From the NCBI RefSeq assembly GCF_025144335.1, contig NZ_CP083539.1:1365501-1429500 (forward strand): a stretch of 64,000 nucleotides of DNA, read 5' to 3'. The position numbers were made by a program, and so were the translations under genes. Positions 1 through 64,000 of the stretch are shown piece by piece (the first letter of the stretch is position 1; each line of letters opens with the position of its first letter). Origin of the DNA: Jannaschia sp. W003. GTDB taxonomy: Bacteria; Pseudomonadota; Alphaproteobacteria; Rhodobacterales; Rhodobacteraceae. Under the pieces are notes generated by a model. It saw only the letters and a program-made list of their open reading frames with translations, ran no database searches and was not told the origin of the DNA.

Positions 1-1
1 C

Positions 2-844
2 GCGCCCGCCCGGCCCAAGGCGAAGGCGGCGGAGGGCGACCATGTGGAGATCGCCGTGCCCGAGGCGGAGGCGGCCGACATCCGCGCCGAGGCGATCCCG
101 CTGCATATCGTGCACGAGGACGACGACCTCGTGGTGGTCGACAAGCCCGCCGGCATGGTGGTGCACCCCGCGCCCGGCTCGCCCTCGGGCACGCTGGTGA
201 ACGCGCTGATGCACCGCTTCGGGGCGGGGCTGTCCGACGTGGGCGGGGTGGCGCGCCCCGGCATCGTGCACCGCATCGACAAGGACACCTCCGGCCTTTT
301 GGTGGTCGCCCGCACCGACCGCGCCCACCACGGGCTGGCCGCCCAGTTCGAGGCGCACTCGGCGGAGCGCCTCTACCGCGCCGTCTGCTTCGGCGTGCCC
401 GACCCGGCCGACCCGCGCCTGCGGGGGCTGCACGGCGTCACGTGGAACGGCCCCTGGCTGCGCATCGCCACCGGCCTCGACCGGCATCCCGTGGACCGCC
501 AGCGGCAGGCGGTGCGCCGCGAGGGCGGGCGCCGCGCCGTGACCCACGCGCGCGTCGCCGAGGCGCTGGAGGGCGCGGCCCTGCTGGAGTGCCGGCTGGA
601 GACGGGCCGCACCCACCAGATCCGCGTCCACATGGCGCACGCGGGCCACGGGCTGGTGGGCGATCCGGTCTATGGCGGGCGCCGGCGCCTCGGCGGCGCG
701 CGGGGCGAGGCGGCGGCGGCCTTTCCGCGCCAGGCGCTCCACGCCGCCACCTTGGGCTTCCGCCACCCCGGCACGGGCGAGGCCATGCGCTTCGAGAGCC
801 CGATCCCGGCCGACATGGCGGCGCTTCTGGACGCCCTGCGGTAA
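2..844 (+). CDS. rluD: RluD-type 23S rRNA pseudouridine synthase (5' partial)
   Basis: The enzyme would isomerise uridines in 23S rRNA to pseudouridine. The frame is open from the left edge of the window (residues APARPK... before the first in-frame GTG at 44), so the gene starts outside it; the missing part probably holds an S4 RNA-binding domain. The family motif HRIDKDTSG with the catalytic Asp lies about 80 residues after that GTG, followed by TGRTHQIRVHMAH, the second conserved core motif. The stop at 842-844 is 233 bases before rpoH on the same strand, a neighbourhood I recall from Rhodobacterales. RluC versus RluD specificity cannot be settled from this fragment. Confidence 0.9.
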   Translation, partial: APARPKAKAAEGDHVEIAVPEAEAADIRAEAIPLHIVHEDDDLVVVDKPAGMVVHPAPGSPSGTLVNALMHRFGAGLSDVGGVARPGIVHRIDKDTSGLLVVARTDRAHHGLAAQFEAHSAERLYRAVCFGVPDPADPRLRGLHGVTWNGPWLRIATGLDRHPVDRQRQAVRREGGRRAVTHARVAEALEGAALLECRLETGRTHQIRVHMAHAGHGLVGDPVYGGRRRLGGARGEAAAAFPRQALHAATLGFRHPGTGEAMRFESPIPADMAALLDALR

Positions 845-1007
845 CGGAATCTTCACCTCTCGGGTGCAGGGGAACACCCTGCGCGAGGGCTGCGTTCGAT
901 GTGCGGACGGGCACAGGCGAATCATGACCGACGGAGATGCGTCCGCCGTCCGTGTAAGCTATGGTGCTACGAAGCGTGGGGGCTGCAGGATGCGGCGCCC
1001 ACAACAT

Positions 1008-1037
1008 CTTGATCACGCGAGGCGCGCACCCACATTC
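1008..1037 (+). promoter_or_regulatory. possible heat-shock (sigma-32 type) promoter of rpoH
   Basis: CTTGATC at 1008-1014 resembles a sigma-32 -35 box (CTTGAAA), and CCACATTC at 1030-1037 is a weak match to the CCCCATNT -10 box, with a 15-base spacer. Such a promoter would let RpoH activate its own gene. The -10 match is imperfect and the assignment is tentative. Confidence 0.35.
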
Positions 1038-1050
1038 CAGGGGGAATGTG
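1031..1050 (+). promoter_or_regulatory. perfect inverted repeat in the rpoH leader
   Basis: CACATTCC (1031-1038) and GGAATGTG (1043-1050) are exact reverse complements around the loop AGGG. The repeat lies 27 bases before the rpoH start codon and overlaps the tentative -10 box, so it could be an operator or an mRNA hairpin. Confidence 0.6.
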
Positions 1051-1077
1051 AACGCCGCGAACATGGGAGGCCGACAC

Positions 1078-1974
1078 ATGGCAGCCACCTACGCCAACCT
1101 TCCGGCCCCGAACCCCGAGGCCGGGCTGAACCGCTACCTTCAGGAAATCCGCAAGTTCCCCATGCTGGAGCCCGAGCAGGAGTACATGCTCGCCAAGCGC
1201 TGGGTAGAGGACGGCGACACCGAGGCCGCGCACCAGCTCGTGACCTCGCACCTGCGCCTCGCCGCGAAGATCGCCATGGGCTACCGCGGCTACGGCCTGC
1301 CCCAGGCCGAGGTGATCTCCGAGGCGAACGTCGGGCTGATGCAGGCCGTCAAGAAGTTCGACCCCGAGAAGGGCTTCCGCCTCGCCACCTACGCGATGTG
1401 GTGGATCCGCGCCGCGATCCAGGAATACGTGCTGCGGTCCTGGTCGATGGTGAAGCTGGGCACGACCTCGGCGCAGAAGAAGCTGTTCTTCAACCTGCGC
1501 AAGGCCAAGAACCGCATCGGCGCTCTGGAGGAGGGCGACCTGCGCCCCGAGAACGTGGAGCGCATCGCCACCGACCTCGGCGTGACCGAGGCCGAGGTGA
1601 CGTCGATGAACCGGCGCATGTCGGGCGGCGACGCCTCGCTCAACGTCATGGTCGGCTCCGACGGCGACGGCTCCACGCAGTGGCAGGACTGGCTGGCCGA
1701 CGACTCGGCGGACCAGGCCACCGACTACGCCGAGCGCGACGAGTACGAGAGCCGCATCTCGCTCGTGGCGAACGCCATGGACGTGCTCAACGACCGCGAG
1801 AAGGACATCCTCACCCAGCGCCGCCTCTCCGAGGAGACCGTGACGCTGGAGGACCTGAGCACCAAGTACGGCGTCAGCCGCGAGCGCATCCGCCAGATCG
1901 AGGTGCGGGCGTTCGACAAGCTCCAGAAGCGGGTCAAGGAGCTGGCGCGCGAGAAGAACATGGTGCCGGCTTGA
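1078..1974 (+). CDS. rpoH: RNA polymerase sigma-32 factor RpoH
   Basis: This alternative sigma factor directs core RNA polymerase to heat-shock promoters. The 298-residue product has region 1.2/2 (EIRKFPMLEPEQEY, then GLMQAVKKFDPEKGFRLATY), the RpoH-box type segment AQKKLFFNLRKAKNRI that marks the sigma-32 subfamily, and a C-terminal region 4 helix-turn-helix (VSRERIRQIEVRAFDKL). The ATG at 1078 is chosen because GGGAGG sits just upstream and the protein then begins MAATYANL, as in relatives; an in-frame upstream start at 961 would add unrelated residues. The leader holds a perfect hairpin and a possible sigma-32 promoter. Confidence 0.97.
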   Translation: MAATYANLPAPNPEAGLNRYLQEIRKFPMLEPEQEYMLAKRWVEDGDTEAAHQLVTSHLRLAAKIAMGYRGYGLPQAEVISEANVGLMQAVKKFDPEKGFRLATYAMWWIRAAIQEYVLRSWSMVKLGTTSAQKKLFFNLRKAKNRIGALEEGDLRPENVERIATDLGVTEAEVTSMNRRMSGGDASLNVMVGSDGDGSTQWQDWLADDSADQATDYAERDEYESRISLVANAMDVLNDREKDILTQRRLSEETVTLEDLSTKYGVSRERIRQIEVRAFDKLQKRVKELAREKNMVPA

Positions 1975-2073
1975 GGGTGGCCGCCGGGGGCTTCGCGCGC
2001 CCGGACCCCCGCGAGGCGTTTCCGGCAGGGTGAGGGGAGGGGTTCGGCGCCCCGGCTCTGGCCTTGCGCGACA

Positions 2074-2172
2074 CGCCCCGGCCCTGCGCCGGGGCCTTTG
2101 CTTTCCGCAGGCGCTTCGCTCGGCAACTTGAGTGCCGACGTCCACCGGAGGCCCCGGCGCAGGGCCGGGGCG
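2074..2172 (+). repeat. 99-bp palindromic repeat, copy A1
   Basis: The unit starts CGCCCCGG and ends CCGGGGCG, and each end can itself fold (for example CCCCGGCC-CTGCG-CCGGGGCC). It is exactly 99 bases long, as are A2, B1 and B2. Its interior ends GCCGACGTCCACCGGAGG, which is nearly shared with copy C. With A2 it fills the 336-base gap between rpoH and the SRPBCC gene (1975-2310); I see nothing else there. Confidence 0.8.
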
Positions 2173-2196
2173 GTTGCCACCAAACCGCGTGCCTCA

Positions 2197-2295
2197 CGCC
2201 CCGGCCGCGAGCCTGGGCCTCGGCCCACCACGGGTGCTTCGCTCCGCAGCCGACGCGCCGACATCAGCCAGAGGCCCCGGCGCGAGGCCGGGGCG
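2197..2295 (+). repeat. 99-bp palindromic repeat, copy A2
   Basis: This is the second tandem unit after rpoH, 24 bases from A1. It has the same CGCCCCGG and CCGGGGCG ends and the same 99-base length. The interior differs from A1 but keeps TGCTTCGCTCCGCAG and a GAGGCCCCGGCGC right arm. Confidence 0.8.
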
Positions 2296-2310
2296 CGGCG
2301 TGCGGCCCCC

Positions 2311-2787
2311 CTACGCCTCCGCCCGCAGCGACTGCGCATACCGCTCGAGCTGCTCCGCCACCGTGGTCCACCCGCCGTGGAACCCCATCGCCTCGTGGCG
2401 CTCGCGCGCCTCTGCGGAGCGGTGGCGCGCGGTGGCGGTGTAGCGGGTGCCGCCCGCGCCGTCGTCGGCGAACTCCACGATCGCGGTCATGAAGGGGTCG
2501 GGGTTCGGCTTCCAGCCTTCGGTGTAGGCGTCCGTGAACACCAGCCGCTCGCCCTCCACGGCCTCCAGGATCACGCCGTCGTTGCGCATCTCCTGCCCGT
2601 CCACCTCGAACGTGGTGTTGAAGCGGCCGCCGGGCCGCAGGTCGATCTCGCAGGCCGCCACCTTGTGCGGCGCGGGCACGAAGAAGTGCGGGATGTGCCG
2701 GGGCGAGGTCCAGCACTCCCACAGGAGCGGGCGGGGCGCCCGGAGCGTGCGCGTGAACGTGAGGTCGGTGTTCGGATCGAGGGTCAT
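2311..2787 (-). CDS. SRPBCC (AHSA1-like) domain protein
   Basis: This 158-residue protein belongs to the START/Bet v1-like AHSA1 family: a helix-grip fold with a hydrophobic ligand cavity and no assigned reaction. FTRTLRAPRPLLWECWT near the N-terminus, the central GGRFNTTFEVDGQ segment and the C-terminal GFHGGWTTVAEQLERY are typical. Its ATG overlaps the stop of the upstream ArsR gene (ATGA), so the two are translationally coupled. ArsR-AHSA1 pairs are a recurring arrangement; the ligand and regulatory input are unknown. The start at 2787 is preferred to an upstream in-frame start that would read into the ArsR gene. Confidence 0.88.
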   Translation of the reverse strand: MTLDPNTDLTFTRTLRAPRPLLWECWTSPRHIPHFFVPAPHKVAACEIDLRPGGRFNTTFEVDGQEMRNDGVILEAVEGERLVFTDAYTEGWKPNPDPFMTAIVEFADDGAGGTRYTATARHRSAEARERHEAMGFHGGWTTVAEQLERYAQSLRAEA

Positions 2788-3125
2788 CGCTTGGGGTCCT
2801 CCATGAGCGATTGAACGTAGTCGTCGAGCCGGTCGAGGCGGCCCTCCCACACGGCGCGCTGCTCGCCCAGCCAGTCCTGCGCCGGGGCGAAGGCGCCGGG
2901 CGCCATGCGGTAGGTCCGCACGCGCCCCGCCTTCCGGGACTGCACCAGCCCCGCCGCCTCCAGCTTCCGCAGGTGCGCCATCAGCGAGGGCAGGGCCATC
3001 GCGTGGGGCGCCGCCAGCTCGCCGACGCTGGCCGGGCCGCGGGCGAGCCGCGCGAGGATCGCCCGGCGGGTCGGGTCGCCGAGGGCAGAGAAGAGGCGGT
3101 CGAGGTCGGCGTCATGCTTAGCCAT
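2784..3125 (-). CDS. ArsR-family winged-helix transcriptional regulator
   Basis: This 113-residue repressor-type protein has the ArsR signature at the N-terminus (LFSALGDPTRRAILARL) and a winged helix-turn-helix (SVGELAAPHAMALPSLMAHLRKLEAAGLV). It lacks the ELCVCDL metal-binding motif of metal-sensing ArsR proteins, as expected for the subfamily paired with AHSA1 proteins. It overlaps the SRPBCC gene by four bases. No ribosome-binding site precedes the ATG. A good sigma-70-type promoter ends six bases upstream, so the mRNA is probably leaderless. Confidence 0.92.
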   Translation of the reverse strand: MAKHDADLDRLFSALGDPTRRAILARLARGPASVGELAAPHAMALPSLMAHLRKLEAAGLVQSRKAGRVRTYRMAPGAFAPAQDWLGEQRAVWEGRLDRLDDYVQSLMEDPKR

Positions 3126-3130
3126 TCGTA

Positions 3131-3159
3131 TAAGTATCCCGGTCCCCCGCGCCGGTCAA
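3131..3159 (-). promoter_or_regulatory. promoter of the arsR-AHSA1 operon
   Basis: On the minus strand TTGACC (3159-3154) and TACTTA (3136-3131) are separated by exactly 17 bases. Initiation six to seven bases past the -10 box would fall at the ATG at 3125, predicting a leaderless transcript. Confidence 0.6.
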
Positions 3160-3255
3160 CGGAAAGTTAGCGCAGCGCCTAACTACAAACGAATCATCGC
3201 GTTGACCCCACGGAACCCTGTATGGATCGAAGGGTGAACGAAGGAGGAACCTGCG

Positions 3256-3609
3256 ATGAGCTACTATGACGGGTTCGTGGCAGCCGTGCCGACGGCGAAC
3301 CGCGACGTCTACGCCAGTCATGCCCGGAAGGCGTGGGACGACATGTTCGCGCCGGCGGGCGCGGTCGGCATGGTCGAGACCTGGGGCGAGGAGGTGCCGG
3401 AAGGCGAGCTGACCTCCTTCCCGAAGGCGGTGCAATGCAAGTCGGACGAGTCGATCGTGTTCTCATGGATCGAATGGCCGGACCGGGCCACCCGCGACGC
3501 GGCGTGGTCGAAGATGATGGAGGATCCCGGTGCGATGCAGGACATGCCATTCGACGGCAAGCGCATGATCTACGGCGGCTTCGCCCCGATCGTCTCGGTC
3601 CGGGCCTGA
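3256..3609 (+). CDS. DUF1428 family protein
   Basis: This is a 117-residue cytoplasmic protein of the DUF1428 (YbaA-like) family, with a ferredoxin-like fold related to dimeric alpha-beta barrels and no established function. It opens MSYYDGFVAAVPTANRDVY, has the conserved VETWGEEVPEGELTSFPKAV block and ends with KRMIYGGFAPI, matching the usual family length. AAGGAGGAAC sits seven bases before the ATG and fixes the start. It appears to be a single-gene unit divergent from the ArsR pair. Confidence 0.88.
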   Translation: MSYYDGFVAAVPTANRDVYASHARKAWDDMFAPAGAVGMVETWGEEVPEGELTSFPKAVQCKSDESIVFSWIEWPDRATRDAAWSKMMEDPGAMQDMPFDGKRMIYGGFAPIVSVRA

Positions 3610-3661
3610 TACTGGCGGGGCGCCCCCGGGCGCCCTACCTTTCCCGCAGGGAGGACGGAGC

Positions 3662-3931
3662 ATGGCCGGAGGATGGACGCGCGACGGCGCGGTGTCGGAG
3701 CAGATCGAGGCCTCGCTGGCCGACGAGCTGGCGCGGATGCGCGCGCGCCGGGGTCCCGCGGGCGAGAGTTTCACCCACTGCGCCGAGTGCGAGGAGCCGA
3801 TCGACGAGGCCCGCCGCGCGGCGCTGCCGGGCGTGAAGCTCTGCCGCGACTGCGCCGCCGAGCGCGACGCCCGCGCCCGCCCCCGCGCGGGCATCAACCG
3901 GCGCGGCTCCAAGGACAGCCAGCTGAAGTAG
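3662..3931 (+). CDS. DksA/TraR-type C4 zinc-finger protein
   Basis: This 89-residue protein has a C-terminal C4 zinc finger (Cys40-x2-Cys43-x17-Cys61-x2-Cys64) after a short helical N-terminus, as in the small TraR/DksA relatives. Classical DksA binds the RNA polymerase secondary channel through a coiled coil; this protein is too short for a full coiled coil, so a role in transcription is possible but unproven. GGGAGGACGG precedes the ATG. It stands alone, 47 bases before the next gene. A second, truncated member of the broad family lies near 56.3 kb. Confidence 0.85.
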   Translation: MAGGWTRDGAVSEQIEASLADELARMRARRGPAGESFTHCAECEEPIDEARRAALPGVKLCRDCAAERDARARPRAGINRRGSKDSQLK

Positions 3932-3977
3932 CGGCGGCCCCGCCCGTGCGCTAGGACGGCGCGGAAGGGGGACCGCC

Positions 3978-4973
3978 ATGACCGACCAACTCCGCTGGGG
4001 CATCCTCGGCGCCTCGAAGTTCGCGCTCGACAAGATGGGGCCGGCGATCCACGCGGCCCGCGGTAGCCGCATCGCCGCGCTCGCCACGCGCGACCCGGCC
4101 AAGGCCGCGCCGTTCCGCGCCTTCGCCGGCGACATCGCGGTGCACGGGGACTACGACGCCCTGCTGGCCGATCCGGGCGTCGACGCGGTCTACATCCCTC
4201 TGCCCCACACGATGCACGTGGCGTGGGCGATCCGCGCGCTCGAGGCGGGCAAGCACGTGCTGGTCGAGAAGCCGGTGGCGATGCACGCCGATGAGATCGC
4301 GCCGCTGATCGAGGCGCGGGACCGCACCGGCCTCCAGTGCGCGGAAGGCTACATGATCGTACATCACCCCCAGTGGCAGCGGGTGCGCGCCCTGCTCGCC
4401 GAGGGCGCCGTCGGGCGGCTGCGGCACGTCGAGGCGGTGTTCACCTACGACAACTCGGGCGATTCGGGGAACATCCGCAACGCCGCCGCCACCGGGGGCG
4501 GGGCGCTGCCGGACATCGGCGTCTACACCTACGGCTCCACGCGCTGGGCCACCGGGGCGGAGCCGGAGGAGATCACCTCGGCCGTATTCGACTGGGAGGC
4601 GGGCTGCGACGTGCTCGCGCGGGTGGGTGCGCGGTTCGACACGCCCGAGGGCGGCTTCACCGCGCACTGGGTCAACGCCATGCGGCTCTGGCACGAGCAG
4701 TTCATCCTGTTCCACGGCGAGCGCGGGCTCCTGCGCCTCGACGCCCCCTACAACGCCGGCGTGTTCGGCGAGGCGCGGCTGGAGATTCGGGACGGCCGCG
4801 GCACGCGCATCGAGCGCTGGCCCCGCCCGAACCAGTACGTGCTGCAGGTCGAGGCCTTCGCGGCCGCCGTGCGGGGCGAGGCGCCGTTCCCCTGGACGCT
4901 GGAGGACGCGCGCGGCACACAGCGGGTGATCGACATGGCCTATGCCGCCGGCGGAGGACGGCCCGCGGCCTGA
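3978..4973 (+). CDS. Gfo/Idh/MocA family NAD(P)-dependent oxidoreductase
   Basis: This 331-residue dehydrogenase of the glucose-fructose oxidoreductase/inositol dehydrogenase family has an N-terminal Rossmann fold (WGILGASKFA), the catalytic-lysine motif VEKPVAM (Lys98) and a C-terminal alpha/beta domain (GGALPDIGVYTYGSTRW). Family members oxidise or reduce sugars and related polyols; the substrate cannot be read from the sequence. There is no signal peptide, so it is cytoplasmic. GGAAGGGGG precedes the ATG. The dps-like gene follows 65 bases later; a functional link is not evident. Confidence 0.9.
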   Translation: MTDQLRWGILGASKFALDKMGPAIHAARGSRIAALATRDPAKAAPFRAFAGDIAVHGDYDALLADPGVDAVYIPLPHTMHVAWAIRALEAGKHVLVEKPVAMHADEIAPLIEARDRTGLQCAEGYMIVHHPQWQRVRALLAEGAVGRLRHVEAVFTYDNSGDSGNIRNAAATGGGALPDIGVYTYGSTRWATGAEPEEITSAVFDWEAGCDVLARVGARFDTPEGGFTAHWVNAMRLWHEQFILFHGERGLLRLDAPYNAGVFGEARLEIRDGRGTRIERWPRPNQYVLQVEAFAAAVRGEAPFPWTLEDARGTQRVIDMAYAAGGGRPAA

Positions 4974-5038
4974 GGTCGCGGGAACGGGACCGCGCGCAAG
5001 GGGTTGGCGCGGCGGACCTTTCGAACCCGGAGCCTCCC

Positions 5039-5566
5039 ATGCGTCTCGCCGCCCCCCTCGTCGCGCTCGCTGTCGCGCTGCCCGTGCCCGCCATCGCGCA
5101 GGGCACGGACCCGCTGCCCCTCGCGCAGGAGGTGCGCGACCCCTCCGCCGAGGCGCTGCAGGCGACGCTCTACGATCTGATCGCCCTGCGGCACGCGGCG
5201 CACCAGGCGCACTGGAACGTGGTGGGCATCGAGTTCTACCAGCTCCACGAGTTCTTCGCCGAGCTCTACGACGGGCTGGCGCCGATGATCGACCAGGTGG
5301 CCGAGCGCAAGCGCGCGCTGGGCGCGCCCGCCGACGGGCGCCCCTCGGCGGTGGCCGAGAACGCGGCGGTGGACGGCGCGGAGCCGGCCGAGATCGGCGG
5401 CGAGGAGGCGGTGCAGCGCCTGCTGGAGGCCTGGTCCACGGTCTCGCCGCTGATGTACGACCGGCTCGAGGCGGTGTCCGACGACACGCCGACGCAGGAC
5501 CTCCTGATCGCGGTGACGGCGCTGCTCGACAAGCAGATGTGGCAGCTTCGCGCCCACGCGCAGTAG
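5039..5566 (+). CDS. Dps-family ferritin-like protein with signal peptide
   Basis: This 175-residue product combines a Sec-type signal peptide (MRLAAPLVALAVALPVPAIA, predicted cut after Ala20) with a Dps ferritin fold. The inter-subunit ferroxidase residues are present: His in QAHWNVVG, His/Glu in QLHEFF, and Asp/Glu in DQVAER. Cytoplasmic Dps dodecamers oxidise Fe(II) with peroxide and bind DNA; an exported form would do the iron/peroxide chemistry in the periplasm without DNA. A second, leaderless Dps lies at 42.9 kb. The ATG gives a clean signal peptide; longer frames read into the preceding gene. Confidence 0.88.
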   Translation: MRLAAPLVALAVALPVPAIAQGTDPLPLAQEVRDPSAEALQATLYDLIALRHAAHQAHWNVVGIEFYQLHEFFAELYDGLAPMIDQVAERKRALGAPADGRPSAVAENAAVDGAEPAEIGGEEAVQRLLEAWSTVSPLMYDRLEAVSDDTPTQDLLIAVTALLDKQMWQLRAHAQ

Positions 5567-5637
5567 CGCAGTCGGGGGCGGCCTTGGGTCCGCCCCCTCC
5601 GGCCCCCAGATCGGGGGCGAACTTCGAAGGATTCGCG

Positions 5638-5831
5638 ATGCCCGGGCTCCTCCTCGCCCTCCTCGTCTCCACCGCCCTCGGCGGCTGCGCGGCTGCCGCC
5701 TTGACCGGCGCCGTGGCGGGGACGGCCGTGGGCGTCGGCGCCGCGGCCACGGGCACGGTGGTCAGGACCGGCGTCGGCGCGGGCAAGCTGGTGGTGAAGG
5801 GCGGCTCGGCCGCCGTGGGCGCGGTGCTGCC

Positions 5832-5835
<4 letters not shown>
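5638..5835 (+). CDS. small lipoprotein of unknown function
   Basis: This 65-residue product begins with a lipoprotein signal (MPGLLLALLVSTALGGC), where LGGC is a good lipobox with the lipidated Cys17. The remainder is Gly/Ala/Val-rich (GAVAGTAVGVGAAATGTVV) and has no domain I recognise. CGAAGGA lies upstream of the ATG. The gene ends tail-to-tail with the amylosucrase-like gene, their stop codons overlapping. Similar short glycine-rich lipoproteins are common in Rhodobacterales. A chance reading frame is possible, but the lipobox and ribosome-binding site argue for a real gene. Confidence 0.7.
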
Positions 5836-7733
<1,898 letters not shown>

Positions 7734-7813
7734 GCGGCAATCCCTCCGTTGCGGCGCCCCCCCTTGGAGCGGCCCTCGAATGGGTATCTTGTGCGGCCGA
7801 GGAGGCAACCCCC

Positions 7814-9154
7814 ATGCGCGACCACAACTTCCACGCCGAGATGAACGCCCGCCACCTGTGGCACCCCTTCGCCCATCCCGGCGAGATGCGGGACGTGCCG
7901 CCCAAGGTGATCGCCAGCGCCTCGGGCGTGCGGATCACGGACGACGCGGGCCACGAGACCATCGACGCCGTGGGCGGGCTGTGGTGCGTGAACCTCGGGT
8001 ACTCGTGCGATCCCATCAAGGAGGCCATCGCGGCGCAGCTCGCGTCCTTGCCCTACTACTCGGCCTTCAAGGGCACCACGAACGGCCCCGCGATCGAGCT
8101 GTCGGTGGAACTGGCGCGCATCCTGGGGGAGGACGGCATGGCGCGGGCGTTCCTGACCTCGGGCGGCTCGGACAGCGTGGACACCGCGCTCAAGCTCGCC
8201 CGGCAGTACCACAAGCTGCGCGGCGAGGCGGGGCGCACCAAGTTCATCGCCCTGCGCAAGGGCTACCACGGCACGCACTTCGGCGGCGGCTCGGTGAACG
8301 GCAACACCGCGTTCCGCGCGCCGTACGAGCCGCTGCTGCCGGGCGTGTTCCACGTGCCCAGCCCGTACGGCTACCGGAACCCCTTCGACGAGGAGGACCC
8401 CGAGCGGCTGGCGCGCCTGTGCCTGCGCGCCCTGGAGGAGGAGATCGCGTTCCAGGACCCGTCCACCGTGGCGGCCTTCATCATGGAGTCGGTGCAGGGC
8501 GCGGGCGGCGTGATCGTGCCGCACGAGAGCTACATGCCCGGCGTGCGCGAGATCTGCGACCGGCACGGGGTGCTGCTGATCTCGGACGAGGTGATCACCG
8601 GCTTCGGGCGCGCAGGCGCCGTCTCCGGGGCGCGGCTCTGGGGCGTGCAACCCGACATGATGACGTGCGCCAAGGCGATCACCTCCGGATACTTCCCGAT
8701 GGGCGCCGTGATGGCGTCCGAGCGGGTGGCCGAGGCGTTCGAGGGCAAGGGCGGCGCGATGGTGCCCACGGGCTACACCTACTCCGGTCATCCGGTCGGC
8801 TGCGCCGCCGCTCTGGCCTGCCTGGCCGAGACCGAGCGGCTGGCGCTGTGGGACTGCGCGCGGGATCTCGGGCCGCGGCTGCTGGCCGGGCTGGAAGGGC
8901 TGCGCCGCCACGAGGCGGTGGGCGACGTGCGGGGGCAGGGGCTGATGGCCGCCGTGGAGATCGTCTCGGACCGGGACGCACGGACCGCCGACCCGGCGCG
9001 CGCGGGGCGCATCTTCGAAGCCGCCTACCGCGCGGGCGCGATGGTGCGCTGGTCGGGCGCGAACCTTGTGTGCTCGCCGCCGCTGACGATCGAGGCGGAG
9101 GACGTGGACCGGGTCGTGGCGGCGCTGGACGAGGGGTTGTCGGAGGCCGCTTAA
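7814..9154 (+). CDS. class III PLP-dependent aminotransferase
   Basis: This 446-residue fold-type I aminotransferase belongs to the omega-amino acid/diamine-pyruvate group. It has the PLP-binding SGGSDSVDTALKLAR segment, Asp258 in LLISDEVITGFGR for the pyridine nitrogen, and Schiff-base Lys287 in TCAKAITSGYFPMG. It would move an amino group from a terminal amine (putrescine, beta-alanine or taurine type) to pyruvate or a similar keto acid; the donor is not readable. GAGGCAACCCCC precedes the ATG. It is divergent from the amylosucrase-like gene with an 80-base gap. A puuA-puuB polyamine operon lies 53 kb away, so a shared role in amine use is only a suggestion. Confidence 0.88.
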   Translation: MRDHNFHAEMNARHLWHPFAHPGEMRDVPPKVIASASGVRITDDAGHETIDAVGGLWCVNLGYSCDPIKEAIAAQLASLPYYSAFKGTTNGPAIELSVELARILGEDGMARAFLTSGGSDSVDTALKLARQYHKLRGEAGRTKFIALRKGYHGTHFGGGSVNGNTAFRAPYEPLLPGVFHVPSPYGYRNPFDEEDPERLARLCLRALEEEIAFQDPSTVAAFIMESVQGAGGVIVPHESYMPGVREICDRHGVLLISDEVITGFGRAGAVSGARLWGVQPDMMTCAKAITSGYFPMGAVMASERVAEAFEGKGGAMVPTGYTYSGHPVGCAAALACLAETERLALWDCARDLGPRLLAGLEGLRRHEAVGDVRGQGLMAAVEIVSDRDARTADPARAGRIFEAAYRAGAMVRWSGANLVCSPPLTIEAEDVDRVVAALDEGLSEAA

Positions 9155-9248
9155 GAGGTCGGTAAGGGGTTTTTGCCAGTCGGCAACTTCGCCGAATGCA
9201 AGGTAATTCGCGGGTTGCGGCCCGGGGCGCTCCGCGTGGCGGGGGCAA

Positions 9249-9347
9249 CGCCCCGGACCTGATCCGGGGCCTCTGGCCGATGCTGGCTCCGTCCTCGCGG
9301 AGCGGAGCGCCTTCGGAACGCCGAGGCCCCGGCGCAAGGCCGGGGCG
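9249..9347 (+). repeat. 99-bp palindromic repeat, copy B1
   Basis: The unit runs from CGCCCCGG to CCGGGGCG and is exactly 99 bases. The left arm CGCCCCGGACCTGATCCGGG folds on itself. It begins the pair that fills the 331-base gap between the aminotransferase and HAD genes (9155-9485), where I see no gene. Confidence 0.85.
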
Positions 9348-9374
9348 TGTCGTGCTGCGGGTGGGCCAAGGCGA

Positions 9375-9473
9375 CGCCCCGGACCTGATCCGGGGCCTCT
9401 GGCCGATGCTGGTGCCGTCGTTGCGGAGCGAGGCGCCTCCTGCACGCCGAGGCCCCGGCTCGGGGCCGGGGCG
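9375..9473 (+). repeat. 99-bp palindromic repeat, copy B2
   Basis: This unit is a close relative of B1, 27 bases further on. The shared left part covers CGCCCCGGACCTGATCCGG, the following GGCCTCTGGCCGATGCTGG, and the GAGGCCCCGG right arm. It is again exactly 99 bases and ends 13 bases before the stop codon of the convergent HAD gene. Confidence 0.85.
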
Positions 9474-9485
9474 TGCCCTGCTGAC

Positions 9486-10169
9486 CTACAGCCCCGCCAC
9501 CAGCCCCGGCAGCTCGCCGAGGTGGGCGATGGCGCGGAAGCGGGGGTGGCCTTCGGGCACCTCGGCGGCCTCCAGGGCCCATTCGATCTCGGACGGCACG
9601 TGGACGCCCCAAGCGCCGGCCTCGATGGCGGGGATCACGTCGGAGCGCACCGAGTTGCCGACCATCAGCGCGCGGGACGGGTCGGGGAAGGCGCGCCGGT
9701 AGACCTCGGGCACCTTGTGGCTGACGATCTCCACGGCGTCGAAGAGATCGCCGAGGCCCGATTGCGCGAGCTTGCGCTCCTGATCGAGGAGGTCGCCCTT
9801 GGTGATCAGCACGACGCGGTGATCGGCGGCCAGCGCCTCCACGGTCTCGCGGGCGTGGGGCAGGAGGTCCACCGGGTGGCGCAGCATCTCGCGGCCCGCG
9901 GCCATGATCTCGGCGATCACGGAGGCCTGCACGCGGCCCTCGCTGACCTCGATCGCGGTCTCGATCATCGTGAGCGTGAACGCCTTGATGCCGAAGCCGT
10001 AGTGCCCGAGGTTGCGCCGCTCGGCCGCCTCGAGCCGCTCCATGAGGTGGTCCGTGCCGGCGTCCGCGCGCAGCAGGTCCGCGAAGCGCTCTTGGGTGAG
10101 GCGGAAGAACGCCTCGTTCTGCCACAGCGTGTCGTCGGCGTCGAAGGCGATGGTCTCCAGCCGGGACAT
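9486..10169 (-). CDS. HAD-superfamily phosphatase-like hydrolase
   Basis: This 227-residue cytoplasmic hydrolase has all four haloacid dehalogenase motifs: FDADDTLW with nucleophile Asp10 and Asp12, VLITKGD (motif II Thr), the Lys of SHKVPEVY (motif III), and MVGNSVRSD (motif IV acidic pair). A helical cap is inserted after motif I. Such enzymes dephosphorylate small metabolites; the substrate is unknown. The ATG at 10169 follows AGAGGTC. The gene is divergent from clpS and ends next to the 99-bp repeats. Confidence 0.88.
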   Translation of the reverse strand: MSRLETIAFDADDTLWQNEAFFRLTQERFADLLRADAGTDHLMERLEAAERRNLGHYGFGIKAFTLTMIETAIEVSEGRVQASVIAEIMAAGREMLRHPVDLLPHARETVEALAADHRVVLITKGDLLDQERKLAQSGLGDLFDAVEIVSHKVPEVYRRAFPDPSRALMVGNSVRSDVIPAIEAGAWGVHVPSEIEWALEAAEVPEGHPRFRAIAHLGELPGLVAGL

Positions 10170-10292
10170 CCTGACCTCTTTGCATGGGGAAGCGGTCCGC
10201 CTATATGACAGGCCCTGACCCGAAGCCCAGACCTTCCGGCCGCCGCGCCCCCGCGGCGCGCATGGCCGGACCCACCGGACGGACCCGACACC

Positions 10293-10649
10293 ATGCTCTG
10301 CCCCCTTCCCATCACGGCCATGGCGAACCCGCCCGACGGCGAGGGCGGCGACGGCGACACCTCGGTCGTCACCAAGACCCGGCCCAAGACCGCGAAGCCG
10401 CCGCTCTACAAGGTGATGCTGCTGAACGACGACTACACGCCGATGGAGTTCGTGGTGCACGTGCTGGAGCGGTTCTTCGGCCTGAACCACGCCCAGTCGG
10501 TGGAGATCATGCTCCAGGTGCACAAGAAGGGCCTGGCCGTCGTGGGCGTGTTCTCGCACGAGATCGCCGAGACCAAGGTGGCGCAGGTGATGGACTTCGC
10601 CCGGCGCAACCAGCACCCCCTCCAGTGCACCATGGAGAAGGAGGAGTAG
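10293..10649 (+). CDS. clpS: ATP-dependent Clp protease adaptor ClpS
   Basis: ClpS delivers N-degron substrates to ClpAP. The 118-residue product has a disordered N-terminus and the folded ClpS core: [20 protein letters not shown] with the substrate-contacting Asn-Asp-Asp, the ClpA-contacting [23 protein letters not shown], and the C-terminal [10 protein letters not shown]. The ATG at 10320 is an equally possible start; neither has a strong ribosome-binding site. Its stop overlaps the GTG start of the methyltransferase gene by one base. clpA is not in the window. Confidence 0.95.
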
Positions 10650-11650
10650 TGACCTCCCGTCTCCGCGACGCGCTGGAGCGCGGTGCCGTGGCCCTGCCCG
10701 ACGAGGGCCGCATCCTTCTTCTCCGACCCACCGCCGCGCTGGACGAAGGCGCGCTGCCCGCCGGGCGCTGCGTGGCCGTGACCGGCTTCCGGCCCGACTT
10801 CGACGCGCTCGCCGCCCGCGGGCTGGAGACGGCGCGCGACGTGGAGGGCCCCTTCGCCGCCGCCGTGGTGTTCGTGCCCCGCGCCAAGGCGCTGGCGCGC
10901 GACCTCGTGGCGCGGGCCTGCGCCGCCGTGCCCGAGGGGGCGCCGGTGGTGGTCGACGGGGCCAAGGAGGACGGGGTCGATTCGCTGCTGCGCGCGGTGC
11001 GCGGGTTCGCGGACGTCGGCGAGGCGCACGCCAAGGCCCACGGCAAGGTGTTCGCCTTTCCGGCCCGGCCCGCGCCCGCGGACTGGATTGCTGCGCCCAC
11101 CGAGGCGGACGGGTTCCGCACGGCGGCGGGCGTGTTTTCGGCGGACGGGGTCGATCCCGGCTCGGCCATGCTCGCGGACGCGCTGCCGCCGCTCTCGGGC
11201 CGGGTCTGCGACCTGGGCGCGGGGTGGGGATATCTGGCGTCGCGGGTGCTGGGCGATTCGGACAAGGTCGAGGCGCTGGATCTCGTGGAGGCCGAGGCCG
11301 ACGCGCTGGACTGCGCGCGGCGCAACGTCACTGATGCGCGCGCCGCGTTCCACTGGGCCGACGCGACCCGCTGGGAGGGGCGCTACGACGCCGTGGTCAC
11401 CAACCCGCCGTTCCACGCCTCGCGCCGGGCCGACCCCGCGCTGGGCCGGGCCTTCGTGGCGGCGGCCGCGCGGCTGCTCGCGCCGCGGGGCCGGGCGTGG
11501 TTCGTGGCCAACCGGCATTTGCCTTACGAGGGCGCGCTCGCGGAGGCCTTCGGCGAGGTGGTGACGCGCGGCGAGGCGCGGGGCTACAAGGTGATCGAAG
11601 CGTCGCGGCCCCTCGGCGGGGGCAAGCGGCCGGGGAGGACGCGCCGATGA
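10649..11650 (+). CDS. RsmC-like class I SAM-dependent methyltransferase
   Basis: This 333-residue protein has a degenerate N-terminal methyltransferase-like half and a C-terminal catalytic half with the SAM site VCDLGAGWGYLASRVL and the NPPF motif (VVTNPPFHAS) typical of N-methyltransferases acting on nucleic acid bases. The layout matches RsmC, which makes m2G1207 in 16S rRNA. The GTG start overlaps the clpS stop (TAGTG), and the stop overlaps the next ATG (ATGA), so the three genes form a tight unit. It could equally be annotated only as a methyltransferase small-domain protein. Confidence 0.88.
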   Translation: MTSRLRDALERGAVALPDEGRILLLRPTAALDEGALPAGRCVAVTGFRPDFDALAARGLETARDVEGPFAAAVVFVPRAKALARDLVARACAAVPEGAPVVVDGAKEDGVDSLLRAVRGFADVGEAHAKAHGKVFAFPARPAPADWIAAPTEADGFRTAAGVFSADGVDPGSAMLADALPPLSGRVCDLGAGWGYLASRVLGDSDKVEALDLVEAEADALDCARRNVTDARAAFHWADATRWEGRYDAVVTNPPFHASRRADPALGRAFVAAAARLLAPRGRAWFVANRHLPYEGALAEAFGEVVTRGEARGYKVIEASRPLGGGKRPGRTRR

Positions 11651-12453
11651 CCATGAGCATCGCGGGCCGCACGGCCATCGTTACGGGGGCCGCCAACGGC
11701 GTCGGCCTCGCCATCGCCCGGCACTTCGCCGCCGTGGGCGCGAACGTGATGTTCGCGGACCGCGACGAGGAGCGGCTGGAGCAGGAGGTGGGCGAGGCGC
11801 AGCGCGACGACGCGGGCACCTTGCGCTACTTCGCGGGCGACCTGCGCGAGCGGCTGACGGTCGCCAACCTCTTGTCCGCCACGATCGACGCCTTCGACCG
11901 CGTCGACATCCTCGTGAACGCCTCGCGGCAGATCATGGCCACGGATCCGCTCGACCCCGAGGACGGCTCGCTGCGCACGCTGCTGGAGCAGAACCTCCTG
12001 ACGCCGCTGCGGCTGACGAAGGCGGTGGCGAACCGCATGATCCATCAGGCGGGCGAGGGGGCCGAGGGGCCGATCGGGGCGATCGTGAACATCGGCTCGA
12101 TCGCGGCGCGGCGCACCCAGCCGGAGCTGCTGGCCTACTCGATCTCGGCGGCGGCGCTCGATCAGGCGACGCGCTCGCTGGCGGTCTCGCTGGCGCCGCG
12201 GGGCATCCGCGTGAACGGCGTCGCGGTGGGCTCGGTGATGTCGGCCGCGCTCCAGAGCCGGATCGCCGAGGAGGAGGGGCTGCGCGAAGCCATCGTGGAC
12301 GCGACGCCCATGGCCCGCATCGCGCCGCCCGCGGAAATGGCCGAGACGGTGCAGTACCTGGCCTCGGACGCCTCGAGCTTCATGACCGGGCAGATCCTGA
12401 CCGTGGACGGCGGGCGCACGCTGATCGACCCCGTGGCAGGGCCGTTCCACTAG
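11647..12453 (+). CDS. SDR-family protein lacking the catalytic lysine
   Basis: This 268-residue Rossmann-fold protein of the short-chain dehydrogenase family has the cofactor motif TGAANGVG (residues 14-21), a SDR Ser in VNIGSIAARR, and a C-terminal SSFMTGQILTVDGGRT. The active-site YxxxK motif reads YSISA, so lysine is replaced by alanine, and the usual NNAG is VNAS. Normal dehydrogenase chemistry is therefore doubtful; it may be an inactive or regulatory member. Its ATG overlaps the methyltransferase stop, and its own stop overlaps that of the convergent RND gene. Confidence 0.85.
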   Translation: MTMSIAGRTAIVTGAANGVGLAIARHFAAVGANVMFADRDEERLEQEVGEAQRDDAGTLRYFAGDLRERLTVANLLSATIDAFDRVDILVNASRQIMATDPLDPEDGSLRTLLEQNLLTPLRLTKAVANRMIHQAGEGAEGPIGAIVNIGSIAARRTQPELLAYSISAAALDQATRSLAVSLAPRGIRVNGVAVGSVMSAALQSRIAEEEGLREAIVDATPMARIAPPAEMAETVQYLASDASSFMTGQILTVDGGRTLIDPVAGPFH

Positions 12454-15400
12454 AGGCGGGCGGGGCGGCGGCGGCCGGCGAGCTTCGCCAGCCCGCCCGC
12501 GAGCCACACTGCCCCCAACAGCGCCGCGGCGCCCCCGAGGAACAGCGCCACCGCGCCGGCCATGCCGTCCGCCGGGGCGAGGGCTTCGAGCGCGGGGACC
12601 GCCGCCGTGCCCGCGACCGGGGGGCCGAGCACGAGCGCGGCCCAGACGGCCAGCGCGGCGGCGGCCAGCAGCGCCAGCACCCCGAAGAGGCGCCCGCGAC
12701 GGGGCGCGAGGCCCAGCCGCAGGAGCCGCCCGAGCGCGCCCGAGAGGCGGGTCGCGTCGTGGCCCGTCGCCAGGAGGGCGGGGACGAGCACGAGCACCAG
12801 CACCATCGCGAAGCCGAGGCCGTAGGCCAGCGTGATCACGGTGGGGCGGAGCCACTGGGCCTGCGAGGACGTCTCGTAGAGGAGCGGCGCGAGCCCCAGC
12901 ACGGTGGTGAGCGTGGTCAGCAGCACCGGGCGCAGGCGGTCGCGCACGGCGTCCACGATGGCGGGGCGCAGGGCGCGGCCCTTCGCGTACTCGTCCACGG
13001 TGGTGACGAGCACGATGGAGTCGTTGATCACGATGCCGGTCATGCCGATCAGCCCCACCACCGAGAACATCGAGAGCGGCACCTCCCACCACCAGTGGCC
13101 CCAGATCGCGCCGATCAGGCCGAAGGGGATCACGGCCATGATGACCATGGGCCGGGTCCAAGACGCGAAGATCCAGGCCAGCACGAGGTAGATGCCGAGG
13201 AGGCAGGCGACGAGGCCGAGGGTGGCGTCGGTGAAGAACTCGCGCTCCTGCTCGGCCAGCCCGCCCTGCTCGTAGGCGACCTGGCGGCGGGCGGCGATGG
13301 CCGGAAGGATCTCCGTGGCCAGCGCGTCGCGGATCTCGTTGGCGCGGGCGGCGTCGTCCTGGGCGATGTCGCCCGAGACGGTGACGACCGGAACGCCGTT
13401 CTCGCGCCGGATCGAGCCGAAGCCCGAGCGCACGTCCACGGTCACGATGTCGGCCAGCGCCACGTCGCCGCCCGAGGGCGCGGGCAGTCGCAGGCTTTCC
13501 AGGAAGTCGGCCCCGCGCTCGGCGGCGGGCAGCTCCACGCGGATCGTGCCCGTCCGGGGACCGACCGGGAAGGCGGCGGCCTCGATGCCGGTCAGGCGGT
13601 CGCGCAGCAGCGCGCCCAGGGCGTCGATGTCGAAGCCGAGCGCCTCGCCCTGGGGCGTGAGCGAGAGGATCAGCTCGTCCTTGTCGTAGGGCAGCGAGTC
13701 CTCGACGGCGGAGACCTCCGGGAAGCGCGCCACGGCGGTCTTGAGGTCCTCGGCGGCGGCCTTGAGCGTGGCGGCGTCGGCGCCGGTGAACTCGACCGAC
13801 AGCGCGTCGCCGCCGGGGCCGGAGCGCCAGCCGCGGAAGCTCAGCTCCTCGGTGGCGGGCAGGGTGCGGACCTCGTCCTGGAGGTCGGCAAGGAAGGCGA
13901 ACGAGGAGTAGGGGCGCAGGTCGGCGTCGATCAGCTCGATCGAGATCGCGCCCAGCTCGTCGGCATCCTTGTCGTCGGCGGAGGCGAGGCCGCGGCCCGA
14001 GTTGCCGCCCACCTCGCCCATGACGAAGGTGACGGGGCTCGCGCCGTGCTCTTCCTCGTAGCGCTGGGCCACGGCCGTCACGGCGCGCTGCATCTCGCGC
14101 ACCTGCGCGACGGCGTCGGCGCGCGCGGCCCCGTCGCGCAGCGCGAAGTTGCCGGTGATCGAGCCGCGTTCGGGGGCGTCGAAGAAGCGCCACTGCACGG
14201 CGCCGTCGATCACAAGTGCGATCTGCGAGGCGAGGAGGGCCACGGCGCCGGCGATCACGGCGTAGCGCGCGTGCACCGCGAGGCGGATGAGCGGGACCAC
14301 GATCCGGTCGCGCACCCAGTCGAAGCCCGCGTTCACGGCGCGCGAGGGCAGGTCGTACCAGCGGCGGCGGTTCGCCTTCGCCAGGGCGCCGGCCATGTGG
14401 TGGGGCAGGATCAGGAAGCACTCGGCGAGCGAGGCCAGCAGCACGGCGATCACCGTGAAGGGGATGTCCTGGATCAGCGAGCCCATGCGCCCGCCCACGG
14501 CCACGAGGCCGAAGAAGGCGATCACCGTGGTCAGGGTCGCCGAGAGGACGGGGGTGAACATGCGGCGCGCGGCGTTCTCGGCGGCGGCGGCGGGGGCCTC
14601 GCCCAGCACGCGGGCGCGGAAGTCGGCGTGCTCGCCCACCACGATGGCGTCGTCCACCACGATGCCCAGCGTGATGATCAGCGCGAAGAGCGAGATCATG
14701 TTAATGGTCAATCCGGCGGCCCACATCAGCGCGATCGCGGCCATCATGGCGACGGGGATGCCGGCAGCGACCCAGAACGCGGTGCGGGCGTCGAGGAACA
14801 GGAACAGGAGCAGCACCACGAGGACGAGGCCTAGGGCGGCGTTGTCGACCAGCACGTCGATGCGCGCCGAGATCGCCTCGGTGCGGGTGCGGATCAGCTC
14901 GATCGCCACGCCCTCGGGGGCGCCCTCCAGCACCTCGTCGGCCACGCGCTCCACCACGCGCTGGAGCGCGATGGCGTCGCCGGCGGCGCCGCGCACCACC
15001 TGAACCGAGAGGGCGGGGGCGTCGCCCACGAAGAAGGCGCGCTCGCGGTCCACGCCGCCCGAGACGACGCGGCCGAGGTCGCCCACGGTGACGGGCGCGC
15101 CGTCGTCGTCGCGGCGCACCACCACGGCGGCCACCTCGCCGGCGGTGCGGCGGGCCTCGCCGGTGCGGATGCGCGCGCCGCCGCCCGACACGTCGCCGGC
15201 TGGCTCGGCGGCGGCCTCGGCGCCGATGGCGCCTGCCACCTCGCGCAAGGTGACCCCGGCGCGCAGGAGGCTCTCGGAGGGGATCTCGACCACCACCTCG
15301 GGGGCGGCCACGCCGCGCACCGTGGTCTGGGTCACGCCTTCCGCGAAGAGGCGGGCCACGAAGGCGTCCGTGAGGCGGGCGAGCTGGTCCACGCCCACGG

Positions 15401-15824
15401 GGCCGGAGACGATCACGTCCGTGACGCGGTCGGTCCAGCGGCCCTGGCGCACCTCGGGGTCGTCGACGCCCTCGGGCAGGCCCGAGACGGCCTCCACGGC
15501 GGCCTGGACGTCGGCGGCGGCGGTGCGCATGTCGCGGCCCGGCTCGAACTCCAGCACGATCGAGGCGCCGCCCTCGCGCGAGACCGAGGCGGCGTCGGTC
15601 ACGCCCTCCACGGCCAGGAGGGCGGGCTCCAGCACGCCGACGACGCCGAGGTCCACGTCCTCGGCGCCCGCGCCCTCCCAGGCGGCGGAGACCGTGACGC
15701 TGTCGACCACCACGTCGGGAAAGAACTGCGCGCGCATGTTGGGCAGGGCTGCGGCGCCGGCGGCGAGCAGGAGCACCATCAGGAGGTTGGCGAGGGTGCG
15801 GTGGCGGGTGACGTAGCCGATCAT
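12450..15824 (-). CDS. RND efflux transporter, HAE-type inner-membrane permease
   Basis: This 1124-residue permease is the proton-driven pump of a tripartite exporter. It opens with TM1 (RHRTLANLLMVLLLAAGAAA), followed by a large periplasmic porter domain. The TM4 proton-relay aspartate pair is present in GIVVDDAIVVGEHAD, and the second half repeats the architecture (WIFASWTRPMVIMAVIPFG; GMTGIVINDSIVL). About 90 C-terminal residues form two extra hydrophobic stretches beyond the usual end. GGAGG overlaps the end of the adaptor gene, so both are co-translated. The substrate is unknown and no outer-membrane channel gene is present. Confidence 0.93.
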   Translation of the reverse strand: MIGYVTRHRTLANLLMVLLLAAGAAALPNMRAQFFPDVVVDSVTVSAAWEGAGAEDVDLGVVGVLEPALLAVEGVTDAASVSREGGASIVLEFEPGRDMRTAAADVQAAVEAVSGLPEGVDDPEVRQGRWTDRVTDVIVSGPVGVDQLARLTDAFVARLFAEGVTQTTVRGVAAPEVVVEIPSESLLRAGVTLREVAGAIGAEAAAEPAGDVSGGGARIRTGEARRTAGEVAAVVVRRDDDGAPVTVGDLGRVVSGGVDRERAFFVGDAPALSVQVVRGAAGDAIALQRVVERVADEVLEGAPEGVAIELIRTRTEAISARIDVLVDNAALGLVLVVLLLFLFLDARTAFWVAAGIPVAMMAAIALMWAAGLTINMISLFALIITLGIVVDDAIVVGEHADFRARVLGEAPAAAAENAARRMFTPVLSATLTTVIAFFGLVAVGGRMGSLIQDIPFTVIAVLLASLAECFLILPHHMAGALAKANRRRWYDLPSRAVNAGFDWVRDRIVVPLIRLAVHARYAVIAGAVALLASQIALVIDGAVQWRFFDAPERGSITGNFALRDGAARADAVAQVREMQRAVTAVAQRYEEEHGASPVTFVMGEVGGNSGRGLASADDKDADELGAISIELIDADLRPYSSFAFLADLQDEVRTLPATEELSFRGWRSGPGGDALSVEFTGADAATLKAAAEDLKTAVARFPEVSAVEDSLPYDKDELILSLTPQGEALGFDIDALGALLRDRLTGIEAAAFPVGPRTGTIRVELPAAERGADFLESLRLPAPSGGDVALADIVTVDVRSGFGSIRRENGVPVVTVSGDIAQDDAARANEIRDALATEILPAIAARRQVAYEQGGLAEQEREFFTDATLGLVACLLGIYLVLAWIFASWTRPMVIMAVIPFGLIGAIWGHWWWEVPLSMFSVVGLIGMTGIVINDSIVLVTTVDEYAKGRALRPAIVDAVRDRLRPVLLTTLTTVLGLAPLLYETSSQAQWLRPTVITLAYGLGFAMVLVLVLVPALLATGHDATRLSGALGRLLRLGLAPRRGRLFGVLALLAAAALAVWAALVLGPPVAGTAAVPALEALAPADGMAGAVALFLGGAAALLGAVWLAGGLAKLAGRRRPARL

Positions 15825-15827
15825 GCC

Positions 15828-17324
15828 CTAGCCTCCCATCCGGCTCTCGATGCGCTCCACCACGCGGGCGGGCACGCGCTCCTCGCGCAGGCGGGCCAGG
15901 AGGCGGGCCTTGGCCTCGTCGGGCATGCGGCCGCCCTCCACGAAGGCGATCAGGCGCGCGCGGCGGTCGTCGTCGAGGGCGAGGAGCTGCTCCTCCTCGG
16001 GTTCCTCCTCGGCACCCTCGCGGCGCGGCTCGACCAGGATGCCGGCGCCGAGGGCAGGGCCGCGGGCCGCGACCACCTCGCGGCCCCGGAGCGGGCCGGG
16101 CCTCACGAGCACGTCGTCGCCCTGCCGCCGCACCACCTCCACGGCGACCTCCTCCAGCCGGTCGCCCTCGCCCAGGGCGAGCACGGCGTCCTGCGCCGAG
16201 AGGGCGGCGGAGGGCAGGCGGGCGACGTGCTCCAGCGCCGGCTCCTCGACCTCGACGCGCACGAAGTCGCCGGGGCGGAAGCCGCCCGCGTCGGAAAGCG
16301 CGGCGAAGAGCTGGCGCCCGGTGCGCCCCTCGCCCACGGCGGGGGCCTCGCGCACCACGATGCCGGGCGCAGCCAGCTCAAGCCCCAGAACGTCGAGCAC
16401 GGCGCGCACGGGCACGCCCGCCACGGCGCCGCCCGGCCCGGCGAGGCGCGCGCGCTGGGCGGTGGAGACGCGGAACGCGACCTCCAGAGCTGTGGGGTCG
16501 ATCAGGGCGCCGAGCCGCTCGTTGGCGCCCACGAGGCCGCCGCGCACCACGGCGACGTCCGAGAGCACGCCCGCGAATTCGGCGCGGAGCGTGCGGTCGG
16601 CGAGGTCGCGCTCGGCCTGGGCGAGGGCGATGCGGGCGCGCTCCACGGCGAGGGCCGCGGCGTCGATCCGAGTCTCGGCGGCGGCGATGGCGCCGCGGCG
16701 GGCGAGCACGGTCTGCTCGGCGGCCTGGAGCGCCAGCTCGGCAGCCTCGGCAGCGGCGGCGGCGCCCACGCCGCGCTCGGCCAAGTCGCGCTGGCGGCGC
16801 AGCGCGCCGGCCTGGAGGTCGCGCTGGGCCTCGGCGCCGCCCAGCTCCTCGCCGGCGAGGCTCAGCGCGCGCTCGGCGTCGCGCCGCTCGGCCTCGGCGC
16901 CGGCGAGGTCGGCGCGGGCGAGGGCCACGGCGCCCTCCGCATCCGTGGGGTCGAGCCGCAGGAGCACCTCGCCCGCCTCGACGCGGCCGCCCTCCACGAA
17001 GCCCTCGGCCAGCTCCACCACGCGGCCGCCGGCGGGGGCACGCAGCTCCAGGGTGCGCTGGGCGCGGACCTCGCCGAAGACCTGCAGGACGGGGGTGACG
17101 GTGCCCGGCTCCACGGCGACCACGTCGGCGGCGAAGGTGCGCTCGCGGGCGGGCGGCTGCCCCGGCTCGCGCTCCCGGCGTTCCTCGAGGGCGGCGAGGG
17201 TGATCTGCGCGCCCCACGCCAGCAGGGACACCGCGACGGCGGCGAGGAACAGGGCGACGAGGCTGCGGGAGAGGAAACGCATGCGGTACCGGACTCGTGA
17301 GGACTGCCTCGGGAGATAGACCAC
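15828..17324 (-). CDS. RND efflux periplasmic adaptor (membrane fusion protein)
   Basis: This 498-residue adaptor links the RND permease to an outer-membrane channel. It has an N-terminal membrane anchor (SLVALFLAAVAVSLLAWGA), a lipoyl/barrel-sandwich half-motif (LRAPAGGRVVELAEGFVEGG), a long Ala/Glu-rich coiled-coil hairpin (about residues 120-230), the second lipoyl half (TLRAEFAGVLSDVAVVRGG) and beta-barrel domains. An acidic tail (EEEPEEEQ) and a predicted C-terminal helical segment are unusual. The GTG at 17324 is preferred for GGGAGG nine bases upstream; an ATG at 17282 would still keep the anchor. It is first in the two-gene operon. Confidence 0.9.
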   Translation of the reverse strand: MVYLPRQSSRVRYRMRFLSRSLVALFLAAVAVSLLAWGAQITLAALEERREREPGQPPARERTFAADVVAVEPGTVTPVLQVFGEVRAQRTLELRAPAGGRVVELAEGFVEGGRVEAGEVLLRLDPTDAEGAVALARADLAGAEAERRDAERALSLAGEELGGAEAQRDLQAGALRRQRDLAERGVGAAAAAEAAELALQAAEQTVLARRGAIAAAETRIDAAALAVERARIALAQAERDLADRTLRAEFAGVLSDVAVVRGGLVGANERLGALIDPTALEVAFRVSTAQRARLAGPGGAVAGVPVRAVLDVLGLELAAPGIVVREAPAVGEGRTGRQLFAALSDAGGFRPGDFVRVEVEEPALEHVARLPSAALSAQDAVLALGEGDRLEEVAVEVVRRQGDDVLVRPGPLRGREVVAARGPALGAGILVEPRREGAEEEPEEEQLLALDDDRRARLIAFVEGGRMPDEAKARLLARLREERVPARVVERIESRMGG

Positions 17325-17395
17325 ATGCCCACCCCTCCCAAGTCACACATCCGAGGGGGGCGGTTCCGTCGCGCGCCTGCGTAACTTTTCCGCGG

Positions 17396-17926
17396 TCACT
17401 TCCGGCGCAGGTGCTCGTCGAGGCGGGGCATGATCTCGACGAAGTTGCAAGGGAGGTGCCGCAGGTCGAGCTGGTGGACGAGGATCTCGTCCCAAGCGTC
17501 GCGGCAGGCGCCGGGCGAGCCGGGCAGGGCGAAGAGGTAGGTGCCGCCCGCCACGCCGGCGCAGGCGCGGGACTGCACGGCGGAGGTGCCGATCTTGCGC
17601 ATGGAAATGAGCGTGAAGACCGTGCCGAAGGCGTCGATCTCCTTCTCGTAGACGTCGCGGTGCGCCTCGACGGTGACGTCCCGGCCGGTGAGGCCGGTGC
17701 CCCCCGTCGAGATCACGACGTCCACCTCGGGGGTGTCGATCCAGCGGCGCAGGTGGCCGGCGATGGCCGCCCGGTCGTCGCGCTCAATTGTGCGGTCGGC
17801 GAGCACGTGGCCCGCCGCCGCCAGCCGCCCCACCAGTGCGTCGCCGGAGCGGTCGTCCTCCATGGTGCGGGTGTCGGACACCGTCAGCACCGCGATGCGG
17901 CAGGGGAGGAAGTCCCTATCGGCCAT
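17396..17926 (-). CDS. moaB: molybdenum cofactor biosynthesis protein MoaB
   Basis: This 176-residue protein of the MoaB/MogA family adenylylates molybdopterin before molybdate insertion. The family nucleotide-binding motif DVVISTGGTGLTGRDVT and the later FALPGSPGACRDAW loop are intact, and the length is normal for MoaB. It is cytoplasmic. Its first bases overlap the end of the yghU gene by 11 bases, suggesting co-transcription, although the functions are unrelated. No other molybdopterin gene lies in the window. Confidence 0.95.
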   Translation of the reverse strand: MADRDFLPCRIAVLTVSDTRTMEDDRSGDALVGRLAAAGHVLADRTIERDDRAAIAGHLRRWIDTPEVDVVISTGGTGLTGRDVTVEAHRDVYEKEIDAFGTVFTLISMRKIGTSAVQSRACAGVAGGTYLFALPGSPGACRDAWDEILVHQLDLRHLPCNFVEIMPRLDEHLRRK

Positions 17927-18743
17927 CGAAGTCCGCGCGGGAGTGGCGCTCGCGCATCTTCATCGACTCGTCCTCGCCGGAGAGCTTGTTGACCATGCGG
18001 CCCCGGCGCACCGCGGGGCGAGCGTCGATGGCCTCGGCCCAGCGAACCACGTTCCCGTAGGTATGGACCTGCAGGAACTCCGCCGCCGAGTAGAGGCGCC
18101 CGAGGCAGAGCTGCCCGTACCAGGCCCAGTTGGCCATGTCGGCGATCGTGTAGTCGTCGCCCGCCAGCCATTCCGAAACCCCGAGCCGCTTGTCGAGCAC
18201 GTCGAGCTGGCGCTTCGCCTCCATGGCATAGCGGTTGATCGGATACTCCAGCTTCTCGGGGGCGTAGGCGTAGAAGTGGCCGAAGCCGCCGCCGAGGAAG
18301 GGGGCGGAGCCCATCTGCCAGAAGAGCCAGCTCAGCATCTCGGTGCGGCTCTCGCCGAGGAAGGCGTCGTAGCGCTCGGCCAGGTGGAGCATGATCGCGC
18401 CGCTCTCGAACACGCGCACGTCTTCGCCGGTGGTCGCGTCGAGCAGGGCGGGGATCTTGGAGTTGACGTTGAGGGCCACGAAGCCCGAGCCGAACTGCTC
18501 GCCCTCGGAGATGTCGATGGGCCAGGCGTCGTACTCGATGGGGTGTCCGGCCTCGATCAGCTCCTCGAACAGGATCGTGACCTTCTGGCCGTTCGGCGTG
18601 GCGAGGCTGTGGAGCTGGTAGGGATGCTCGCCGCGCGGCAGCTCGCGGTCGAACTGGGCGCCGGCGGTGGGCTTGTTGATCGAGGCGAACGTGCCGCCCG
18701 ACTCGGCGTCGTGGGTCCAGACCTTGGGGGGTTCGTAGGGCAT
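17916..18743 (-). CDS. yghU: glutathione S-transferase-like disulfide-bond oxidoreductase YghU
   Basis: This 275-residue member of the nu-class GST family reduces disulfides and peroxides with two bound glutathione molecules. An N-terminal extension (INKPTAGAQFDRELPRGEHP) precedes the thioredoxin-like domain (YQLHSLATPNGQKVTILFEEL), as in E. coli YghU. The cis-proline/glutathione region NVNSKIPALLD and the FESGAIMLHLAERY helix are present, followed by the all-helical C-terminal domain (GDDYTIADMANWAWYG). It is cytoplasmic and upstream of moaB. Confidence 0.93.
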   Translation of the reverse strand: MPYEPPKVWTHDAESGGTFASINKPTAGAQFDRELPRGEHPYQLHSLATPNGQKVTILFEELIEAGHPIEYDAWPIDISEGEQFGSGFVALNVNSKIPALLDATTGEDVRVFESGAIMLHLAERYDAFLGESRTEMLSWLFWQMGSAPFLGGGFGHFYAYAPEKLEYPINRYAMEAKRQLDVLDKRLGVSEWLAGDDYTIADMANWAWYGQLCLGRLYSAAEFLQVHTYGNVVRWAEAIDARPAVRRGRMVNKLSGEDESMKMRERHSRADFDGR

Positions 18744-18821
18744 GGGGTCTCCTTCGGGCCCTTACGTGGCGCGCGGGCGGGGGGGAGGCAAGCGCAGGGC
18801 AGGTGTGCGCGGGCGCAGGCC

Positions 18822-19601
18822 CTAGCTTTCGAGCCGCGCCCGCAGCTCCAGCAGGTCGGCCCAGGCCTGCCGCTTCGCGTGGGGCTGGCGCAGCAGGTAG
18901 GCGGGGTGGAGCATGGGCAGCACCGGCAGGCCCATCGCCTCGTCCCAGCGACCCCGGAGCTTGGTGATGCCGCGCTTGCCCAGCACCGCGTTGCAGGCGT
19001 GGTTGCCCATGAGCACCAGCACCTCGGGCGCGGCCAGCGCCACGTGGCGGCGCAGGAACGGCAGCATCATCGCCACCTCGGCCGGCTCGGGGTCGCGGTT
19101 ACCGGGCGGGCGCCAGGGCAGGACGTTGGTGATGTAGACGGCGCGGCCGGCGTCCTCGTGGCCGCGGGCGAGGCCGATGGCGCCGAGCATCCGGTCGAGG
19201 AGCTTGCCGGCCTGTCCCACGAAGGGCCTGCCAGAGCGGTCCTCCTCGCGGCCCGGCGCCTCGCCCACGATCATGACGCGGGCGCCGGGGCGGCCATCGG
19301 CGAACACGAGGTTCTGGGCGCCCATGCGAAGATCGCAGTGGGGATAGCGCCCGAGCGCCTCGCGCAGGGCGGGCAGGTCGGCGGCCTCGGCGGCGGCGGC
19401 CTCGGCGGCGGCGATGGGGTCGCGCGGCGCCTCGGCGCGGGGCGCGGCGTGAGGGGCGGGGTCGCGCCGCTGCGGCGCGGGCATGCGCTCGGGCAGGGCG
19501 AAGCGGTCCACGGGGCGGGCCTCGAGCGCGGCATCGACGCCCATCTCGATCTGCCATTCGAGAAGCGCGCGGGCCGTGGCGGGGTCGAGGTCGGGGCTCA
19601 T
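18822..19601 (-). CDS. family 4-type uracil-DNA glycosylase lacking Fe-S cysteines
   Basis: This 259-residue base-excision repair enzyme removes uracil from DNA. The catalytic motif 1 (GEAPGREEDRSGRPFVG) and motif 2 (MLHPAYLLRQP) are intact, with RPPGNRDPEPAE between them. Family 4 enzymes hold a 4Fe-4S cluster through four cysteines, including a CxxC near the N-terminus. Here only two cysteines occur (YPHCDLR and GNHACNA) and the usual KCRPP position reads LPWRPP, so a cluster is unlikely. About 75 N-terminal residues are Ala/Pro-rich and probably disordered. It is divergent from pyrB. Confidence 0.88.
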   Translation of the reverse strand: MSPDLDPATARALLEWQIEMGVDAALEARPVDRFALPERMPAPQRRDPAPHAAPRAEAPRDPIAAAEAAAAEAADLPALREALGRYPHCDLRMGAQNLVFADGRPGARVMIVGEAPGREEDRSGRPFVGQAGKLLDRMLGAIGLARGHEDAGRAVYITNVLPWRPPGNRDPEPAEVAMMLPFLRRHVALAAPEVLVLMGNHACNAVLGKRGITKLRGRWDEAMGLPVLPMLHPAYLLRQPHAKRQAWADLLELRARLES

Positions 19602-19680
19602 GGGATGGAGATAGGGGGCCGGGGCGCCCGGCGCCAGCGGGGCCTTGTGCCCGGGCGCCGCCCCGTCGCATCACGGCGCC

Positions 19681-20613
19681 ATGGAGTTCCGCCAGCGCCA
19701 CCTGCTCGGGATCGAGCCGCTCGCCCCGCGCGAGATCACCGCCGTGCTCGACCGCGCGCAGGACTACGCGGAGGCGGCGCGGCGGGGCCAGAAGCACGGC
19801 GACGCGCTCGAGGGCCTCACGCAGGTCAACATGTTCTTCGAGGCCTCGACCCGCACCCAGGCCAGCTTCGAGATCGCCGGCAAGCGCCTCGGCGCCGACG
19901 TGATGAGCATGGCGATGCAGACCTCGTCGCTGTCGAAGGGCGAGACGCTGATCGACACCGCCACCACGATCAACGCCATGCGCCCCGACCTGCTGGTGGT
20001 GCGCCACCCGCACTCGGGCGCGGTCAACCTCCTGGCCGAGAAGGTGGAATGCGCCGTGCTCAACGCCGGCGACGGGCGCCACGAGCACCCCACGCAGGCG
20101 CTGCTGGATGCCCTGACCATCCGCCGCGCCAAGGGGCGGCTGCACCGCCTGACCGTCGCCATCTGCGGCGACATCGCCCACAGCCGGGTGGCGCGCTCGA
20201 ACCTGATCCTGCTCGGCAAGATGGAGAACCGGGTGCGTCTCGTCGGGCCGCCCACGCTGATGCCGCCCGGCGTGGCGGAGCTGGGGGTCGAAGTGACCGA
20301 CGACATGGAGGCGGGGCTGCAGGGCGCCGACGTGGTGATGATGCTGCGCCTCCAGCGCGAGCGCATGGACGGCGCCTTCATCCCCTCGGAGCGCGAGTAC
20401 TACCACCGCTTCGGACTGGACGCCGAGAAGCTGGCCCACGCCGCGCCCGACGCCATCGTGATGCACCCGGGGCCGATGAACCGGGGCGTGGAGATCGACG
20501 GCACCATCGCCGACGACCTCACCCGCTCGGTAATCCGCGAGCAGGTGGAGATGGGCGTGGCCGTCCGCATGGCGGCCATGGACCTGCTGGTGGCGGCGCG
20601 GCGCGAACCCTGA
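19681..20613 (+). CDS. pyrB: aspartate carbamoyltransferase catalytic subunit PyrB
   Basis: PyrB joins carbamoyl phosphate and aspartate in pyrimidine synthesis. The 310-residue product has the carbamoyl-phosphate loop [13 protein letters not shown], the family segment [17 protein letters not shown], and the C-terminal [15 protein letters not shown] 19681 gives the usual N-terminus [14 protein letters not shown]. It is followed by a small hypothetical gene and a dihydroorotase-like gene without a metal site. That layout fits the type in which PyrB assembles with an inactive dihydroorotase instead of PyrI. Confidence 0.97.
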
Positions 20614-20659
20614 GGCGCGCGGGCGCGTTGGGGCCCTGCACATCCACCGGAGGCCCGTC

Positions 20660-21193
20660 ATGTCGATCCCGATCCCCCCCAACGACACCCGCGTCCACGT
20701 CTTCCGCCTGCGCGGCGAGGGCGATCCGATCCCGACCCAGACGTTCCTGGAGGGCGGCGGAGACCATGCGCGGGTGCGCGCGGCCCTGGGCGCGTCGGAC
20801 GTCGATCCGGCGCAGGTCGAGGTGTTCGCGGTGTCCGACATCGCGCCCATGAGCGTGCGCGACTACCTCGCCCAGGCCCACGACGTGCCGCAGGCGGCGA
20901 TGGCGGCCGACGGGGCGCGGCTGGACGCGCTCACGGGGCGGGTGATGGTGGCGGGGCCGCGCGCCCTCCGCGGCGTCGCGGCGCTGGAGCCCGAGGCGGG
21001 CGTGGAGCACGTGGGCGCCTACGGCACGCCCGTGGCCGACGACTCGCCCCAGGCCATGCCGCGCGCCGCGTCCGAGCCGCCGCGCATCGCCACCCCCGCC
21101 GCGGCGGTGGACGAGGGGCCGCGGGGCAAGACGATCCTGTGGGTGGTGCTGGCGGCGGTCGCGGTGGCGGTGCTGGTGGTGCTGCTGCTGTAG
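20660..21193 (+). CDS. tail-anchored hypothetical protein between pyrB and pyrC
   Basis: I do not recognise a characterised family for this 177-residue protein. A soluble N-terminal part (VHVFRLRGEGDPIPTQTFLEGG, then VFAVSDIAPMSVRDYLAQAH) is followed by a Pro/Ala-rich linker. It ends with a single C-terminal membrane segment (ILWVVLAAVAVAVLVVLLL), so it is probably tail-anchored in the inner membrane facing the cytoplasm. CACCGGAGG precedes the ATG. I recall a gene of this kind at the same place in other Rhodobacterales pyr clusters. It may share the pyrB transcript; any role in pyrimidine synthesis is conjecture. Confidence 0.75.
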   Translation: MSIPIPPNDTRVHVFRLRGEGDPIPTQTFLEGGGDHARVRAALGASDVDPAQVEVFAVSDIAPMSVRDYLAQAHDVPQAAMAADGARLDALTGRVMVAGPRALRGVAALEPEAGVEHVGAYGTPVADDSPQAMPRAASEPPRIATPAAAVDEGPRGKTILWVVLAAVAVAVLVVLLL

Positions 21194-21214
21194 GGAGGCG
21201 GTTCCGTTTGGCGA

Positions 21215-21351
21215 CGCCCCGGCCTCGCGCCGGGGCCTCCGGTTGACGTTGGCGATGGTCGGTGAGCGGGGCCGAAGGCTGGCCTGCCGTGCGCCTCGTT
21301 CCGTGCGGCATCTCCGACCGACACCCGAAGCTCCGGCACGGGGTCCGGGCG
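21215..21351 (-). repeat. palindromic repeat, copy C (inverted and longer)
   Basis: Read on the minus strand this unit ends GCCAACGTCAACCGGAGG followed by CCCCGGCGCGAGGCCGGGG, nearly identical to the right half of copy A1. It lies in the opposite orientation and spans about 137 rather than 99 bases, with a degenerate outer arm. It occupies the pyrC upstream gap. Confidence 0.65.
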
Positions 21352-21403
21352 TGGCCCCCCTGCACGATTGCGCCGCTTCCGCCCCGCCGCTAGCACGGGC
21401 GCC

Positions 21404-22672
21404 ATGGCCACGCTTTTCACCGACGCCCGACTGATCGACCCCGTGGCCGGCGAGGAGCGCCGGGGCGAGCTCCGCGTAGAGCGCGGGCGCATCGCCGGGC
21501 CGGGTCCGGTGGCCGAAGTCGTCGACTGCCGGGGCCGCTGCCTCGCCCCGGGCATCGTGGACTGGGGCGTGAAGGTCGGCGAGCCGGGCGAGCGCCACAA
21601 GGAAAGCTTCCGCACCGCCGGACTGGCCGCCGCCGCCGGGGGCGTCACCACGATGGTCTGCCGCCCCGACACGCTGCCGCCCATCGACAGCCCCGAGATC
21701 CTGGCCCAGGCCCGCGCCCGCGCCACCGAGTCGGTCGTGCGGGTGGAGCACATGGCGTCCCTCACCCGCGCCCGCGAGGGCCGCGAGATGAGCGAGATCG
21801 GCTTCCTGCTGGATGCGGGCGCCGTGGCCTTCACCGACGGCGTGCGGGTGCTGCGCGACGCCCGCACCCTCTCGCGCTGCCTGAGCTACGCCCGCTCGCT
21901 GGGGGCGCTCGTGGTGGGGCACCCGCAGGAGCCGACGCTCTCGGCCGGGGCCTGCGTGACCTCGGGCAAGTTCGCCACCCTGCGCGGCCTGCCGGGCGTG
22001 GCCCCCGTGGCCGAGCGCATGGGGCTGGACCGCGACCTGGCCTTGGTCGAGGCCACGCGCGCCCGCTGGCACGCCGACCAGATCACCGTGGCCGCCGCGC
22101 TGCCCGCCCTGCGGCGCGCGCGCGAGGCGGGGCTGGACGTGACCGCGGGCACCTCGATCCACCACCTGACGCTGAACGCGCTGGACGTTGCCGACTACCG
22201 CACCTTCTTCAAGGTCACGCCCCCCCTGCGCGACGAGGAGGACCGCCTCGCGGTCGTCGAGGCGCTGGCCGAGGGGCTGATCGACTGCGTGGGCAGCTTC
22301 CACACGCCGCAGGACGAGGAGTCGAAGCGCCTGCCCTTCGAGGCCGCCGCGCCTGGCGCCGTGGGGCTGGAGACGCTGCTGCCCGCTGCCATGCGCCTCG
22401 TCCATGCGGGGCATCTGGACCTGCCCAGCTTATGGCGCGCGCTCTCGACCAACCCCGCGCGGCGGCTGGGGCTGGAGGGCGGCACGCTGGAGCGCGGCGC
22501 GCCCGCCGACCTCGTGCTGTTCGACCCCGACGCCCCCTTCGTGATGGACCGCTTCCGCCTGCGGTCGAAGGCGAAGAACACCCCCTTCGACGAGGCGCGC
22601 ATGGAAGGAAGGGTGCTGGGCACCTGGGTCGCCGGCGCCCGCGTCTTCGCACCGGAATCCGCCCATGCCTGA
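21404..22672 (+). CDS. pyrC: dihydroorotase-like protein, probably catalytically inactive (PyrC')
   Basis: The 422-residue product has the amidohydrolase (type I dihydroorotase) fold and position in a pyr cluster, but the metal-binding HxH after the first strand is missing: the usual DxHVHLREPG region reads VDWGVKVGEPGERH. The late catalytic Asp of the TDHAPH motif is also absent (VGSFHTPQDEES). In pseudomonads and relatives such inactive homologues (PyrC') are structural partners that PyrB needs. I infer that role here; a working dihydroorotase should be encoded elsewhere. ATG 21404 gives MATLFTDARLIDP. The 3' end overlaps plsY by eight bases. Confidence 0.9.
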   Translation: MATLFTDARLIDPVAGEERRGELRVERGRIAGPGPVAEVVDCRGRCLAPGIVDWGVKVGEPGERHKESFRTAGLAAAAGGVTTMVCRPDTLPPIDSPEILAQARARATESVVRVEHMASLTRAREGREMSEIGFLLDAGAVAFTDGVRVLRDARTLSRCLSYARSLGALVVGHPQEPTLSAGACVTSGKFATLRGLPGVAPVAERMGLDRDLALVEATRARWHADQITVAAALPALRRAREAGLDVTAGTSIHHLTLNALDVADYRTFFKVTPPLRDEEDRLAVVEALAEGLIDCVGSFHTPQDEESKRLPFEAAAPGAVGLETLLPAAMRLVHAGHLDLPSLWRALSTNPARRLGLEGGTLERGAPADLVLFDPDAPFVMDRFRLRSKAKNTPFDEARMEGRVLGTWVAGARVFAPESAHA

Positions 22673-23267
22673 GATCCACGCTTGGCCCTCGACCCTCGTC
22701 CTGGTGGCGCTGGCCGCCTACGCGCTGGGCTCGGTCCCCTTCGGCATCGTCTGGGCGCGGGCCTTCGGGCTGGGCGACCTGCGGCGGATCGGCTCGGGCA
22801 ACATCGGCGCCACCAACGTGCTGCGCACGGGCAACAAGCCCGCCGCCTTCCTCACGCTGGTCTGCGACGCGGGCAAGGGGGCCTTCGCGGTGCTGCTGGC
22901 GCGCGCGCTGATCGGCGAGGACGCCGCGCAGGTGGCCGCGCTGGCGGCGTTCCTCGGACACTGCTTCCCGGTCTGGCTGCAGTTCCATGGCGGCAAGGGC
23001 GTGGCGACCTTCCTCGGCACGCTGCTGGCGCTGTCGTTCCCGCTCGGGCTCGCCACCTGTGCCGCCTGGCTGGCGGTGGCGGCCGCGGCACGCATCTCGT
23101 CGCTCGCGGCGATCCTCGCGGCCGTGGCCTCGCCGCTCCTGGCGCTGTGGCTGCGGCCCGACTCCGTGCTGCTCTGCGCGGCCCTGGCGGCGATGATCCT
23201 CTACCGGCACGGGCCCAACATCCGCCGGCTTCGGGCGGGCGAGGAGCCGCGCATCGGCCGGAAGTGA
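22665..23267 (+). CDS. plsY: acyl-phosphate:glycerol-3-phosphate acyltransferase PlsY
   Basis: This 200-residue integral membrane enzyme starts phospholipid synthesis by acylating glycerol-3-phosphate from acyl-phosphate. PlsY motifs are present in order: GSVPFGIVWARAFG with IGSGNIGATNVLRTG, the GHCFPVWLQFHGGKGVAT loop, and a C-terminal YRHGPNIRRLRAGEE. Five hydrophobic segments fit the family. It overlaps the pyrC' gene by eight bases and ends the pyr cluster transcript. Confidence 0.96.
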   Translation: MPEIHAWPSTLVLVALAAYALGSVPFGIVWARAFGLGDLRRIGSGNIGATNVLRTGNKPAAFLTLVCDAGKGAFAVLLARALIGEDAAQVAALAAFLGHCFPVWLQFHGGKGVATFLGTLLALSFPLGLATCAAWLAVAAAARISSLAAILAAVASPLLALWLRPDSVLLCAALAAMILYRHGPNIRRLRAGEEPRIGRK

Positions 23268-23302
23268 GGCGGCGGGGTGCGTCGGCGCGGGGAGGCATCG
23301 GC

Positions 23303-23590
23303 ATGACCATGTCCGGCGGCGATCCGGACCCCGCCGACGCGGTCGCGCGGGCGCTGGACGCGCTGCCCTGGGGCACGTTCCGGGGGCGGAGCCTCGGGCA
23401 CGAGTGGATCGTGTCGCGGACCCGCTTCAACGGCGGCGCCTCCGAGAAGGTCGTGGCCCGCGCGCTGGGCGCCGAAGGCTACGTCAGCACGAACCTCTAC
23501 CGCCTTGCGCGGGGGCCGGCCCTGCGGCCCTGCGAGATGCCGGCCGACGACGTGGTGCGCTTCGTGCTCGACCTCGTGCCCTGCCGCTGA
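23303..23590 (+). CDS. short hypothetical protein
   Basis: I do not recognise this 95-residue product. It is soluble, with a Trp-rich N-terminal part (LDALPWGTFRGRSLGHEWIV) and a C-terminal VVRFVLDLVPCR. GGGGAGGCATCGGC precedes ATG 23303, and codon use matches the surroundings. The reading frame is open without stops and no opposing gene claims the space, so it is probably real. It lies 35 bases after plsY and converges with gshA, 22 bases away. Confidence 0.6.
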   Translation: MTMSGGDPDPADAVARALDALPWGTFRGRSLGHEWIVSRTRFNGGASEKVVARALGAEGYVSTNLYRLARGPALRPCEMPADDVVRFVLDLVPCR

Positions 23591-23612
23591 CGCCCGCGGG
23601 GAAGGGGCACCG

Positions 23613-24983
23613 TCAGTAGCTGCGCTCGGCGTAGATGCGGGAGAGATCGCCGTTCCACTCGCCGTGATAGGCTTCCAGCAGCTCGTCGGCGGGGGCCTTG
23701 CCGGTTTCGACGCTCTCGCGGAGCGCGTTCAGGAAGTGGGTCTCGTCGGGCACCAACCCCCCGGCGCCGGGGCGGGCGCGGGCCTTCAGGCCCGCCTCGG
23801 CGATGCGGAGCACCTCGCGGGCGAGGTCGTGCATCCGAACGCCGTGGGTCTCGGCCTGCAGCCCGTCCTCGGAGGCGGCGACCCGCAGCGCGAGGCGCGT
23901 CTCCTGGTCCCAGTGCTTGCACAGGTCCCAGGCGGCATCGAGGGCGCCCGCGTCGTACATCAGGCCGACCCAGAGCGCGGGCAGGGCGCAGAGGCGCCGC
24001 CACGGGCCGCCGTCGGCGCCGCGCATCTCCATGTATTTCTTGATGCGCGCCTCGGGGAACAGGGTGGTGAGGTGGTCGGCCCAATCCGAGAGGGTGGGCT
24101 TCTCGCCGGGCAGGGCGGGCAGCTCGCCGCGCAGGAAGTCGCGGAAGGACATGCCCAACGCGTCTATGTAGCGCCCCTGGCGGTAGACGAAGTACATCGG
24201 GACATCGAGCGCGTACTCGGCCCACCGCTCGAAGCCCATGCCGTCCTCGAACACGAAGGCGGGGATGCCGGTGCGGGCCGCATCCAGGTCGCGCCAGACG
24301 CGGGCGCGCCAGGACTTGTGGCCGTTGGGGGCGCCATCCAGGAAGGGCGAGTTGGCGAAGAGCGCGGTGGCCACGGGCTGCAGCGCCATGGCTACCCGCA
24401 GCTTCTTCACCATGTCCGCCTCGGAGGCGAAGTCGAGGTTCACCTGCACGGTGCAGGTGCGCCGCATCATGGTGCGGCCCATGGTGCCCACGCGCTCCAT
24501 GTAGGCGTCCATGAGCTTGTAGCGGCCCTTGGGCATCAGCGGCATGTCCTCGTGCCGCCAGATCGGGGCGGCGCCGAGGCCAATGAACTTCACGCCGATC
24601 TCGTCGGCCACGCCGCGCACCTCGCGCAGGTGGTCGTTCACCTCGTCGCAGGTGTGGTGGATGGTCTCCACGGGGGCGCCCGACAGCTCGAGCTGGCCGC
24701 CCGGCTCTAGGGAGACGTTGGCGCCGTCCTTCTCGAGCCCGATCAGGAGGCCGCCCTCCTCGACGGGCGTCCAGCCGAAGCGGTCGCGCAGGCCGGCGAG
24801 GACCGCGTGGATCGAGCGCTCGCCCTCGTAGGGAAGGGGCTTCAGGGTGTCGGCGCAGTAGCCGAACTTCTCGTGCTCGGTGCCGATGCGCCAGTCCGCC
24901 TCCGGCTTGCAACCCGAGGCCATGTAGCCGGCGAGCTGGTCGTGGCTCTCGATGGGGCCGCCGCCGGACTGGGGAATGGACAT
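23613..24983 (-). CDS. gshA: glutamate-cysteine ligase GshA (plant/alphaproteobacterial type)
   Basis: This is the first step of glutathione synthesis, ATP-dependent joining of glutamate and cysteine in the cytoplasm. The 456-residue product matches the plant-type GCS2 ligases: IGTEHEKFGYC near residue 38, LEPGGQLELSGAP, the TCTVQVNLDFASEADM segment and the C-terminal RARPGAGGLVPDE. Length is normal. It is the last gene of a minus-strand run (rsmE, GNAT, membrane protein, gshA) and is separated by 48 bases from the membrane protein gene. Confidence 0.96.
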   Translation of the reverse strand: MSIPQSGGGPIESHDQLAGYMASGCKPEADWRIGTEHEKFGYCADTLKPLPYEGERSIHAVLAGLRDRFGWTPVEEGGLLIGLEKDGANVSLEPGGQLELSGAPVETIHHTCDEVNDHLREVRGVADEIGVKFIGLGAAPIWRHEDMPLMPKGRYKLMDAYMERVGTMGRTMMRRTCTVQVNLDFASEADMVKKLRVAMALQPVATALFANSPFLDGAPNGHKSWRARVWRDLDAARTGIPAFVFEDGMGFERWAEYALDVPMYFVYRQGRYIDALGMSFRDFLRGELPALPGEKPTLSDWADHLTTLFPEARIKKYMEMRGADGGPWRRLCALPALWVGLMYDAGALDAAWDLCKHWDQETRLALRVAASEDGLQAETHGVRMHDLAREVLRIAEAGLKARARPGAGGLVPDETHFLNALRESVETGKAPADELLEAYHGEWNGDLSRIYAERSY

Positions 24984-25031
24984 GCGCGGGCCTCCTCGGG
25001 GTTGCCGGGGAGGACTGAAAGCGCGGGGCGC

Positions 25032-25550
25032 TCAAGTCAAGGCGGCATGGCCGCGGCGGCGCCACACCACGACGAGGCCGGGTGTGCGCCCGCGCAGGGC
25101 CCGCACCATCGCGCCGCCGTCGAGGCCGGGCAGGGGGGCGAGGGCATCGAGCAGCGCGTCGTGGCCCACCGCGCCCTCGGGGATGAACAGCGTCGCGCCG
25201 GCGGTGTCCGTGAGGCGCCAGAACCCCTCGCCCTCGGGGCCGCGGGTGCGGCGGAACGCGACCTCGGCCACGGCATCGAGCGCCATGGTGCCGCCCATCA
25301 CGGGGGCCATGTAGGTGATGCGGCCCTCGTCCACCTCCACGACGCCCGGCGCCTCGGAATCGGAGCGGAAGCGCGCGTGGCGCAGGCCCGAGACAAGCAG
25401 CACCGCGCCCAGCGCCACGAGGGCCGCGCCGAACAGGGCGGGCAGGCCATAGGACACGGTCCAGAGCCAGAGGCCCGCGGCGACGGCGAGGCCGCCCGCG
25501 ATCGCCTCGCGCCAGCGCAAGAGCGCGGCGGCGGCCTCGGGGCGGATCAT
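25032..25550 (-). CDS. membrane protein of unknown function
   Basis: This 172-residue protein has two adjacent membrane segments near the N-terminus (AIAGGLAVAAGLWLWTV and LFGAALVALGAVLLVSGL). A cytoplasmic C-terminal part follows (VVEVDEGRITYMAP and FWRLTDTAGATLFIPEGA) that resembles a small beta-rich domain of the bacterial PH type; that comparison is weak. Its ATG overlaps the end of the GNAT gene (ATGA), so it is part of that operon. I cannot name a function. Confidence 0.7.
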   Translation of the reverse strand: MIRPEAAAALLRWREAIAGGLAVAAGLWLWTVSYGLPALFGAALVALGAVLLVSGLRHARFRSDSEAPGVVEVDEGRITYMAPVMGGTMALDAVAEVAFRRTRGPEGEGFWRLTDTAGATLFIPEGAVGHDALLDALAPLPGLDGGAMVRALRGRTPGLVVVWRRRGHAALT

Positions 25551-26368
25551 GCCGCGGCCTCCGGCTCGAGGAGGGCGAGGGCGAAGGTGCCCGCGCGGTG
25601 GAAGCCGAGACGCTCGTAGACGCTCGCCGCGGCCGGCGAGGCGGCGAAGAGGGTGGCGCGGCGTACGCCGGCGGCGCGCGCCTCGGCGAGGTGCTGCGCG
25701 ACAGCCAGGGCGCCGAGGCCCCGGCGGCGCAGGGCGGGAGGCACGAAGACGCTGCCGACCTGCACGATGTCGGGCAGCCGGGCGTTGAACCCCGTGAGCG
25801 CGACCGGCGCCCCGTCCACCACGAGGATGCGGTGGGAGTCCTCGGCGGTCCAGCGCCGCACGGTGGCCTCGGCCCCCGCCGGGTCGCCGTGCCCGAGGTG
25901 CAGCTCGCGCTCGTAGGCGAGGCGCCACGCCGCGGCGGTGGCCGGGTCGCGGGAGATGGGGACGAGGCGCCCCGCGCCGGGCGGCACGGCGAGTGAGTCG
26001 AGGTCCAGCGCATACTGCGGCTCGTCGTCGGAGAGCAGGGCGGGGCGGCGGTCGAGGTTCGCGGCCCGCATCAGCGGGCGCACGACATGGGCGGCGCCGG
26101 CGAGGCCCGTCACGGGGGCGTCCCCGAGCAGGGGCACCGCGCGGGTGGCGTCGAAGCCAGCATCCCAGACCGGCAGCGCCATGCCCCGGCGGGTGAGGCC
26201 GAGGGCTGCGGTAGGGTCGGGCGCGTCGACCCAGAAGCGGGTCGCGTTCGGGTGCGCACCATGCAGACCGTGGGCGGCGAGGTTGGCGAGCGGGAACATC
26301 GCGTCCAGCAGATGCGCGCGCAGGAAGCGCTCCAGCGCGGGGCGCTCGGCGGGGCCGACGGGGATCAC
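25547..26368 (-). CDS. GNAT-family N-acetyltransferase
   Basis: The C-terminal half of this 273-residue protein is a GNAT acetyltransferase: the acetyl-CoA loop reads VFVPPALRRRGLGALAVAQHL, with SPAAASVYERLGFHRAGTF as motif B. The N-terminal half is GNAT-like but lacks an obvious CoA loop, suggesting a tandem fold as in FR47-type enzymes. The substrate is unknown. The GTG start overlaps the rsmE stop (GTGA), and the stop overlaps the next gene, so all three are translationally coupled. The much longer open frame upstream reads through rsmE in the wrong frame. Confidence 0.85.
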   Translation of the reverse strand: MIPVGPAERPALERFLRAHLLDAMFPLANLAAHGLHGAHPNATRFWVDAPDPTAALGLTRRGMALPVWDAGFDATRAVPLLGDAPVTGLAGAAHVVRPLMRAANLDRRPALLSDDEPQYALDLDSLAVPPGAGRLVPISRDPATAAAWRLAYERELHLGHGDPAGAEATVRRWTAEDSHRILVVDGAPVALTGFNARLPDIVQVGSVFVPPALRRRGLGALAVAQHLAEARAAGVRRATLFAASPAAASVYERLGFHRAGTFALALLEPEAAA

Positions 26369-27105
26369 CGCCAGTCCCCTTGCGTCCACTGCCACAGCGT
26401 CAGCGCCGCGACGGCGGCGGTGTCGGCGCGCAGGATGCGGGGGCCGAGGGCGACGGGGACGGAGGCCGCCATGCCCCGGAGGCGCGCGCGCTCGGCGTCC
26501 GAGAAGCCGCCCTCGGGGCCGACGAGGATCGCGGCGGGGGCGGGCGGCATGGCGCCACCTTCGCCGCCGCGCGCCCAGTGAGGGTCGTCGGAGAGGGTCT
26601 CGTCGGCGAACACCAGCGCGCGGGCATCGTCCCATGCATCGAGCACCTTGGCCAGCGGGCGCAGCTCCTCCACCTCGGGCACGAAGGTGCCGCCGCACTG
26701 CTCGGCGGCCTCCACGGCGTGGGCCTGCAGGCGGTCCCGGCGCACGCGCTCGGAGTTGGTGTGCTCGGTCATCACGGGCAGGATGCGCCGCGCGCCCAGC
26801 TCGGTGGCCTTCTCTACGATGAAGTCGGTGCGGGCCTTCTTGATGGGCGCGAACAGGAGCCAGAGGTCGGGCGGGTCGCGCTGGGGGGCCACCCGGCGCG
26901 CGCAGACGGCCACGCCGCGGCGCTTGCCCAGCTCCGCGATCTCGGCCTCCCACGCGCCCGAGCGCCCGTCGAACAGCTCCACCCGCGCGCCCGGCTCGAG
27001 CCGCATCACGGCGCGCAGGTAGTGCGCCTGGTCCGCGTCCAGGGCCACCGATTGCCCGCTGCCGAGCGCCTGCGCTACATGGAGCCGAACCAAGGGACAC
27101 CTCAT
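26365..27105 (-). CDS. rsmE: 16S rRNA m3U1498 methyltransferase RsmE
   Basis: This 246-residue SPOUT methyltransferase modifies U1498 in 16S rRNA. An N-terminal PUA-like domain (VALDADQAHYLRAVMRLEPG) precedes the trefoil-knot SAM site with ILVGPEGGFSDAE and GPRILRADTAAVAAL. The motif APIKKARTDFIVEKATELG is typical. Its ATG (27103-27105) overlaps the ubiA ATG on the other strand within TCATGA, so each gene's leader lies inside the other gene. GAGG lies five bases upstream of the ATG. Confidence 0.95.
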   Translation of the reverse strand: MRCPLVRLHVAQALGSGQSVALDADQAHYLRAVMRLEPGARVELFDGRSGAWEAEIAELGKRRGVAVCARRVAPQRDPPDLWLLFAPIKKARTDFIVEKATELGARRILPVMTEHTNSERVRRDRLQAHAVEAAEQCGGTFVPEVEELRPLAKVLDAWDDARALVFADETLSDDPHWARGGEGGAMPPAPAAILVGPEGGFSDAERARLRGMAASVPVALGPRILRADTAAVAALTLWQWTQGDWR

Positions 27106-28045
27106 GACTGCCTCGGATGACGTTGGACGGGTGGCGGACGCCGTCAAGGGCAACTGGGTGGACCGGATCGCCCCCCCGTGGCTGCGCCCGTGGCTTCGGC
27201 TGAGCCGCGCCGACCGGCCCGCCGGCACGTGGCTGCTGCTGATCCCCTGCCTCTGGGGGCTGACGCTGGCGGTCGCGGCGACCGGGTTCCGCCCGTCCGC
27301 CCTGTGGATCGCGGCGGGCTGCGCGGTGGGGGCGCTGCTGATGCGCGGCGCGGGCTGCACCTGGAACGACGTCACCGACCGGCACATCGACGGGCGCGTG
27401 GCGCGCACCGCCTCGCGGCCCATTCCGTCGGGGCAGGTCACCGTGCGGGGGGCGCTGGCGTGGATGGCGGCGCAGGCGGCGGCGGCGTTCCTCGTGCTCC
27501 TGACGTTCCCGCCCGCCGCGGTGCTGCTGGGCGTCGTCGCGCTCCTGCCGGTGGCGGTCTATCCCTTCGCCAAGCGCTTCACGTGGTGGCCGCAGCTGTT
27601 CCTCGGGGTCGCGTTCAACTGGGGCGCGCTGCTGGCCTGGACGGCGCACACCGGGAGCCTCGGGGCGCCCGCCGTGCTGCTGTATCTGGCGGGCATCGCC
27701 TGGACGCTCTTCTACGACACGATCTACGCCTATCAGGACATCGAGGATGACGCGCTGATCGGCGTGCGCTCCACGGCGCGGCGCTTCGGCGGCCGGCCCG
27801 GCCCGTGGCTCGCCGCCTTCGCCGCCGCCGCCGTGCTGCTGATGGCCGCCGCGGTGCTGGCCGCGCTGCCTTTGCCCCGCGCGCTGGTGGCGCTGGGCGG
27901 ACCCGTGGCGCTGGGTGTGCACCTCGCCTGGCAGCTCCGGCGGCTCGACGTCGGCGACCCCGACCGCTGCCTCGCGCTGTTCCGCTCCAATCGCGACGCG
28001 GGCCTCTGGGTCCTGCCGTTTTCCGCCCTCGCCGCGGCGATGTGA
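27104..28045 (+). CDS. ubiA: 4-hydroxybenzoate polyprenyltransferase UbiA
   Basis: UbiA attaches the polyprenyl tail to 4-hydroxybenzoate in ubiquinone synthesis at the inner membrane. The 313-residue product has both Asp-rich Mg-diphosphate sites, NDVTDRHIDGRVART and YAYQDIEDDALIGVRSTA, and about eight hydrophobic helices. AAGGGACACCTC precedes the ATG. It is divergent from rsmE with overlapping start codons. A COQ9-like gene for the same pathway lies about 4 kb downstream. Confidence 0.95.
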   Translation: MTASDDVGRVADAVKGNWVDRIAPPWLRPWLRLSRADRPAGTWLLLIPCLWGLTLAVAATGFRPSALWIAAGCAVGALLMRGAGCTWNDVTDRHIDGRVARTASRPIPSGQVTVRGALAWMAAQAAAAFLVLLTFPPAAVLLGVVALLPVAVYPFAKRFTWWPQLFLGVAFNWGALLAWTAHTGSLGAPAVLLYLAGIAWTLFYDTIYAYQDIEDDALIGVRSTARRFGGRPGPWLAAFAAAAVLLMAAAVLAALPLPRALVALGGPVALGVHLAWQLRRLDVGDPDRCLALFRSNRDAGLWVLPFSALAAAM

Positions 28046-28100
28046 TTGCGGCAGGGCGGTGGGGGGGCTACTTGGGCCCGGCATCATCCACCGGACGCCC

Positions 28101-30017
28101 ATGAGCCGAAACCGCACCCTCGCCGCCACCGCCATGCTCCTCGCCGCCGCCGCCTCGGCCGCCGCGGCGTGGTACGGCGCGGCGTTCATCGAGCGTCATT
28201 CGCTGGCCGAGGTGGGGCGCGCGCTGGAGGTGGAGGGCGCGGACTGGGTCGAGCTGCATGCCGACGGCCTGCAGCTCGTGCTCGCCGGCACCGCCCCGTC
28301 GGAGCCCGCGCGCCTGCGCGCCGTGACCCGCGCGGGCCGCGTGGTGGACCCCGCCCGCGTGATCGACGCGATGGAGGTGGCCGCCGCGGCGCCGCTCGCC
28401 CCGCCGCGCTACTCGCTGGAGATCCTGCGCAACGACCGCGGCATCTCGCTGATCGGCCTCGTCCCCGAGACCGGCGGGCGCGAGGCCCTCGCGCGGGGCC
28501 TGAGGGCGTTCGAGGACGTGACCGATCTCGTGGAGACCGCGGACCGCGCGGTGCCCGGCACCTGGGACGACGCGCTGGCCTTCGCGCTGGAGGCGATGGG
28601 CGACCTGCCGCAGTCCAAGATCAGCGTGGCCGCGGGGCAGGTCGACATCACCGCCATCGCCGACAGCGACGGCGCGCGACGCCGGCTGGAGGACCGCCTG
28701 CGCCGCGCCGTGCCCGACACCGTGACGCTGGGCCTCGAGATCGCCGCGCCGCGCCCCGTGGTCGCGCCCTTCACGCTGCGCTTCGTGCGAGGGCCGGGCG
28801 GCGCGCGCTTCGAGGCCTGCGCGGTGGACTCCGAGGCTGCGCTGGAGCGGGTGCTCGCCGCCGCCGAGGCCGCGGGCTTCGAGGGCGAGGCGGACTGCGT
28901 GATCGGCCTGGGCGTGCCCTCCGCCTCCTGGGGCGGCGCGGTGGCCGAGGGGATCGGAGCCCTCGCGCGCCTGCCCGGCGGATCGGTGACGTTCTCGGAC
29001 GCGGACGTGACGCTGGTGGCCGCCGAAGGCACGGAGGCGGAGCTGTTCGACACCGTGGTGGCCGAGCTGGAGGCCGCGCTTCCCGACATCTACGCGCTTG
29101 GTGCGGTGCGCCCCGAGGGCGCCGAGGAGGACGGCGAGGAGGGCGACGCGCCCGCGCCCCTGTTCACCGCCACGCGCTCGGCCGAGGGCGAGGTGCAGCT
29201 GCGCGGGCGCCTGCGCGACGAGATCCAGGAGGAGGCGGTGGGCTCCTACGGGCGGGCGCTGTTCGGCTCGGAGCGGACCTACATCGCGGTGCGCCGCGAC
29301 GAGGCGGTGCCGCGGGGCTGGCCGGGGCGGGTGCTGGCGGGGCTCGACGCGCTGTCGCGGCTGGAATCCGGCTCGGTGACGGTGCGCCCCGACGTAGTCG
29401 ACCTGCGCGGCGACACGGGCAACCGCCGCGCCGAAGCCGAGATCAGCGGCCTGCTGTCCGCCAAGCTGGGCGAGGCGGCGGACTTCCGCATCGACGTCAC
29501 CTACGTCGAAGAACTGGACCCGACGCTGAACATCCCCACCCCCGAGGCCTGCGTCGAGCGGCTGGCGGCGGCGCAGGACGGCGCCAAGCTGAGCTTCGCG
29601 CCCGGCGCCGCGGTGATCGAGGCCGAGAGCGCGGACCTCCTCGGCACGCTCGTGGGGCACCTGAAGGACTGCGAGCGGGTGAGCTTCGAGGTCGCCGGGC
29701 ACACCGACAGCCAGGGCGGCGAGGAGATGAACCAGTCGCTGAGCCAGCAGCGCGCCGACGCGGTGCGGCTGGCGCTGATCGAGCGCGGGGTGCCGCCCTC
29801 GCAGCTCACCGCGCGGGGCTACGGCGAGGCGCAACCCATCGCCGACAACGACACCGAGGCGGGGCGCGAGGCGAACCGCCGCATCGCCTTCACGCTGCTC
29901 GACGGGGCGGCGGGCGACGCGCCCGAGGCCGCCGCTGCCGAGGCGGACGAGACCGGGACGGACGAGACCGGGGAGGCCGGGGCGGAGGCCCCCGCCGCAG
30001 ACGAGGACAGCGAATGA
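28101..30017 (+). CDS. OmpA-family envelope protein with C-terminal peptidoglycan-binding domain
   Basis: This 638-residue exported or membrane-anchored protein has an N-terminal hydrophobic stretch (LAATAMLLAAAASAAAAWYG), then several hundred residues of repeated alpha/beta units of BON/OmpA-linker type. A C-terminal OmpA domain follows (CVERLAAAQDGAKLSFAPGA, then FEVAGHTDSQGG and LTARGYGEAQPIADNDT), which binds peptidoglycan. An acidic low-complexity tail rich in Glu/Ala/Thr ends it. It overlaps the next gene by ATGA. The pair probably works at the cell wall; no partner in envelope assembly can be named. Confidence 0.88.
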   Translation: MSRNRTLAATAMLLAAAASAAAAWYGAAFIERHSLAEVGRALEVEGADWVELHADGLQLVLAGTAPSEPARLRAVTRAGRVVDPARVIDAMEVAAAAPLAPPRYSLEILRNDRGISLIGLVPETGGREALARGLRAFEDVTDLVETADRAVPGTWDDALAFALEAMGDLPQSKISVAAGQVDITAIADSDGARRRLEDRLRRAVPDTVTLGLEIAAPRPVVAPFTLRFVRGPGGARFEACAVDSEAALERVLAAAEAAGFEGEADCVIGLGVPSASWGGAVAEGIGALARLPGGSVTFSDADVTLVAAEGTEAELFDTVVAELEAALPDIYALGAVRPEGAEEDGEEGDAPAPLFTATRSAEGEVQLRGRLRDEIQEEAVGSYGRALFGSERTYIAVRRDEAVPRGWPGRVLAGLDALSRLESGSVTVRPDVVDLRGDTGNRRAEAEISGLLSAKLGEAADFRIDVTYVEELDPTLNIPTPEACVERLAAAQDGAKLSFAPGAAVIEAESADLLGTLVGHLKDCERVSFEVAGHTDSQGGEEMNQSLSQQRADAVRLALIERGVPPSQLTARGYGEAQPIADNDTEAGREANRRIAFTLLDGAAGDAPEAAAAEADETGTDETGEAGAEAPAADEDSE

Positions 30018-30337
30018 ACCGCACCGAATTCGTGATCGCGATCGCCGTGATCCTGTTCCTCGCCTTCCTCCTGGGCTGGGTGGCCTCGTGGCTGGTGTCC
30101 CGCATGGCGCGCGTCACCCAGGCGGGCATGACCGAGCTGGACGACATGGCGCAGCAGCTCCACGAGGCCGAGGAGCAGCGCGAGCAGGCGATCGCCTACC
30201 TCCATCACCGCGAGGAGGAGCTGGAGCGCAAGCTCGCGCAGGCCGAGGCCGAGGCCCGCGCCGCCATGGACGGCCTGCGCGAGGCCCGCCAGGAGGCGTC
30301 CGAGCTGCGCGGCTACATCGAGAGCCTGAACGCCTGA
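30014..30337 (+). CDS. small membrane-anchored coiled-coil protein
   Basis: This 107-residue protein has one N-terminal membrane helix (FVIAIAVILFLAFLLGWVASW). A Glu/Gln/Ala-rich helix follows that should form a coiled coil (LHEAEEQREQAIAYLHHREE and onward to the C-terminus). It overlaps the OmpA-type gene by four bases and is likely made with it; I recall the same pairing in other Rhodobacterales. It resembles a spacer or scaffold at the inner membrane; no function is established. Confidence 0.8.
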   Translation: MNRTEFVIAIAVILFLAFLLGWVASWLVSRMARVTQAGMTELDDMAQQLHEAEEQREQAIAYLHHREEELERKLAQAEAEARAAMDGLREARQEASELRGYIESLNA

Positions 30338-30360
30338 GAGGCGCGGGGGGCGTCGCCCCG

Positions 30361-31347
30361 TCAGGCCACCCGCAGCACGATCTTGCCCAGGTGCTCACCC
30401 GCCTCCATGCGCGCATGGGCGGCGGCGGCCTCCTCCAAGGGGAAGGCTTGGTCCATCACCGGGGCCACGCGGCCTGCGTCGAGCAGGGGCCAGACCTCGC
30501 GGCGCAGGTCCTCGGCGTAGCGCGCCTTGGCGAGCACGGACTGGGGCCGGAGCGTCGAGCCGGTGATGGTCTGGCGCCGCGACATCACCGGCGCGAAGTT
30601 CACCTCGGCCTTGGGGCCCTGCAGGAACGCGATCTGCACCAGCCGGCCGTCCTCGGCCAGAGCGCGCAGGTTGCGGGTGATGTAGGTGCCGCCCACCATG
30701 TCGAGGATCACGTCCGCGCCGCCCTCGGCCTGCAGCACGTCCACGTAGTCCGCCTCGCAGTAGTTGATTGCCTCTGCCCCTAGGTCGCGGCACAGGGCGC
30801 ATTTCGCGTCCGATCCGGCGGTGGCGAAGACGCGGGCGCCGAAGGCCACCGCGAGCTGGATCGCCGTGGTGCCGATGCCCGACGAGCCGCCGTGCACCAG
30901 CAGCCGCTCGCCCGCACGGAGGCCGCCGCGCAGGAACACGTTCGACCACACCGTGAAGAACGTCTCGGGGATCGCCGCCGCCTCAGCCATCGACAGCCCC
31001 TCGGGGATGCGCAGGGCGTGGTCGGCGGGGCAGGTGGCGTACTCGGCGTAGCCGCCCCCGGGCAGCAGCGCGCAGACCCGGTCACCCGCGGCCCAGCGGG
31101 TGACGCCCCCGCCCACCGCCGCCACCGTCCCGGACGCCTCGAGCCCCGGCAGGGGCGAGGCCCCCGGGGGCGGGTCGTAGGCGCCCGCGCGCTGGAGGCA
31201 GTCGGGCCGGTTCACGCCCGCGTGGTCGATCCGCAGCAAGATCTCCCCGGGGGCGGGCACGGGCACCGGACGCTCCGCCAGCTCCAGCACCTCGGGGCCG
31301 CCGGGCCGGGTGATGGAGACGGCGCGCATGGCGGCGGGAAGGGACAT
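30361..31347 (-). CDS. NAD(P)H quinone oxidoreductase, PIG3/zeta-crystallin type
   Basis: This 328-residue medium-chain reductase has a GroES-like N-terminal domain (GEILLRIDHAGVNRPDCLQR) and a Rossmann domain with the NADPH motif LLVHGGSSGIGTTAIQLA. The catalytic zinc ligands of alcohol dehydrogenases are absent, as in quinone oxidoreductases. It reduces quinones or similar electrophiles in the cytoplasm. The start at MSLPAAMRAV (31347) follows the usual family N-terminus; an upstream extension would read into COQ9 DNA. It is separated by 83 bases from COQ9 on the same strand. Confidence 0.9.
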   Translation of the reverse strand: MSLPAAMRAVSITRPGGPEVLELAERPVPVPAPGEILLRIDHAGVNRPDCLQRAGAYDPPPGASPLPGLEASGTVAAVGGGVTRWAAGDRVCALLPGGGYAEYATCPADHALRIPEGLSMAEAAAIPETFFTVWSNVFLRGGLRAGERLLVHGGSSGIGTTAIQLAVAFGARVFATAGSDAKCALCRDLGAEAINYCEADYVDVLQAEGGADVILDMVGGTYITRNLRALAEDGRLVQIAFLQGPKAEVNFAPVMSRRQTITGSTLRPQSVLAKARYAEDLRREVWPLLDAGRVAPVMDQAFPLEEAAAAHARMEAGEHLGKIVLRVA

Positions 31348-31430
31348 GGGCGGACTCCGTGACGGCTGCCCTTCACGGCTACGTGACGCGATCGGGACTT
31401 GTCGAGGGCGCGAATCTTGCGCGCCCGGCG

Positions 31431-32207
31431 TCAATCGGCGGGCCGCGGCGGGATTGGCGACGCGGGCGCGACGGAGGGGGTCGCGGCGGCCTCCGGAGCC
31501 GCCTCGGCGGTGGGCGGCGCGGCGGGCGGTGCCCAGTACCCGGGCAGGTCGCCACGGGGCATCCGACCCGGCGCGCGCACCTTCGCGAGCAGCGCGGCCG
31601 GCCCCGCGAAGAGGCGCGAGAGCGCGGGCGAGGCGCGCACCTGCGCCTTGGCCTTCTCGATGCGCATCACGTCGTCGATGCGCCGGTCGAGGAAGCTCCA
31701 GGTGTCGCGGTGCCCCTCGGAGTGGTCGCCCAGCCAGAACAGCAGGGTCGCGGCGTAGACCCCCTGCAGGGTCGCGCGCTTCGTGTACCAGTTCACGTCG
31801 TCGGAGCGGTCGCCCAGCGCCTCCCAGATCGCGTCCGCGGTGCGCCAGCCGGCGCGCAGGCCCTCGCCGGCGTGGACGGGCAGGGCGAGCAGCGTGGCGC
31901 CCCGGCGCACCGCCTCGGGATGCGCGCCGGCGATCTCCAACCGGACGCGCACCGCATGGGCGACGCGGTCGCGGTAGCGCATGGGTTCGAGATCCTCGGC
32001 GCGCAGGCGCTCGACCATCAGTTCGTCGCCGCGCTCGTGGAAGCGCAGGGCCGCGTCCAGCGCGCCGCGGGGCAGCGCGCGGCGGGCCTCGGCGGGGGCG
32101 AGGCCCTCGGCGGCCACGGCGCGTCGGAAGGCGCGCTCGGACCAGCCGTCGAAGGGGACGTCGGGCAGCATCGCGTCGACGATGCGGTCCGCGAGATCGG
32201 TGCGCAT
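31431..32207 (-). CDS. COQ9-family ubiquinone biosynthesis protein
   Basis: This 258-residue member of the COQ9 family has a TetR-like helical fold that binds lipid and assists the flavin hydroxylases of ubiquinone synthesis. The family signature covers WYTKRATLQGVYAATLLFWL and TWSFLDRRIDDVMRIEKAK. The C-terminal 40 residues are Pro/Ala-rich and disordered. It is divergent from rpsU; the 109-base gap holds a strong palindrome. ubiA of the same pathway lies 4 kb away. Confidence 0.9.
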   Translation of the reverse strand: MRTDLADRIVDAMLPDVPFDGWSERAFRRAVAAEGLAPAEARRALPRGALDAALRFHERGDELMVERLRAEDLEPMRYRDRVAHAVRVRLEIAGAHPEAVRRGATLLALPVHAGEGLRAGWRTADAIWEALGDRSDDVNWYTKRATLQGVYAATLLFWLGDHSEGHRDTWSFLDRRIDDVMRIEKAKAQVRASPALSRLFAGPAALLAKVRAPGRMPRGDLPGYWAPPAAPPTAEAAPEAAATPSVAPASPIPPRPAD

Positions 32208-32242
32208 GGGAGACCTCCGGGCGGGGCGTGCGGGCTGGACAA

Positions 32243-32262
32243 CCTAGCGGAAGCCCGCTAGG
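32243..32262. promoter_or_regulatory. perfect inverted repeat between COQ9 and rpsU
   Basis: CCTAGCGG (32243-32250) and CCGCTAGG (32255-32262) pair exactly around AAGC. The repeat is 36 bases upstream of the COQ9 start and 55 upstream of rpsU, so it may be an operator or a leader hairpin. Confidence 0.45.
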
Positions 32263-32316
32263 CGGCCACTTCCTGCATTTCTGCAAACTCTAACCTAGGA
32301 AGGTGGTGACAACCAC

Positions 32317-32523
32317 ATGCAGGTCAGCGTCCGCGACAACAACGTCGATCAGGCGCTTCGCGCCCTGAAGAAGAAGCTTCAGCGCGAAGGCGTGTTTCGC
32401 GAGATGAAGCTGCGGCAGCACTTCGAGAAGCCCTCGGAGAAGCGCGCCCGCCAGAAGGCCGAGGCGATCCGCCGCGCCCGAAAGCTCGCTCGCAAGAAGG
32501 CCCAGCGCGAAGGGATGCTCTGA
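32317..32523 (+). CDS. rpsU: 30S ribosomal protein S21
   Basis: This is the 68-residue bS21 protein of the small ribosomal subunit. The sequence is textbook ([20 protein letters not shown] at the start, Arg/Lys-rich helical C-terminus ending KKAQREGML). GGAAGGTGG precedes the ATG, and a rho-independent terminator follows 31 bases after the stop, so it is a monocistronic unit. Confidence 0.98.
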
Positions 32524-32554
32524 GGAGCGTTCACTCGCCGGAACGCCGAAGGAG

Positions 32555-32586
32555 AGCCCCCGCCGCAGTGCGGGGGCTTTGCCGTT
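32555..32586 (+). terminator. rho-independent terminator of rpsU
   Basis: AGCCCCCGC (32555-32563) pairs with GCGGGGGCT (32570-32578) around CGCAGT and is followed by the T-rich TTGCCGTTT. Confidence 0.85.
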
Positions 32587-32723
32587 TCAGGGGTGCCGAA
32601 GATGCGGAAGGCCGGTGCGGGCGCCGCGAAGCATCACGTCCACGGGGACCGACGCACGGCCTGCCGGCTCGTGCCGAGGCGATGCGGGCAGGTGGCTCCG
32701 CGCCCCCGGCCCGCCGCGGGCCC

Positions 32724-32864
32724 TCAGGCGCGGAAGAGCGCCAGCAGGACCAGGATCGCGATGATCACGATCACGGTCCACTTCGTGAAGGTGACGAAGC
32801 CGGCGAAGGTCTTCTCCTGCGCGCTGGTGTCCATCGTGCCGTGCTTGTGGTCCTGATCGGCCAT
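32724..32864 (-). CDS. aa3-type cytochrome c oxidase subunit IV
   Basis: This tiny 46-residue subunit of the aa3 oxidase has a hydrophilic, His-containing N-terminus (MADQDHKHGTMDTSAQEKTF) and one membrane helix (WTVIVIIAILVLLALF). The length and the SAQEKTF motif match the alphaproteobacterial subunit IV family. GGAGGGCACC lies just upstream of the ATG. The catalytic subunits are not in this window; stand-alone placement is usual for this gene. Confidence 0.85.
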   Translation of the reverse strand: MADQDHKHGTMDTSAQEKTFAGFVTFTKWTVIVIIAILVLLALFRA

Positions 32865-32914
32865 GGTGCCCTCCGGTCGTTGCGCGGCCCCTCTAGCGCG
32901 GCGGGCGGGGGCTG

Positions 32915-33403
32915 TCACGCGGACTCGGCGTCGCGGTCCCCGACCGCTTCCTCCTCGGCGACCTCCTCGGCCTCCAGCGCGCGGGCGAGACGGAAGCCGA
33001 TGCGCCGGGCCTCGGAGTTCTCGGGCGGGCGCGGCACGGCGCGCATGACCACGTTGAGCTGGCTCACGTGCTGCACTAGCGTCGAGGGCACGCCGGTCCC
33101 GTCGCGGCCCGAGAAGGTCACGAGGTCGGGCGCGGAGAAGCCGACTCCCTCGATCCGCAGCAATCCTTGCGCCCCGCCGGGGCCGCCCGCGAAGCCCATC
33201 GCCGCCTCGTGCTCGGCGTCGAGACGCTCCTCGAAGGCCTTGATGTAGAGCACGAGCCGCTTGCAGGCCCACTCGGCCGGCGAGACGGGGCGCTTCGAGG
33301 GCGCGGGCACCGGCGGCGCGGTGTCGCGTCCCTCGGCGTCAACGGCGCGGTTCAGGGCGTGGGCCTCCATGGCCTCGGCGGTGGTGCTGGGGGTGCTGTC
33401 CAT
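32915..33403 (-). CDS. DUF6173-like hypothetical protein
   Basis: This 162-residue soluble protein has a core, CKRLVLYIKAFEERLDAEHE followed by GFSAPDLVTFSGRDGTG and LVQHVSQLNVVMRAV, that resembles the DUF6173 family as I recall it. The function is unknown. The N-terminal 50 residues and the acidic C-terminus (EEVAEEEAVGDRDAESA) are low complexity. ATG 33403 is used because the frame further upstream reads into the MBL gene in a different phase. It lies between the MBL gene and oxidase subunit IV, all on the minus strand. Confidence 0.7.
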   Translation of the reverse strand: MDSTPSTTAEAMEAHALNRAVDAEGRDTAPPVPAPSKRPVSPAEWACKRLVLYIKAFEERLDAEHEAAMGFAGGPGGAQGLLRIEGVGFSAPDLVTFSGRDGTGVPSTLVQHVSQLNVVMRAVPRPPENSEARRIGFRLARALEAEEVAEEEAVGDRDAESA

Positions 33404-33435
33404 GGCGGTGGAGGTTGGCGCGGCGGGGGGCGCCG

Positions 33436-34491
33436 TCAAGCGGCGGCCGCCTGCCACAGCCACACCCCGTCGCCCCGCTCGCGGCGCGTGGCGCGGCCCG
33501 CGCGCCAGAGGTGGTTCAGGTGCGCCGCGGTCTCGAAGAACGCCAGCCCGTAGGTGCCCTCGTCGATGGGGCGTTTGAACAGGGGCGCGAAGCACTCGCC
33601 CCCGGTGCGCGGCTCGTAGAGGTGGGCGTGGAGCCGGTCCAGGGCCGAGGTGTGATTGCGCTCCAGCGAGGCCATGCGCTTAGGCAGGCCGCGGAAGGGC
33701 AGCTTGTGGCCGGGCAGGACGAGATGGTCCTCGCGCGCGAGGGGGGCGAGGCGGCGGCAGGCGTCGAGCCAGTCGCCCACGGGGTCGGCGTCGGGCTCGG
33801 TGGGGTAGAGGCCGAGGTTGGGCGAGATGCCCGGCAGGAGCTGGTCGCCGCCGAGCACGAGGTCGCCGTCCGCCTCGTAGAGCACGGCGTGCTCGGGGGC
33901 GTGGCCGTCGCCGCGGTGCACGTCCCAGAGCCGCCCGCCGATCTCCAGCCGCTCGCCCTCGCGGATGCGGCGGTAGCCCACGGGCATGGGCGCCACGCAG
34001 TCCGCGAAGTTGAAGGGCCGCTCCGCGCTCCGGCGCGCCAGGACGTCCGGGTCCATGCCGTAGCGACGGCAGAAGGCGACCGTCTCGGGCGGCGGAACGG
34101 GCTGGGCGTCGAGTTGCAGCATCCGGGCCATGAGCCAGGCGGTGCGCGTCATCATCAGCTCCGCACCATCGCGCTGGAGGTCGCCCGCCAGCCCGACGTG
34201 GTCGGGGTGGTGGTGGGTCGCCAGCACCCGCACGATGGGCCGGCCGCCCAAGGGGCCCGCGCGCAGGCGGTCCAGGATCGCCCGGGTGCGGCGCGAGGCG
34301 AAGCCGGTGTCGACCATCGTCCAGCCGTCCGTCTCGCGCAGGAAGTAGACGTTGACGTGGTCGAGGGCCATCGGCAGCGGCAGGCGCGCCCAGAGCATGC
34401 CCTCGGCCACCTCGGTCGCCTCGCCCTCGGCAGGCGGCGACTCCCAAGGGAAGCGCAGGCCGGCGTAGCCGTCGGGGATGGGGACGTTCAT
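33436..34491 (-). CDS. metallo-beta-lactamase fold hydrolase
   Basis: This 351-residue MBL-superfamily hydrolase has the zinc motif VLATHHHPDHVGLAG, the later His in HRGDGHAPEHAV and the Asp of LVLGGDQLLPG, so a dinuclear site looks complete. A C-terminal helical extension (residues about 230-351) marks the LACTB2/thioesterase-like branch. AGGAGCC precedes ATG 34491. It follows the acyl-CoA dehydrogenase gene on the same strand, with an 83-base gap holding a hairpin element. Cleavage of CoA-derived intermediates is a reasonable but untested idea. Confidence 0.9.
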   Translation of the reverse strand: MNVPIPDGYAGLRFPWESPPAEGEATEVAEGMLWARLPLPMALDHVNVYFLRETDGWTMVDTGFASRRTRAILDRLRAGPLGGRPIVRVLATHHHPDHVGLAGDLQRDGAELMMTRTAWLMARMLQLDAQPVPPPETVAFCRRYGMDPDVLARRSAERPFNFADCVAPMPVGYRRIREGERLEIGGRLWDVHRGDGHAPEHAVLYEADGDLVLGGDQLLPGISPNLGLYPTEPDADPVGDWLDACRRLAPLAREDHLVLPGHKLPFRGLPKRMASLERNHTSALDRLHAHLYEPRTGGECFAPLFKRPIDEGTYGLAFFETAAHLNHLWRAGRATRRERGDGVWLWQAAAA

Positions 34492-34551
34492 TGACGGCTC
34501 CTCCGGGGAGACAACGCTCCCCTTCCTCTGGCTGGAAATATCTCGGGGGGT

Positions 34552-34571
34552 ATGGGGGGCTGGCCCCCCAT
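34552..34571 (-). terminator. hairpin plus CGAGATATTT element after the acyl-CoA dehydrogenase gene
   Basis: On the minus strand ATGGGGGGCC and GGCCCCCCAT form a near-perfect palindrome just after the stop codon. It is followed by ACCCCCCGAGATATTTCC and the purine-rich AGAGGAAGGGG. There is no long T-run, so termination is likely only partial. This is copy 3 of an element also seen at 43449 and 46171. Confidence 0.5.
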
Positions 34572-34574
34572 GCT

Positions 34575-36245
34575 TCAAGCCGCGATCTCCTCCGTGGAGA
34601 TCGCGTAGAGCTCCTCGGCCCCGGTCCGCGCCTTCGCCATCTCCGCCAAGGCCTCGGGCAGCATCCGCCCGGCGGCGAAGCGCGCGATGCCGGCGCGCGA
34701 GGCGTCGGCCGCGGCGGCGCGCAGGTGATAGTGCGCCCCCAGCACGCGGGCGAACGCGGCGAGGTAGGCGACCGAGCCGGCGAAGCGGTCCTGCATGTCC
34801 TGCGCCAGCATCCACTCGGTGAGCGTCCGCAGCTCGGCAGAGGCAGCGCGCAGCCCCTCGTGGTCGGCCTCGGCCACCTCGTCCAGCAGGGCGAAGGCCG
34901 CCGCGCCGCCGTCGGCGAGCTTGCGGCCTACGAGGTCCATGGCCTGGATGCCGTTGGTGCCCTCGTAGATCGCCGTCACGCGCACGTCGCGCAGGAACTG
35001 GGCGGCGCCGGTCTCCTCCACGAAGCCCATGCCGCCGTGGACCTGGATGCCGTCGCCGGCGACCTTGATGCCGGTGTCGGTGCCGAAGGCCTTGGCGATC
35101 GGGGTGAGGAAGGCGCCGCGGGCGCGCCACTCCGCGTCCCCCGTGGCCCGGCCCATGTCGAGCGCGACCGCGCAGTCGAGGCAGAGGGCGCGGGCGGCGA
35201 AGGTCTCGGACTTCATGGTCAGGACCGCGCGGCGCACGTCGGCGTGCTCCAGGATCGAGCCGTCCTCGACGTGGGAGCGACCCTGCCGCCGCTCCAGCGC
35301 GTAGGCGACCGCGTGCTGCAGCGCCCGCTCGGCCACGCCCAATCCTTGCACGCCCACGCCGAGGCGGGCGTTGTTCATCATCGTGAACATGGCGGCCATG
35401 CCCCGGTGCGGCTCGCCCACCAGCCAGCCGCGCGCGCCGTCGTACTGCATCACGGCGGTGGGCGAGCCGTGGAGGCCGAGCTTGTGCTCCAGCGAGACCA
35501 CGTGGAGGTCGTTGGCCGGCCCCGGCGTGCCGTCCTCGTTCGGGATGCGCTTCGGCACCATGAAGAGGCTGATCCCCTTGGTGCCCTCGGCGGCATCCGG
35601 CAGGCGCGCGAGCACGAGGTGGCAGACGTTCTCGGCCATGTCGTGATCGCCCCAGGAGATGTAGATCTTCTGGCCGGTGACCTTGTAGCTGCCGTCGCCC
35701 TGCGGCTCGGCGCGCGTCTTCAGCGCGCCCACGTCGGAGCCGGCCTGCGGCTCGGTGAGGTTCATGGTGCCGGTCCACTCGCCCGAGATGAGCTTGGGGA
35801 TGTAAAGTTCCTGGATCTCCGCGGAGGCGTGGGCCTCCAGCGCCTCGATCTGGCCCTGACTCATGAGCGGGTTGAGCTGGAGGGCCAGGCAGGCCGAGGA
35901 GAGCATCTCGTTGACGGCGGTGGCGAGGGTGATGGGCAGCCCCATGCCCCCGAAGTCCTCCGGGGCCGACATGCCGATCCAGCCGCCCTCGGCGATGGCG
36001 CGGAAGCCCTCGGCGTAGCCCGGCGAGGTGCGCACCACGCCGTTCTCCAGCCGTGCGGGGTGGAGGTCGCCCTCGCGGTTCAGGGGGGCGAGCACCTCCT
36101 CGCACAGGCGCCCGGCCTCGGTGAGGATGGCGTCGACGGTCTCGGGGGTGGCCTCGGCGAAGGTCTCGGTGGCGGCGACGCGGTCGAAGCCGACCACGTG
36201 GTCGAGGCAGAAGCGGATGTCGGAGACGGGAGCACGGTAGGGCAT
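34575..36245 (-). CDS. acyl-CoA dehydrogenase (FadE/DmdC-like, with C-terminal extension)
   Basis: This 556-residue FAD-dependent enzyme introduces a trans-2 double bond into acyl-CoA thioesters. It has the N-terminal family helix (MPYRAPVSDIRFCLDHVVGF), the FAD-binding GTMNLTEPQAGSDVG, and the catalytic Glu region AIYEGTNGIQAMDLVGRKL. A C-terminal helical domain of about 130 residues is typical of the larger members, which include the methylmercaptopropionyl-CoA dehydrogenase DmdC. The substrate is not readable. The start is taken at the MPYRAP codon. The MBL hydrolase gene lies directly downstream. Confidence 0.92.
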   Translation of the reverse strand: MPYRAPVSDIRFCLDHVVGFDRVAATETFAEATPETVDAILTEAGRLCEEVLAPLNREGDLHPARLENGVVRTSPGYAEGFRAIAEGGWIGMSAPEDFGGMGLPITLATAVNEMLSSACLALQLNPLMSQGQIEALEAHASAEIQELYIPKLISGEWTGTMNLTEPQAGSDVGALKTRAEPQGDGSYKVTGQKIYISWGDHDMAENVCHLVLARLPDAAEGTKGISLFMVPKRIPNEDGTPGPANDLHVVSLEHKLGLHGSPTAVMQYDGARGWLVGEPHRGMAAMFTMMNNARLGVGVQGLGVAERALQHAVAYALERRQGRSHVEDGSILEHADVRRAVLTMKSETFAARALCLDCAVALDMGRATGDAEWRARGAFLTPIAKAFGTDTGIKVAGDGIQVHGGMGFVEETGAAQFLRDVRVTAIYEGTNGIQAMDLVGRKLADGGAAAFALLDEVAEADHEGLRAASAELRTLTEWMLAQDMQDRFAGSVAYLAAFARVLGAHYHLRAAAADASRAGIARFAAGRMLPEALAEMAKARTGAEELYAISTEEIAA

Positions 36246-36317
36246 CGGGGACCTCACTCTGGCGCGGGCGCGCGGGCGGCGCTATGCGGCTGCGCGGAAG
36301 GTAGGGCGGGCGCACCC

Positions 36318-37274
36318 ATGGCGGCAACCGGAACACCGCGTCACGGCACGATCCGCGACGCCGCGCTCGCGGGCCGGCTGATCGCGCGCGGCGGGCTGGT
36401 CGCGTTCCCCACCGAGACGGTCTACGGCCTCGGTGCTGATGCCCGCGACGGGCGCGCCGTGGCGCGCATCTACGAAGCCAAGGGCCGGCCCGCCTTCAAC
36501 CCGCTGATCGTCCACGTGGCGGACTTGGCCGCCGCCCGGCGCATCGCCCGGCTGGACGCCGTGGCCGAGCGGCTGGCGGAGGCGTTCTGGCCCGGCCCCC
36601 TGACGCTGGTGCTTCCCCTCGCCGAGGGGCACGGGCTCGCCTCGCTGGTGCTGGCCGGGCTGGACACCGTGGCCGTGCGCGTACCCGCCGCTGCCCCGGC
36701 GCAGGCGGTGCTGCGGGCGGCGGGGGTGCCGGTGGCGGCGCCGTCGGCCAACCCGTCGGGGCGGCTCTCGCCGACGCGGGCGGAGCACGTCGTGGCGGGC
36801 CTCGGGGACCGGGTCGACGCGGTGCTCGACGGGGGCGCCTGCGCGGTGGGGCTGGAGTCCACGATCCTGCGCGCCGACCCCCCGACGCTCCTGCGCGAGG
36901 GGGGGCTCGCGGCCGAGCGGATCGAGGCGCTGCTGGGCCGCCCGCTGCCCCGCGACGTGACGCCGGGGCGGGTGGCGGCGCCGGGGCAGCTCGCCTCGCA
37001 TTACGCGCCCGCGCGACCCCTCGCGATGGACGTGGCAACCTTCGCGCCGGATGCGGTGCGGATCGGGTTCGGGGCGGCGCGGGGCGACCTGTCGCTCTCG
37101 CCCGCGGGCGACGTGGCCGAGGCGGCGGCGTCGCTCTTCGACGTGCTGCACCGGGCCGACGCGCTGGCCGGGGCGCGGGGGGCGTCACGGATCGAGGTCG
37201 CGCCGGTGCCGGAGCGGGGACTGGGGCGCGCCGTGAACGACCGTCTGCGCCGGGCGGCGGCTCCGCGCGCCTAG
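36318..37274 (+). CDS. sua5: L-threonylcarbamoyladenylate synthase (Sua5/TsaC)
   Basis: This enzyme makes threonylcarbamoyl-AMP from Thr, bicarbonate and ATP for the t6A37 tRNA modification. The 318-residue length shows the two-domain Sua5 form: the YrdC domain (FPTETVYGLGADA, KGRPAFNPLIVHV, APSANPSGRLSPTRAEHV) followed by the Sua5 domain (about 205-318) that closes the active site. Inter-domain residues ASHYAPARPL are present. It is divergent from the acyl-CoA dehydrogenase gene and its stop overlaps that of the convergent yqgE. Confidence 0.95.
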   Translation: MAATGTPRHGTIRDAALAGRLIARGGLVAFPTETVYGLGADARDGRAVARIYEAKGRPAFNPLIVHVADLAAARRIARLDAVAERLAEAFWPGPLTLVLPLAEGHGLASLVLAGLDTVAVRVPAAAPAQAVLRAAGVPVAAPSANPSGRLSPTRAEHVVAGLGDRVDAVLDGGACAVGLESTILRADPPTLLREGGLAAERIEALLGRPLPRDVTPGRVAAPGQLASHYAPARPLAMDVATFAPDAVRIGFGAARGDLSLSPAGDVAEAAASLFDVLHRADALAGARGASRIEVAPVPERGLGRAVNDRLRRAAAPRA

Positions 37275-37846
37275 GCCCGGCCCGCCTGCGCCGACAGGCC
37301 GCCCGCCGCGACCCCGAGCGAGCCGGCGGCGAGGCGCCACTTCGCGTCCGCGTCCCCGTGGAAGGTGATCGCCGGATCGGCGGGCACCGTGAGCCAGACG
37401 TTGGCGAGCACCTCGGCCTCGAGCTGTCCCGCGCCCCAGCCGGCGTAGCCCAGCGCCACGAGCACGTCCCCCGGCGCCTCGCCCGAAGCGACCGCCTCCA
37501 GCGCCTCGGCGGAGGCGCTGAGCGCGTGGCCGTCGTCGACGTGGAGCGTCGATCCGCCAGGCCGCCAGGCGGGATCGTGGAGCACGAAGGGACGCCGCGT
37601 CTCGACCGGGCCGCCCACGTGGACGGGGCCGCGCGCCGCCAGCCGCCGCACGAGGGCGGGCAGGTCGCCCTCCGCCCCGTCCGCCACCACGACGCGGCCT
37701 GGCCGGTTCAGCACCAGCCCCATCGCACCTTCCGCGGAATGGGCGCAGACCAGCACCACCGTGCCGCGGAAGTCCGCGCCCTGCAGCGCGGGCATGGCGG
37801 CCAGCAACGTGCCGGTGAAACCGGCGGGTTCCAGTTCGGGTGCCAT
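37271..37846 (-). CDS. yqgE: YqgE/AlgH family protein
   Basis: This 191-residue UPF0301 protein has the N-terminal FTGTLLAAMPALQGADFRGTV, then GAMGLVLNRPG and VHVGGPVETRRPFVLHD, all family markers. The molecular role is unsettled, despite an early link to alginate regulation in Pseudomonas. It is cytoplasmic. It is divergent from the DsbD N-domain gene with a 155-base gap, an arrangement I recall from Rhodobacterales; it converges with sua5. Confidence 0.93.
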   Translation of the reverse strand: MAPELEPAGFTGTLLAAMPALQGADFRGTVVLVCAHSAEGAMGLVLNRPGRVVVADGAEGDLPALVRRLAARGPVHVGGPVETRRPFVLHDPAWRPGGSTLHVDDGHALSASAEALEAVASGEAPGDVLVALGYAGWGAGQLEAEVLANVWLTVPADPAITFHGDADAKWRLAAGSLGVAAGGLSAQAGRA

Positions 37847-38001
37847 GGCGGAACGCTAAGGGGGCGGCCGCGCTGAAGCAAGGTTCATGTATCGGAAGGG
37901 AAAGGGATTTCCCCCCATGGGCGTGGATCCGCCGCCGGGGCGTTGATGTGATGGAGGGGACGTGATTTCCCACCGCTTCGCACGGCGCGTAGGCAAGCCC
38001 C

Positions 38002-38817
38002 ATGCCGATCCGAATCCCCCTAGCCCCGCTCCTCCTCGCCGCCGCGCTCGCCCTGGGCGGGGCCGCCACAGCGCGCGCGCAGGCGTTCGGCGACGTCTCC
38101 GAGGTGCTGCGCATCGAGGTGCTGCCCGGCTGGCGCGAGGCGGGGGGCACGCACGTGGCGGGGCTGCGCTTCCACCTGCGCCCCGGTTGGAAGACCTACT
38201 GGCGCAGCGCCGGCTCGCTCGGCATCTCGCCGGCCTTCGACTGGCGCGGCGCCGAGAACCTGGCGGGGATCGCGCCGCGCTGGCCCGCGCCGAAGGTGTT
38301 CGCCGGGCCGGGCGGGCGGTCGGTGGGCTACGACGAGGGCTTCGTGCTGCCGCTGGTGGTGCGCCCGCGCGACGCGGGCGCCCCTGTCCGCCTGCGGGGC
38401 CGCGTCGACCTCGGGGTCTGCGCTGACATCTGCGTGCCCGCCTCGGTGCGGATCGACGCGGCGCTGCCCGCGGCGGGCGCGCGCGACGGGCGGATCGAGG
38501 CGGCGCTGGCGCGGGCGCCGCGGCGCGAGGGCTCGGCCCAGTGCCGGGTGCGCCCGCACGGGCGCGGCGTGGCGATCGAGGCCGAGATCCGCGCCCCCGC
38601 GATGGGCCCCCGCGAGGCGGTGGTGATCGAGCTGGACGCCCCGGGCCTGTGGGTCGGCGACGCCGCGGTGCGCCGCGAGGGCGCCACGCTCCATGCCGCG
38701 GCCCCGGTCGAGGCGAGGGAGGGCGCGGCGCTCGCGGTGGACCGCGGCGCGGTGCGGCTGACGGTGATCGGCCCGCGCGGCGCCGTGGAGATCGAGGGGT
38801 GCGGCGGCGCGGGCTGA
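38002..38817 (+). CDS. exported DsbD N-terminal domain-like protein
   Basis: This 271-residue periplasmic protein has a signal peptide (LAPLLLAAALALGGAATARAQA) and the immunoglobulin-like alpha domain of DsbD: GLRFHLRPGWKTYWRSAGS, YDEGFVLPLVV, and the redox Cys pair in VDLGVCADICVPAS. The DsbD membrane and thioredoxin domains are absent, so it must accept electrons from a separate partner (ScsB/CcdA type), which is not in the window. It may serve in periplasmic thiol reduction. Confidence 0.88.
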   Translation: MPIRIPLAPLLLAAALALGGAATARAQAFGDVSEVLRIEVLPGWREAGGTHVAGLRFHLRPGWKTYWRSAGSLGISPAFDWRGAENLAGIAPRWPAPKVFAGPGGRSVGYDEGFVLPLVVRPRDAGAPVRLRGRVDLGVCADICVPASVRIDAALPAAGARDGRIEAALARAPRREGSAQCRVRPHGRGVAIEAEIRAPAMGPREAVVIELDAPGLWVGDAAVRREGATLHAAAPVEAREGAALAVDRGAVRLTVIGPRGAVEIEGCGGAG

Positions 38818-38823
38818 GTGGTC

Positions 38824-39576
38824 TCAGGCCTTGTCGTCGTCGTCCTCGCCCTCGGGCAGGTTGAACAGGGTGTCGGCGGACAGGCCATCGCGCTTGCGCC
38901 GCGCCGCCTCGTCCTCGTCGTCGCCCGAGAGCGTGAACGTCTCCAGCCCCGAGATCGCCGAGGGGATGCGCGGCTCGGTGTCCATCTCCAGCGACTGCTC
39001 GGTGGACACCAGCTTGCGGCGCTCGTCGTCCGACATCACCGCGCCCTCGGCGGCCTTCTTCGCGGCGGCCTTTTGCACGGCGGCGTCCAGCTCGGACTGC
39101 TTGCAAAGCCCGAGGGCCACGGGATCGACGGGCTGCAGGTTCTGGATGTTCCAGTGCGTGCGCTCGCGGATCGACTGGATCGTGGGCTTCGTGGTGCCCA
39201 CCAGCTTCGAGATCTGCGCGTCGGCCAGCTCGGGGTGGAACTTCACCAGCCACAGGATCGCGGCGGGGCGGTCCTGGCGCTTTGACAGCGGGGTGTAGCG
39301 GGGGCCTCGGCGCTTCTCCTCGCCCACCGAGGCAGGGTTGAACTTCAGCTTCAGGGGCCGCGTCGGGTCCTTCTCGGAGGCCTCGATGCTCGCGCGGTCG
39401 AGCTGGCTGTTGGCGACGGGGTCGAAGCCGCGCACGCCCACGGCCACGTCGCCGTCGGCGATGCCCTGGACCTCCAGCTCGTGGAGCCCGCAGAAGTCGC
39501 CGATCTGCTTGAAGGTGAGCGTGGTGTTCTCGACCAGCCACACGGCGGTGGCCTTGGCGTGGAGCGGTTTGTTCAT
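38824..39576 (-). CDS. trcR: cell cycle transcriptional regulator TrcR (DUF1013)
   Basis: This 250-residue protein, restricted to alphaproteobacteria, is known as TrcR or DUF1013. It begins with a helix-turn-helix-like part (LHAKATAVWLVENTTLTFKQ, IGDFCGLHELEVQ) and continues with RQDRPAAILWLVKFHPELAD and LVGTTKPTIQSIRERTHWN. The C-terminus is acidic (PEGEDDDDKA). It is thought to act in cell-cycle gene expression. GGAGGCG lies upstream of ATG 39576. It is divergent from the RNase T2 gene. Confidence 0.93.
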   Translation of the reverse strand: MNKPLHAKATAVWLVENTTLTFKQIGDFCGLHELEVQGIADGDVAVGVRGFDPVANSQLDRASIEASEKDPTRPLKLKFNPASVGEEKRRGPRYTPLSKRQDRPAAILWLVKFHPELADAQISKLVGTTKPTIQSIRERTHWNIQNLQPVDPVALGLCKQSELDAAVQKAAAKKAAEGAVMSDDERRKLVSTEQSLEMDTEPRIPSAISGLETFTLSGDDEDEAARRKRDGLSADTLFNLPEGEDDDDKA

Positions 39577-39687
39577 GCGTTCGCCTCCTGCGATGACTTC
39601 CCCGATCGCCGGCGCCGCCGGCGGCGGAGCCATCTCCGCGGGTTCTCGCTGTCGGGGAACTTGGGGCGCTGTATAGGGAAGACGACC

Positions 39688-40356
39688 ATGCGGGAAAAGA
39701 CCCCATTCGGACGCTGGGGAACGGCGCTCCTGGCGCTCCTGGCGCTGCTGGCTCTGGGCGGCGCCGCGCGGGCCGACGGCGAGCGGCCGGGCGCGTTCGA
39801 CCACTACGTGCTGGCCTTGAGCTGGACGCCCGCATGGTGCGCGCTGGAGGGCGACGCCCGCGGCGCGGCGGAGTGCGACGCGGGCACGGGGCGCGGGTTC
39901 ACGCTGCACGGGCTCTGGCCGCAGGACGGCGGCGGCTGGCCGGCCTACTGCCCCACCGCCGAGCGCGCGCCGTCCCGCGCGCGCACGGCAGAGGAGGCGG
40001 ACCTCTACGGCTCGAGCGGACTGGCTTGGCATCAGTGGCGCAAGCACGGCACCTGCACGGGGCTGTCGGCCGACGAGTACTACCGCCTCGCCCGCGAGGC
40101 CCATGCCCGGGTCGAGCGGCCCGCGGTGCTCGAGGCCCTGGAGCGGGCGGTGACGCTGCCCGCGGCGGTCGTCGAGGAGGCGTTCCTCGAGGCCAACCCG
40201 GACTTTCCCGCCGACGGCGTGACGGTGCTGTGCCGCGAGGGGCGCATCCGCGAGGTGCGCCTGTGCCTCACGCGCGGGCTGGACCCGCGGAGCTGCGAGG
40301 GGCGCGCCCGGCGGGACTGCACGCTCGGCGACGCGCTCTTGGAGCCTGCGCGCTAG
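39688..40356 (+). CDS. exported ribonuclease T2
   Basis: This 222-residue secreted endoribonuclease has a signal peptide ending near GGAARADG. Both T2 catalytic segments are present: CAS I GFTLHGLWPQ and CAS II AWHQWRKHGTC, giving the His/Glu-type/His set with Gln in the position often held by Glu (usual HEWxKHGTC). Several Cys are placed for disulfides. It would degrade RNA in the periplasm or outside. It is a single gene, convergent with the GGDEF-EAL gene (stops overlap). Confidence 0.92.
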   Translation: MREKTPFGRWGTALLALLALLALGGAARADGERPGAFDHYVLALSWTPAWCALEGDARGAAECDAGTGRGFTLHGLWPQDGGGWPAYCPTAERAPSRARTAEEADLYGSSGLAWHQWRKHGTCTGLSADEYYRLAREAHARVERPAVLEALERAVTLPAAVVEEAFLEANPDFPADGVTVLCREGRIREVRLCLTRGLDPRSCEGRARRDCTLGDALLEPAR

Positions 40357-41753
40357 CGCAGGCGCGCGGCCCACTCGGCCACCGGCGCGGGGCGCCCGAG
40401 GTGGAAGCCCTGGCCCCACCGCGCGCCGAGGCCCTGCACGAGTTCGGCGTCGATCGGGGTCTCGATGCCCTCGGCCAGCAGCACGAAGCCCATTGCGTCC
40501 GCCATGCCCGCCACGCCGCGCACCATCGCCTCCGCGCGCGGGCATTCGCCCAGACCGGACAGCAGGGCGCGGTCGAGCTTCACCACGTCGGGAGCGAGGT
40601 CCAGCATCCGGTCGAGGTTGCTCAGCCCGGTGCCGAAGTCGTCGAGGGCGATGCGCGTGCCGCGCGTCCGCGCGCCCCCCAGCGCCGCGCGGGCGCGGTC
40701 GGGACAGGTCACCACGGCGCTCTCCAGCAGCTCCAGCATCAGGCGGTCGGTGGGCAGGCGGTCCATGAGGGCGCGCAGCCAGGCGCGGCTCTGCGACTGG
40801 TCGTCCTCCAGCGCGCCGGCGGAGACGTTGAACGACACGAAGAGGGGGCGGCCCGCCTCCACGAAGGGACGGGCCGCGTCCACGGCCAGATCCACGAACA
40901 GCGCCGCGGTGTCCCCATCGAGGCGGTCGAGGCGGTGGAGGAAGTCGGCCGGGCGCATGGTGCGCCCGTCGCCCCGCGTCCACCGCAGCAGCGCCTCGAC
41001 GCCCACCGCGCGGCCCGAAGCGAGGTCCCAGATCGGCTGCACGTGGTAGCCGAGCTGCCCGGAGCGGATCGCCGCCTGCACCTCGTCCACCGTGGGGCCC
41101 TTGGGATGGACCGGCCCAGCGGCGAGCGCCACCCGGTCGCCCCCCAGGCGCTTGGCCCGCCGGAGCGCCGCCTCGGCGGCCATGAGCGCGCGGGCCCGCG
41201 CCTCGCCGCCCGACAGCCGAACCACGCCCGCCGACACCGTCCGCGAGATGCGAGTGCCGCTCGCCTCCACCGAGGTGCGGGTTACGTGGATGCGCAGCGC
41301 CTCGGCGAAGTCGATCGCGGCATCCGTCCCCCCGGAGGCGAGCCAGAACACGAAGCGCCCGCCGTCGAGCCGCTCCATCGCCGCGCCGGGGGGCATGGTG
41401 CGGCGGGAGACGTCGGCGATCCGTTCGAGCAGGCGGTCGCCGATGTCGGGGCCGGCCGCCTCGTTCAGCCGCGCCAGCCCGTCAACGTCGACGAGCACCA
41501 GCGCCTCGGGGCGCCCGCCGGCGGGGGGCTCCGCCGCGGGCACGGGAACGGCCGCCGCAGCGGGCAGGGGCACGGGGCGCAGCCCGTCGGCGCGACCGCC
41601 GCGCCCACGGACAGCGGTGCCGGCGGCGAACGCGCCCGCCCCGCAGACGCCGCCGAGAATGAAGGCCGAGAGAAGTTCCAAGACGCGGCCCCCGTTTGGC
41701 GACGCTGCCTTACGGTAGGGCACTTTGCCGGCATCAATGCGGCATTTTACCAT
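40353..41753 (-). CDS. GGDEF-EAL protein with degenerate GGDEF motif
   Basis: This 466-residue signalling protein has an N-terminal membrane helix (LLSAFILGGVCGAGAFAAG), a GGDEF-like domain whose signature is degenerate (ERLDGGRFVFWL in place of GGDEF), and a C-terminal EAL domain with catalytic residues kept: VEALLRW, FNVSAGAL, LDDFGTGLSNLD, LLAEGIET and QGFHLGRP. It is most likely a membrane-bound cyclic-di-GMP phosphodiesterase. The start is uncertain: ATG 41753 lies in an AT-rich, promoter-like stretch and lacks a ribosome-binding site. GTG 41723 or TTG 41681 are alternatives. Confidence 0.88.
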   Translation of the reverse strand: MVKCRIDAGKVPYRKAASPNGGRVLELLSAFILGGVCGAGAFAAGTAVRGRGGRADGLRPVPLPAAAAVPVPAAEPPAGGRPEALVLVDVDGLARLNEAAGPDIGDRLLERIADVSRRTMPPGAAMERLDGGRFVFWLASGGTDAAIDFAEALRIHVTRTSVEASGTRISRTVSAGVVRLSGGEARARALMAAEAALRRAKRLGGDRVALAAGPVHPKGPTVDEVQAAIRSGQLGYHVQPIWDLASGRAVGVEALLRWTRGDGRTMRPADFLHRLDRLDGDTAALFVDLAVDAARPFVEAGRPLFVSFNVSAGALEDDQSQSRAWLRALMDRLPTDRLMLELLESAVVTCPDRARAALGGARTRGTRIALDDFGTGLSNLDRMLDLAPDVVKLDRALLSGLGECPRAEAMVRGVAGMADAMGFVLLAEGIETPIDAELVQGLGARWGQGFHLGRPAPVAEWAARLR

Positions 41754-41763
41754 GAATAATGGG

Positions 41764-42360
41764 TCAATAGCGCCGCCGCGAGGACAATGCCGCCCGCAGC
41801 GTCCCATCGTCCAGGTAATCGAGCTCTCCGCCCACCGGCACGCCCTGCGCCAGCCCGGTGATCGCGACGCCCGTGGGCTCCAGCTCGCGCGCCACGTAGT
41901 GAGCGGTGGTCTGGCCGTCCACGGTGGCGTTGAGGGCCAGGATCACCTCCTCGACGCCCTCGGCGGCCACGCGGTCGCGCAGCTGCGGGATGCGCAGGTC
42001 CTCGGGGCCCACGTCGTCGAGCGGCGAGAGCGTGCCGCCGAGCACGTGGTAGCGCCCGCCGAACACCTGCGCGCGCTCCATGGCCCAAAGGTCGCCCACG
42101 CCCTCGACCACGCAGAGCTGGCCGTTGGCGCGCTTCTCGGCGGAGCAGATCGCGCAGACGTCGCCGGTCGCCACGTTGCCGCAGTTCAGGCACTCGCGCA
42201 CCTGCCGCCCCACCGCGTCCATGAGCTGGGCGAGAGGCAGCATCTGCGCGTCGCGGCGCTTCACCAGATGGAGCACGGCCCGCCGCGCGGAGCGGGGGCC
42301 GAAGCCCGGCAGGCGGGCCATTGCGTCGATCAGACGCTCGATGTCGCGATGCGCTTCCAT
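41764..42360 (-). CDS. recR: recombination mediator RecR
   Basis: RecR loads RecA on gapped DNA together with RecO/RecF. The 198-residue product has the N-terminal helix-hairpin-helix ([19 protein letters not shown]), the C4 zinc finger ([16 protein letters not shown]) and the Toprim domain ([19 protein letters not shown]). The ATG at 42360 is used in place of the TTG one codon upstream. It is the last gene of the dnaX-dps-ybaB-recR block; a 9-bp stem lies between ybaB and recR. Confidence 0.97.
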
Positions 42361-42375
42361 CAAGCGGATATAGGG

Positions 42376-42404
42376 CTTCGGAGGCGGGGAATCACCCTCC
42401 GAAG
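42376..42404 (-). other. inverted repeat at the ybaB-recR junction
   Basis: CTTCGGAGG (42376-42384) pairs with CCTCCGAAG (42396-42404) across an 11-base loop that includes the ybaB stop codon. It could shape the mRNA between the two genes; no T-run supports termination. Confidence 0.4.
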
Positions 42405-42742
42405 GGCAGCTTCATGCCCGGCGGCAGGCCCATATTCTCGGCCATCCGCTGCATCTCCTGCTGCGAGCGGGCCTGGGCCTTCGCTTGCGCGTCCTTGATG
42501 GCGGCGAGGATCAGGTCCTCGACCATCTCCTTCTCCGATGGGTCGAAGATCGAGGGGTCGATGTCGAGCTTGGTCAGCTCGCCCTTGGCGGTGGCGGTGG
42601 CGCGCACGAGGCCCGCGCCGCTCTCGCCCTCCACGGTGATGGCGCCCAGCTCCTCCTGGAACTCGGCCATCTTGCCCTGCATCTCCTGGGCCTTCTTCAT
42701 CATGCCGGCCATGTCGCCGAGCCCGCCCAATCCCTTGAACAT
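42392..42742 (-). CDS. ybaB: YbaB/EbfC nucleoid-associated protein
   Basis: This 116-residue DNA-binding protein of the YbaB family forms dimers that clamp DNA. It has the Met/Gly-rich N-terminus ([20 protein letters not shown]), the central [20 protein letters not shown] strand region and a C-terminal helix ([20 protein letters not shown]). GAGGAGAGGCGCG precedes the ATG. It lies in the widespread dnaX-ybaB-recR neighbourhood, but a dps gene with its own terminator separates it from dnaX. Confidence 0.95.
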
Positions 42743-42817
42743 CGCGCCTCTCCTCGTGGGGGTGTGGGCGACAGGTAGCGAGCGCGCCCCGCAGCAACAA
42801 GACGCCCGGACGAAGAA

Positions 42818-42843
42818 CGCCGCCCCCGGGGAAGGGGGCGGCG
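42818..42843 (-). terminator. probable terminator of dps
   Basis: CGCCGCCCCC (42818-42827) and GGGGGCGGCG (42834-42843) form a perfect 10-bp stem. On the minus strand it lies 24 bases after the dps stop and is followed by TTCTTCG. This suggests dps is its own transcription unit. Confidence 0.6.
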
Positions 42844-42867
42844 CGTTCGTGCGGTGTGGGGCGCGCG

Positions 42868-43350
42868 TCAGGCGCGGACGCGGTTGGCGCCGATGAACCA
42901 GGCGTCCTTGTCGACCTCGCGGCTCACTTCCGTGAACAGGTCCTCGACGTCGTCGTCGCCGGCCTCGCCCGCAGACTCGATCGCCTCGCGCAGGTTCCGG
43001 CCGTGGTGCTTGAAGCGCTGCACCAGCTCCTCGATGTGGTCTTGGATGTCGGTCAGCTCGACTGGGTAGGGCGCGAGCGAGGTGTTCTTCGCCGCCTCCT
43101 GGGTGGTGCCGGCGGCGTAGCCGCCCATGATGGCGACGCGCTCGGCCATCAGGTCGCTCTGCTCGCGCAGGCGGTCGGCCACCTGGTCGAGCAGCTCGTG
43201 CACGCCGATGTAGCCGGAGCCGCGCAGGTTCCAGTGCGCCTGCTTGACCGCCAGCGTCAGGTCGACGGAGTCGGCCAGGCGGGCGTTGAGCAGGTCGATC
43301 ATCTGCGATTGCGTCTGGCTCTCGAGGCCTTCGACGAAACTCTCGGGCAT
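42868..43350 (-). CDS. dps: Dps family DNA-protecting ferritin
   Basis: This 160-residue cytoplasmic Dps has ferroxidase residues in KQAHWNLRGSGYIGVHELL and DLMAERVAIMGG. The C-terminal helix ends DKDAWFIGANRVRA. It stores iron using hydrogen peroxide and protects DNA. GGAAAGG lies upstream of the ATG. It sits between dnaX and ybaB, where no gene is usually found, with a 166-base upstream gap and a terminator downstream. A second Dps-type protein with a signal peptide is encoded at 5.0 kb. Confidence 0.94.
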   Translation of the reverse strand: MPESFVEGLESQTQSQMIDLLNARLADSVDLTLAVKQAHWNLRGSGYIGVHELLDQVADRLREQSDLMAERVAIMGGYAAGTTQEAAKNTSLAPYPVELTDIQDHIEELVQRFKHHGRNLREAIESAGEAGDDDVEDLFTEVSREVDKDAWFIGANRVRA

Positions 43351-43448
43351 GGGAAATCCTTTCCGTGTCGTGCTGCGGGCCAACGACGCGGGGCGGGATT
43401 CGGTTGCACGGGGGGACGGTGCGCCCGTGCGGGGTGGGGGGTGCGGAG

Positions 43449-43484
43449 GCGAGGGGCCAGCCCCTCGCGCTCCCCGAGGTATTT
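43449..43484 (+). other. hairpin plus CGAGGTATTT element (copy 1)
   Basis: GCGAGGGGC-CA-GCCCCTCGC (43449-43468) is a 9-bp stem, followed by GCTCCCCGAGGTATTT and then a purine-rich AAGATGAGGAAG. It lies in the dnaX-dps gap but is oriented against both genes. Confidence 0.6.
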
Positions 43485-43516
43485 TCTGCAAGATGAGGAA
43501 GCCGAGTTCCGCGAGC

Positions 43517-45250
43517 CTACTCGTCGGCGAAGGGGTCCCACTCCCCTTCGACCTCCTCCAGCGCCTCGCCCGCGGCATCCGCCTCCATCGCCTCGCGGGT
43601 GCGGACCTCGACCAGCTTGGCGCCCGGAAAGGCCTGCATCGCCGCCTGCGTGAGCGGGTGGTCAAGGGCGGCGCGCTCGGCCTCCAGGCGGGCCGCGTCG
43701 CGCACCTCCTCGGCGGTGGGCGCGCCGCCCTCGGAGACCACAGAGACCCCCCAGCGCGCGCCGGTCCAGCCCTGCAGCCGTCCCGCGAGCCGGGCCGCGA
43801 GGTCCGAGGGCGCGCCGGGCGCGGGCTCGAACTCGATGCGGCCGGGGGCATAGCGGGCCAGCCGCACGCCGGTCTCCACGTCGAACAGGAGCTTGGCGTC
43901 GCGGTTGGCGCGGATCAGCTCCACCACCTGCGCGAAGGTGCCGAAGCGCGCGAGCGAGGCCTCGGCCTCGGGGTCGGGCTGGAGCGCATGGGCCGCCGCG
44001 CCGCCGCCGCCGCTTCTCACCCGCGCCGTGGCGCCGCCCCCGCCGCCGTTCGTGGGCGCGGGCCGCGGCGCCGCGGCGTCGCCCCCGGTGGGCGGCGCGT
44101 CGCGCAGCTTGCGGATCAGCTCGTCGGGCGAGGGCAGGTCGGCCACGTGGGTCAGGCGGATCACGGCCATCTCGGCGGCCATCATCGGCGAGGGCGCGGC
44201 GGCCACCTCCTCCAGCGCCTTGAGCAGCATCTGCCACATGCGAGACAGCGCGCGCATCGGCAGGGCTTGCGCGAAGGCCTGCCCGCGCGCGCGCTCGTCG
44301 GGCGCCACGGTGGGGTCGTCGGCGGCCTCGGGCGTGATCTGCACCACCGAGACCCAGTGCGCGATCTCGGCCATGTCGCGCAGGATCGCGAGCGGGTCGG
44401 CACCCTCGGAGTACTGGGCGGACAGCTCGTTAAGGGCCCCCGCCGCGTCCCCGCGCATGACCATCTCGAACAGGTCCATGACCCGGCCCCGGTCGGCCAG
44501 CCCCAGCATGTCGCGCACCGAGGCGGCATCGGCCTCGCCCGAGCCCGACACGATGGCCTGGTCCATGAGGCTCATGGCGTCGCGCACGGATCCTTCCGCC
44601 GCACGCGCGATCAGGGCGAGCGCATCGGCGGCCACGGTGGCGCCCTCCCTCTCGGCCACGCCGCTCAGATGGGCGATCATGGTCTCGGGTTCGATGCGAC
44701 GCAGATCGAAGCGCTGGCAGCGGCTGAGCACGGTGACGGGCACCTTGCGGATCTCGGTGGTGGCGAAGATGAACTTCACGTGCTCGGGCGGCTCCTCCAG
44801 GGTCTTGAGGAGCGCGTTAAAGGCCGAGGTGCTGAGCATGTGCACCTCGTCGATGATGTAGATCTTGTAGCGCGCCGAGGCGGCCCGGTAGCGCACCGAG
44901 TCGATAATCTCGCGGATGTCGCCCACGCCCGTATGCGAGGCGGCGTCCATCTCCAGCACGTCGACGTGGCGGCCCTCGGCGATGGCGCGGCAGGGCTCGC
45001 ACACGCCGCAGGGATCGGTGGTGGGACCGCCGGAACCGTCAGGGCCGACGCAGTTCAGGCCCTTGGCGATGATGCGCGCGGTGGTCGTCTTGCCGGTGCC
45101 GCGGATGCCGGTGAGGATGAAGGCCTGGGCGATGCGCCCGCGCTCGAAGGCGTTGCGCAAGGTCCGCACCATGGCGTCCTGGCCCACGAGGTCGGCGAAG
45201 GTCTGGGGGCGGTACTTGCGCGCCAGCACCTGGTATTCTGTGTCGGACAT
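43517..45250 (-). CDS. dnaX: DNA polymerase III subunit gamma/tau
   Basis: This 577-residue clamp-loader ATPase has the N-terminal MSDTEYQVLARKYRPQTFAD, Walker A in GIRGTGKTTTARI, a four-Cys zinc module (around CGVCEPC), Walker B in YIIDEVHMLS, and the arginine-finger sensor region KFIFATTEIRKVPVTVLSRC. A Pro/Gly-rich linker (about residues 390-420) leads to the tau-type C-terminal domain. GACAT at the start matches the conserved N-terminus. The SRP RNA gene ffs lies 635 bases upstream, a common pairing. Confidence 0.97.
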   Translation of the reverse strand: MSDTEYQVLARKYRPQTFADLVGQDAMVRTLRNAFERGRIAQAFILTGIRGTGKTTTARIIAKGLNCVGPDGSGGPTTDPCGVCEPCRAIAEGRHVDVLEMDAASHTGVGDIREIIDSVRYRAASARYKIYIIDEVHMLSTSAFNALLKTLEEPPEHVKFIFATTEIRKVPVTVLSRCQRFDLRRIEPETMIAHLSGVAEREGATVAADALALIARAAEGSVRDAMSLMDQAIVSGSGEADAASVRDMLGLADRGRVMDLFEMVMRGDAAGALNELSAQYSEGADPLAILRDMAEIAHWVSVVQITPEAADDPTVAPDERARGQAFAQALPMRALSRMWQMLLKALEEVAAAPSPMMAAEMAVIRLTHVADLPSPDELIRKLRDAPPTGGDAAAPRPAPTNGGGGGATARVRSGGGGAAAHALQPDPEAEASLARFGTFAQVVELIRANRDAKLLFDVETGVRLARYAPGRIEFEPAPGAPSDLAARLAGRLQGWTGARWGVSVVSEGGAPTAEEVRDAARLEAERAALDHPLTQAAMQAFPGAKLVEVRTREAMEADAAGEALEEVEGEWDPFADE

Positions 45251-45290
45251 GGGGATGTCTTAGGCGCCGCGCGGGCAGGGCGGAAGCCCC

Positions 45291-45674
45291 TCAGAGCGTG
45301 ACGAGCACGAAGCCGGTGGCGACCGCCGCCAGCGAGAAGGCCACCGAGGCGAGCGTGTAGAGCCGGCTCGGCTGGGCCTCGGCGGCGTGGGTGTCGAGGC
45401 GGGTGTGGGCCTTGATGGCCTGAGAGCGGGCGGCCCAGAAGATGCCCACGGCGATGGCGATGAACACGAGGGCCACGGCGCGGGGGAGCCAGTCGGGCTC
45501 GGCGTCCTTGAACACCGCCTTGAGGCCGAGGGCGAGGGCGACCGAGGCCATGCCGGTGCGCATCCAGCCCGCGAAGGTGCGCTCGTTGGCGAGCACGGTC
45601 CGGTCCTCGGCCCAGTCCGTGCGGCTCTCGGCCCAGTCGGTCTTCTTGTCCTGGTCGGGGGTGCCGTCCTTCAT
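45291..45674 (-). CDS. YidH/DUF202 family membrane protein
   Basis: This 127-residue inner-membrane protein has an N-terminal Asp/Arg-rich segment with two near-repeats (DWAESRTDWAEDRT), then NERTFAGWMRTGMASVALAL, the DUF202 hallmark, and three membrane helices ending LAAVATGFVLVTL. The function is unknown. ATG 45674 follows CTCCCC read as GGGGAG on the coding strand. It lies immediately upstream of dnaX with a 40-base gap and may be co-transcribed. Confidence 0.88.
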   Translation of the reverse strand: MKDGTPDQDKKTDWAESRTDWAEDRTVLANERTFAGWMRTGMASVALALGLKAVFKDAEPDWLPRAVALVFIAIAVGIFWAARSQAIKAHTRLDTHAAEAQPSRLYTLASVAFSLAAVATGFVLVTL

Positions 45675-45852
45675 GGGGAGGTGACGTAGGGCGCGGGGGG
45701 GCTGGGGCGAGCGGGTGGGGGCAGGGGGTTGAGATGGAAGGGTTTTCTCGGGGTTCGAGACGCGGAGGTGTCCGGGGAGGGGGACCGTTCTCGGGACATC
45801 CGGCTGCGCCAGATACCCTGTCACTGTGTTGTGCGGAGTGGGGCCGGGCCGA

Positions 45853-45873
45853 CGCTTTCGCCTTGCGAAAGCG
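45853..45873 (-). terminator. hairpin downstream of ffs
   Basis: CGCTTTCGC-CTT-GCGAAAGCG is a perfect 9-bp stem starting 11 bases past the ffs 3' end on the minus strand. It lacks a T-run, so it could be a terminator or a 3' processing signal. Confidence 0.5.
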
Positions 45874-45884
45874 CGGCGGGGTGA

Positions 45885-45974
45885 GGGGCTGGACGACGAC
45901 CCAGGCGGGGCTCGCTGTGGCTGCTTCCTTCCGGACCTGACCAGGTTGGCAAGGCGCCTGCCCGCGCCAACCCC
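45885..45974 (-). ncRNA. ffs: signal recognition particle 4.5S RNA
   Basis: On the minus strand the conserved SRP domain reads CTGGTCAGGTCCGGAAGGAA then GCAGCCACAGCGAG, including the GGAA tetraloop and the symmetric and asymmetric internal loops that bind Ffh. The ends pair as GGGGTTGG with CCAGCCCC, which sets a length of about 90 bases. It scaffolds Ffh for co-translational targeting to the Sec translocon, whose accessory genes yajC-secD-secF lie 2 kb away. Confidence 0.95.
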
Positions 45975-46037
45975 TCGGGGGCGCAGATAGCGGGGCGGGG
46001 CGATCCGCGCAAGGCGAGGGCGCGGAATCGGGGGGTG

Positions 46038-46070
46038 CCCCCCGTGCACCCCCCGTACACCCCCCGTGCA
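46038..46070 (+). repeat. three tandem 11-base repeats
   Basis: CCCCCCGTGCA, CCCCCCGTACA and CCCCCCGTGCA follow each other without gaps. They differ at one position only. No function is assigned. Confidence 0.75.
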
Positions 46071-46101
46071 TACCGGGAGACGCCGGTCCGGCGAAGCCGG
46101 G

Positions 46102-46126
46102 CGGATCGGTCCGGTGGACCGATCCG
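46102..46126. repeat. strong perfect palindrome
   Basis: CGGATCGGTCC (46102-46112) and GGACCGATCCG (46116-46126) are exact reverse complements around GGT, an 11-bp stem. It could be a REP-like element, or could help end transcripts in the serS-ffs gap. Confidence 0.7.
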
Positions 46127-46170
46127 AGGTGCGAACGCCCGGAGCGCAAGCGAAGGGCCGGCGCCGGGGA

Positions 46171-46217
46171 GGGGGCTCTGCCCCCGCGTCCTGCGGACGC
46201 TCCCCCGAGGTATTTCC
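46171..46217 (+). other. double hairpin plus CGAGGTATTT element (copy 2)
   Basis: GGGGGC-TCT-GCCCCC (46171-46185) and GCGTCC-TGC-GGACGC (46186-46200) are followed by TCCCCCGAGGTATTTCC and a purine-rich GAAGACGAAGAGG. It is oriented against serS. Confidence 0.6.
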
Positions 46218-46294
46218 GAAACGAAGACGAAGAGGAGCGTGTCGCGGGCGTTCGGCGCTGGGAGGCGTGTCAGAACCGGAAGCGGCGCCGCCCC

Positions 46295-47587
46295 TCAGAC
46301 CAGCGCGCCGTCCGCCGCGATCCGGGTCCGGCCGCCGAGGTAGGGGTGGAGCGCTTCGGGGATGTCCACGGAGCCGTCCGCCTGCTGGCCGTTCTCCAGC
46401 ACCGCGATCAGGCAGCGGCCCACGGCGAGGCCCGAGCCGTTGAGGGTATGGACGAAGCGGGGGCGGCCGCCTTCCGCGGGGCGGAAGCGCGCGTTCATGC
46501 GCCGGGCCTGGAAGTCGCCCGTGGTGGAGCAGGACGAGATCTCGCGGTACTTCGCCTGGCCCGGCAGCCAGACCTCGATGTCGTGGGTGCGCCGCGCGCC
46601 GAAGCCCATGTCGCCGGTGCACAGCACGACGGTGCGGAACGGCAGGCCGAGGCGGCGCAGGAGGTCCTCTGCCAGCCCGGTCATGCGGTCCAGCTCCTCG
46701 CGGCTCCGGTCGGGATGCGTGACCGAGACCATCTCCACCTTCTCGAACTGGTGCTGGCGCAGCATTCCGGCCGTGTCGCGCCCCGCCGAGCCGGCCTCGG
46801 AGCGGAAGCACAAGGTGTGCGCGGTCATGCGGCGGGGCAGGGCGGCCTCGTCGAGCACCTCGCCCGCCACCGAGTAGGTGAGCGTGACCTCGGAGGTGGG
46901 GATCAGCCAGTAGCCCTCGCGGGTGAGGAAGCTGTCGCCGCCGAACTTCGGCAGCTTGTCGGTGCCGAGCATGGCGTCGTCGCGCACCAGCACGGGGGTC
47001 GCCGTCTCCTCCAGCCCGTTCTCGTTCACGTGCACGTCCAGCATCCACTGGGCCAGCGCGCGGTGGAGGCGGGCCACCGCGCCGCGCAGCACCACGAAGC
47101 GCGAGCCCGACAGCTTGGCGGCGGTCTCGAAGTCCATGCCGGGCACCACGCCCGGGATCGCGAAGTGCTCGCGCGGCGCGAAGTCCATCTCGCGGGGCGT
47201 GCCGTCGCGGCGCAGCTCCACGTTGTCGTCCTCGGAGGCGCCGTCGGGCACGTCGGCGTCGGGAAGGTTGGGCAGCTCCAGAAGGCGCTGCCCGAGGGCG
47301 GCGTCGGCCTCGCGGGCCTTCTCCTCGAGGGCGGCGATCTCGTCCTTCTTGGCGGCGACCAGCGCGCGCAGGCGCTCGAACTCGGCGTCGTCGCCGCGGG
47401 CCTTGGCGGCGCCCACCTCCTTGGAGGCGGCGTTGCGCTCCGCCTGCGCCTCCTCGGCGGCCCCGATGTGGGCGCGGCGCGCGGCATCGAGCGCCATCAG
47501 CTCGGGCGAGACCGCCGCGATGCCGCGGCGCGCGAGGGCGGCGTCGAACGCGTCGGGGTTCTCGCGGATCTGGCGGATGTCGTGCAT
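46295..47587 (-). CDS. serS: seryl-tRNA synthetase
   Basis: This 430-residue class II aminoacyl-tRNA synthetase charges tRNA-Ser and tRNA-Sec. It has the N-terminal long antiparallel coiled coil that grips the tRNA (about residues 30-105), motif 2 in [20 protein letters not shown] with QFEKVEMV, and motif 3 in [20 protein letters not shown]. It opens [14 protein letters not shown] as usual. It is divergent from yajC with a 190-base gap. Confidence 0.98.
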
Positions 47588-47777
47588 TGGGGCCTCCGGC
47601 GTTGTCGCGCGCCTCTTGCCACGGGCGGGGGGCTGCGACCAGACCGCCGCGCCCCGCCTCGCGGGCCGCCCGCCTGCTTGCGCCGCCCGGGGGGCGCGCA
47701 TAGGTTGCCGCCGATTTTCCGACCGGCCCCCCGCGGCCGCGCGGGGCGCCCGCCCCGCCCCAACAGCAAGGCCCGAC

Positions 47778-48098
47778 ATGTTCGCATCCCCCGCCTACGC
47801 GCAGACCGCCGGTGGCGCCGCCTCCACCCTCGGCAGCTTCATCCCGCTGATCCTGATCTTCGCGATCATGTACTTCCTGCTGATCCGTCCCCAGCAGAAG
47901 AAGGTGAAGGAGCACCGCGCCATGGTCGACGCCCTGCGCCGGGGCGACCAGATCGTCACCCAGGGCGGGCTGATCGGCAAGGTCGTGAAGGTGCGCGACG
48001 ACAACGAGGTCGAGGTGGAGCTGGCCGAGAACGTGAAGGTGCGCGTCGTGCGCTCCACCATCGCGCAGGTGGTGTCCAAGACCGAACCGGCCGCCTGA
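47778..48098 (+). CDS. yajC: preprotein translocase subunit YajC
   Basis: This 106-residue inner-membrane accessory of SecDF-YajC has one membrane helix ([20 protein letters not shown]) followed by the family [21 protein letters not shown] and [10 protein letters not shown]. The [10 protein letters not shown]-terminus is typical for alphaproteobacteria. It is the first gene of yajC-secD-secF, with only one base between its stop and the secD ATG. Confidence 0.97.
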
Positions 48099-48099
48099 C

Positions 48100-49764
48100 A
48101 TGATCCAGATCGACGCCTGGAAGCGGGTCCTGATCCTCGGGGTCTGCCTGCTCGGCCTCCTGTGGGCCCTGCCGAACCTGTTCTACAGCCGCGTCGAGCC
48201 GTACAACGACGCCGCCGCCGCCGTGGAGGCGGGGGCGGTGTCCACGCCCGAGATCGAGGCCGCGCTCGCGCGCTGGCCCGGGTTCCTGCCCTCGGGGCTG
48301 GTGAACCTCGGGCTGGACCTGCGGGGCGGCGCGCACCTGCTCGCCGAGGTGCAGCTCGAGGACGTCTATGCCGCGCGCGTCGAGGGCCTGTGGCCCGAGG
48401 TGCGCGACGCGCTGCGCGACGTGCGCGGCGAGGTCGGCACGATCCGCCGCCAGGACGCGCCCCCGGGCGAGCTGCGGGTGCGCATCTCGCAGCCCGAAGG
48501 CCTGCAGGCCGCCGTGGACGCGGTGCGCGCGCTGGCCTCGCCGGTGGTCTCCGTTACCGGCGTGGGCGAGAGCGACCTGGCCGTCACCGGCGCGGGCGAC
48601 GTGGTGTCGGTGACCCTGGGCGAGGCCGAGCGCCGCGCCACCGACGACCGCACCATGCAGCAGTCCCTGGAGATCATCCGCCGCCGCGTCGACGAGGCCG
48701 GCACCCGCGAGCCGACGATCCAGCGCCAGGGCGCCGACCGCATCCTGATCCAGGTGCCGGGCATCGGCTCGGCCTCGGAGCTGAAGGCGCTGATCGGCAC
48801 CACCGCGAAGCTGACCTTCCACGCTGTCTCGGGCCGCACCGCCGACCCCGAGACGCGGGTGGACGCGGACGAGCTGCTCCGGCCCTCGCTCGACGAGGAG
48901 GGCGTGTTCTACGTGCTGGAGCGCGCGCCCGTCGTATCCGGCGACGACCTGACCGACAGCCAGCCGGCCTTCGACCAGAACGGCCTGCCGAGCGTGACCT
49001 TCCGCTTCAACCCCTCGGGCGCGCGCGCCTTCGGGCAGTTCACCGGCGCCAACGTGGGCGCGCCCTTCGCGATCGTGCTGGACGAGGAGGTGGTGACCGC
49101 GCCCACGATCCGCGAGGCGATCACCGGCGGCTCGGGGCAGATCACCGGCAACTTCGACGTGGAGGAGGCGAACCGGCTGGCGATCCTCCTGCGCGCCGGC
49201 GCGCTGCCCGCCGAGATGACCTTCCTGGAGGAGCGCACCGTGGGCCCCGAGCTGGGGCAGGACTCCATCGACGCGGGCAAGGTGGCCTCGCTGGTGGCGC
49301 TGGCGGCGGTCGTCGTGTTCATGGTGGCGGCCTACGGGCTGTTCGGGGTGTTCGCGATGGCGGCGCTGGGCATCAACATCGCGCTGATCTTCGCGGTCCT
49401 CTCGACCATCGGCGGCACGCTGACGCTGCCGGGCATCGCGGGCATCGTGCTGACCATCGGCATGGCGGTCGACGCCAACGTGCTGGTGTTCGAGCGCATC
49501 CGCGAGGAGCTGCGCACCGCGCGTGGCCCGGCGCGCGCCATCGAGCTGGGCTACGAGCGCGCGCTGTCGGCGATCGTGGACGCCAACATCACCACGTTCA
49601 TCATCGCCGCGATCCTGTTCACCCTGGGCTCGGGGCCGGTGCGCGGCTTCGCGGTGACCCTGGGCATCGGGATCCTGACGTCCGTGTTCACGGCGATCTT
49701 CGTGACGCGCCTGTTCATCGTGCTGTGGTTCGAGCGCCGCCGCCCCAAGACGATCGAGGTCTGA
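48100..49764 (+). CDS. secD: protein translocase subunit SecD
   Basis: This 554-residue RND-like membrane protein uses proton flow to pull secreted proteins into the periplasm. It has TM1 (RVLILGVCLLGLLWALPNL), a periplasmic P1 domain starting LVNLGLDLRGGAHLL, and five C-terminal helices with GIVLTIGMAVDANVLVFERI, which carries the conserved Asp. It is longer in P1 than the Bacillus form and normal for proteobacteria. It is followed by secF after one base. Confidence 0.98.
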   Translation: MIQIDAWKRVLILGVCLLGLLWALPNLFYSRVEPYNDAAAAVEAGAVSTPEIEAALARWPGFLPSGLVNLGLDLRGGAHLLAEVQLEDVYAARVEGLWPEVRDALRDVRGEVGTIRRQDAPPGELRVRISQPEGLQAAVDAVRALASPVVSVTGVGESDLAVTGAGDVVSVTLGEAERRATDDRTMQQSLEIIRRRVDEAGTREPTIQRQGADRILIQVPGIGSASELKALIGTTAKLTFHAVSGRTADPETRVDADELLRPSLDEEGVFYVLERAPVVSGDDLTDSQPAFDQNGLPSVTFRFNPSGARAFGQFTGANVGAPFAIVLDEEVVTAPTIREAITGGSGQITGNFDVEEANRLAILLRAGALPAEMTFLEERTVGPELGQDSIDAGKVASLVALAAVVVFMVAAYGLFGVFAMAALGINIALIFAVLSTIGGTLTLPGIAGIVLTIGMAVDANVLVFERIREELRTARGPARAIELGYERALSAIVDANITTFIIAAILFTLGSGPVRGFAVTLGIGILTSVFTAIFVTRLFIVLWFERRRPKTIEV

Positions 49765-49765
49765 G

Positions 49766-50731
49766 ATGCGCCTGAAGCTGGTTCCCGACGAGACGAATTG
49801 GGACTTCATGCGCTGGCGCCACTGGACCTTCGGGGCCTCGGTGGTGGCGATGGTGCTGGCGCTGGTGGTGTGGGCCGTCATGGGCCTGAACTTCGGCATC
49901 GACTTCCTGGGCGGCACCACGATCCGCACCGAGTCGACGGCCGCCGTGGACGTGGGCGCCTACCGCGACGCCATCGCGCCCCTCGGCCTCGGCGACGTGT
50001 CGATCACGGAGGTGTTCGACCCGACCTTCGAGGCGGGGCGCAACGTGGCGCAGATCCGCATCCAGGCGCAGGACGGGGCCGAGGCCGTGACCGCCGAGAC
50101 CATCGCGCAGGTCGAGGCGGCGCTGGCCTCGGTGGACCCGTCGGTGACGTTCCCGTCCGTGGAGTCGGTCGGGCCGAAGGTGTCGGGCGAGCTGATCCAG
50201 ACCGCGGTGATCGCGGTGCTGGCCTCGCTGGCGGCGATCCTAGTCTACATCTGGCTGCGCTTCGAGTGGCAGTTCTCGGTGGGCGCCATCGCCGCCCTCG
50301 TCCACGACGTGGTGCTGACGATCGGGGTCTTCGCGCTGTTCCAGATCCGCTTCGACCTGGCCACCATCGCGGCGATCCTGACCATCATCGGCTACTCGAT
50401 CAACGATACCGTGGTGATCTTCGACCGCCTTCGCGAGAACCTCGTGAAGTACAAGAAGACACCGCTGATCGAGGTCATGAACCGCTCCGTGAACGAGACC
50501 CTGAGCCGGACGCTGATGACCTCGGGCACTACGCTGCTGGCGCTGATCGCGCTCCTGGTGCTCGGCGGCGACGTGATCCGGGGCTTCGTGTTCGCGATCA
50601 CCTGGGGCATCGTGGTGGGCACCTACTCGTCGGTCTACGTGGCCAAGAACGTGGTGCTGATGCTGGGCGTGGAGCGCGACCCCAAGGCGCCCTCGGACGC
50701 CGGGACGCAGTTCGCCGGGCCCGGCGCCTGA
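49766..50731 (+). CDS. secF: protein translocase subunit SecF
   Basis: This 321-residue partner of SecD has TM1 (WTFGASVVAMVLALVVWAVM), FGIDFLGGTTIRTES at the start of the periplasmic domain, and the conserved LTIIGYSINDTVVIFDRLRE in the helix bundle. In many alphaproteobacteria a Mth938-like gene follows; here it lies 1.7 kb downstream, after two extra genes. No terminator with a T-run is visible in the 281-base gap that follows. Confidence 0.98.
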   Translation: MRLKLVPDETNWDFMRWRHWTFGASVVAMVLALVVWAVMGLNFGIDFLGGTTIRTESTAAVDVGAYRDAIAPLGLGDVSITEVFDPTFEAGRNVAQIRIQAQDGAEAVTAETIAQVEAALASVDPSVTFPSVESVGPKVSGELIQTAVIAVLASLAAILVYIWLRFEWQFSVGAIAALVHDVVLTIGVFALFQIRFDLATIAAILTIIGYSINDTVVIFDRLRENLVKYKKTPLIEVMNRSVNETLSRTLMTSGTTLLALIALLVLGGDVIRGFVFAITWGIVVGTYSSVYVAKNVVLMLGVERDPKAPSDAGTQFAGPGA

Positions 50732-51012
50732 GGGGGGGGGCAGGGGGACCGGTCGTCGGGGCGGGGGTGATTCCCCCCGTCCGCGCGCCCTCGTGACCCC
50801 GCGCGCCGATCGGCCGTCTCCGCGACGGAGCCGAAGCCCCGTCGATCGCCGATCCGTATCGCGGGCGGAAACGCGTCTCGACGGGCCGGCACCGAAAGCC
50901 CGCGAAACGGCCGCATTTCCGCCCTGATCCGTCGACGCCACGGTTCCCCCCGGTTACAAGGAACGACCGGCCGCCGATCCCGGCGCCGGACGCGAGGGGT
51001 GGGGATGGACCT

Positions 51013-51591
51013 ATGCTGAAGACGATTGCCGCCGGCCTGCTGGGTGCCGCGCTGAGCGCGGGCGCCGCGAACGCCGCCGTGTTGTGGGACTTCCAGGAGA
51101 CGGGGGGCGACGTCGTCGGCATCTTCGCCGGGTCGCTCGACCTGAGCGGTGCGGGCTCCGCGGGCGCGGGCGGCCTGCCCTTCGACCTGTTCTCGGCCAG
51201 CGACGCCGCGGCGATACAATCCGATTCCACCGGCTCGTTCGATACCTACGAGTTCGACGCCGCCCCTGCGAACTTCGGGACCGACGGGCTGACCCTCGCG
51301 ACCTCCGGAACGGGCGACGCGTTCGCGGTCCTAGGGGCCAATTCCGGAAACGAGGTGGGCGTTCCCACCGGCTACGCCAGTGGCCAAGCGCTGGCCGGCA
51401 CGCTGACGTTCGCGAACCAGACCTTCGCCGCGCTCGGGGTCACCCCCGGAAGCTACGTGTTCTCGCTGCCGAACGACACGATCACCGTGCGCTTCGGCCC
51501 CACGGCCCCCGTCCCGCTGCCGGCCACCCTGCCGCTGCTGCTCGCCGGGTTCGGCGGCCTCGCGCTGCTGCGCCGCCGCCGGGCGGGCTGA
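51013..51591 (+). CDS. VPLPA-CTERM sorted exported protein
   Basis: This 192-residue secreted protein has a signal peptide (MLKTIAAGLLGAALSAGAANA) and a Gly/Ala/Thr-rich beta-type body. The C-terminal sorting tail VPLPATLPLLLAGFGGLALL is followed by the basic RRRRAG, the VPLPA variant of PEP-CTERM recognised by an exosortase. It is probably cut and placed on the cell surface or in extracellular matrix. No exosortase gene is in the window. The 5' gap of 281 bases holds GCGGAAACGCGTC, also found upstream of the pilin-like gene at 52.8 kb. Confidence 0.85.
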   Translation: MLKTIAAGLLGAALSAGAANAAVLWDFQETGGDVVGIFAGSLDLSGAGSAGAGGLPFDLFSASDAAAIQSDSTGSFDTYEFDAAPANFGTDGLTLATSGTGDAFAVLGANSGNEVGVPTGYASGQALAGTLTFANQTFAALGVTPGSYVFSLPNDTITVRFGPTAPVPLPATLPLLLAGFGGLALLRRRRAG

Positions 51592-51615
51592 GCCTGCGCC
51601 GGTCGCTCGCGCGGG

Positions 51616-52110
51616 TCAGGCGGGCATGAGCGCCGCGATCTCGCGGTGGCTCAGACCCATGGAGCCCAGCGCGTGCCCGATCCGCGCGGTGTCGATGCGG
51701 GTGTGCGTGGGCCGCACGAGGCCGCGGGCGGCGTAGGCGGCGTCCACCGCGGCCACGAACTCGGCGAGCGTGGCAGCGCCCTCGTCGTCCATGTCGGGCA
51801 CGCCCGCGGCCCAGAGGCGGTTGGCATAGCCCGCCAGCGCGTCGAGCTCGGCCACGTCCAGCGCGTCCAGCCCCTCGACGTAGGTGTCGAACAGATCCGC
51901 GTCGGCGGGCAGGTAGCCCAGCGCCCGGTCGGCCAGGCCGCCCGCCTCGCGCAGCGCGAGCTCGCGGACGTTGTACTCGGTGAACCCGTTCGTCGCCACG
52001 GTCAGCAGCCCCGCGGCCGTGAGCGCCATGACCCCGGCGGCGGCGGTGAGGAACGACCAGTCCACGGTGACGGTGCCGGTCTGGTCCTGGAGGAAGTGTG
52101 TCATCCGCAT
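51616..52110 (-). CDS. pilin-like exported protein (paralogue 1)
   Basis: This 164-residue protein has the Flp/TadE-like start FLQDQTGTVTVDWSFLTAAA followed by a hydrophobic helix (GVMALTAAGLLTVATNGF), as in Rhodobacterales type IVb pilin-like proteins. The soluble part is Ala/Asp/Leu-rich with an all-helical look (LDALDVAELDALAGYANRLW). GGAGGCCACC precedes ATG 52110. The protein at 52846 has the same plan. There is no prepilin peptidase or tad cluster nearby. The function is unknown; a surface fibre or anchoring role is a guess. Confidence 0.75.
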   Translation of the reverse strand: MRMTHFLQDQTGTVTVDWSFLTAAAGVMALTAAGLLTVATNGFTEYNVRELALREAGGLADRALGYLPADADLFDTYVEGLDALDVAELDALAGYANRLWAAGVPDMDDEGAATLAEFVAAVDAAYAARGLVRPTHTRIDTARIGHALGSMGLSHREIAALMPA

Positions 52111-52394
52111 GGTGGCCTCCGTGGGGTTCGTGTCGTGTTCGGGGCCGAAATGCGCTCCGAATGGGGCGGAAAATATGACCGTCGCGGCGCCGATTGCCCC
52201 TCTCGGGTGGGACGGTGGGTCGGCGTGCCACGCACCGTCGCCCGGGCGCGGACGATCGCCCTGATCGGGGGCGGAATCGGGGCCGCGAAACGGGGCGGGG
52301 GCGGGGCGCGTGCCCCGGTTCCGCCACGGTGCGGGGTTGGCGCCGCGCGGGGCCCGCCCTAGGTCGGGGGCGCACAGGCGGGAGGGAGACCGGC

Positions 52395-52769
52395 ATGGAC
52401 CTCAGGGACGTGGACTACGGCGGCGGGCGCCCCTTCGACGGCTACGGCGACGGGTTCTTCCGCATCGGCGGGGCGCGCCACGAGGGCGCGCTGATCCTCC
52501 ACCCCGGCGGGCTGGAGCGGTGGGAGGGGCTGGCGGATGCGGGGCCGCTCCTCGCGCTCGCGGGGGCGGTGGACGTGATCCTCCTGGGCATGGGCGGCGC
52601 CATCGCCCATCCGCCCGCCTCGCTGCGCGTTGCGGTCGAGGAGGCGGGGATCGGGCTGGAGGTGATGGCCACGCCGCCCGCCTGCCGCACCTACAACGTG
52701 CTCTTGGGCGAAGGGCGGCGGGTGGCGGCGGCGGTGCTGCCGGTGGCGGGCGCCGCGCGGCGCCGGTAG
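52395..52769 (+). CDS. Mth938-like domain (DUF498/NDUFAF3 family) protein
   Basis: This 124-residue protein has the Mth938 fold: FFRIGGARHEGALILHPGG, a VDVILLGMGG strand-turn and LEVMATPPACRTYNVLLGEGR near the end. Eukaryotic NDUFAF3 relatives help assemble respiratory complex I; the bacterial role is open. GGAGGGAGACCGGC precedes the ATG. In alphaproteobacteria this gene usually follows secF directly; here two accessory genes separate them. A strong hairpin follows the stop. Confidence 0.88.
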   Translation: MDLRDVDYGGGRPFDGYGDGFFRIGGARHEGALILHPGGLERWEGLADAGPLLALAGAVDVILLGMGGAIAHPPASLRVAVEEAGIGLEVMATPPACRTYNVLLGEGRRVAAAVLPVAGAARRR

Positions 52770-52785
52770 CGGCCCCCCGCGAACG

Positions 52786-52816
52786 CGAACGCGCGCCCGG
52801 AGGGGCGCGCGTTTCG
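52786..52816. terminator. bidirectional terminator-like hairpin
   Basis: ACGCGCGCCC (52789-52798) and GGGCGCGCGT (52803-52812) form a perfect 10-bp stem with loop GGAG, flanked by AA and TT. It lies between two convergent genes and may end both transcripts. Confidence 0.7.
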
Positions 52817-52845
52817 ATCAGGGGGCGATGCGCCCGCGGCGGGGC

Positions 52846-53346
52846 CTAGTAGGCGTAGGTCTGGCCGTCCCCCTGGTAGGACTGCGCGATGGGGTGGTAC
52901 TCGTCGCGGTAAAGGCGGTCGAACCGCTCCTGCTCGTAGGTGGTCTCCGAGGAGCGCACGGCGCGCATCTCGGCGTAGTGGGCCGCGATCGAGGCGTCGA
53001 AGTCGTCGAACATGTTGCGGGTGGCCTCGTCCCAGGCCTCGTAGTCCTCGGTGCCGCGGTAGCTGTTCGCGTAGCCGTTCACGGTGGCGAGGTCGACGTC
53101 CTCCAGGGTGGCGGCGACCTCGTACATCGCCATGAAACCGTCCTGCTGGTGGGCCGCGTAGGCCTCCTTGGCGTGCTCGCCCTTCCGCCAGACCTCGGTC
53201 TGGGTGACGAAGGCGTTGGAGCGGGTCTCGGCGCCGACGCTGACCACGGTGACCACGGCGATGCCGAGGCCGGCCACGGCCGCGGACAGGACCACCCAGT
53301 CGATCGAGACGGCGCCGCTCTCGCAGCGCAGGAAGGGAATCGGCAT
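52846..53346 (-). CDS. pilin-like exported protein (paralogue 2)
   Basis: This 166-residue protein has the same plan as the one at 51616: short basic start, ESGAVSIDWVVLSAAVAG, a hydrophobic helix (GLGIAVVTVVSVGA), then a soluble helical part, here richer in Tyr/Glu/Asp and ending SYQGDGQTYAY. This resembles Flp/TadE-type pilin-like proteins of Rhodobacterales. AGGAGGTTCCG precedes the ATG. The upstream region holds GGAAACG-ACG-CGTTTCC (53427-53443), an inverted repeat. No pilus machinery is present in the window. Confidence 0.75.
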   Translation of the reverse strand: MPIPFLRCESGAVSIDWVVLSAAVAGLGIAVVTVVSVGAETRSNAFVTQTEVWRKGEHAKEAYAAHQQDGFMAMYEVAATLEDVDLATVNGYANSYRGTEDYEAWDEATRNMFDDFDASIAAHYAEMRAVRSSETTYEQERFDRLYRDEYHPIAQSYQGDGQTYAY

Positions 53347-53477
53347 CGGAACCTCCTGGTATCGATGATCTGGCGGAGATCGCACCGCTTCGTGGCGAAA
53401 TCGGGGCAGACCCCGTCCAAGCCGATGGAAACGACGCGTTTCCGCGAAGGCGCTCCTGCCGATCCGCGGGGCCGCCG

Positions 53478-53912
53478 CTACCAGTGGCCGGTGTTCTCCA
53501 TCGAGGCCCAGGGCTCGGCGGGCGCCTTGGCGTCGCCGCGCTGGAGCAGCTCCACCGAGGCGTTGTCGGGCGAGCGCACGAAGGCCATGTGCCCGTCGCG
53601 CGGGGGGCGGTTGATGACGACGCCCGCATCCTGGAGCGCGGCGCAGGTCTCGTAGATGTCGTCCACGCGGTAGGCGAGGTGGCCGAAGTGGCGCGAGTCG
53701 GAGGGCAGGGCGTCGTCGCCGTCCCAGTTGTAGGTCAGCTCCACGTCCGCATGGCCGTCGTCCTGGTCGGGCGGGCAGAGGAACACCAGCGTGAAGCGCC
53801 CGCCCTCGTTGTCGATGCGGCGGCGCTCGCGCAGGCCGAGCAGCTCGAAGAAGCGGATCGTGGCGTCCAGGTCCTTCACGCGCAGCATGGTGTGGAGGTA
53901 TTCGATGCCCAT
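53478..53912 (-). CDS. gloA: lactoylglutathione lyase GloA (VOC family)
   Basis: GloA converts the methylglyoxal-glutathione adduct to S-lactoylglutathione. The 144-residue product has the two-module VOC fold with metal ligands His7 (YLHTMLRV), Glu in DVELTYNWD, His in FGHLAYRV and Glu in ASVELLQRG, consistent with a Ni/Zn glyoxalase I. GGGAGCCACC precedes the ATG. It works with glutathione made by GshA. It is divergent from thyX. Confidence 0.95.
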   Translation of the reverse strand: MGIEYLHTMLRVKDLDATIRFFELLGLRERRRIDNEGGRFTLVFLCPPDQDDGHADVELTYNWDGDDALPSDSRHFGHLAYRVDDIYETCAALQDAGVVINRPPRDGHMAFVRSPDNASVELLQRGDAKAPAEPWASMENTGHW

Positions 53913-54052
53913 GGGTGGCTCCCCTGTGTGTGGCCCGCCGCGACCCTAGCGGCGCGGGGGCCACAGGCAACCGGGGGCGGGCGGCACCCGCGGTTGCGGG
54001 ACGGGCGGGGGAGACTACGGTTCCCGGCGACCCGAGCCATGCGAGAGCCCCG

Positions 54053-54958
54053 ATGCCCCTCACCCCCGAGCAGCAAGCCGAGATCGACGAGACCCGCAGC
54101 ACCCCGCGCCCCACGCTGCGCGCCGTGTCCGAGGGCATGGAGCGGCACCTCTACGTTGCCAAACCGGTCCTCGACCACGGCTTCGTGCGCGTGGTCGACT
54201 ACATGGGCGACGACGAGGCCATCTGCCAGGCGGCGCGCGTCTCCTACGGGCGCGGCACCAAGGCGGTGTCGAACGACGAGGGGTTGATCCGCTACCTCAT
54301 GCGCCACTGGCACTCGACGCCGTTCGAGATGTGCGAGGTGAAGCTCCACGTGAAGCTGCCCGTGTTCGTGGCCCGCCAGTGGATCCGGCACCGGACCGCC
54401 AACGTGAACGAGTACTCCGCGCGCTACTCCATCCTGGACCGCGAGTTCTACGTGCCCGAGGCGCGGCACCTCGCGGCGCAGGCGACGCAGAACAACCAGG
54501 GGCGGGGGGCCGCCTTGGAGGGCGAGGAGGCCGAGCGCGTGCTGCGCTGGCTGCGCGAGGACGCGGACCGGGCCTACGACCACTACGAGGCGATGATCTC
54601 CCAGGACGGCCAGCAGGGCCTGGCGCGGGAGCTGGCGCGCATGAACCTGCCGGCGAACGTCTACACCCAGTGGTACTGGAAGGTGGACCTCCACAACCTC
54701 CTCCACTTCCTCCGCCTACGTTCGGATGCCCACGCCCAGTGGGAGATCCGCGTCTATGCGGACGCCATCGCGGAGTCGGTGCGCGACTGGGTCCCGATGG
54801 CCTGGCGGGCCTTCGAGGACTACCGGGTCGGGGGCGCGCAGCTCTCGGCGAAGGGGGTGGAGTGCGTGCGGCGGATGGCGCGGGGCGAGGAGGTGACGCA
54901 GGAGACAAGCGGGATGAGCAAGGGGGAGTGGCGGGAGTTTCGGGGGTTGTTGGGGTGA
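54053..54958 (+). CDS. thyX: FAD-dependent thymidylate synthase ThyX
   Basis: ThyX methylates dUMP to dTMP with methylene-tetrahydrofolate and FAD. The 301-residue product has the signature RHRTANVNEYS (RHRx7S) and the N-terminal HGFVRVVDYMGDDEAICQAA region; the C-terminal part ends MSKGEWREFRGLLG, as in relatives. The stop codon lies exactly at the change from GC-rich to AT-rich DNA. The next gene begins three bases later (GTG 54961) or overlaps (GTG 54955). The thyX coding sequence looks intact. Confidence 0.96.
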   Translation: MPLTPEQQAEIDETRSTPRPTLRAVSEGMERHLYVAKPVLDHGFVRVVDYMGDDEAICQAARVSYGRGTKAVSNDEGLIRYLMRHWHSTPFEMCEVKLHVKLPVFVARQWIRHRTANVNEYSARYSILDREFYVPEARHLAAQATQNNQGRGAALEGEEAERVLRWLREDADRAYDHYEAMISQDGQQGLARELARMNLPANVYTQWYWKVDLHNLLHFLRLRSDAHAQWEIRVYADAIAESVRDWVPMAWRAFEDYRVGGAQLSAKGVECVRRMARGEEVTQETSGMSKGEWREFRGLLG

Positions 54959-54960
54959 TA

Positions 54961-56088
54961 GTGAAACGAGCTAGCTCCATCGCGCCAGATAACTTCGACG
55001 CATTCTGCATCCGCGGCCTGAAACAGTTCCTCAATTTGGAATACGCATCGAAGCGCTTAATAGACCGGCAAAATGTACCGGTGCGCCATCACCGAAATGC
55101 TAGAAAGCAAGCCAAGCAAATCGGATTCTGCCTAGCCTTGGGCTTGGAGTATATGGAGAATTCCAAAGTTGCAACACTGGCAACAAAGCCGGTTTTGTTG
55201 TATTATTCGGCAATGAACTTTGCGCTTGCAGAGTTGTTGATGAAGCAGAGCGGCGACTCGAGCCTCACGTTAGCGAGAGCTGAGCATTCACATCACGGTT
55301 TAAGCTTTGGTGCGCCATCTAATGTCTCTCGAGATGCAACAACTTTGCAACAAATGAGCGCCTGCAAGGCTAAGCCGATGGTGTCATCAGGTAAGAGAAG
55401 AGGAACGTTTGAGCTTTGGCATCGAACTGCTCGTGAACATCCAGTCATCGGCGTCCATAGCGATCAGGACGGTAAAACCTCAGGGCCTATTCCTTTAATG
55501 ATAGGCGGTGACGAACGATTCGAATTGCTCGACGAAGGTGGTGTTTCCTTGCTCGAGTGCATAAAGCTCATTCCAAGCCTATCAGAAGAACTGGCGCGTT
55601 ATGGAGCATACTCGAGTTACGCACGGGGGATAATTTCTTCGACGAAGAGTGGCGAATGCCATTCAATTTCTGTGCTTGTTCATCCGGGTCCCGAAGAGAT
55701 AATAAGCGGTGTATCTGAAAACATATTGGTATCTCCTGCGCTAGTTCCGGGCATAGAGATCGAGGAGTTTCAGAGCGGCTTTGCTTTGACGGCGAACATC
55801 TATCGCGGCCAAAAAGTGAATCTAAGTTTGCCAATGGTCACTTCGCTAACTTCCGGGGAGGTGAGGATCTGCGGAGTTAAGACGTCAATCAACGAATTTG
55901 GCGCTTTTCTCGCCGCTCTCTTCATACTTAGCAATCTGTGTCGCTACTATGCTGACTTTTGGATGGAACGCATTTCCGCGCATGCAGGAATTGCAATGAT
56001 AGCGGAAAGTTTGTGCAGCGAGTACTTTAAAAGAGTCCCAGCATTGGTGCTTGCAGAGTTAGAGGGAACACTGTTCGTAAGGAGATAA
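54961..56088 (+). CDS. AT-rich YaaC-like protein of unknown function
   Basis: This 375-residue soluble protein resembles the YaaC family as I recall it: KPVLLYYSAMNFALAELLM (about residues 76-94), HHGLS (111-115) and a C-terminal helical LCRYYADFWMERISAHAG region. The molecular role is unknown. It is a clear compositional outlier: the block 55141-55200 has 27 of 60 G+C (45%) and the gene uses TTA, ATA and AGA codons that neighbours avoid. It starts at GTG 54961 (or GTG 54955), three bases after the thyX stop. Lateral acquisition is likely; a defence role is possible but not shown. Confidence 0.7.
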   Translation: MKRASSIAPDNFDAFCIRGLKQFLNLEYASKRLIDRQNVPVRHHRNARKQAKQIGFCLALGLEYMENSKVATLATKPVLLYYSAMNFALAELLMKQSGDSSLTLARAEHSHHGLSFGAPSNVSRDATTLQQMSACKAKPMVSSGKRRGTFELWHRTAREHPVIGVHSDQDGKTSGPIPLMIGGDERFELLDEGGVSLLECIKLIPSLSEELARYGAYSSYARGIISSTKSGECHSISVLVHPGPEEIISGVSENILVSPALVPGIEIEEFQSGFALTANIYRGQKVNLSLPMVTSLTSGEVRICGVKTSINEFGAFLAALFILSNLCRYYADFWMERISAHAGIAMIAESLCSEYFKRVPALVLAELEGTLFVRR

Positions 56089-56283
56089 ATTCGCTATTCG
56101 CAATGCTGCCCAAGACTCGCCCTTGGTTTAGTCATTCGGTAATTGACTCTTCTCAATAATCTAAACTGTGATGGTGATGTGTGAGCGTTATTGCATAATT
56201 CTACGGAACTCCGCCTATGCTTCTCTCGCCAAGCTATCCTTCACCCATAACCCCCGCGCCGCCGAGGACGCGGCCTCGGCTGA

Positions 56284-56535
56284 CACGCGCATGCCCTTGC
56301 GCTCGATCAGCAGGCCGTCGGGTGGCTCTCCCGGATGGATGCGCTTCAGAACCAGGCCATGGCGCAGGCGCAAGAGAGACGGCCGAGCGCCGAGCGGGCG
56401 CGCCTCCTCGCCGCGCTCAAACGGCTGGAGGCGGGGGAGTACGGCTCCTGCACCGAATGCGGCGAGACCATCGAGCCCGCGCGGCTGGAGGCCGACACCG
56501 CCATCCCGCGCTGCCGCGACTGCACGCGGGGATAG
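56284..56535 (+). pseudogene. DksA/TraR zinc-finger gene lacking its N-terminus
   Basis: The frame encodes LDQQAVGWLSRMDALQNQAM and then a C4 zinc finger (CTECGETIE to CRDC), the C-terminal two thirds of a TraR/DksA-type protein of about 105-110 residues. An in-frame TGA at 56281-56283 stops the upstream extension, and the DNA before it changes to AT-rich sequence within about 40 bases. An ATG at 56335 could still make a 66-residue product, but the conserved LDQQ segment would then be untranslated. The insertion bearing the YaaC-like gene most likely removed the 5' end. Confidence 0.65.
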
Positions 56536-56541
56536 GCCCCC

Positions 56542-59500
56542 TCAGATCAGCACGATGTCGTCCGCCAGCCCCGCCGTCGTCGTGATCCCCGCGAGCACGA
56601 TCTCGCCCGCCGCGCCGAGGTCGATCACCACGCGGCCGCCCTCGAGGGCGGCGAAGCGGTCGACGAGCTGGGCTCCGCCCGCGGCGCCTCCGGCGAGGGC
56701 GCGGGCGATGTGGATCTCGTCGGCGCGGGTGTCGTAGTTCTGGATCACGTCGCGCCCGAAGCCGCGGGCGTCGAACACGAAGCGGTCCGCGCCGCCGTCG
56801 CCGCGCATCGTGTCGCGCCCGCCGCCGCCGTGGATCGTGTCGTCCCCCGGGCCGCCGTAGAGGCTGTCCTCGCCCGCGCCGCCCCAGAGCCGGTCCCGGC
56901 CGCTGCCGCCGAACAGGCGGTCCGCGCCGTGCTCGCCGCGCATCTGGTCGTCGCCGCCGTAGCCGAACATGCGGTCGTCATGGTTGCCGCCGAACATGCG
57001 GTCGACGTCGACGTGGCCGCGCATGATGTCGCGCCCGCCCTCGCCGAACATCGTGTCGCGGCCCCGGCCCGCGTAGAGCGTGTCATCGCCCGCGCCGCCG
57101 CGCAGCACGTCGTTGCCCGCCACGCCGCGCAGGTCGTCATCGCCCGCCCCGCCGCCGATGGTGTCGTTGCCGTTCTCGCCCACCAGCAGGTCGGCCCCGG
57201 CGTTGCCGTGGATGCGGTCGTGGCCGTTGTGCCCGCGCAGCACGTCGTCGCCGCCGTGGCCCAGCAGCCAGTCGTTGCCCGGGCCGGCCTTCACGGTGTC
57301 CGCGCCCTCGCCGCCGTAGAGCGAGTCGTTGCCCGCCTGGCCGAAGAGGCGGTCGTCGCCGGCGCGCCCGTACAGCTTGTCGTGGCCGCCGCGGCCGAGG
57401 AAGTGGTCCGCGCCCGCGCCGCCGTCGAGCCAGTCGGCGGACGCGCCGCCGCCGAGGCGGTCGGCGCCGTCGCCGCCGTAGATCCGTCCGCCGCCCGAGC
57501 CGGCCTCGAGCGTGTCGTCACCGGCGCCGCCCACGAGCGTGTCGCGGCCCGCGCCGCCCTCGACCCGGTCGGCGCCGCCGCCGCCGTCGATGCTGTCGTG
57601 ACCGTCCTCGCCGCGCAGCGTGTCGCGGTCGTCGCCGCCGAGGAGGCGGTCGTTGCCGCTGCCGCCCTGGATGCGGTCGCGCCCGGCGTTGCCCCAGACC
57701 GAGTCGGCGCCCGAGCCGCCCCAGATCCGGTCGTCGCCGCCGCCGCCCCAGAGCGCGTCGTCGCCGCTGGCGCCGAGCAGGGAGTCGTCGCCGTCGTCGC
57801 CCCAGACCCGGTCGCGCCCGCCGCCCGCGATGAGGCTGTCGTCGCCGTGCTCGCCGCGGATCGAGTCGCGCCCCGATCCGGCGGTGATGCGGTCGTCGTG
57901 GCGCCCCCCGAGAAGGCGGTTCGAGCCGCCCGCGGCCTCGATCGTGTCGCGCCCGTCGCCGCCGCTGGCGCGGTCGGTGCCGCGGCCCAGCGCGATGCGG
58001 TCGTCGCCGGCCTCGCCCCAGACGTGGTTGCTGCCCTCGCCGGCGAGGATGCGGTCGTCGCCGGCCTCGCCGTGGATCGTGTCGGCGCCCCCGCCGGTGT
58101 CGATGCGATCATCGCCCGCGCCGCCCCAAGCGCGGTCGCGGCCCGAGCCGCCGTGGAGCCGGTCGTGGCCCGAGCCGCCGTGCAGGTGGTCGGTGCCGCC
58201 GTCGCCGCGCAGCACGTCGGCGCCGGGGCCGCCGTCCAGGGTCTCGGAATCGGCGGAGCCGACGAGGGAGTCGTCGCCCTCGCCGCCGCGCGCGAGGCCG
58301 CCGCCGGTGCCCGCGCGCAGGGTGTCGTTGCCGGCGTCGCCGTCGAGCGTGTCGCGCCCCGTGCCGCCCTCGATCCAGTCGTCGCCGTCGCCGCCCGACG
58401 CCCGGTCGCCGCCGCTGCCGCCCACGATCCGGTCGTTGCCGAGCCCGCCCGCCAGCGTGTCGGCGCCGCCATCGCCGCCGAGCGTGTCGTTGCCCTCGTC
58501 GGCGAGGATGCTGTCGCGGCCCTCGCCGCCGAGGATCACGTCGTCGCCGAGGCCGCCCCGGGCCACGTCGTCGCCGGTGCCGAGCTGGATCACGTCGCGG
58601 CCGTCCGCGCCCGAGACGGTGTCGTCGCCCGCGCCGCTCTCGATCCAGTCGTCGCCGCCGTAGCCGCGCATGGTGTCGGCGTCGTCGGTGCCGGTGAGGC
58701 TGTCGCGCTCGCCGCTGCCGTGGACGCGGTTGCCGCGGATCGCGTCGCGGGGGTCGGGCAGGACCTGCAGGTCGCGGGCGAGGCCGAGCATGTCGACCGC
58801 GTCGAAGTCGTCGCGGGCGATGGGGGCGCCGTTCCGGGTCACGAGGCGCAGGGTCTCGGCGCCGTGGCGCAGGACGGCGCCGCCTTCGGTGGTCTCGATG
58901 CGGAGCTGCGAGACCGCGTAGAGGCCGTCCCAGGCCGAAAGGTCGATGCGGTCCACGCCGACTTCGAAGTCGGCGACCGTGTCGGCGGCGCCGTCGGCAT
59001 CCATCACGAAGCGGTCGGCGCCCGCACCTCCGCGAAGGGTGTCGGCGCCGGCGCCGTCCCATAGCACGTCGTCGCCCGCGCCGCCCGCGAGGGACTCGGC
59101 GCGGTCGCCGCCCGCGACGACGCGGGTGCCGGAGACGTCGAGCGAGAGGTGGGTGACGCCGCCCTCGGTCTCGGAGGTGGCGAAGACGTGGAGCCGTCCG
59201 CCCGCCACGTGGAGGGCGAGGGCGTTCGGGTTAGCAAGCGCGGCGCCCGCGCTGTCGGCGACCGTCGAGAGCGCGACCAGCCGTCCCGTGGGCAGGAGCG
59301 CGAAGGCCGTCAGGCCGTCGTCGCCGCCGCCCGCAACCACGTAGTGGATGCCGCCCGCCTCGGTGGTCTCCAGTACGGAGGCGGTGGCGAAGCGGGTGGT
59401 GCGGTCGTCGAGCACGTGGTCGAGCACGTGGATCGTGCCGGCGGCATCCAGCTCCAGCACCGAGAGGCTGCCGGTGCCCGCGGCGCCCACGAGGGCGACG

Positions 59501-60159
59501 GTGCGGCCCTCCAGCTCCAAGACGCGCAGCACGGAGGGGGCGTTGATGCCGAAGGCTTCGTTGGCGCCGAGGCTGTCCCTGGCATGGAGGCGCCCGGCGG
59601 CGTCCAACTCCCAGACGGTGACGCCGTGCTCGGCGCCGTCCGCCGTCACCACGAAGTCGCGGCCGCCGGCGGTGTAGCCCGCCATGGCGGTGGGCAGCGC
59701 GGCGTAGGTGTCGGTGCCGTCGCGGCGGAAGTAGGCCTGCTGCCAGCCGCCTGCGCCGTCGGCGGCGAGGGTGTAGAAGCCGCCCTCGCCGGGCACCGCG
59801 GCCAGGAGCGCGGGGGCGCCGCGGTGGGTGGCGGCTGCGAGCAGGAGCGCGTCGCCGGTGAAGCCGCCCCCGCCCCCCAGGATGCGGGCGCCGTGGCCGT
59901 CGTCGATCCGCGCCAGCATGTCGGCGCGCAGGGAGAAGGTGCGGCCCGCGACGGCGACGTCCACCGTAGCGCCGGGTGCCGCGGCGGTGCCCTGCAGCGA
60001 GAGGTCGCCGTCCCGAAGGCGGTGGCTCTGCACGGTGGCGCCGGAGAGGGACTGGAGCTTGACCGTCGCGGCCCCGCCCGCGGTCTCGACCCAGAGGTCG
60101 GGCGCGGTGGCGTCGCGGGCGGCGCCGGTGCCGCTGGTGCCGTGAAGGGTGAACCGCAT
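56542..60159 (-). CDS. large RTX calcium-binding repeat protein
   Basis: This 1205-residue protein is probably secreted. The N-terminal 340 residues look like beta-propeller or lactonase-type repeats (GGGDDGLTAFALLPTGRLVA and similar blades). A first short RTX block follows near residue 355 with a serralysin-like segment (ADTVADFEVGVDRIDLSAWD). Dozens of GGxGxDx(L/I) nonapeptides then run from about 480 to 1110 and would form calcium-bound beta-rolls. It ends with a second ADRFVFDARGF-type unit, typical of type I secretion substrates. There is no classical signal peptide, and no ABC exporter is in the window. Adhesin or matrix roles are likely. Confidence 0.88.
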   Translation of the reverse strand: MRFTLHGTSGTGAARDATAPDLWVETAGGAATVKLQSLSGATVQSHRLRDGDLSLQGTAAAPGATVDVAVAGRTFSLRADMLARIDDGHGARILGGGGGFTGDALLLAAATHRGAPALLAAVPGEGGFYTLAADGAGGWQQAYFRRDGTDTYAALPTAMAGYTAGGRDFVVTADGAEHGVTVWELDAAGRLHARDSLGANEAFGINAPSVLRVLELEGRTVALVGAAGTGSLSVLELDAAGTIHVLDHVLDDRTTRFATASVLETTEAGGIHYVVAGGGDDGLTAFALLPTGRLVALSTVADSAGAALANPNALALHVAGGRLHVFATSETEGGVTHLSLDVSGTRVVAGGDRAESLAGGAGDDVLWDGAGADTLRGGAGADRFVMDADGAADTVADFEVGVDRIDLSAWDGLYAVSQLRIETTEGGAVLRHGAETLRLVTRNGAPIARDDFDAVDMLGLARDLQVLPDPRDAIRGNRVHGSGERDSLTGTDDADTMRGYGGDDWIESGAGDDTVSGADGRDVIQLGTGDDVARGGLGDDVILGGEGRDSILADEGNDTLGGDGGADTLAGGLGNDRIVGGSGGDRASGGDGDDWIEGGTGRDTLDGDAGNDTLRAGTGGGLARGGEGDDSLVGSADSETLDGGPGADVLRGDGGTDHLHGGSGHDRLHGGSGRDRAWGGAGDDRIDTGGGADTIHGEAGDDRILAGEGSNHVWGEAGDDRIALGRGTDRASGGDGRDTIEAAGGSNRLLGGRHDDRITAGSGRDSIRGEHGDDSLIAGGGRDRVWGDDGDDSLLGASGDDALWGGGGDDRIWGGSGADSVWGNAGRDRIQGGSGNDRLLGGDDRDTLRGEDGHDSIDGGGGADRVEGGAGRDTLVGGAGDDTLEAGSGGGRIYGGDGADRLGGGASADWLDGGAGADHFLGRGGHDKLYGRAGDDRLFGQAGNDSLYGGEGADTVKAGPGNDWLLGHGGDDVLRGHNGHDRIHGNAGADLLVGENGNDTIGGGAGDDDLRGVAGNDVLRGGAGDDTLYAGRGRDTMFGEGGRDIMRGHVDVDRMFGGNHDDRMFGYGGDDQMRGEHGADRLFGGSGRDRLWGGAGEDSLYGGPGDDTIHGGGGRDTMRGDGGADRFVFDARGFGRDVIQNYDTRADEIHIARALAGGAAGGAQLVDRFAALEGGRVVIDLGAAGEIVLAGITTTAGLADDIVLI

Positions 60160-60299
60160 CGCCCGCGCTCCCGTGCCGTGGCTTCGGGCACGGTGTCGGG
60201 GCGGGGGGCGTCGCGGTGCGGTGCGCGACGGTGGCCGGGGCGCGGCGGATGCGCCGGAGTCGCGACGATGTTTCCGCGATTTGGAGCGGACGCGCGGCC

Positions 60300-61589
60300 C
60301 TAGCGCTGGCGGATGCGGTCGCCCAGGGCCGCGGCGGCCAGCCCCGCGGTGGCGGCGAGCCCGCCGATCCAGCGCCCGCCGGGCAGGGCGGGCACGGGCA
60401 GGGCGGCCATGGCGCGGAAACGCTCGCGTTCGCCCTCCAGCGCCTCGGCGACGAGCTTGCCGAAGAGGGCCGACAGGGCCAGCCCGTGGCCCGAGTAGCC
60501 GCCCGCCGCGAAGAGGCCGGGCGAGATCTCGGCGAGGTAGGGCAGGCGCGTCGCGGTGACCGCGAGGGTGCCGCCCCAGTGGAAGGGCAGGGGCGCGTCC
60601 CGCAAGCTGGGATAGACCCGCGCGAGGTTCGAGCGCACGCGCCCCTCGATGTCGCGCGGGAAGCGGCGGCCGTAGCTCTCGCCGCCGCCGTAGACGAGCG
60701 TGCCGTCGACGGTCTGGTGGAAATAGTTCACCACGAAGCGCCCGTCGGCCACGGCGAGGGGGCGGCGCATGGGGGCCGCATCCCCGAGCGGCTCGGTGGC
60801 GGCGATGTAGTTGTTGATGGGCAGCGCGCGCCGGGCGAGGCGGCCCACGGCGTGGGCGCTGTAGCCGTTGGTGGCGTGGAGCACCGCGCCCGCGCGCACC
60901 GTGGCCGCGCCGGTGCGCACGCGGTGGGGGCCGACGGCGTGGACCTCGGAGCCTTCGTGGATCGTGACGCCCGCCGCCACGCAGGCCCGCGCGAGGCCGA
61001 GCACGTAGGCGAGCGGGTTGCAGAAGCCCCCGTCCTCGTGGAGCACGCCGCCCGCGTAGGCCTCCGAGCCGATCAGGTCGGCGAGGGCGCCCCGGTCCAG
61101 GACGGCGTTCACGGCGCCGTAGTGGTCGCGCAGGTAGGCGGCCATGTCGCCGGCCTCGGCGAACTCGGCGGCGGTGAGGTCGGCGTGGACGAGGCCGGGG
61201 GTGTAGCCGGCCTCGGGGGCGTGGGCGGCGATCAGCGCGCGGGTGAGGTCGCCGGCCTCGGCGCAGAGATCCCAGACCCGGCGGGCGGCGGCGTGCCCCA
61301 GCCGCCGCTCGAGCCGGGGCTGGTCCCAGTTGAGGCCCCAGCCGATCTGTCCGCCGTTGCGCCCCGAGGCGCCCCAGCCGACGCGGTGCGCCTCGAGCAC
61401 CACGACGCGGCGTCCCGCCTGCGCCGCGTGGAGCGCCGCCGAGAGGCCGGTCAGCCCCGCGCCCACCACGCAGAGGTCCGCCTCCGTGTCCTCGCGCAGG
61501 GGCGCGAGGCGGGCGAGGGGGCGGGCGCGCGACGCGTAGAAGCTGGCGGGGTACTCGCCCCGCTCGCCGTTCGCGTGCAGCCAGCTCAT
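60300..61589 (-). CDS. puuB: FAD-dependent oxidoreductase, PuuB-like (gamma-glutamylputrescine oxidase)
   Basis: This 429-residue DAO-family flavoprotein has the dinucleotide motif LCVVGAGLTGLSAALHAAQA near residue 40, VGWGASGRNGGQIGWGLNWD after it, and a C-terminal AAGGYSGHGLALSALFGKLV, the pattern of PuuB/OrdL enzymes. It would oxidise gamma-glutamyl-putrescine or a related glutamylated amine. The ATG overlaps the stop of the glutamine-synthetase-like gene (ATGA), so it is second in a PuuA-PuuB pair. The substrate could differ. Confidence 0.88.
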   Translation of the reverse strand: MSWLHANGERGEYPASFYASRARPLARLAPLREDTEADLCVVGAGLTGLSAALHAAQAGRRVVVLEAHRVGWGASGRNGGQIGWGLNWDQPRLERRLGHAAARRVWDLCAEAGDLTRALIAAHAPEAGYTPGLVHADLTAAEFAEAGDMAAYLRDHYGAVNAVLDRGALADLIGSEAYAGGVLHEDGGFCNPLAYVLGLARACVAAGVTIHEGSEVHAVGPHRVRTGAATVRAGAVLHATNGYSAHAVGRLARRALPINNYIAATEPLGDAAPMRRPLAVADGRFVVNYFHQTVDGTLVYGGGESYGRRFPRDIEGRVRSNLARVYPSLRDAPLPFHWGGTLAVTATRLPYLAEISPGLFAAGGYSGHGLALSALFGKLVAEALEGERERFRAMAALPVPALPGGRWIGGLAATAGLAAAALGDRIRQR

Positions 61590-62947
61590 ACGTTCAGGAG
61601 CAGGTGCTCGCGCTCCCAGGGCGAGATGACCTGCAGGAAGGCCCCGTATTCCAGCCGCTTCACGGCGGCGTAGATCGAGGCGAAGCGGGGGTGTAGCACC
61701 TCGTGGATCTCGCTCGCGGCCTCGAAGCGGTCGAGTGCCTCGGACAGGTCGCGGGGGATGCCCTCCTGGCTCTCGTAGGCGTCGCCCGTGAACTGGGGCG
61801 CGGGGTCGATGCGGTTCACGAGGCCGAGGTAGCCGCAGGCGAGCGAGGCGGCGATGCCGAGGTAGGGGTTGCAGTCCATGCCGGCGATGCGGTTCTCGAC
61901 GCGGCGCGCGAAGGGCTCGGACACCGGCACGCGCAGGCCGGTGGTTCGGTTGTCGCGGCCCCATTCGAGGTTGATGGGCGCCGCGAAGTCCGGGACGTAG
62001 CGGCGGTAGCTGTTCACGTAAGGGGCGAGGAGGGCGATCACCTCCGGAAGGTGCCGCTGCATGCCGCCGATGAAGTGGAGGAAGCGCTCGGTCTCGAGGC
62101 CCTTCTCGTCCACGAAGATGTTGCGGCCCGTGGCGATGTCGACGACCGAGTGGTGGATGTGCATGGCCGAGCCCGGCTCGTCCTGGATCGGCTTGGCCAT
62201 GAAGGTCGCGTAGCAGTCGTGGCGCAGCGCGGCCTCGCGGATCATGCGCTTGTAGCAGAAGATCTCGTCGGCTAGGCGCACCGGGTCGCCGTGGCGCAGG
62301 TTCAGCTCGACCTGGCCCGAGCCGCCCTCCTGCAGGATGCCGTCGATCTCCAGGCCCATGGCCTCGGCGAAGTCGTAGATGTCGTCGATCACGCGGCCGT
62401 ACTCGTCGATCGCGGACATCGAGTAGGCCTGCCGCCCCGCGGCCCTCCGCCCCGAGCGGCCCATGGGCGGCTCGACCGGCTTGGCAGGGTCGATGTTGCG
62501 GGCCACGAGGTAGAATTCCATCTCGGGCGCCACCACGGGCTTCCAGCCGCGCGCCTCGTAGAGGCCGACCACGCGCTTGAGCACGTTGCGGGGGGCGGCG
62601 GGCACGGGCTCGCCGGACTGGTCGAACATGTCGTGGATGACCTGCACGGTCCAGTCGGCGGTCCAGGGGGCGGCGCGGGTGGCGGCCCAGTCGGGGCGCA
62701 GGATCATGTCGGGCTCGGTGAAGGCGGCGTCGCCGTCGTCGGCCCAGTCCCCGGTGATGGTCTGCTGGAAGATCGAGTTGGGCAGGTAGAAGTAGGGCTG
62801 CGTGGCGAACTTGGCGGCCGGCATGGCCTTGCCGCGGGCGATGCCCGAGAGGTCGGCCACCACGCACTCCACCTCGTCGAGGCGGCGCCCGTCCACGTAG
62901 TCGCGGGCGTGCTGGGGGGCGTGCTCCAGCCAGTCAGAGTGCGGCAT
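61586..62947 (-). CDS. puuA: glutamine synthetase-like gamma-glutamylpolyamine synthetase (PuuA-like)
   Basis: This 453-residue member of the glutamine synthetase fold has an N-terminal beta-grasp (VECVVADLSGIARGKAMPAA) and catalytic parts QDEPGSAMHIHHSVVD, GMDCNPYLGIAASLACGY and the ATP-site NRTTGLRVP. Its pairing with PuuB indicates gamma-glutamylation of putrescine or a similar amine rather than ammonia assimilation. Its start overlaps the upstream amidotransferase gene by 14 bases and its stop overlaps puuB. The operon thus reads amidotransferase, puuA, puuB. Confidence 0.9.
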   Translation of the reverse strand: MPHSDWLEHAPQHARDYVDGRRLDEVECVVADLSGIARGKAMPAAKFATQPYFYLPNSIFQQTITGDWADDGDAAFTEPDMILRPDWAATRAAPWTADWTVQVIHDMFDQSGEPVPAAPRNVLKRVVGLYEARGWKPVVAPEMEFYLVARNIDPAKPVEPPMGRSGRRAAGRQAYSMSAIDEYGRVIDDIYDFAEAMGLEIDGILQEGGSGQVELNLRHGDPVRLADEIFCYKRMIREAALRHDCYATFMAKPIQDEPGSAMHIHHSVVDIATGRNIFVDEKGLETERFLHFIGGMQRHLPEVIALLAPYVNSYRRYVPDFAAPINLEWGRDNRTTGLRVPVSEPFARRVENRIAGMDCNPYLGIAASLACGYLGLVNRIDPAPQFTGDAYESQEGIPRDLSEALDRFEAASEIHEVLHPRFASIYAAVKRLEYGAFLQVISPWEREHLLLNV

Positions 62948-63635
62948 GGAGCGACCTGTCGCGGAAGAACGCGGCGATGGCGCGCGCCACCCGGGGGGCG
63001 TCGGTGCCCTCGCCGGCGGCGGCGGTGCGCCGGGCGGCGTCCATCAGCTCGTCGGGGTAGGTGCCGGTGCCGGCGCGCGCGTCCACGTAGGCGCCGATCA
63101 GGGCGTCGCCGAACTCGGGGTGGGGCTGCGTGGTCCAGGCGGCACGGCCGTAGCCCAGGAAGGCGGTGGGGCAGTGGGCGTTGCCGCCCAGCACCTCGGC
63201 GCCCTCGGGCAGCTCCACCACCTGGTCCTGGTGCCAAGCGTTGAGGCGCAGGGGGCCGTCGCGGGTCTCGTAGGTCTGCTTGCCGATGGCCCAGCCGTGG
63301 GCGACCTTCTCGACCCGCCCGCCCAAGGCCTGGGCGACGATCTGGTGGCCGAAGCAGATGCCCACCACGGGCACGTCCGCCTCCACCACGCCCCGGATCA
63401 GCGCTTCCAGGGGCGGGATGAAGGGATGGTCCTCGTAGGCGCCGTGCTTCGAACCGGTGATGAGCCAGCCGTCGCATTCGGTGGGGCCCGCGGGCAGCTC
63501 CATGCCCTCCACGTCGTAGCGCTGGAACGCGAAGCCTTGGCCGGCGAGCAGGCGCTCGAACATCTGGGCGAAGTCGCCGTGCTGGGGCTGCACGGCGTCG
63601 GGTGCGTGGCCGGCCTCGAGGATGCCGATGCGCAT
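62934..63635 (-). CDS. class I glutamine amidotransferase-like protein
   Basis: This 233-residue triad amidotransferase has the nucleophile Cys in VVGICFGHQIVAQALGG and His/Glu in TTQPHPEFGD, so the active site looks complete. It is of the GuaA-like class I type, not the C26 PuuD hydrolase, although it occupies a PuuD-like place in the operon. It may hydrolyse gamma-glutamyl conjugates formed by PuuA; this is inferred from context. GGAGG lies four bases before ATG 63635. It is divergent from the CAP lipoprotein gene. Confidence 0.85.
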   Translation of the reverse strand: MRIGILEAGHAPDAVQPQHGDFAQMFERLLAGQGFAFQRYDVEGMELPAGPTECDGWLITGSKHGAYEDHPFIPPLEALIRGVVEADVPVVGICFGHQIVAQALGGRVEKVAHGWAIGKQTYETRDGPLRLNAWHQDQVVELPEGAEVLGGNAHCPTAFLGYGRAAWTTQPHPEFGDALIGAYVDARAGTGTYPDELMDAARRTAAAGEGTDAPRVARAIAAFFRDRSLHAAL

Positions 63636-63753
63636 GGAACCTCCGGAGAATGGAACCGGAGGACCGTATTCCCGGCACCTTCCCGCCGCAAGGCGGCCCC
63701 GGATGCGGGCGAGCCAGGAACCGATCCCGTTCCCGAGCCGTGCAGGAGCCGCC

Positions 63754-64000
63754 ATGACCCGTCTCGCCTTCGCCCCCCTCGCCATCGCCGCCGCGCTCGC
63801 GCTGTCGGCCTGCGGCGCGCCGCCCCCCCCTGGTCGTCACGATGGACGGCTCCACCGTGACCAGCGCCTCGCGCGGTCCCGTGGCGCCCGCCGCCCGTCC
63901 CGACGCCGCGAAGGCGCTGCGGCTGGCCTCGGAGGCGAGGCAGCGCCACGGCATGCCCGCGCTGCGCCACGACCCGCTGCTCGCGCGCGCGGCCGAGGGG
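63754..64000 (+). pseudogene. CAP-domain lipoprotein gene with a frameshift at a C8 run (3' partial)
   Basis: ATG 63754 opens a lipoprotein signal (LAFAPLAIAAALALSAC with lipid-anchor Cys20). After the C-run at 63823-63830 the frame reads GRHDGRLHRDQ and looks unnatural. In the +1 frame the sequence becomes LVVTMDGSTVTSASRGPVAP and then KALRLASEARQRHGMPALRH, the start of a CAP/SCP domain. Seven instead of eight C would join the two parts. This is either a phase-variable tract, a true pseudogene, or a base-calling error. GCAGGAGCC precedes the ATG. The gene continues past the window. Confidence 0.65.

Follow-up and report, generated by a model that had tools for sequence, protein, structure and literature searches.

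The end of the thyX gene in the family Rhodobacteraceae is a hypervariable one-gene slot, and the genes that occupy it are diverse and turn over rapidly. In the 64,000-nucleotide stretch of Jannaschia sp. W003 that was analysed here, referred to below as the window, the slot holds a gene for a YaaC-family protein. We consider it likely that the slot, which mostly accommodates a single gene, is rich in defence functions, is read together with thyX and is often translationally coupled to it. The YaaC gene is one state of this slot, which is occupied differently in most relatives.

The window has a high G+C content with one exception. A two-state HMM delimits a segment of 48% G+C just behind thyX, where consecutive 500-bp windows have G+C fractions of 0.49, 0.48 and 0.59; elsewhere the values are 0.66-0.81, and apart from the segment no 500-bp window within the 64 kb falls below 0.65. 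The left end of the segment lies within the final codons of thyX, and the segment contains one ORF, on the thyX strand, of 375 codons when counted from the second of two candidate GTG starts; the first GTG is in frame and overlaps the thyX stop by 4 nt. These results agree with the first-pass annotation of the DNA, which had reported a drop in G+C with its left edge at the thyX stop and had suggested a discrete insertion carrying one gene.

The features of the region are listed in Table 1. The glyoxalase-family gene adjoins thyX in most same-genus relatives, and the frame of the convergent right neighbour is present downstream of thyX in most of the same-genus relatives compared. The large RTX gene that lies between the slot and this neighbour was not found at the corresponding place in the relatives compared. 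The DksA/TraR-type gene is a remnant that lacks its N-terminal part; longer same-genus relatives occur in two loci (L054 and L055), located elsewhere. ThyX is also encoded by Rhodobacter and Loktanella phages (L305, L306 and L307), with about 61-65% identity to the host protein, and phage RcIroh has an HNH endonuclease gene just upstream of its thyX.

Table 1. Features of the thyX region and other features of the window (positions are those of the window)
Feature	Position	Strand	Evidence and remarks
Small SRP RNA, bacterial	45880-45976	-	RF00169, 58.9 bits
Glyoxalase-family gene, conserved left neighbour	53478..53912	-	PF00903, 60 bits
thyX, anchor gene of the slot	54053..54958	+	Pfam Thy1 PF02511, 194.9 bits; stop TGA 54956-54958
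G-rich tail of thyX, bounding the slot on the left; possible ribosome-binding region for the occupant	54930..54958	+	CGGGAGTT in tail, occupied versus empty loci
Low-GC content of the slot	54947..56250	.	Two-state HMM
YaaC-family occupant gene	54955..56088	+	PF14175, 55.9 bits; start GTG 54955 or GTG 54961
DksA/TraR-type zinc-finger gene remnant, right neighbour	56284..56535	+	PF01258, 29.6 bits
Large RTX gene (hemolysin-type calcium-binding repeat)	56542-60159		Between slot and conserved convergent neighbour
Convergent right neighbour, conserved	60303..61590	-	Oxidoreductase by eye; ends approximate

The YaaC gene was found in none of 19 same-genus genomes and in none of four other genomes of the family; the finding that had been named beforehand as counting against an insertion, presence of this gene at the corresponding position in relatives, was not made. 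Inspection of the thyX regions of 20 relatives indicated that the flanks are mostly conserved and that the content behind thyX is different and mostly low in G+C. The foreign segment is real; what had been taken for a single insertion is one of several states of a site whose content differs in most relatives.

Two larger sets of loci were compiled. Set 1 combined the earlier relatives with 60 further genomes of the family, each from another genus, and provided 79 usable loci out of 81 (L073 and L115 were too short, and G008 of the same genus was not covered at length). The 60 genomes came from 157 with a thyX match among 198 searched; they were drawn from the higher-scoring matches, with some omissions, and so are not a random sample. 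A low-GC segment at the thyX stop was called in 57 of the 79 loci. Discrete segments shorter than 1.8 kb were present in 51 loci, and 22 loci had none; the remaining six of the 57 have segments longer than 1.8 kb, in part owing to a lower G+C content of the entire region, and were not counted as occupied. "Empty" here means only that there is no low-GC segment, and some empty loci (by eye, L052 and L105) may contain a gene whose G+C content is higher. Within the same genus, 16 of 19 loci have a low-GC segment at the thyX stop. Where the flanks are high in G+C, a segment is present in 39 of 54 loci, as against one other low-GC segment of at least 500 bp in the same 503 kb; by eye, this lone example (L034) resembles the far side of an occupant that was split by an insertion sequence.

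Set 2 was obtained by scanning named genomes with the thyX-tail motif. At least 118 stretches matched, of which 80 loci were taken, including representatives of Jannaschia, Sulfitobacter, Roseovarius, Rhodovulum, Marivita and others. Fifteen were too short, which left 65, and 47 of these are occupied; after removal of 12 loci from assemblies already in set 1, the figure is 36 of 53. Variable content between conserved flanking genes, as expected of a defence hotspot, is thus what is observed at thyX.

The turnover of the occupants is just as evident. When the 600 nt behind thyX were compared among the 132 non-duplicate loci of both sets, only 13 of 8646 pairs shared more than 60 nt, and among the 87 occupied loci only one such pair (L034/L125, 69% identity over 330 nt) had both members occupied. 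At the protein level, five protein pairs from four locus pairs were alike at an E value of 1e-4 among 62 set 1 proteins. An example is L033 and L035, which have flanks that are 91-93% identical over kilobases and wholly different contents: one holds a CAP12-type TIR gene, the other an unclassified gene for 232 residues. In such comparisons the homology is lost directly behind the tail of thyX, and the right break of several pairs falls on or beside a hairpin module, rich in G+C, that is described below. In our reading, single low-GC genes come from a very diverse pool and are exchanged so fast that even close species differ.

What kind of proteins would this pool supply? Pfam was run on 43 of the 62 occupant ORFs of set 1 (all from this set), and 23 of them reached the cut-off and 20 did not. 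Thirteen of the 43 have domains that, by our own sorting, are defence or toxin-antitoxin related: CAP12 TIR (two), TIR_2 (three), HSDR_N, AbiJ_NTD4, RelA_SpoT, Fic, PIN_12, HicB, SocA_Panacea and HEPN_RiboL-PSP. This is a raw share. The 10 others with a Pfam match were not counted as defence; they are DUF4062 (two), YaaC (two), AAA_16, AAA_31, an ion channel, DUF6338, DUF2971 and HAD. Integrase and transposase domains were absent from all 43. A search of 51 occupants against PADLOC resulted in matches to 44 families at an E value of 0.001, a figure that counts families and not occupants; the 25 families listed among these 44 include ThsB, PycTIR and several PDC families, where PDC stands for 'phage defence candidate' in excerpts of PMC11514479. 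Ten occupants without a clear class match no PADLOC family. The pool would accordingly seem rich in anti-phage and toxin-antitoxin proteins, and the guess in the first-pass annotation that single-gene cargo of this sort is often defence related receives support from the 13 of 43 occupants.

The identity of the occupant in the window, which had been called YaaC-like from the letters, was borne out by the Pfam search (E value of 6e-15, with a score of 55.9 bits against the curated cut-off of 27 bits). All 36 other homologous proteins that were found belong to the same family, except for one with no listed domain, and the best homologue outside this genome is 42% identical. A conserved LLYY...HHGL region is common to the occupant and 28 aligned homologues. 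The protein matches no PADLOC or NCBIfam model, and no relative of it was found in PLSDB plasmids or viral contigs. YaaC genes are rare, being present in seven of 388 genomes, yet two of the seven (G000 and G173) are in the thyX slot. In addition, the N-terminus of the homologue P0006, MAGVYGGCGV, resembles a translation of the thyX tail in a different frame, and so this gene probably sits in the same slot.

A structural model of the 375-residue protein was predicted with confidence (mean pLDDT of 92.6), although the structure searches that had been proposed for it gave no solved structure convincingly like the model, and no PDB sequence matches the YaaC profile. Two residues, R106 and H112, are invariant in the 29 aligned YaaC homologues. 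The HEPN ribonuclease motif is R-x4-6-H within the HEPN fold. The R106/H112 spacing fits this motif, but a profile comparison with the HEPN occupant of L119 gave a probability of 0.1%, and a nuclease role for YaaC is a lead only. An anti-phage role of this YaaC is suggested by association only; most likely the protein would be a defence effector that is encoded by one gene and works by abortive infection. The titles and abstract beginnings that were searched included none on what YaaC-family proteins do.

The arrangement of the occupants relative to thyX displays a consistent pattern. In 76 of 86 loci the longest ORF of the occupant has the same orientation as thyX, and in 10 it has the opposite one (p 1e-13); 43 of 51 loci of set 1 and 33 of 35 of set 2 retained one ORF each. 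Among the 76 plus-strand occupants, 52 have a start codon within 12 nt of the thyX stop, compared with 19-31 of 67-75 at seven control positions within the same ORFs; the start codon overlaps the stop by 4 nt in 28, and in 24 the start is further away. The thyX tails also differ between occupied and empty loci of set 1. The ending [AGT]TGA is present in 29 of 51 occupied and four of 22 empty loci, and CGGGAGTT in 43 of 51 and nine of 22, respectively (p 4e-4), whereas the alternative tail CGCGAG or CGCGAA is found in two of 51 occupied and 12 of 22 empty loci (p 2e-6). As with all p-values given for this arrangement, relatedness among the loci is ignored.

The natural reading of this anatomy is that the G-rich thyX tail would be a ribosome-binding site with translational coupling. 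The occupant would probably be expressed from the transcript of thyX. If its start codon overlaps the stop codon of thyX, as is possible in the window, ribosomes that finish ThyX would go on to translate it; the G-rich tail would help this translation. By eye, the thyX stop lies within a short hairpin, whose arms vary but match each other, in seven loci (L170, L189, L208, L213, L215, L228 and L233), and the occupants of set 2 loci with such a hairpin begin some 50-100 nt further on.

A second slot lies behind lepA, so that thyX is not unique, although most gene ends examined are not such sites. Low-GC content is located at or near the lepA stop in four of 11 same-genus loci and further on in two. 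One of these two is the genome studied here (L138), in which it starts about 300 nt behind lepA, and a minus-strand ORF of 259 codons, which has no Pfam match, lies about 470 nt beyond the gene. Two loci from other genera that were found through the hairpin module (L128 and L132) also have low-GC content behind lepA; the other lepA loci noted are L133, L134, L137, L140 and L143. The content behind lepA is defence-like, and the occupants include an AbiEii-type AAA protein, a nucleotidyltransferase, a Panacea protein and a Fic protein.

The hairpin module itself is a GC-rich element of several hairpins with conserved letters that lies to the right of some thyX slots. A strict module pattern has matches behind thyX, with uniform orientation, in 15 of 146 loci (L079, L093, L118, L126, L170, L181, L186, L187, L190, L199, L202, L204, L210, L225 and L231); most loci lack it, including the slot in the window. 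A covariance model located the module in eight of 10 genomes, at 34 places and with 1-11 copies per genome. Thirty places were read, of which five are at thyX slots, four others have low-GC sequence on their 5' side and 21 do not. The five loci scanned against Rfam matched no family at the gathering threshold. We regard the module as probably a repeat of intergenic sequence in general, on which some slots border. In L289, L299 and L304, low-GC segments abut the module away from thyX and lepA and possibly represent further slots.

Several explanations other than the one favoured here can be offered for these observations. The first-pass annotation had envisaged a self-contained insertion bracketed by its own imperfect inverted repeat. 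The letters are indeed there, as TCACCC and ACCCCCG are common to both segment edges, but the bracketing role is not supported. The edge repeat is the 15th listed among 61 inverted pairs in the 1.7-kb region, and among 3000 pairs of 40-nt pieces drawn at random from the window, 9.7% reach a score as high; hence, it does not exceed chance, as terminal inverted repeats should, and is no evidence for an element. Of 21 loci inspected by eye, only three (G000, L039 and L044) have a similar inverted match where the composition changes on the right. As the insert also has no recombinase and other genes fill the same place in most relatives, a self-contained insertion is contradicted already and is very improbable.

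One could also imagine a dedicated cassette mechanism, in which the thyX tail and the right-hand hairpin module are the recognition ends for a recombination system acting in trans that inserts and swaps single genes. The left breaks just after the conserved thyX tail, the homology that resumes at or next to the module in L170/L186, L190/L210, L204/L233 and L033/L035, and the uniform orientation of the module in the 15 loci would all fit such a mechanism. However, resumed homology is to be expected there whatever the mechanism, since both boundaries are conserved, and the module is missing at most loci, that of the window included, and has no low-GC 5' side at 21 of 30 places. Together with the lack of integrase and transposase domains in the scanned occupants, this makes a cassette mechanism unlikely in our opinion. 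We are equally doubtful about its boldest form, in which the thyX stop, together with at least the site behind lepA, would take in genes through an undescribed system of the Rhodobacteraceae that exchanges one gene at a time, places single immune genes from a shared pool over a housekeeping stop and replaces them faster than species diverge, with the G-rich tail and the hairpin module as boundaries. Another possibility is that the gap between convergent genes is a neutral landing site that tolerates insertions, that genes expressed with thyX may stay and that defence genes are frequent there only through their frequency among foreign genes. The 30 of 43 occupants without a defence label in our own sorting, and the second such site behind lepA, are what would be expected from this, but other gene ends are nearly free of low-GC segments (the single case in 503 kb mentioned above), and the near-universal bias in strand and start position argues for selection on expression and not mere tolerance. 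A neutral site therefore seems improbable to us as well, and a hypervariable, defence-rich slot that is read with thyX is the explanation we prefer.

We found no description of such a thyX site in the literature, a search that covered titles and the beginnings of abstracts of open-access papers, with few subscription papers or preprints among them. A site that, throughout a large bacterial family, has one gene, nearly always a different one and often an immune one, lends itself to the discovery of new single-gene defences. Inspection of the sequence behind thyX, and behind lepA, in further genomes would yield candidates from their location alone, many of them of no recognised family. The slot also poses the question of how genes are swapped precisely and fast at a site without a recognised recombinase.

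Integron gene cassettes comprise one gene each, share an orientation and occupy a fixed site beside a conserved sequence, and in these respects the thyX slot resembles them. It differs in that the 43 scanned occupants include no integrase gene and in that no attC-type site was recognised when the right ends were read by eye. Two reports concern defence hotspots between conserved genes, namely the defence islands of E. coli (PMC10121019) and the hotspots of P2 and P4 phages and satellites (PMC9122126). These have in common with the thyX slot a variable content between conserved flanks, which in the thyX slot as well would be rich in defence genes. Unlike them, the thyX slot has no recombinase recognised in the scanned occupants and mostly holds a single gene in the orientation of thyX, starting at or over the thyX stop and different in almost every genome. 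The thyX slot would be a defence hotspot of a new form.
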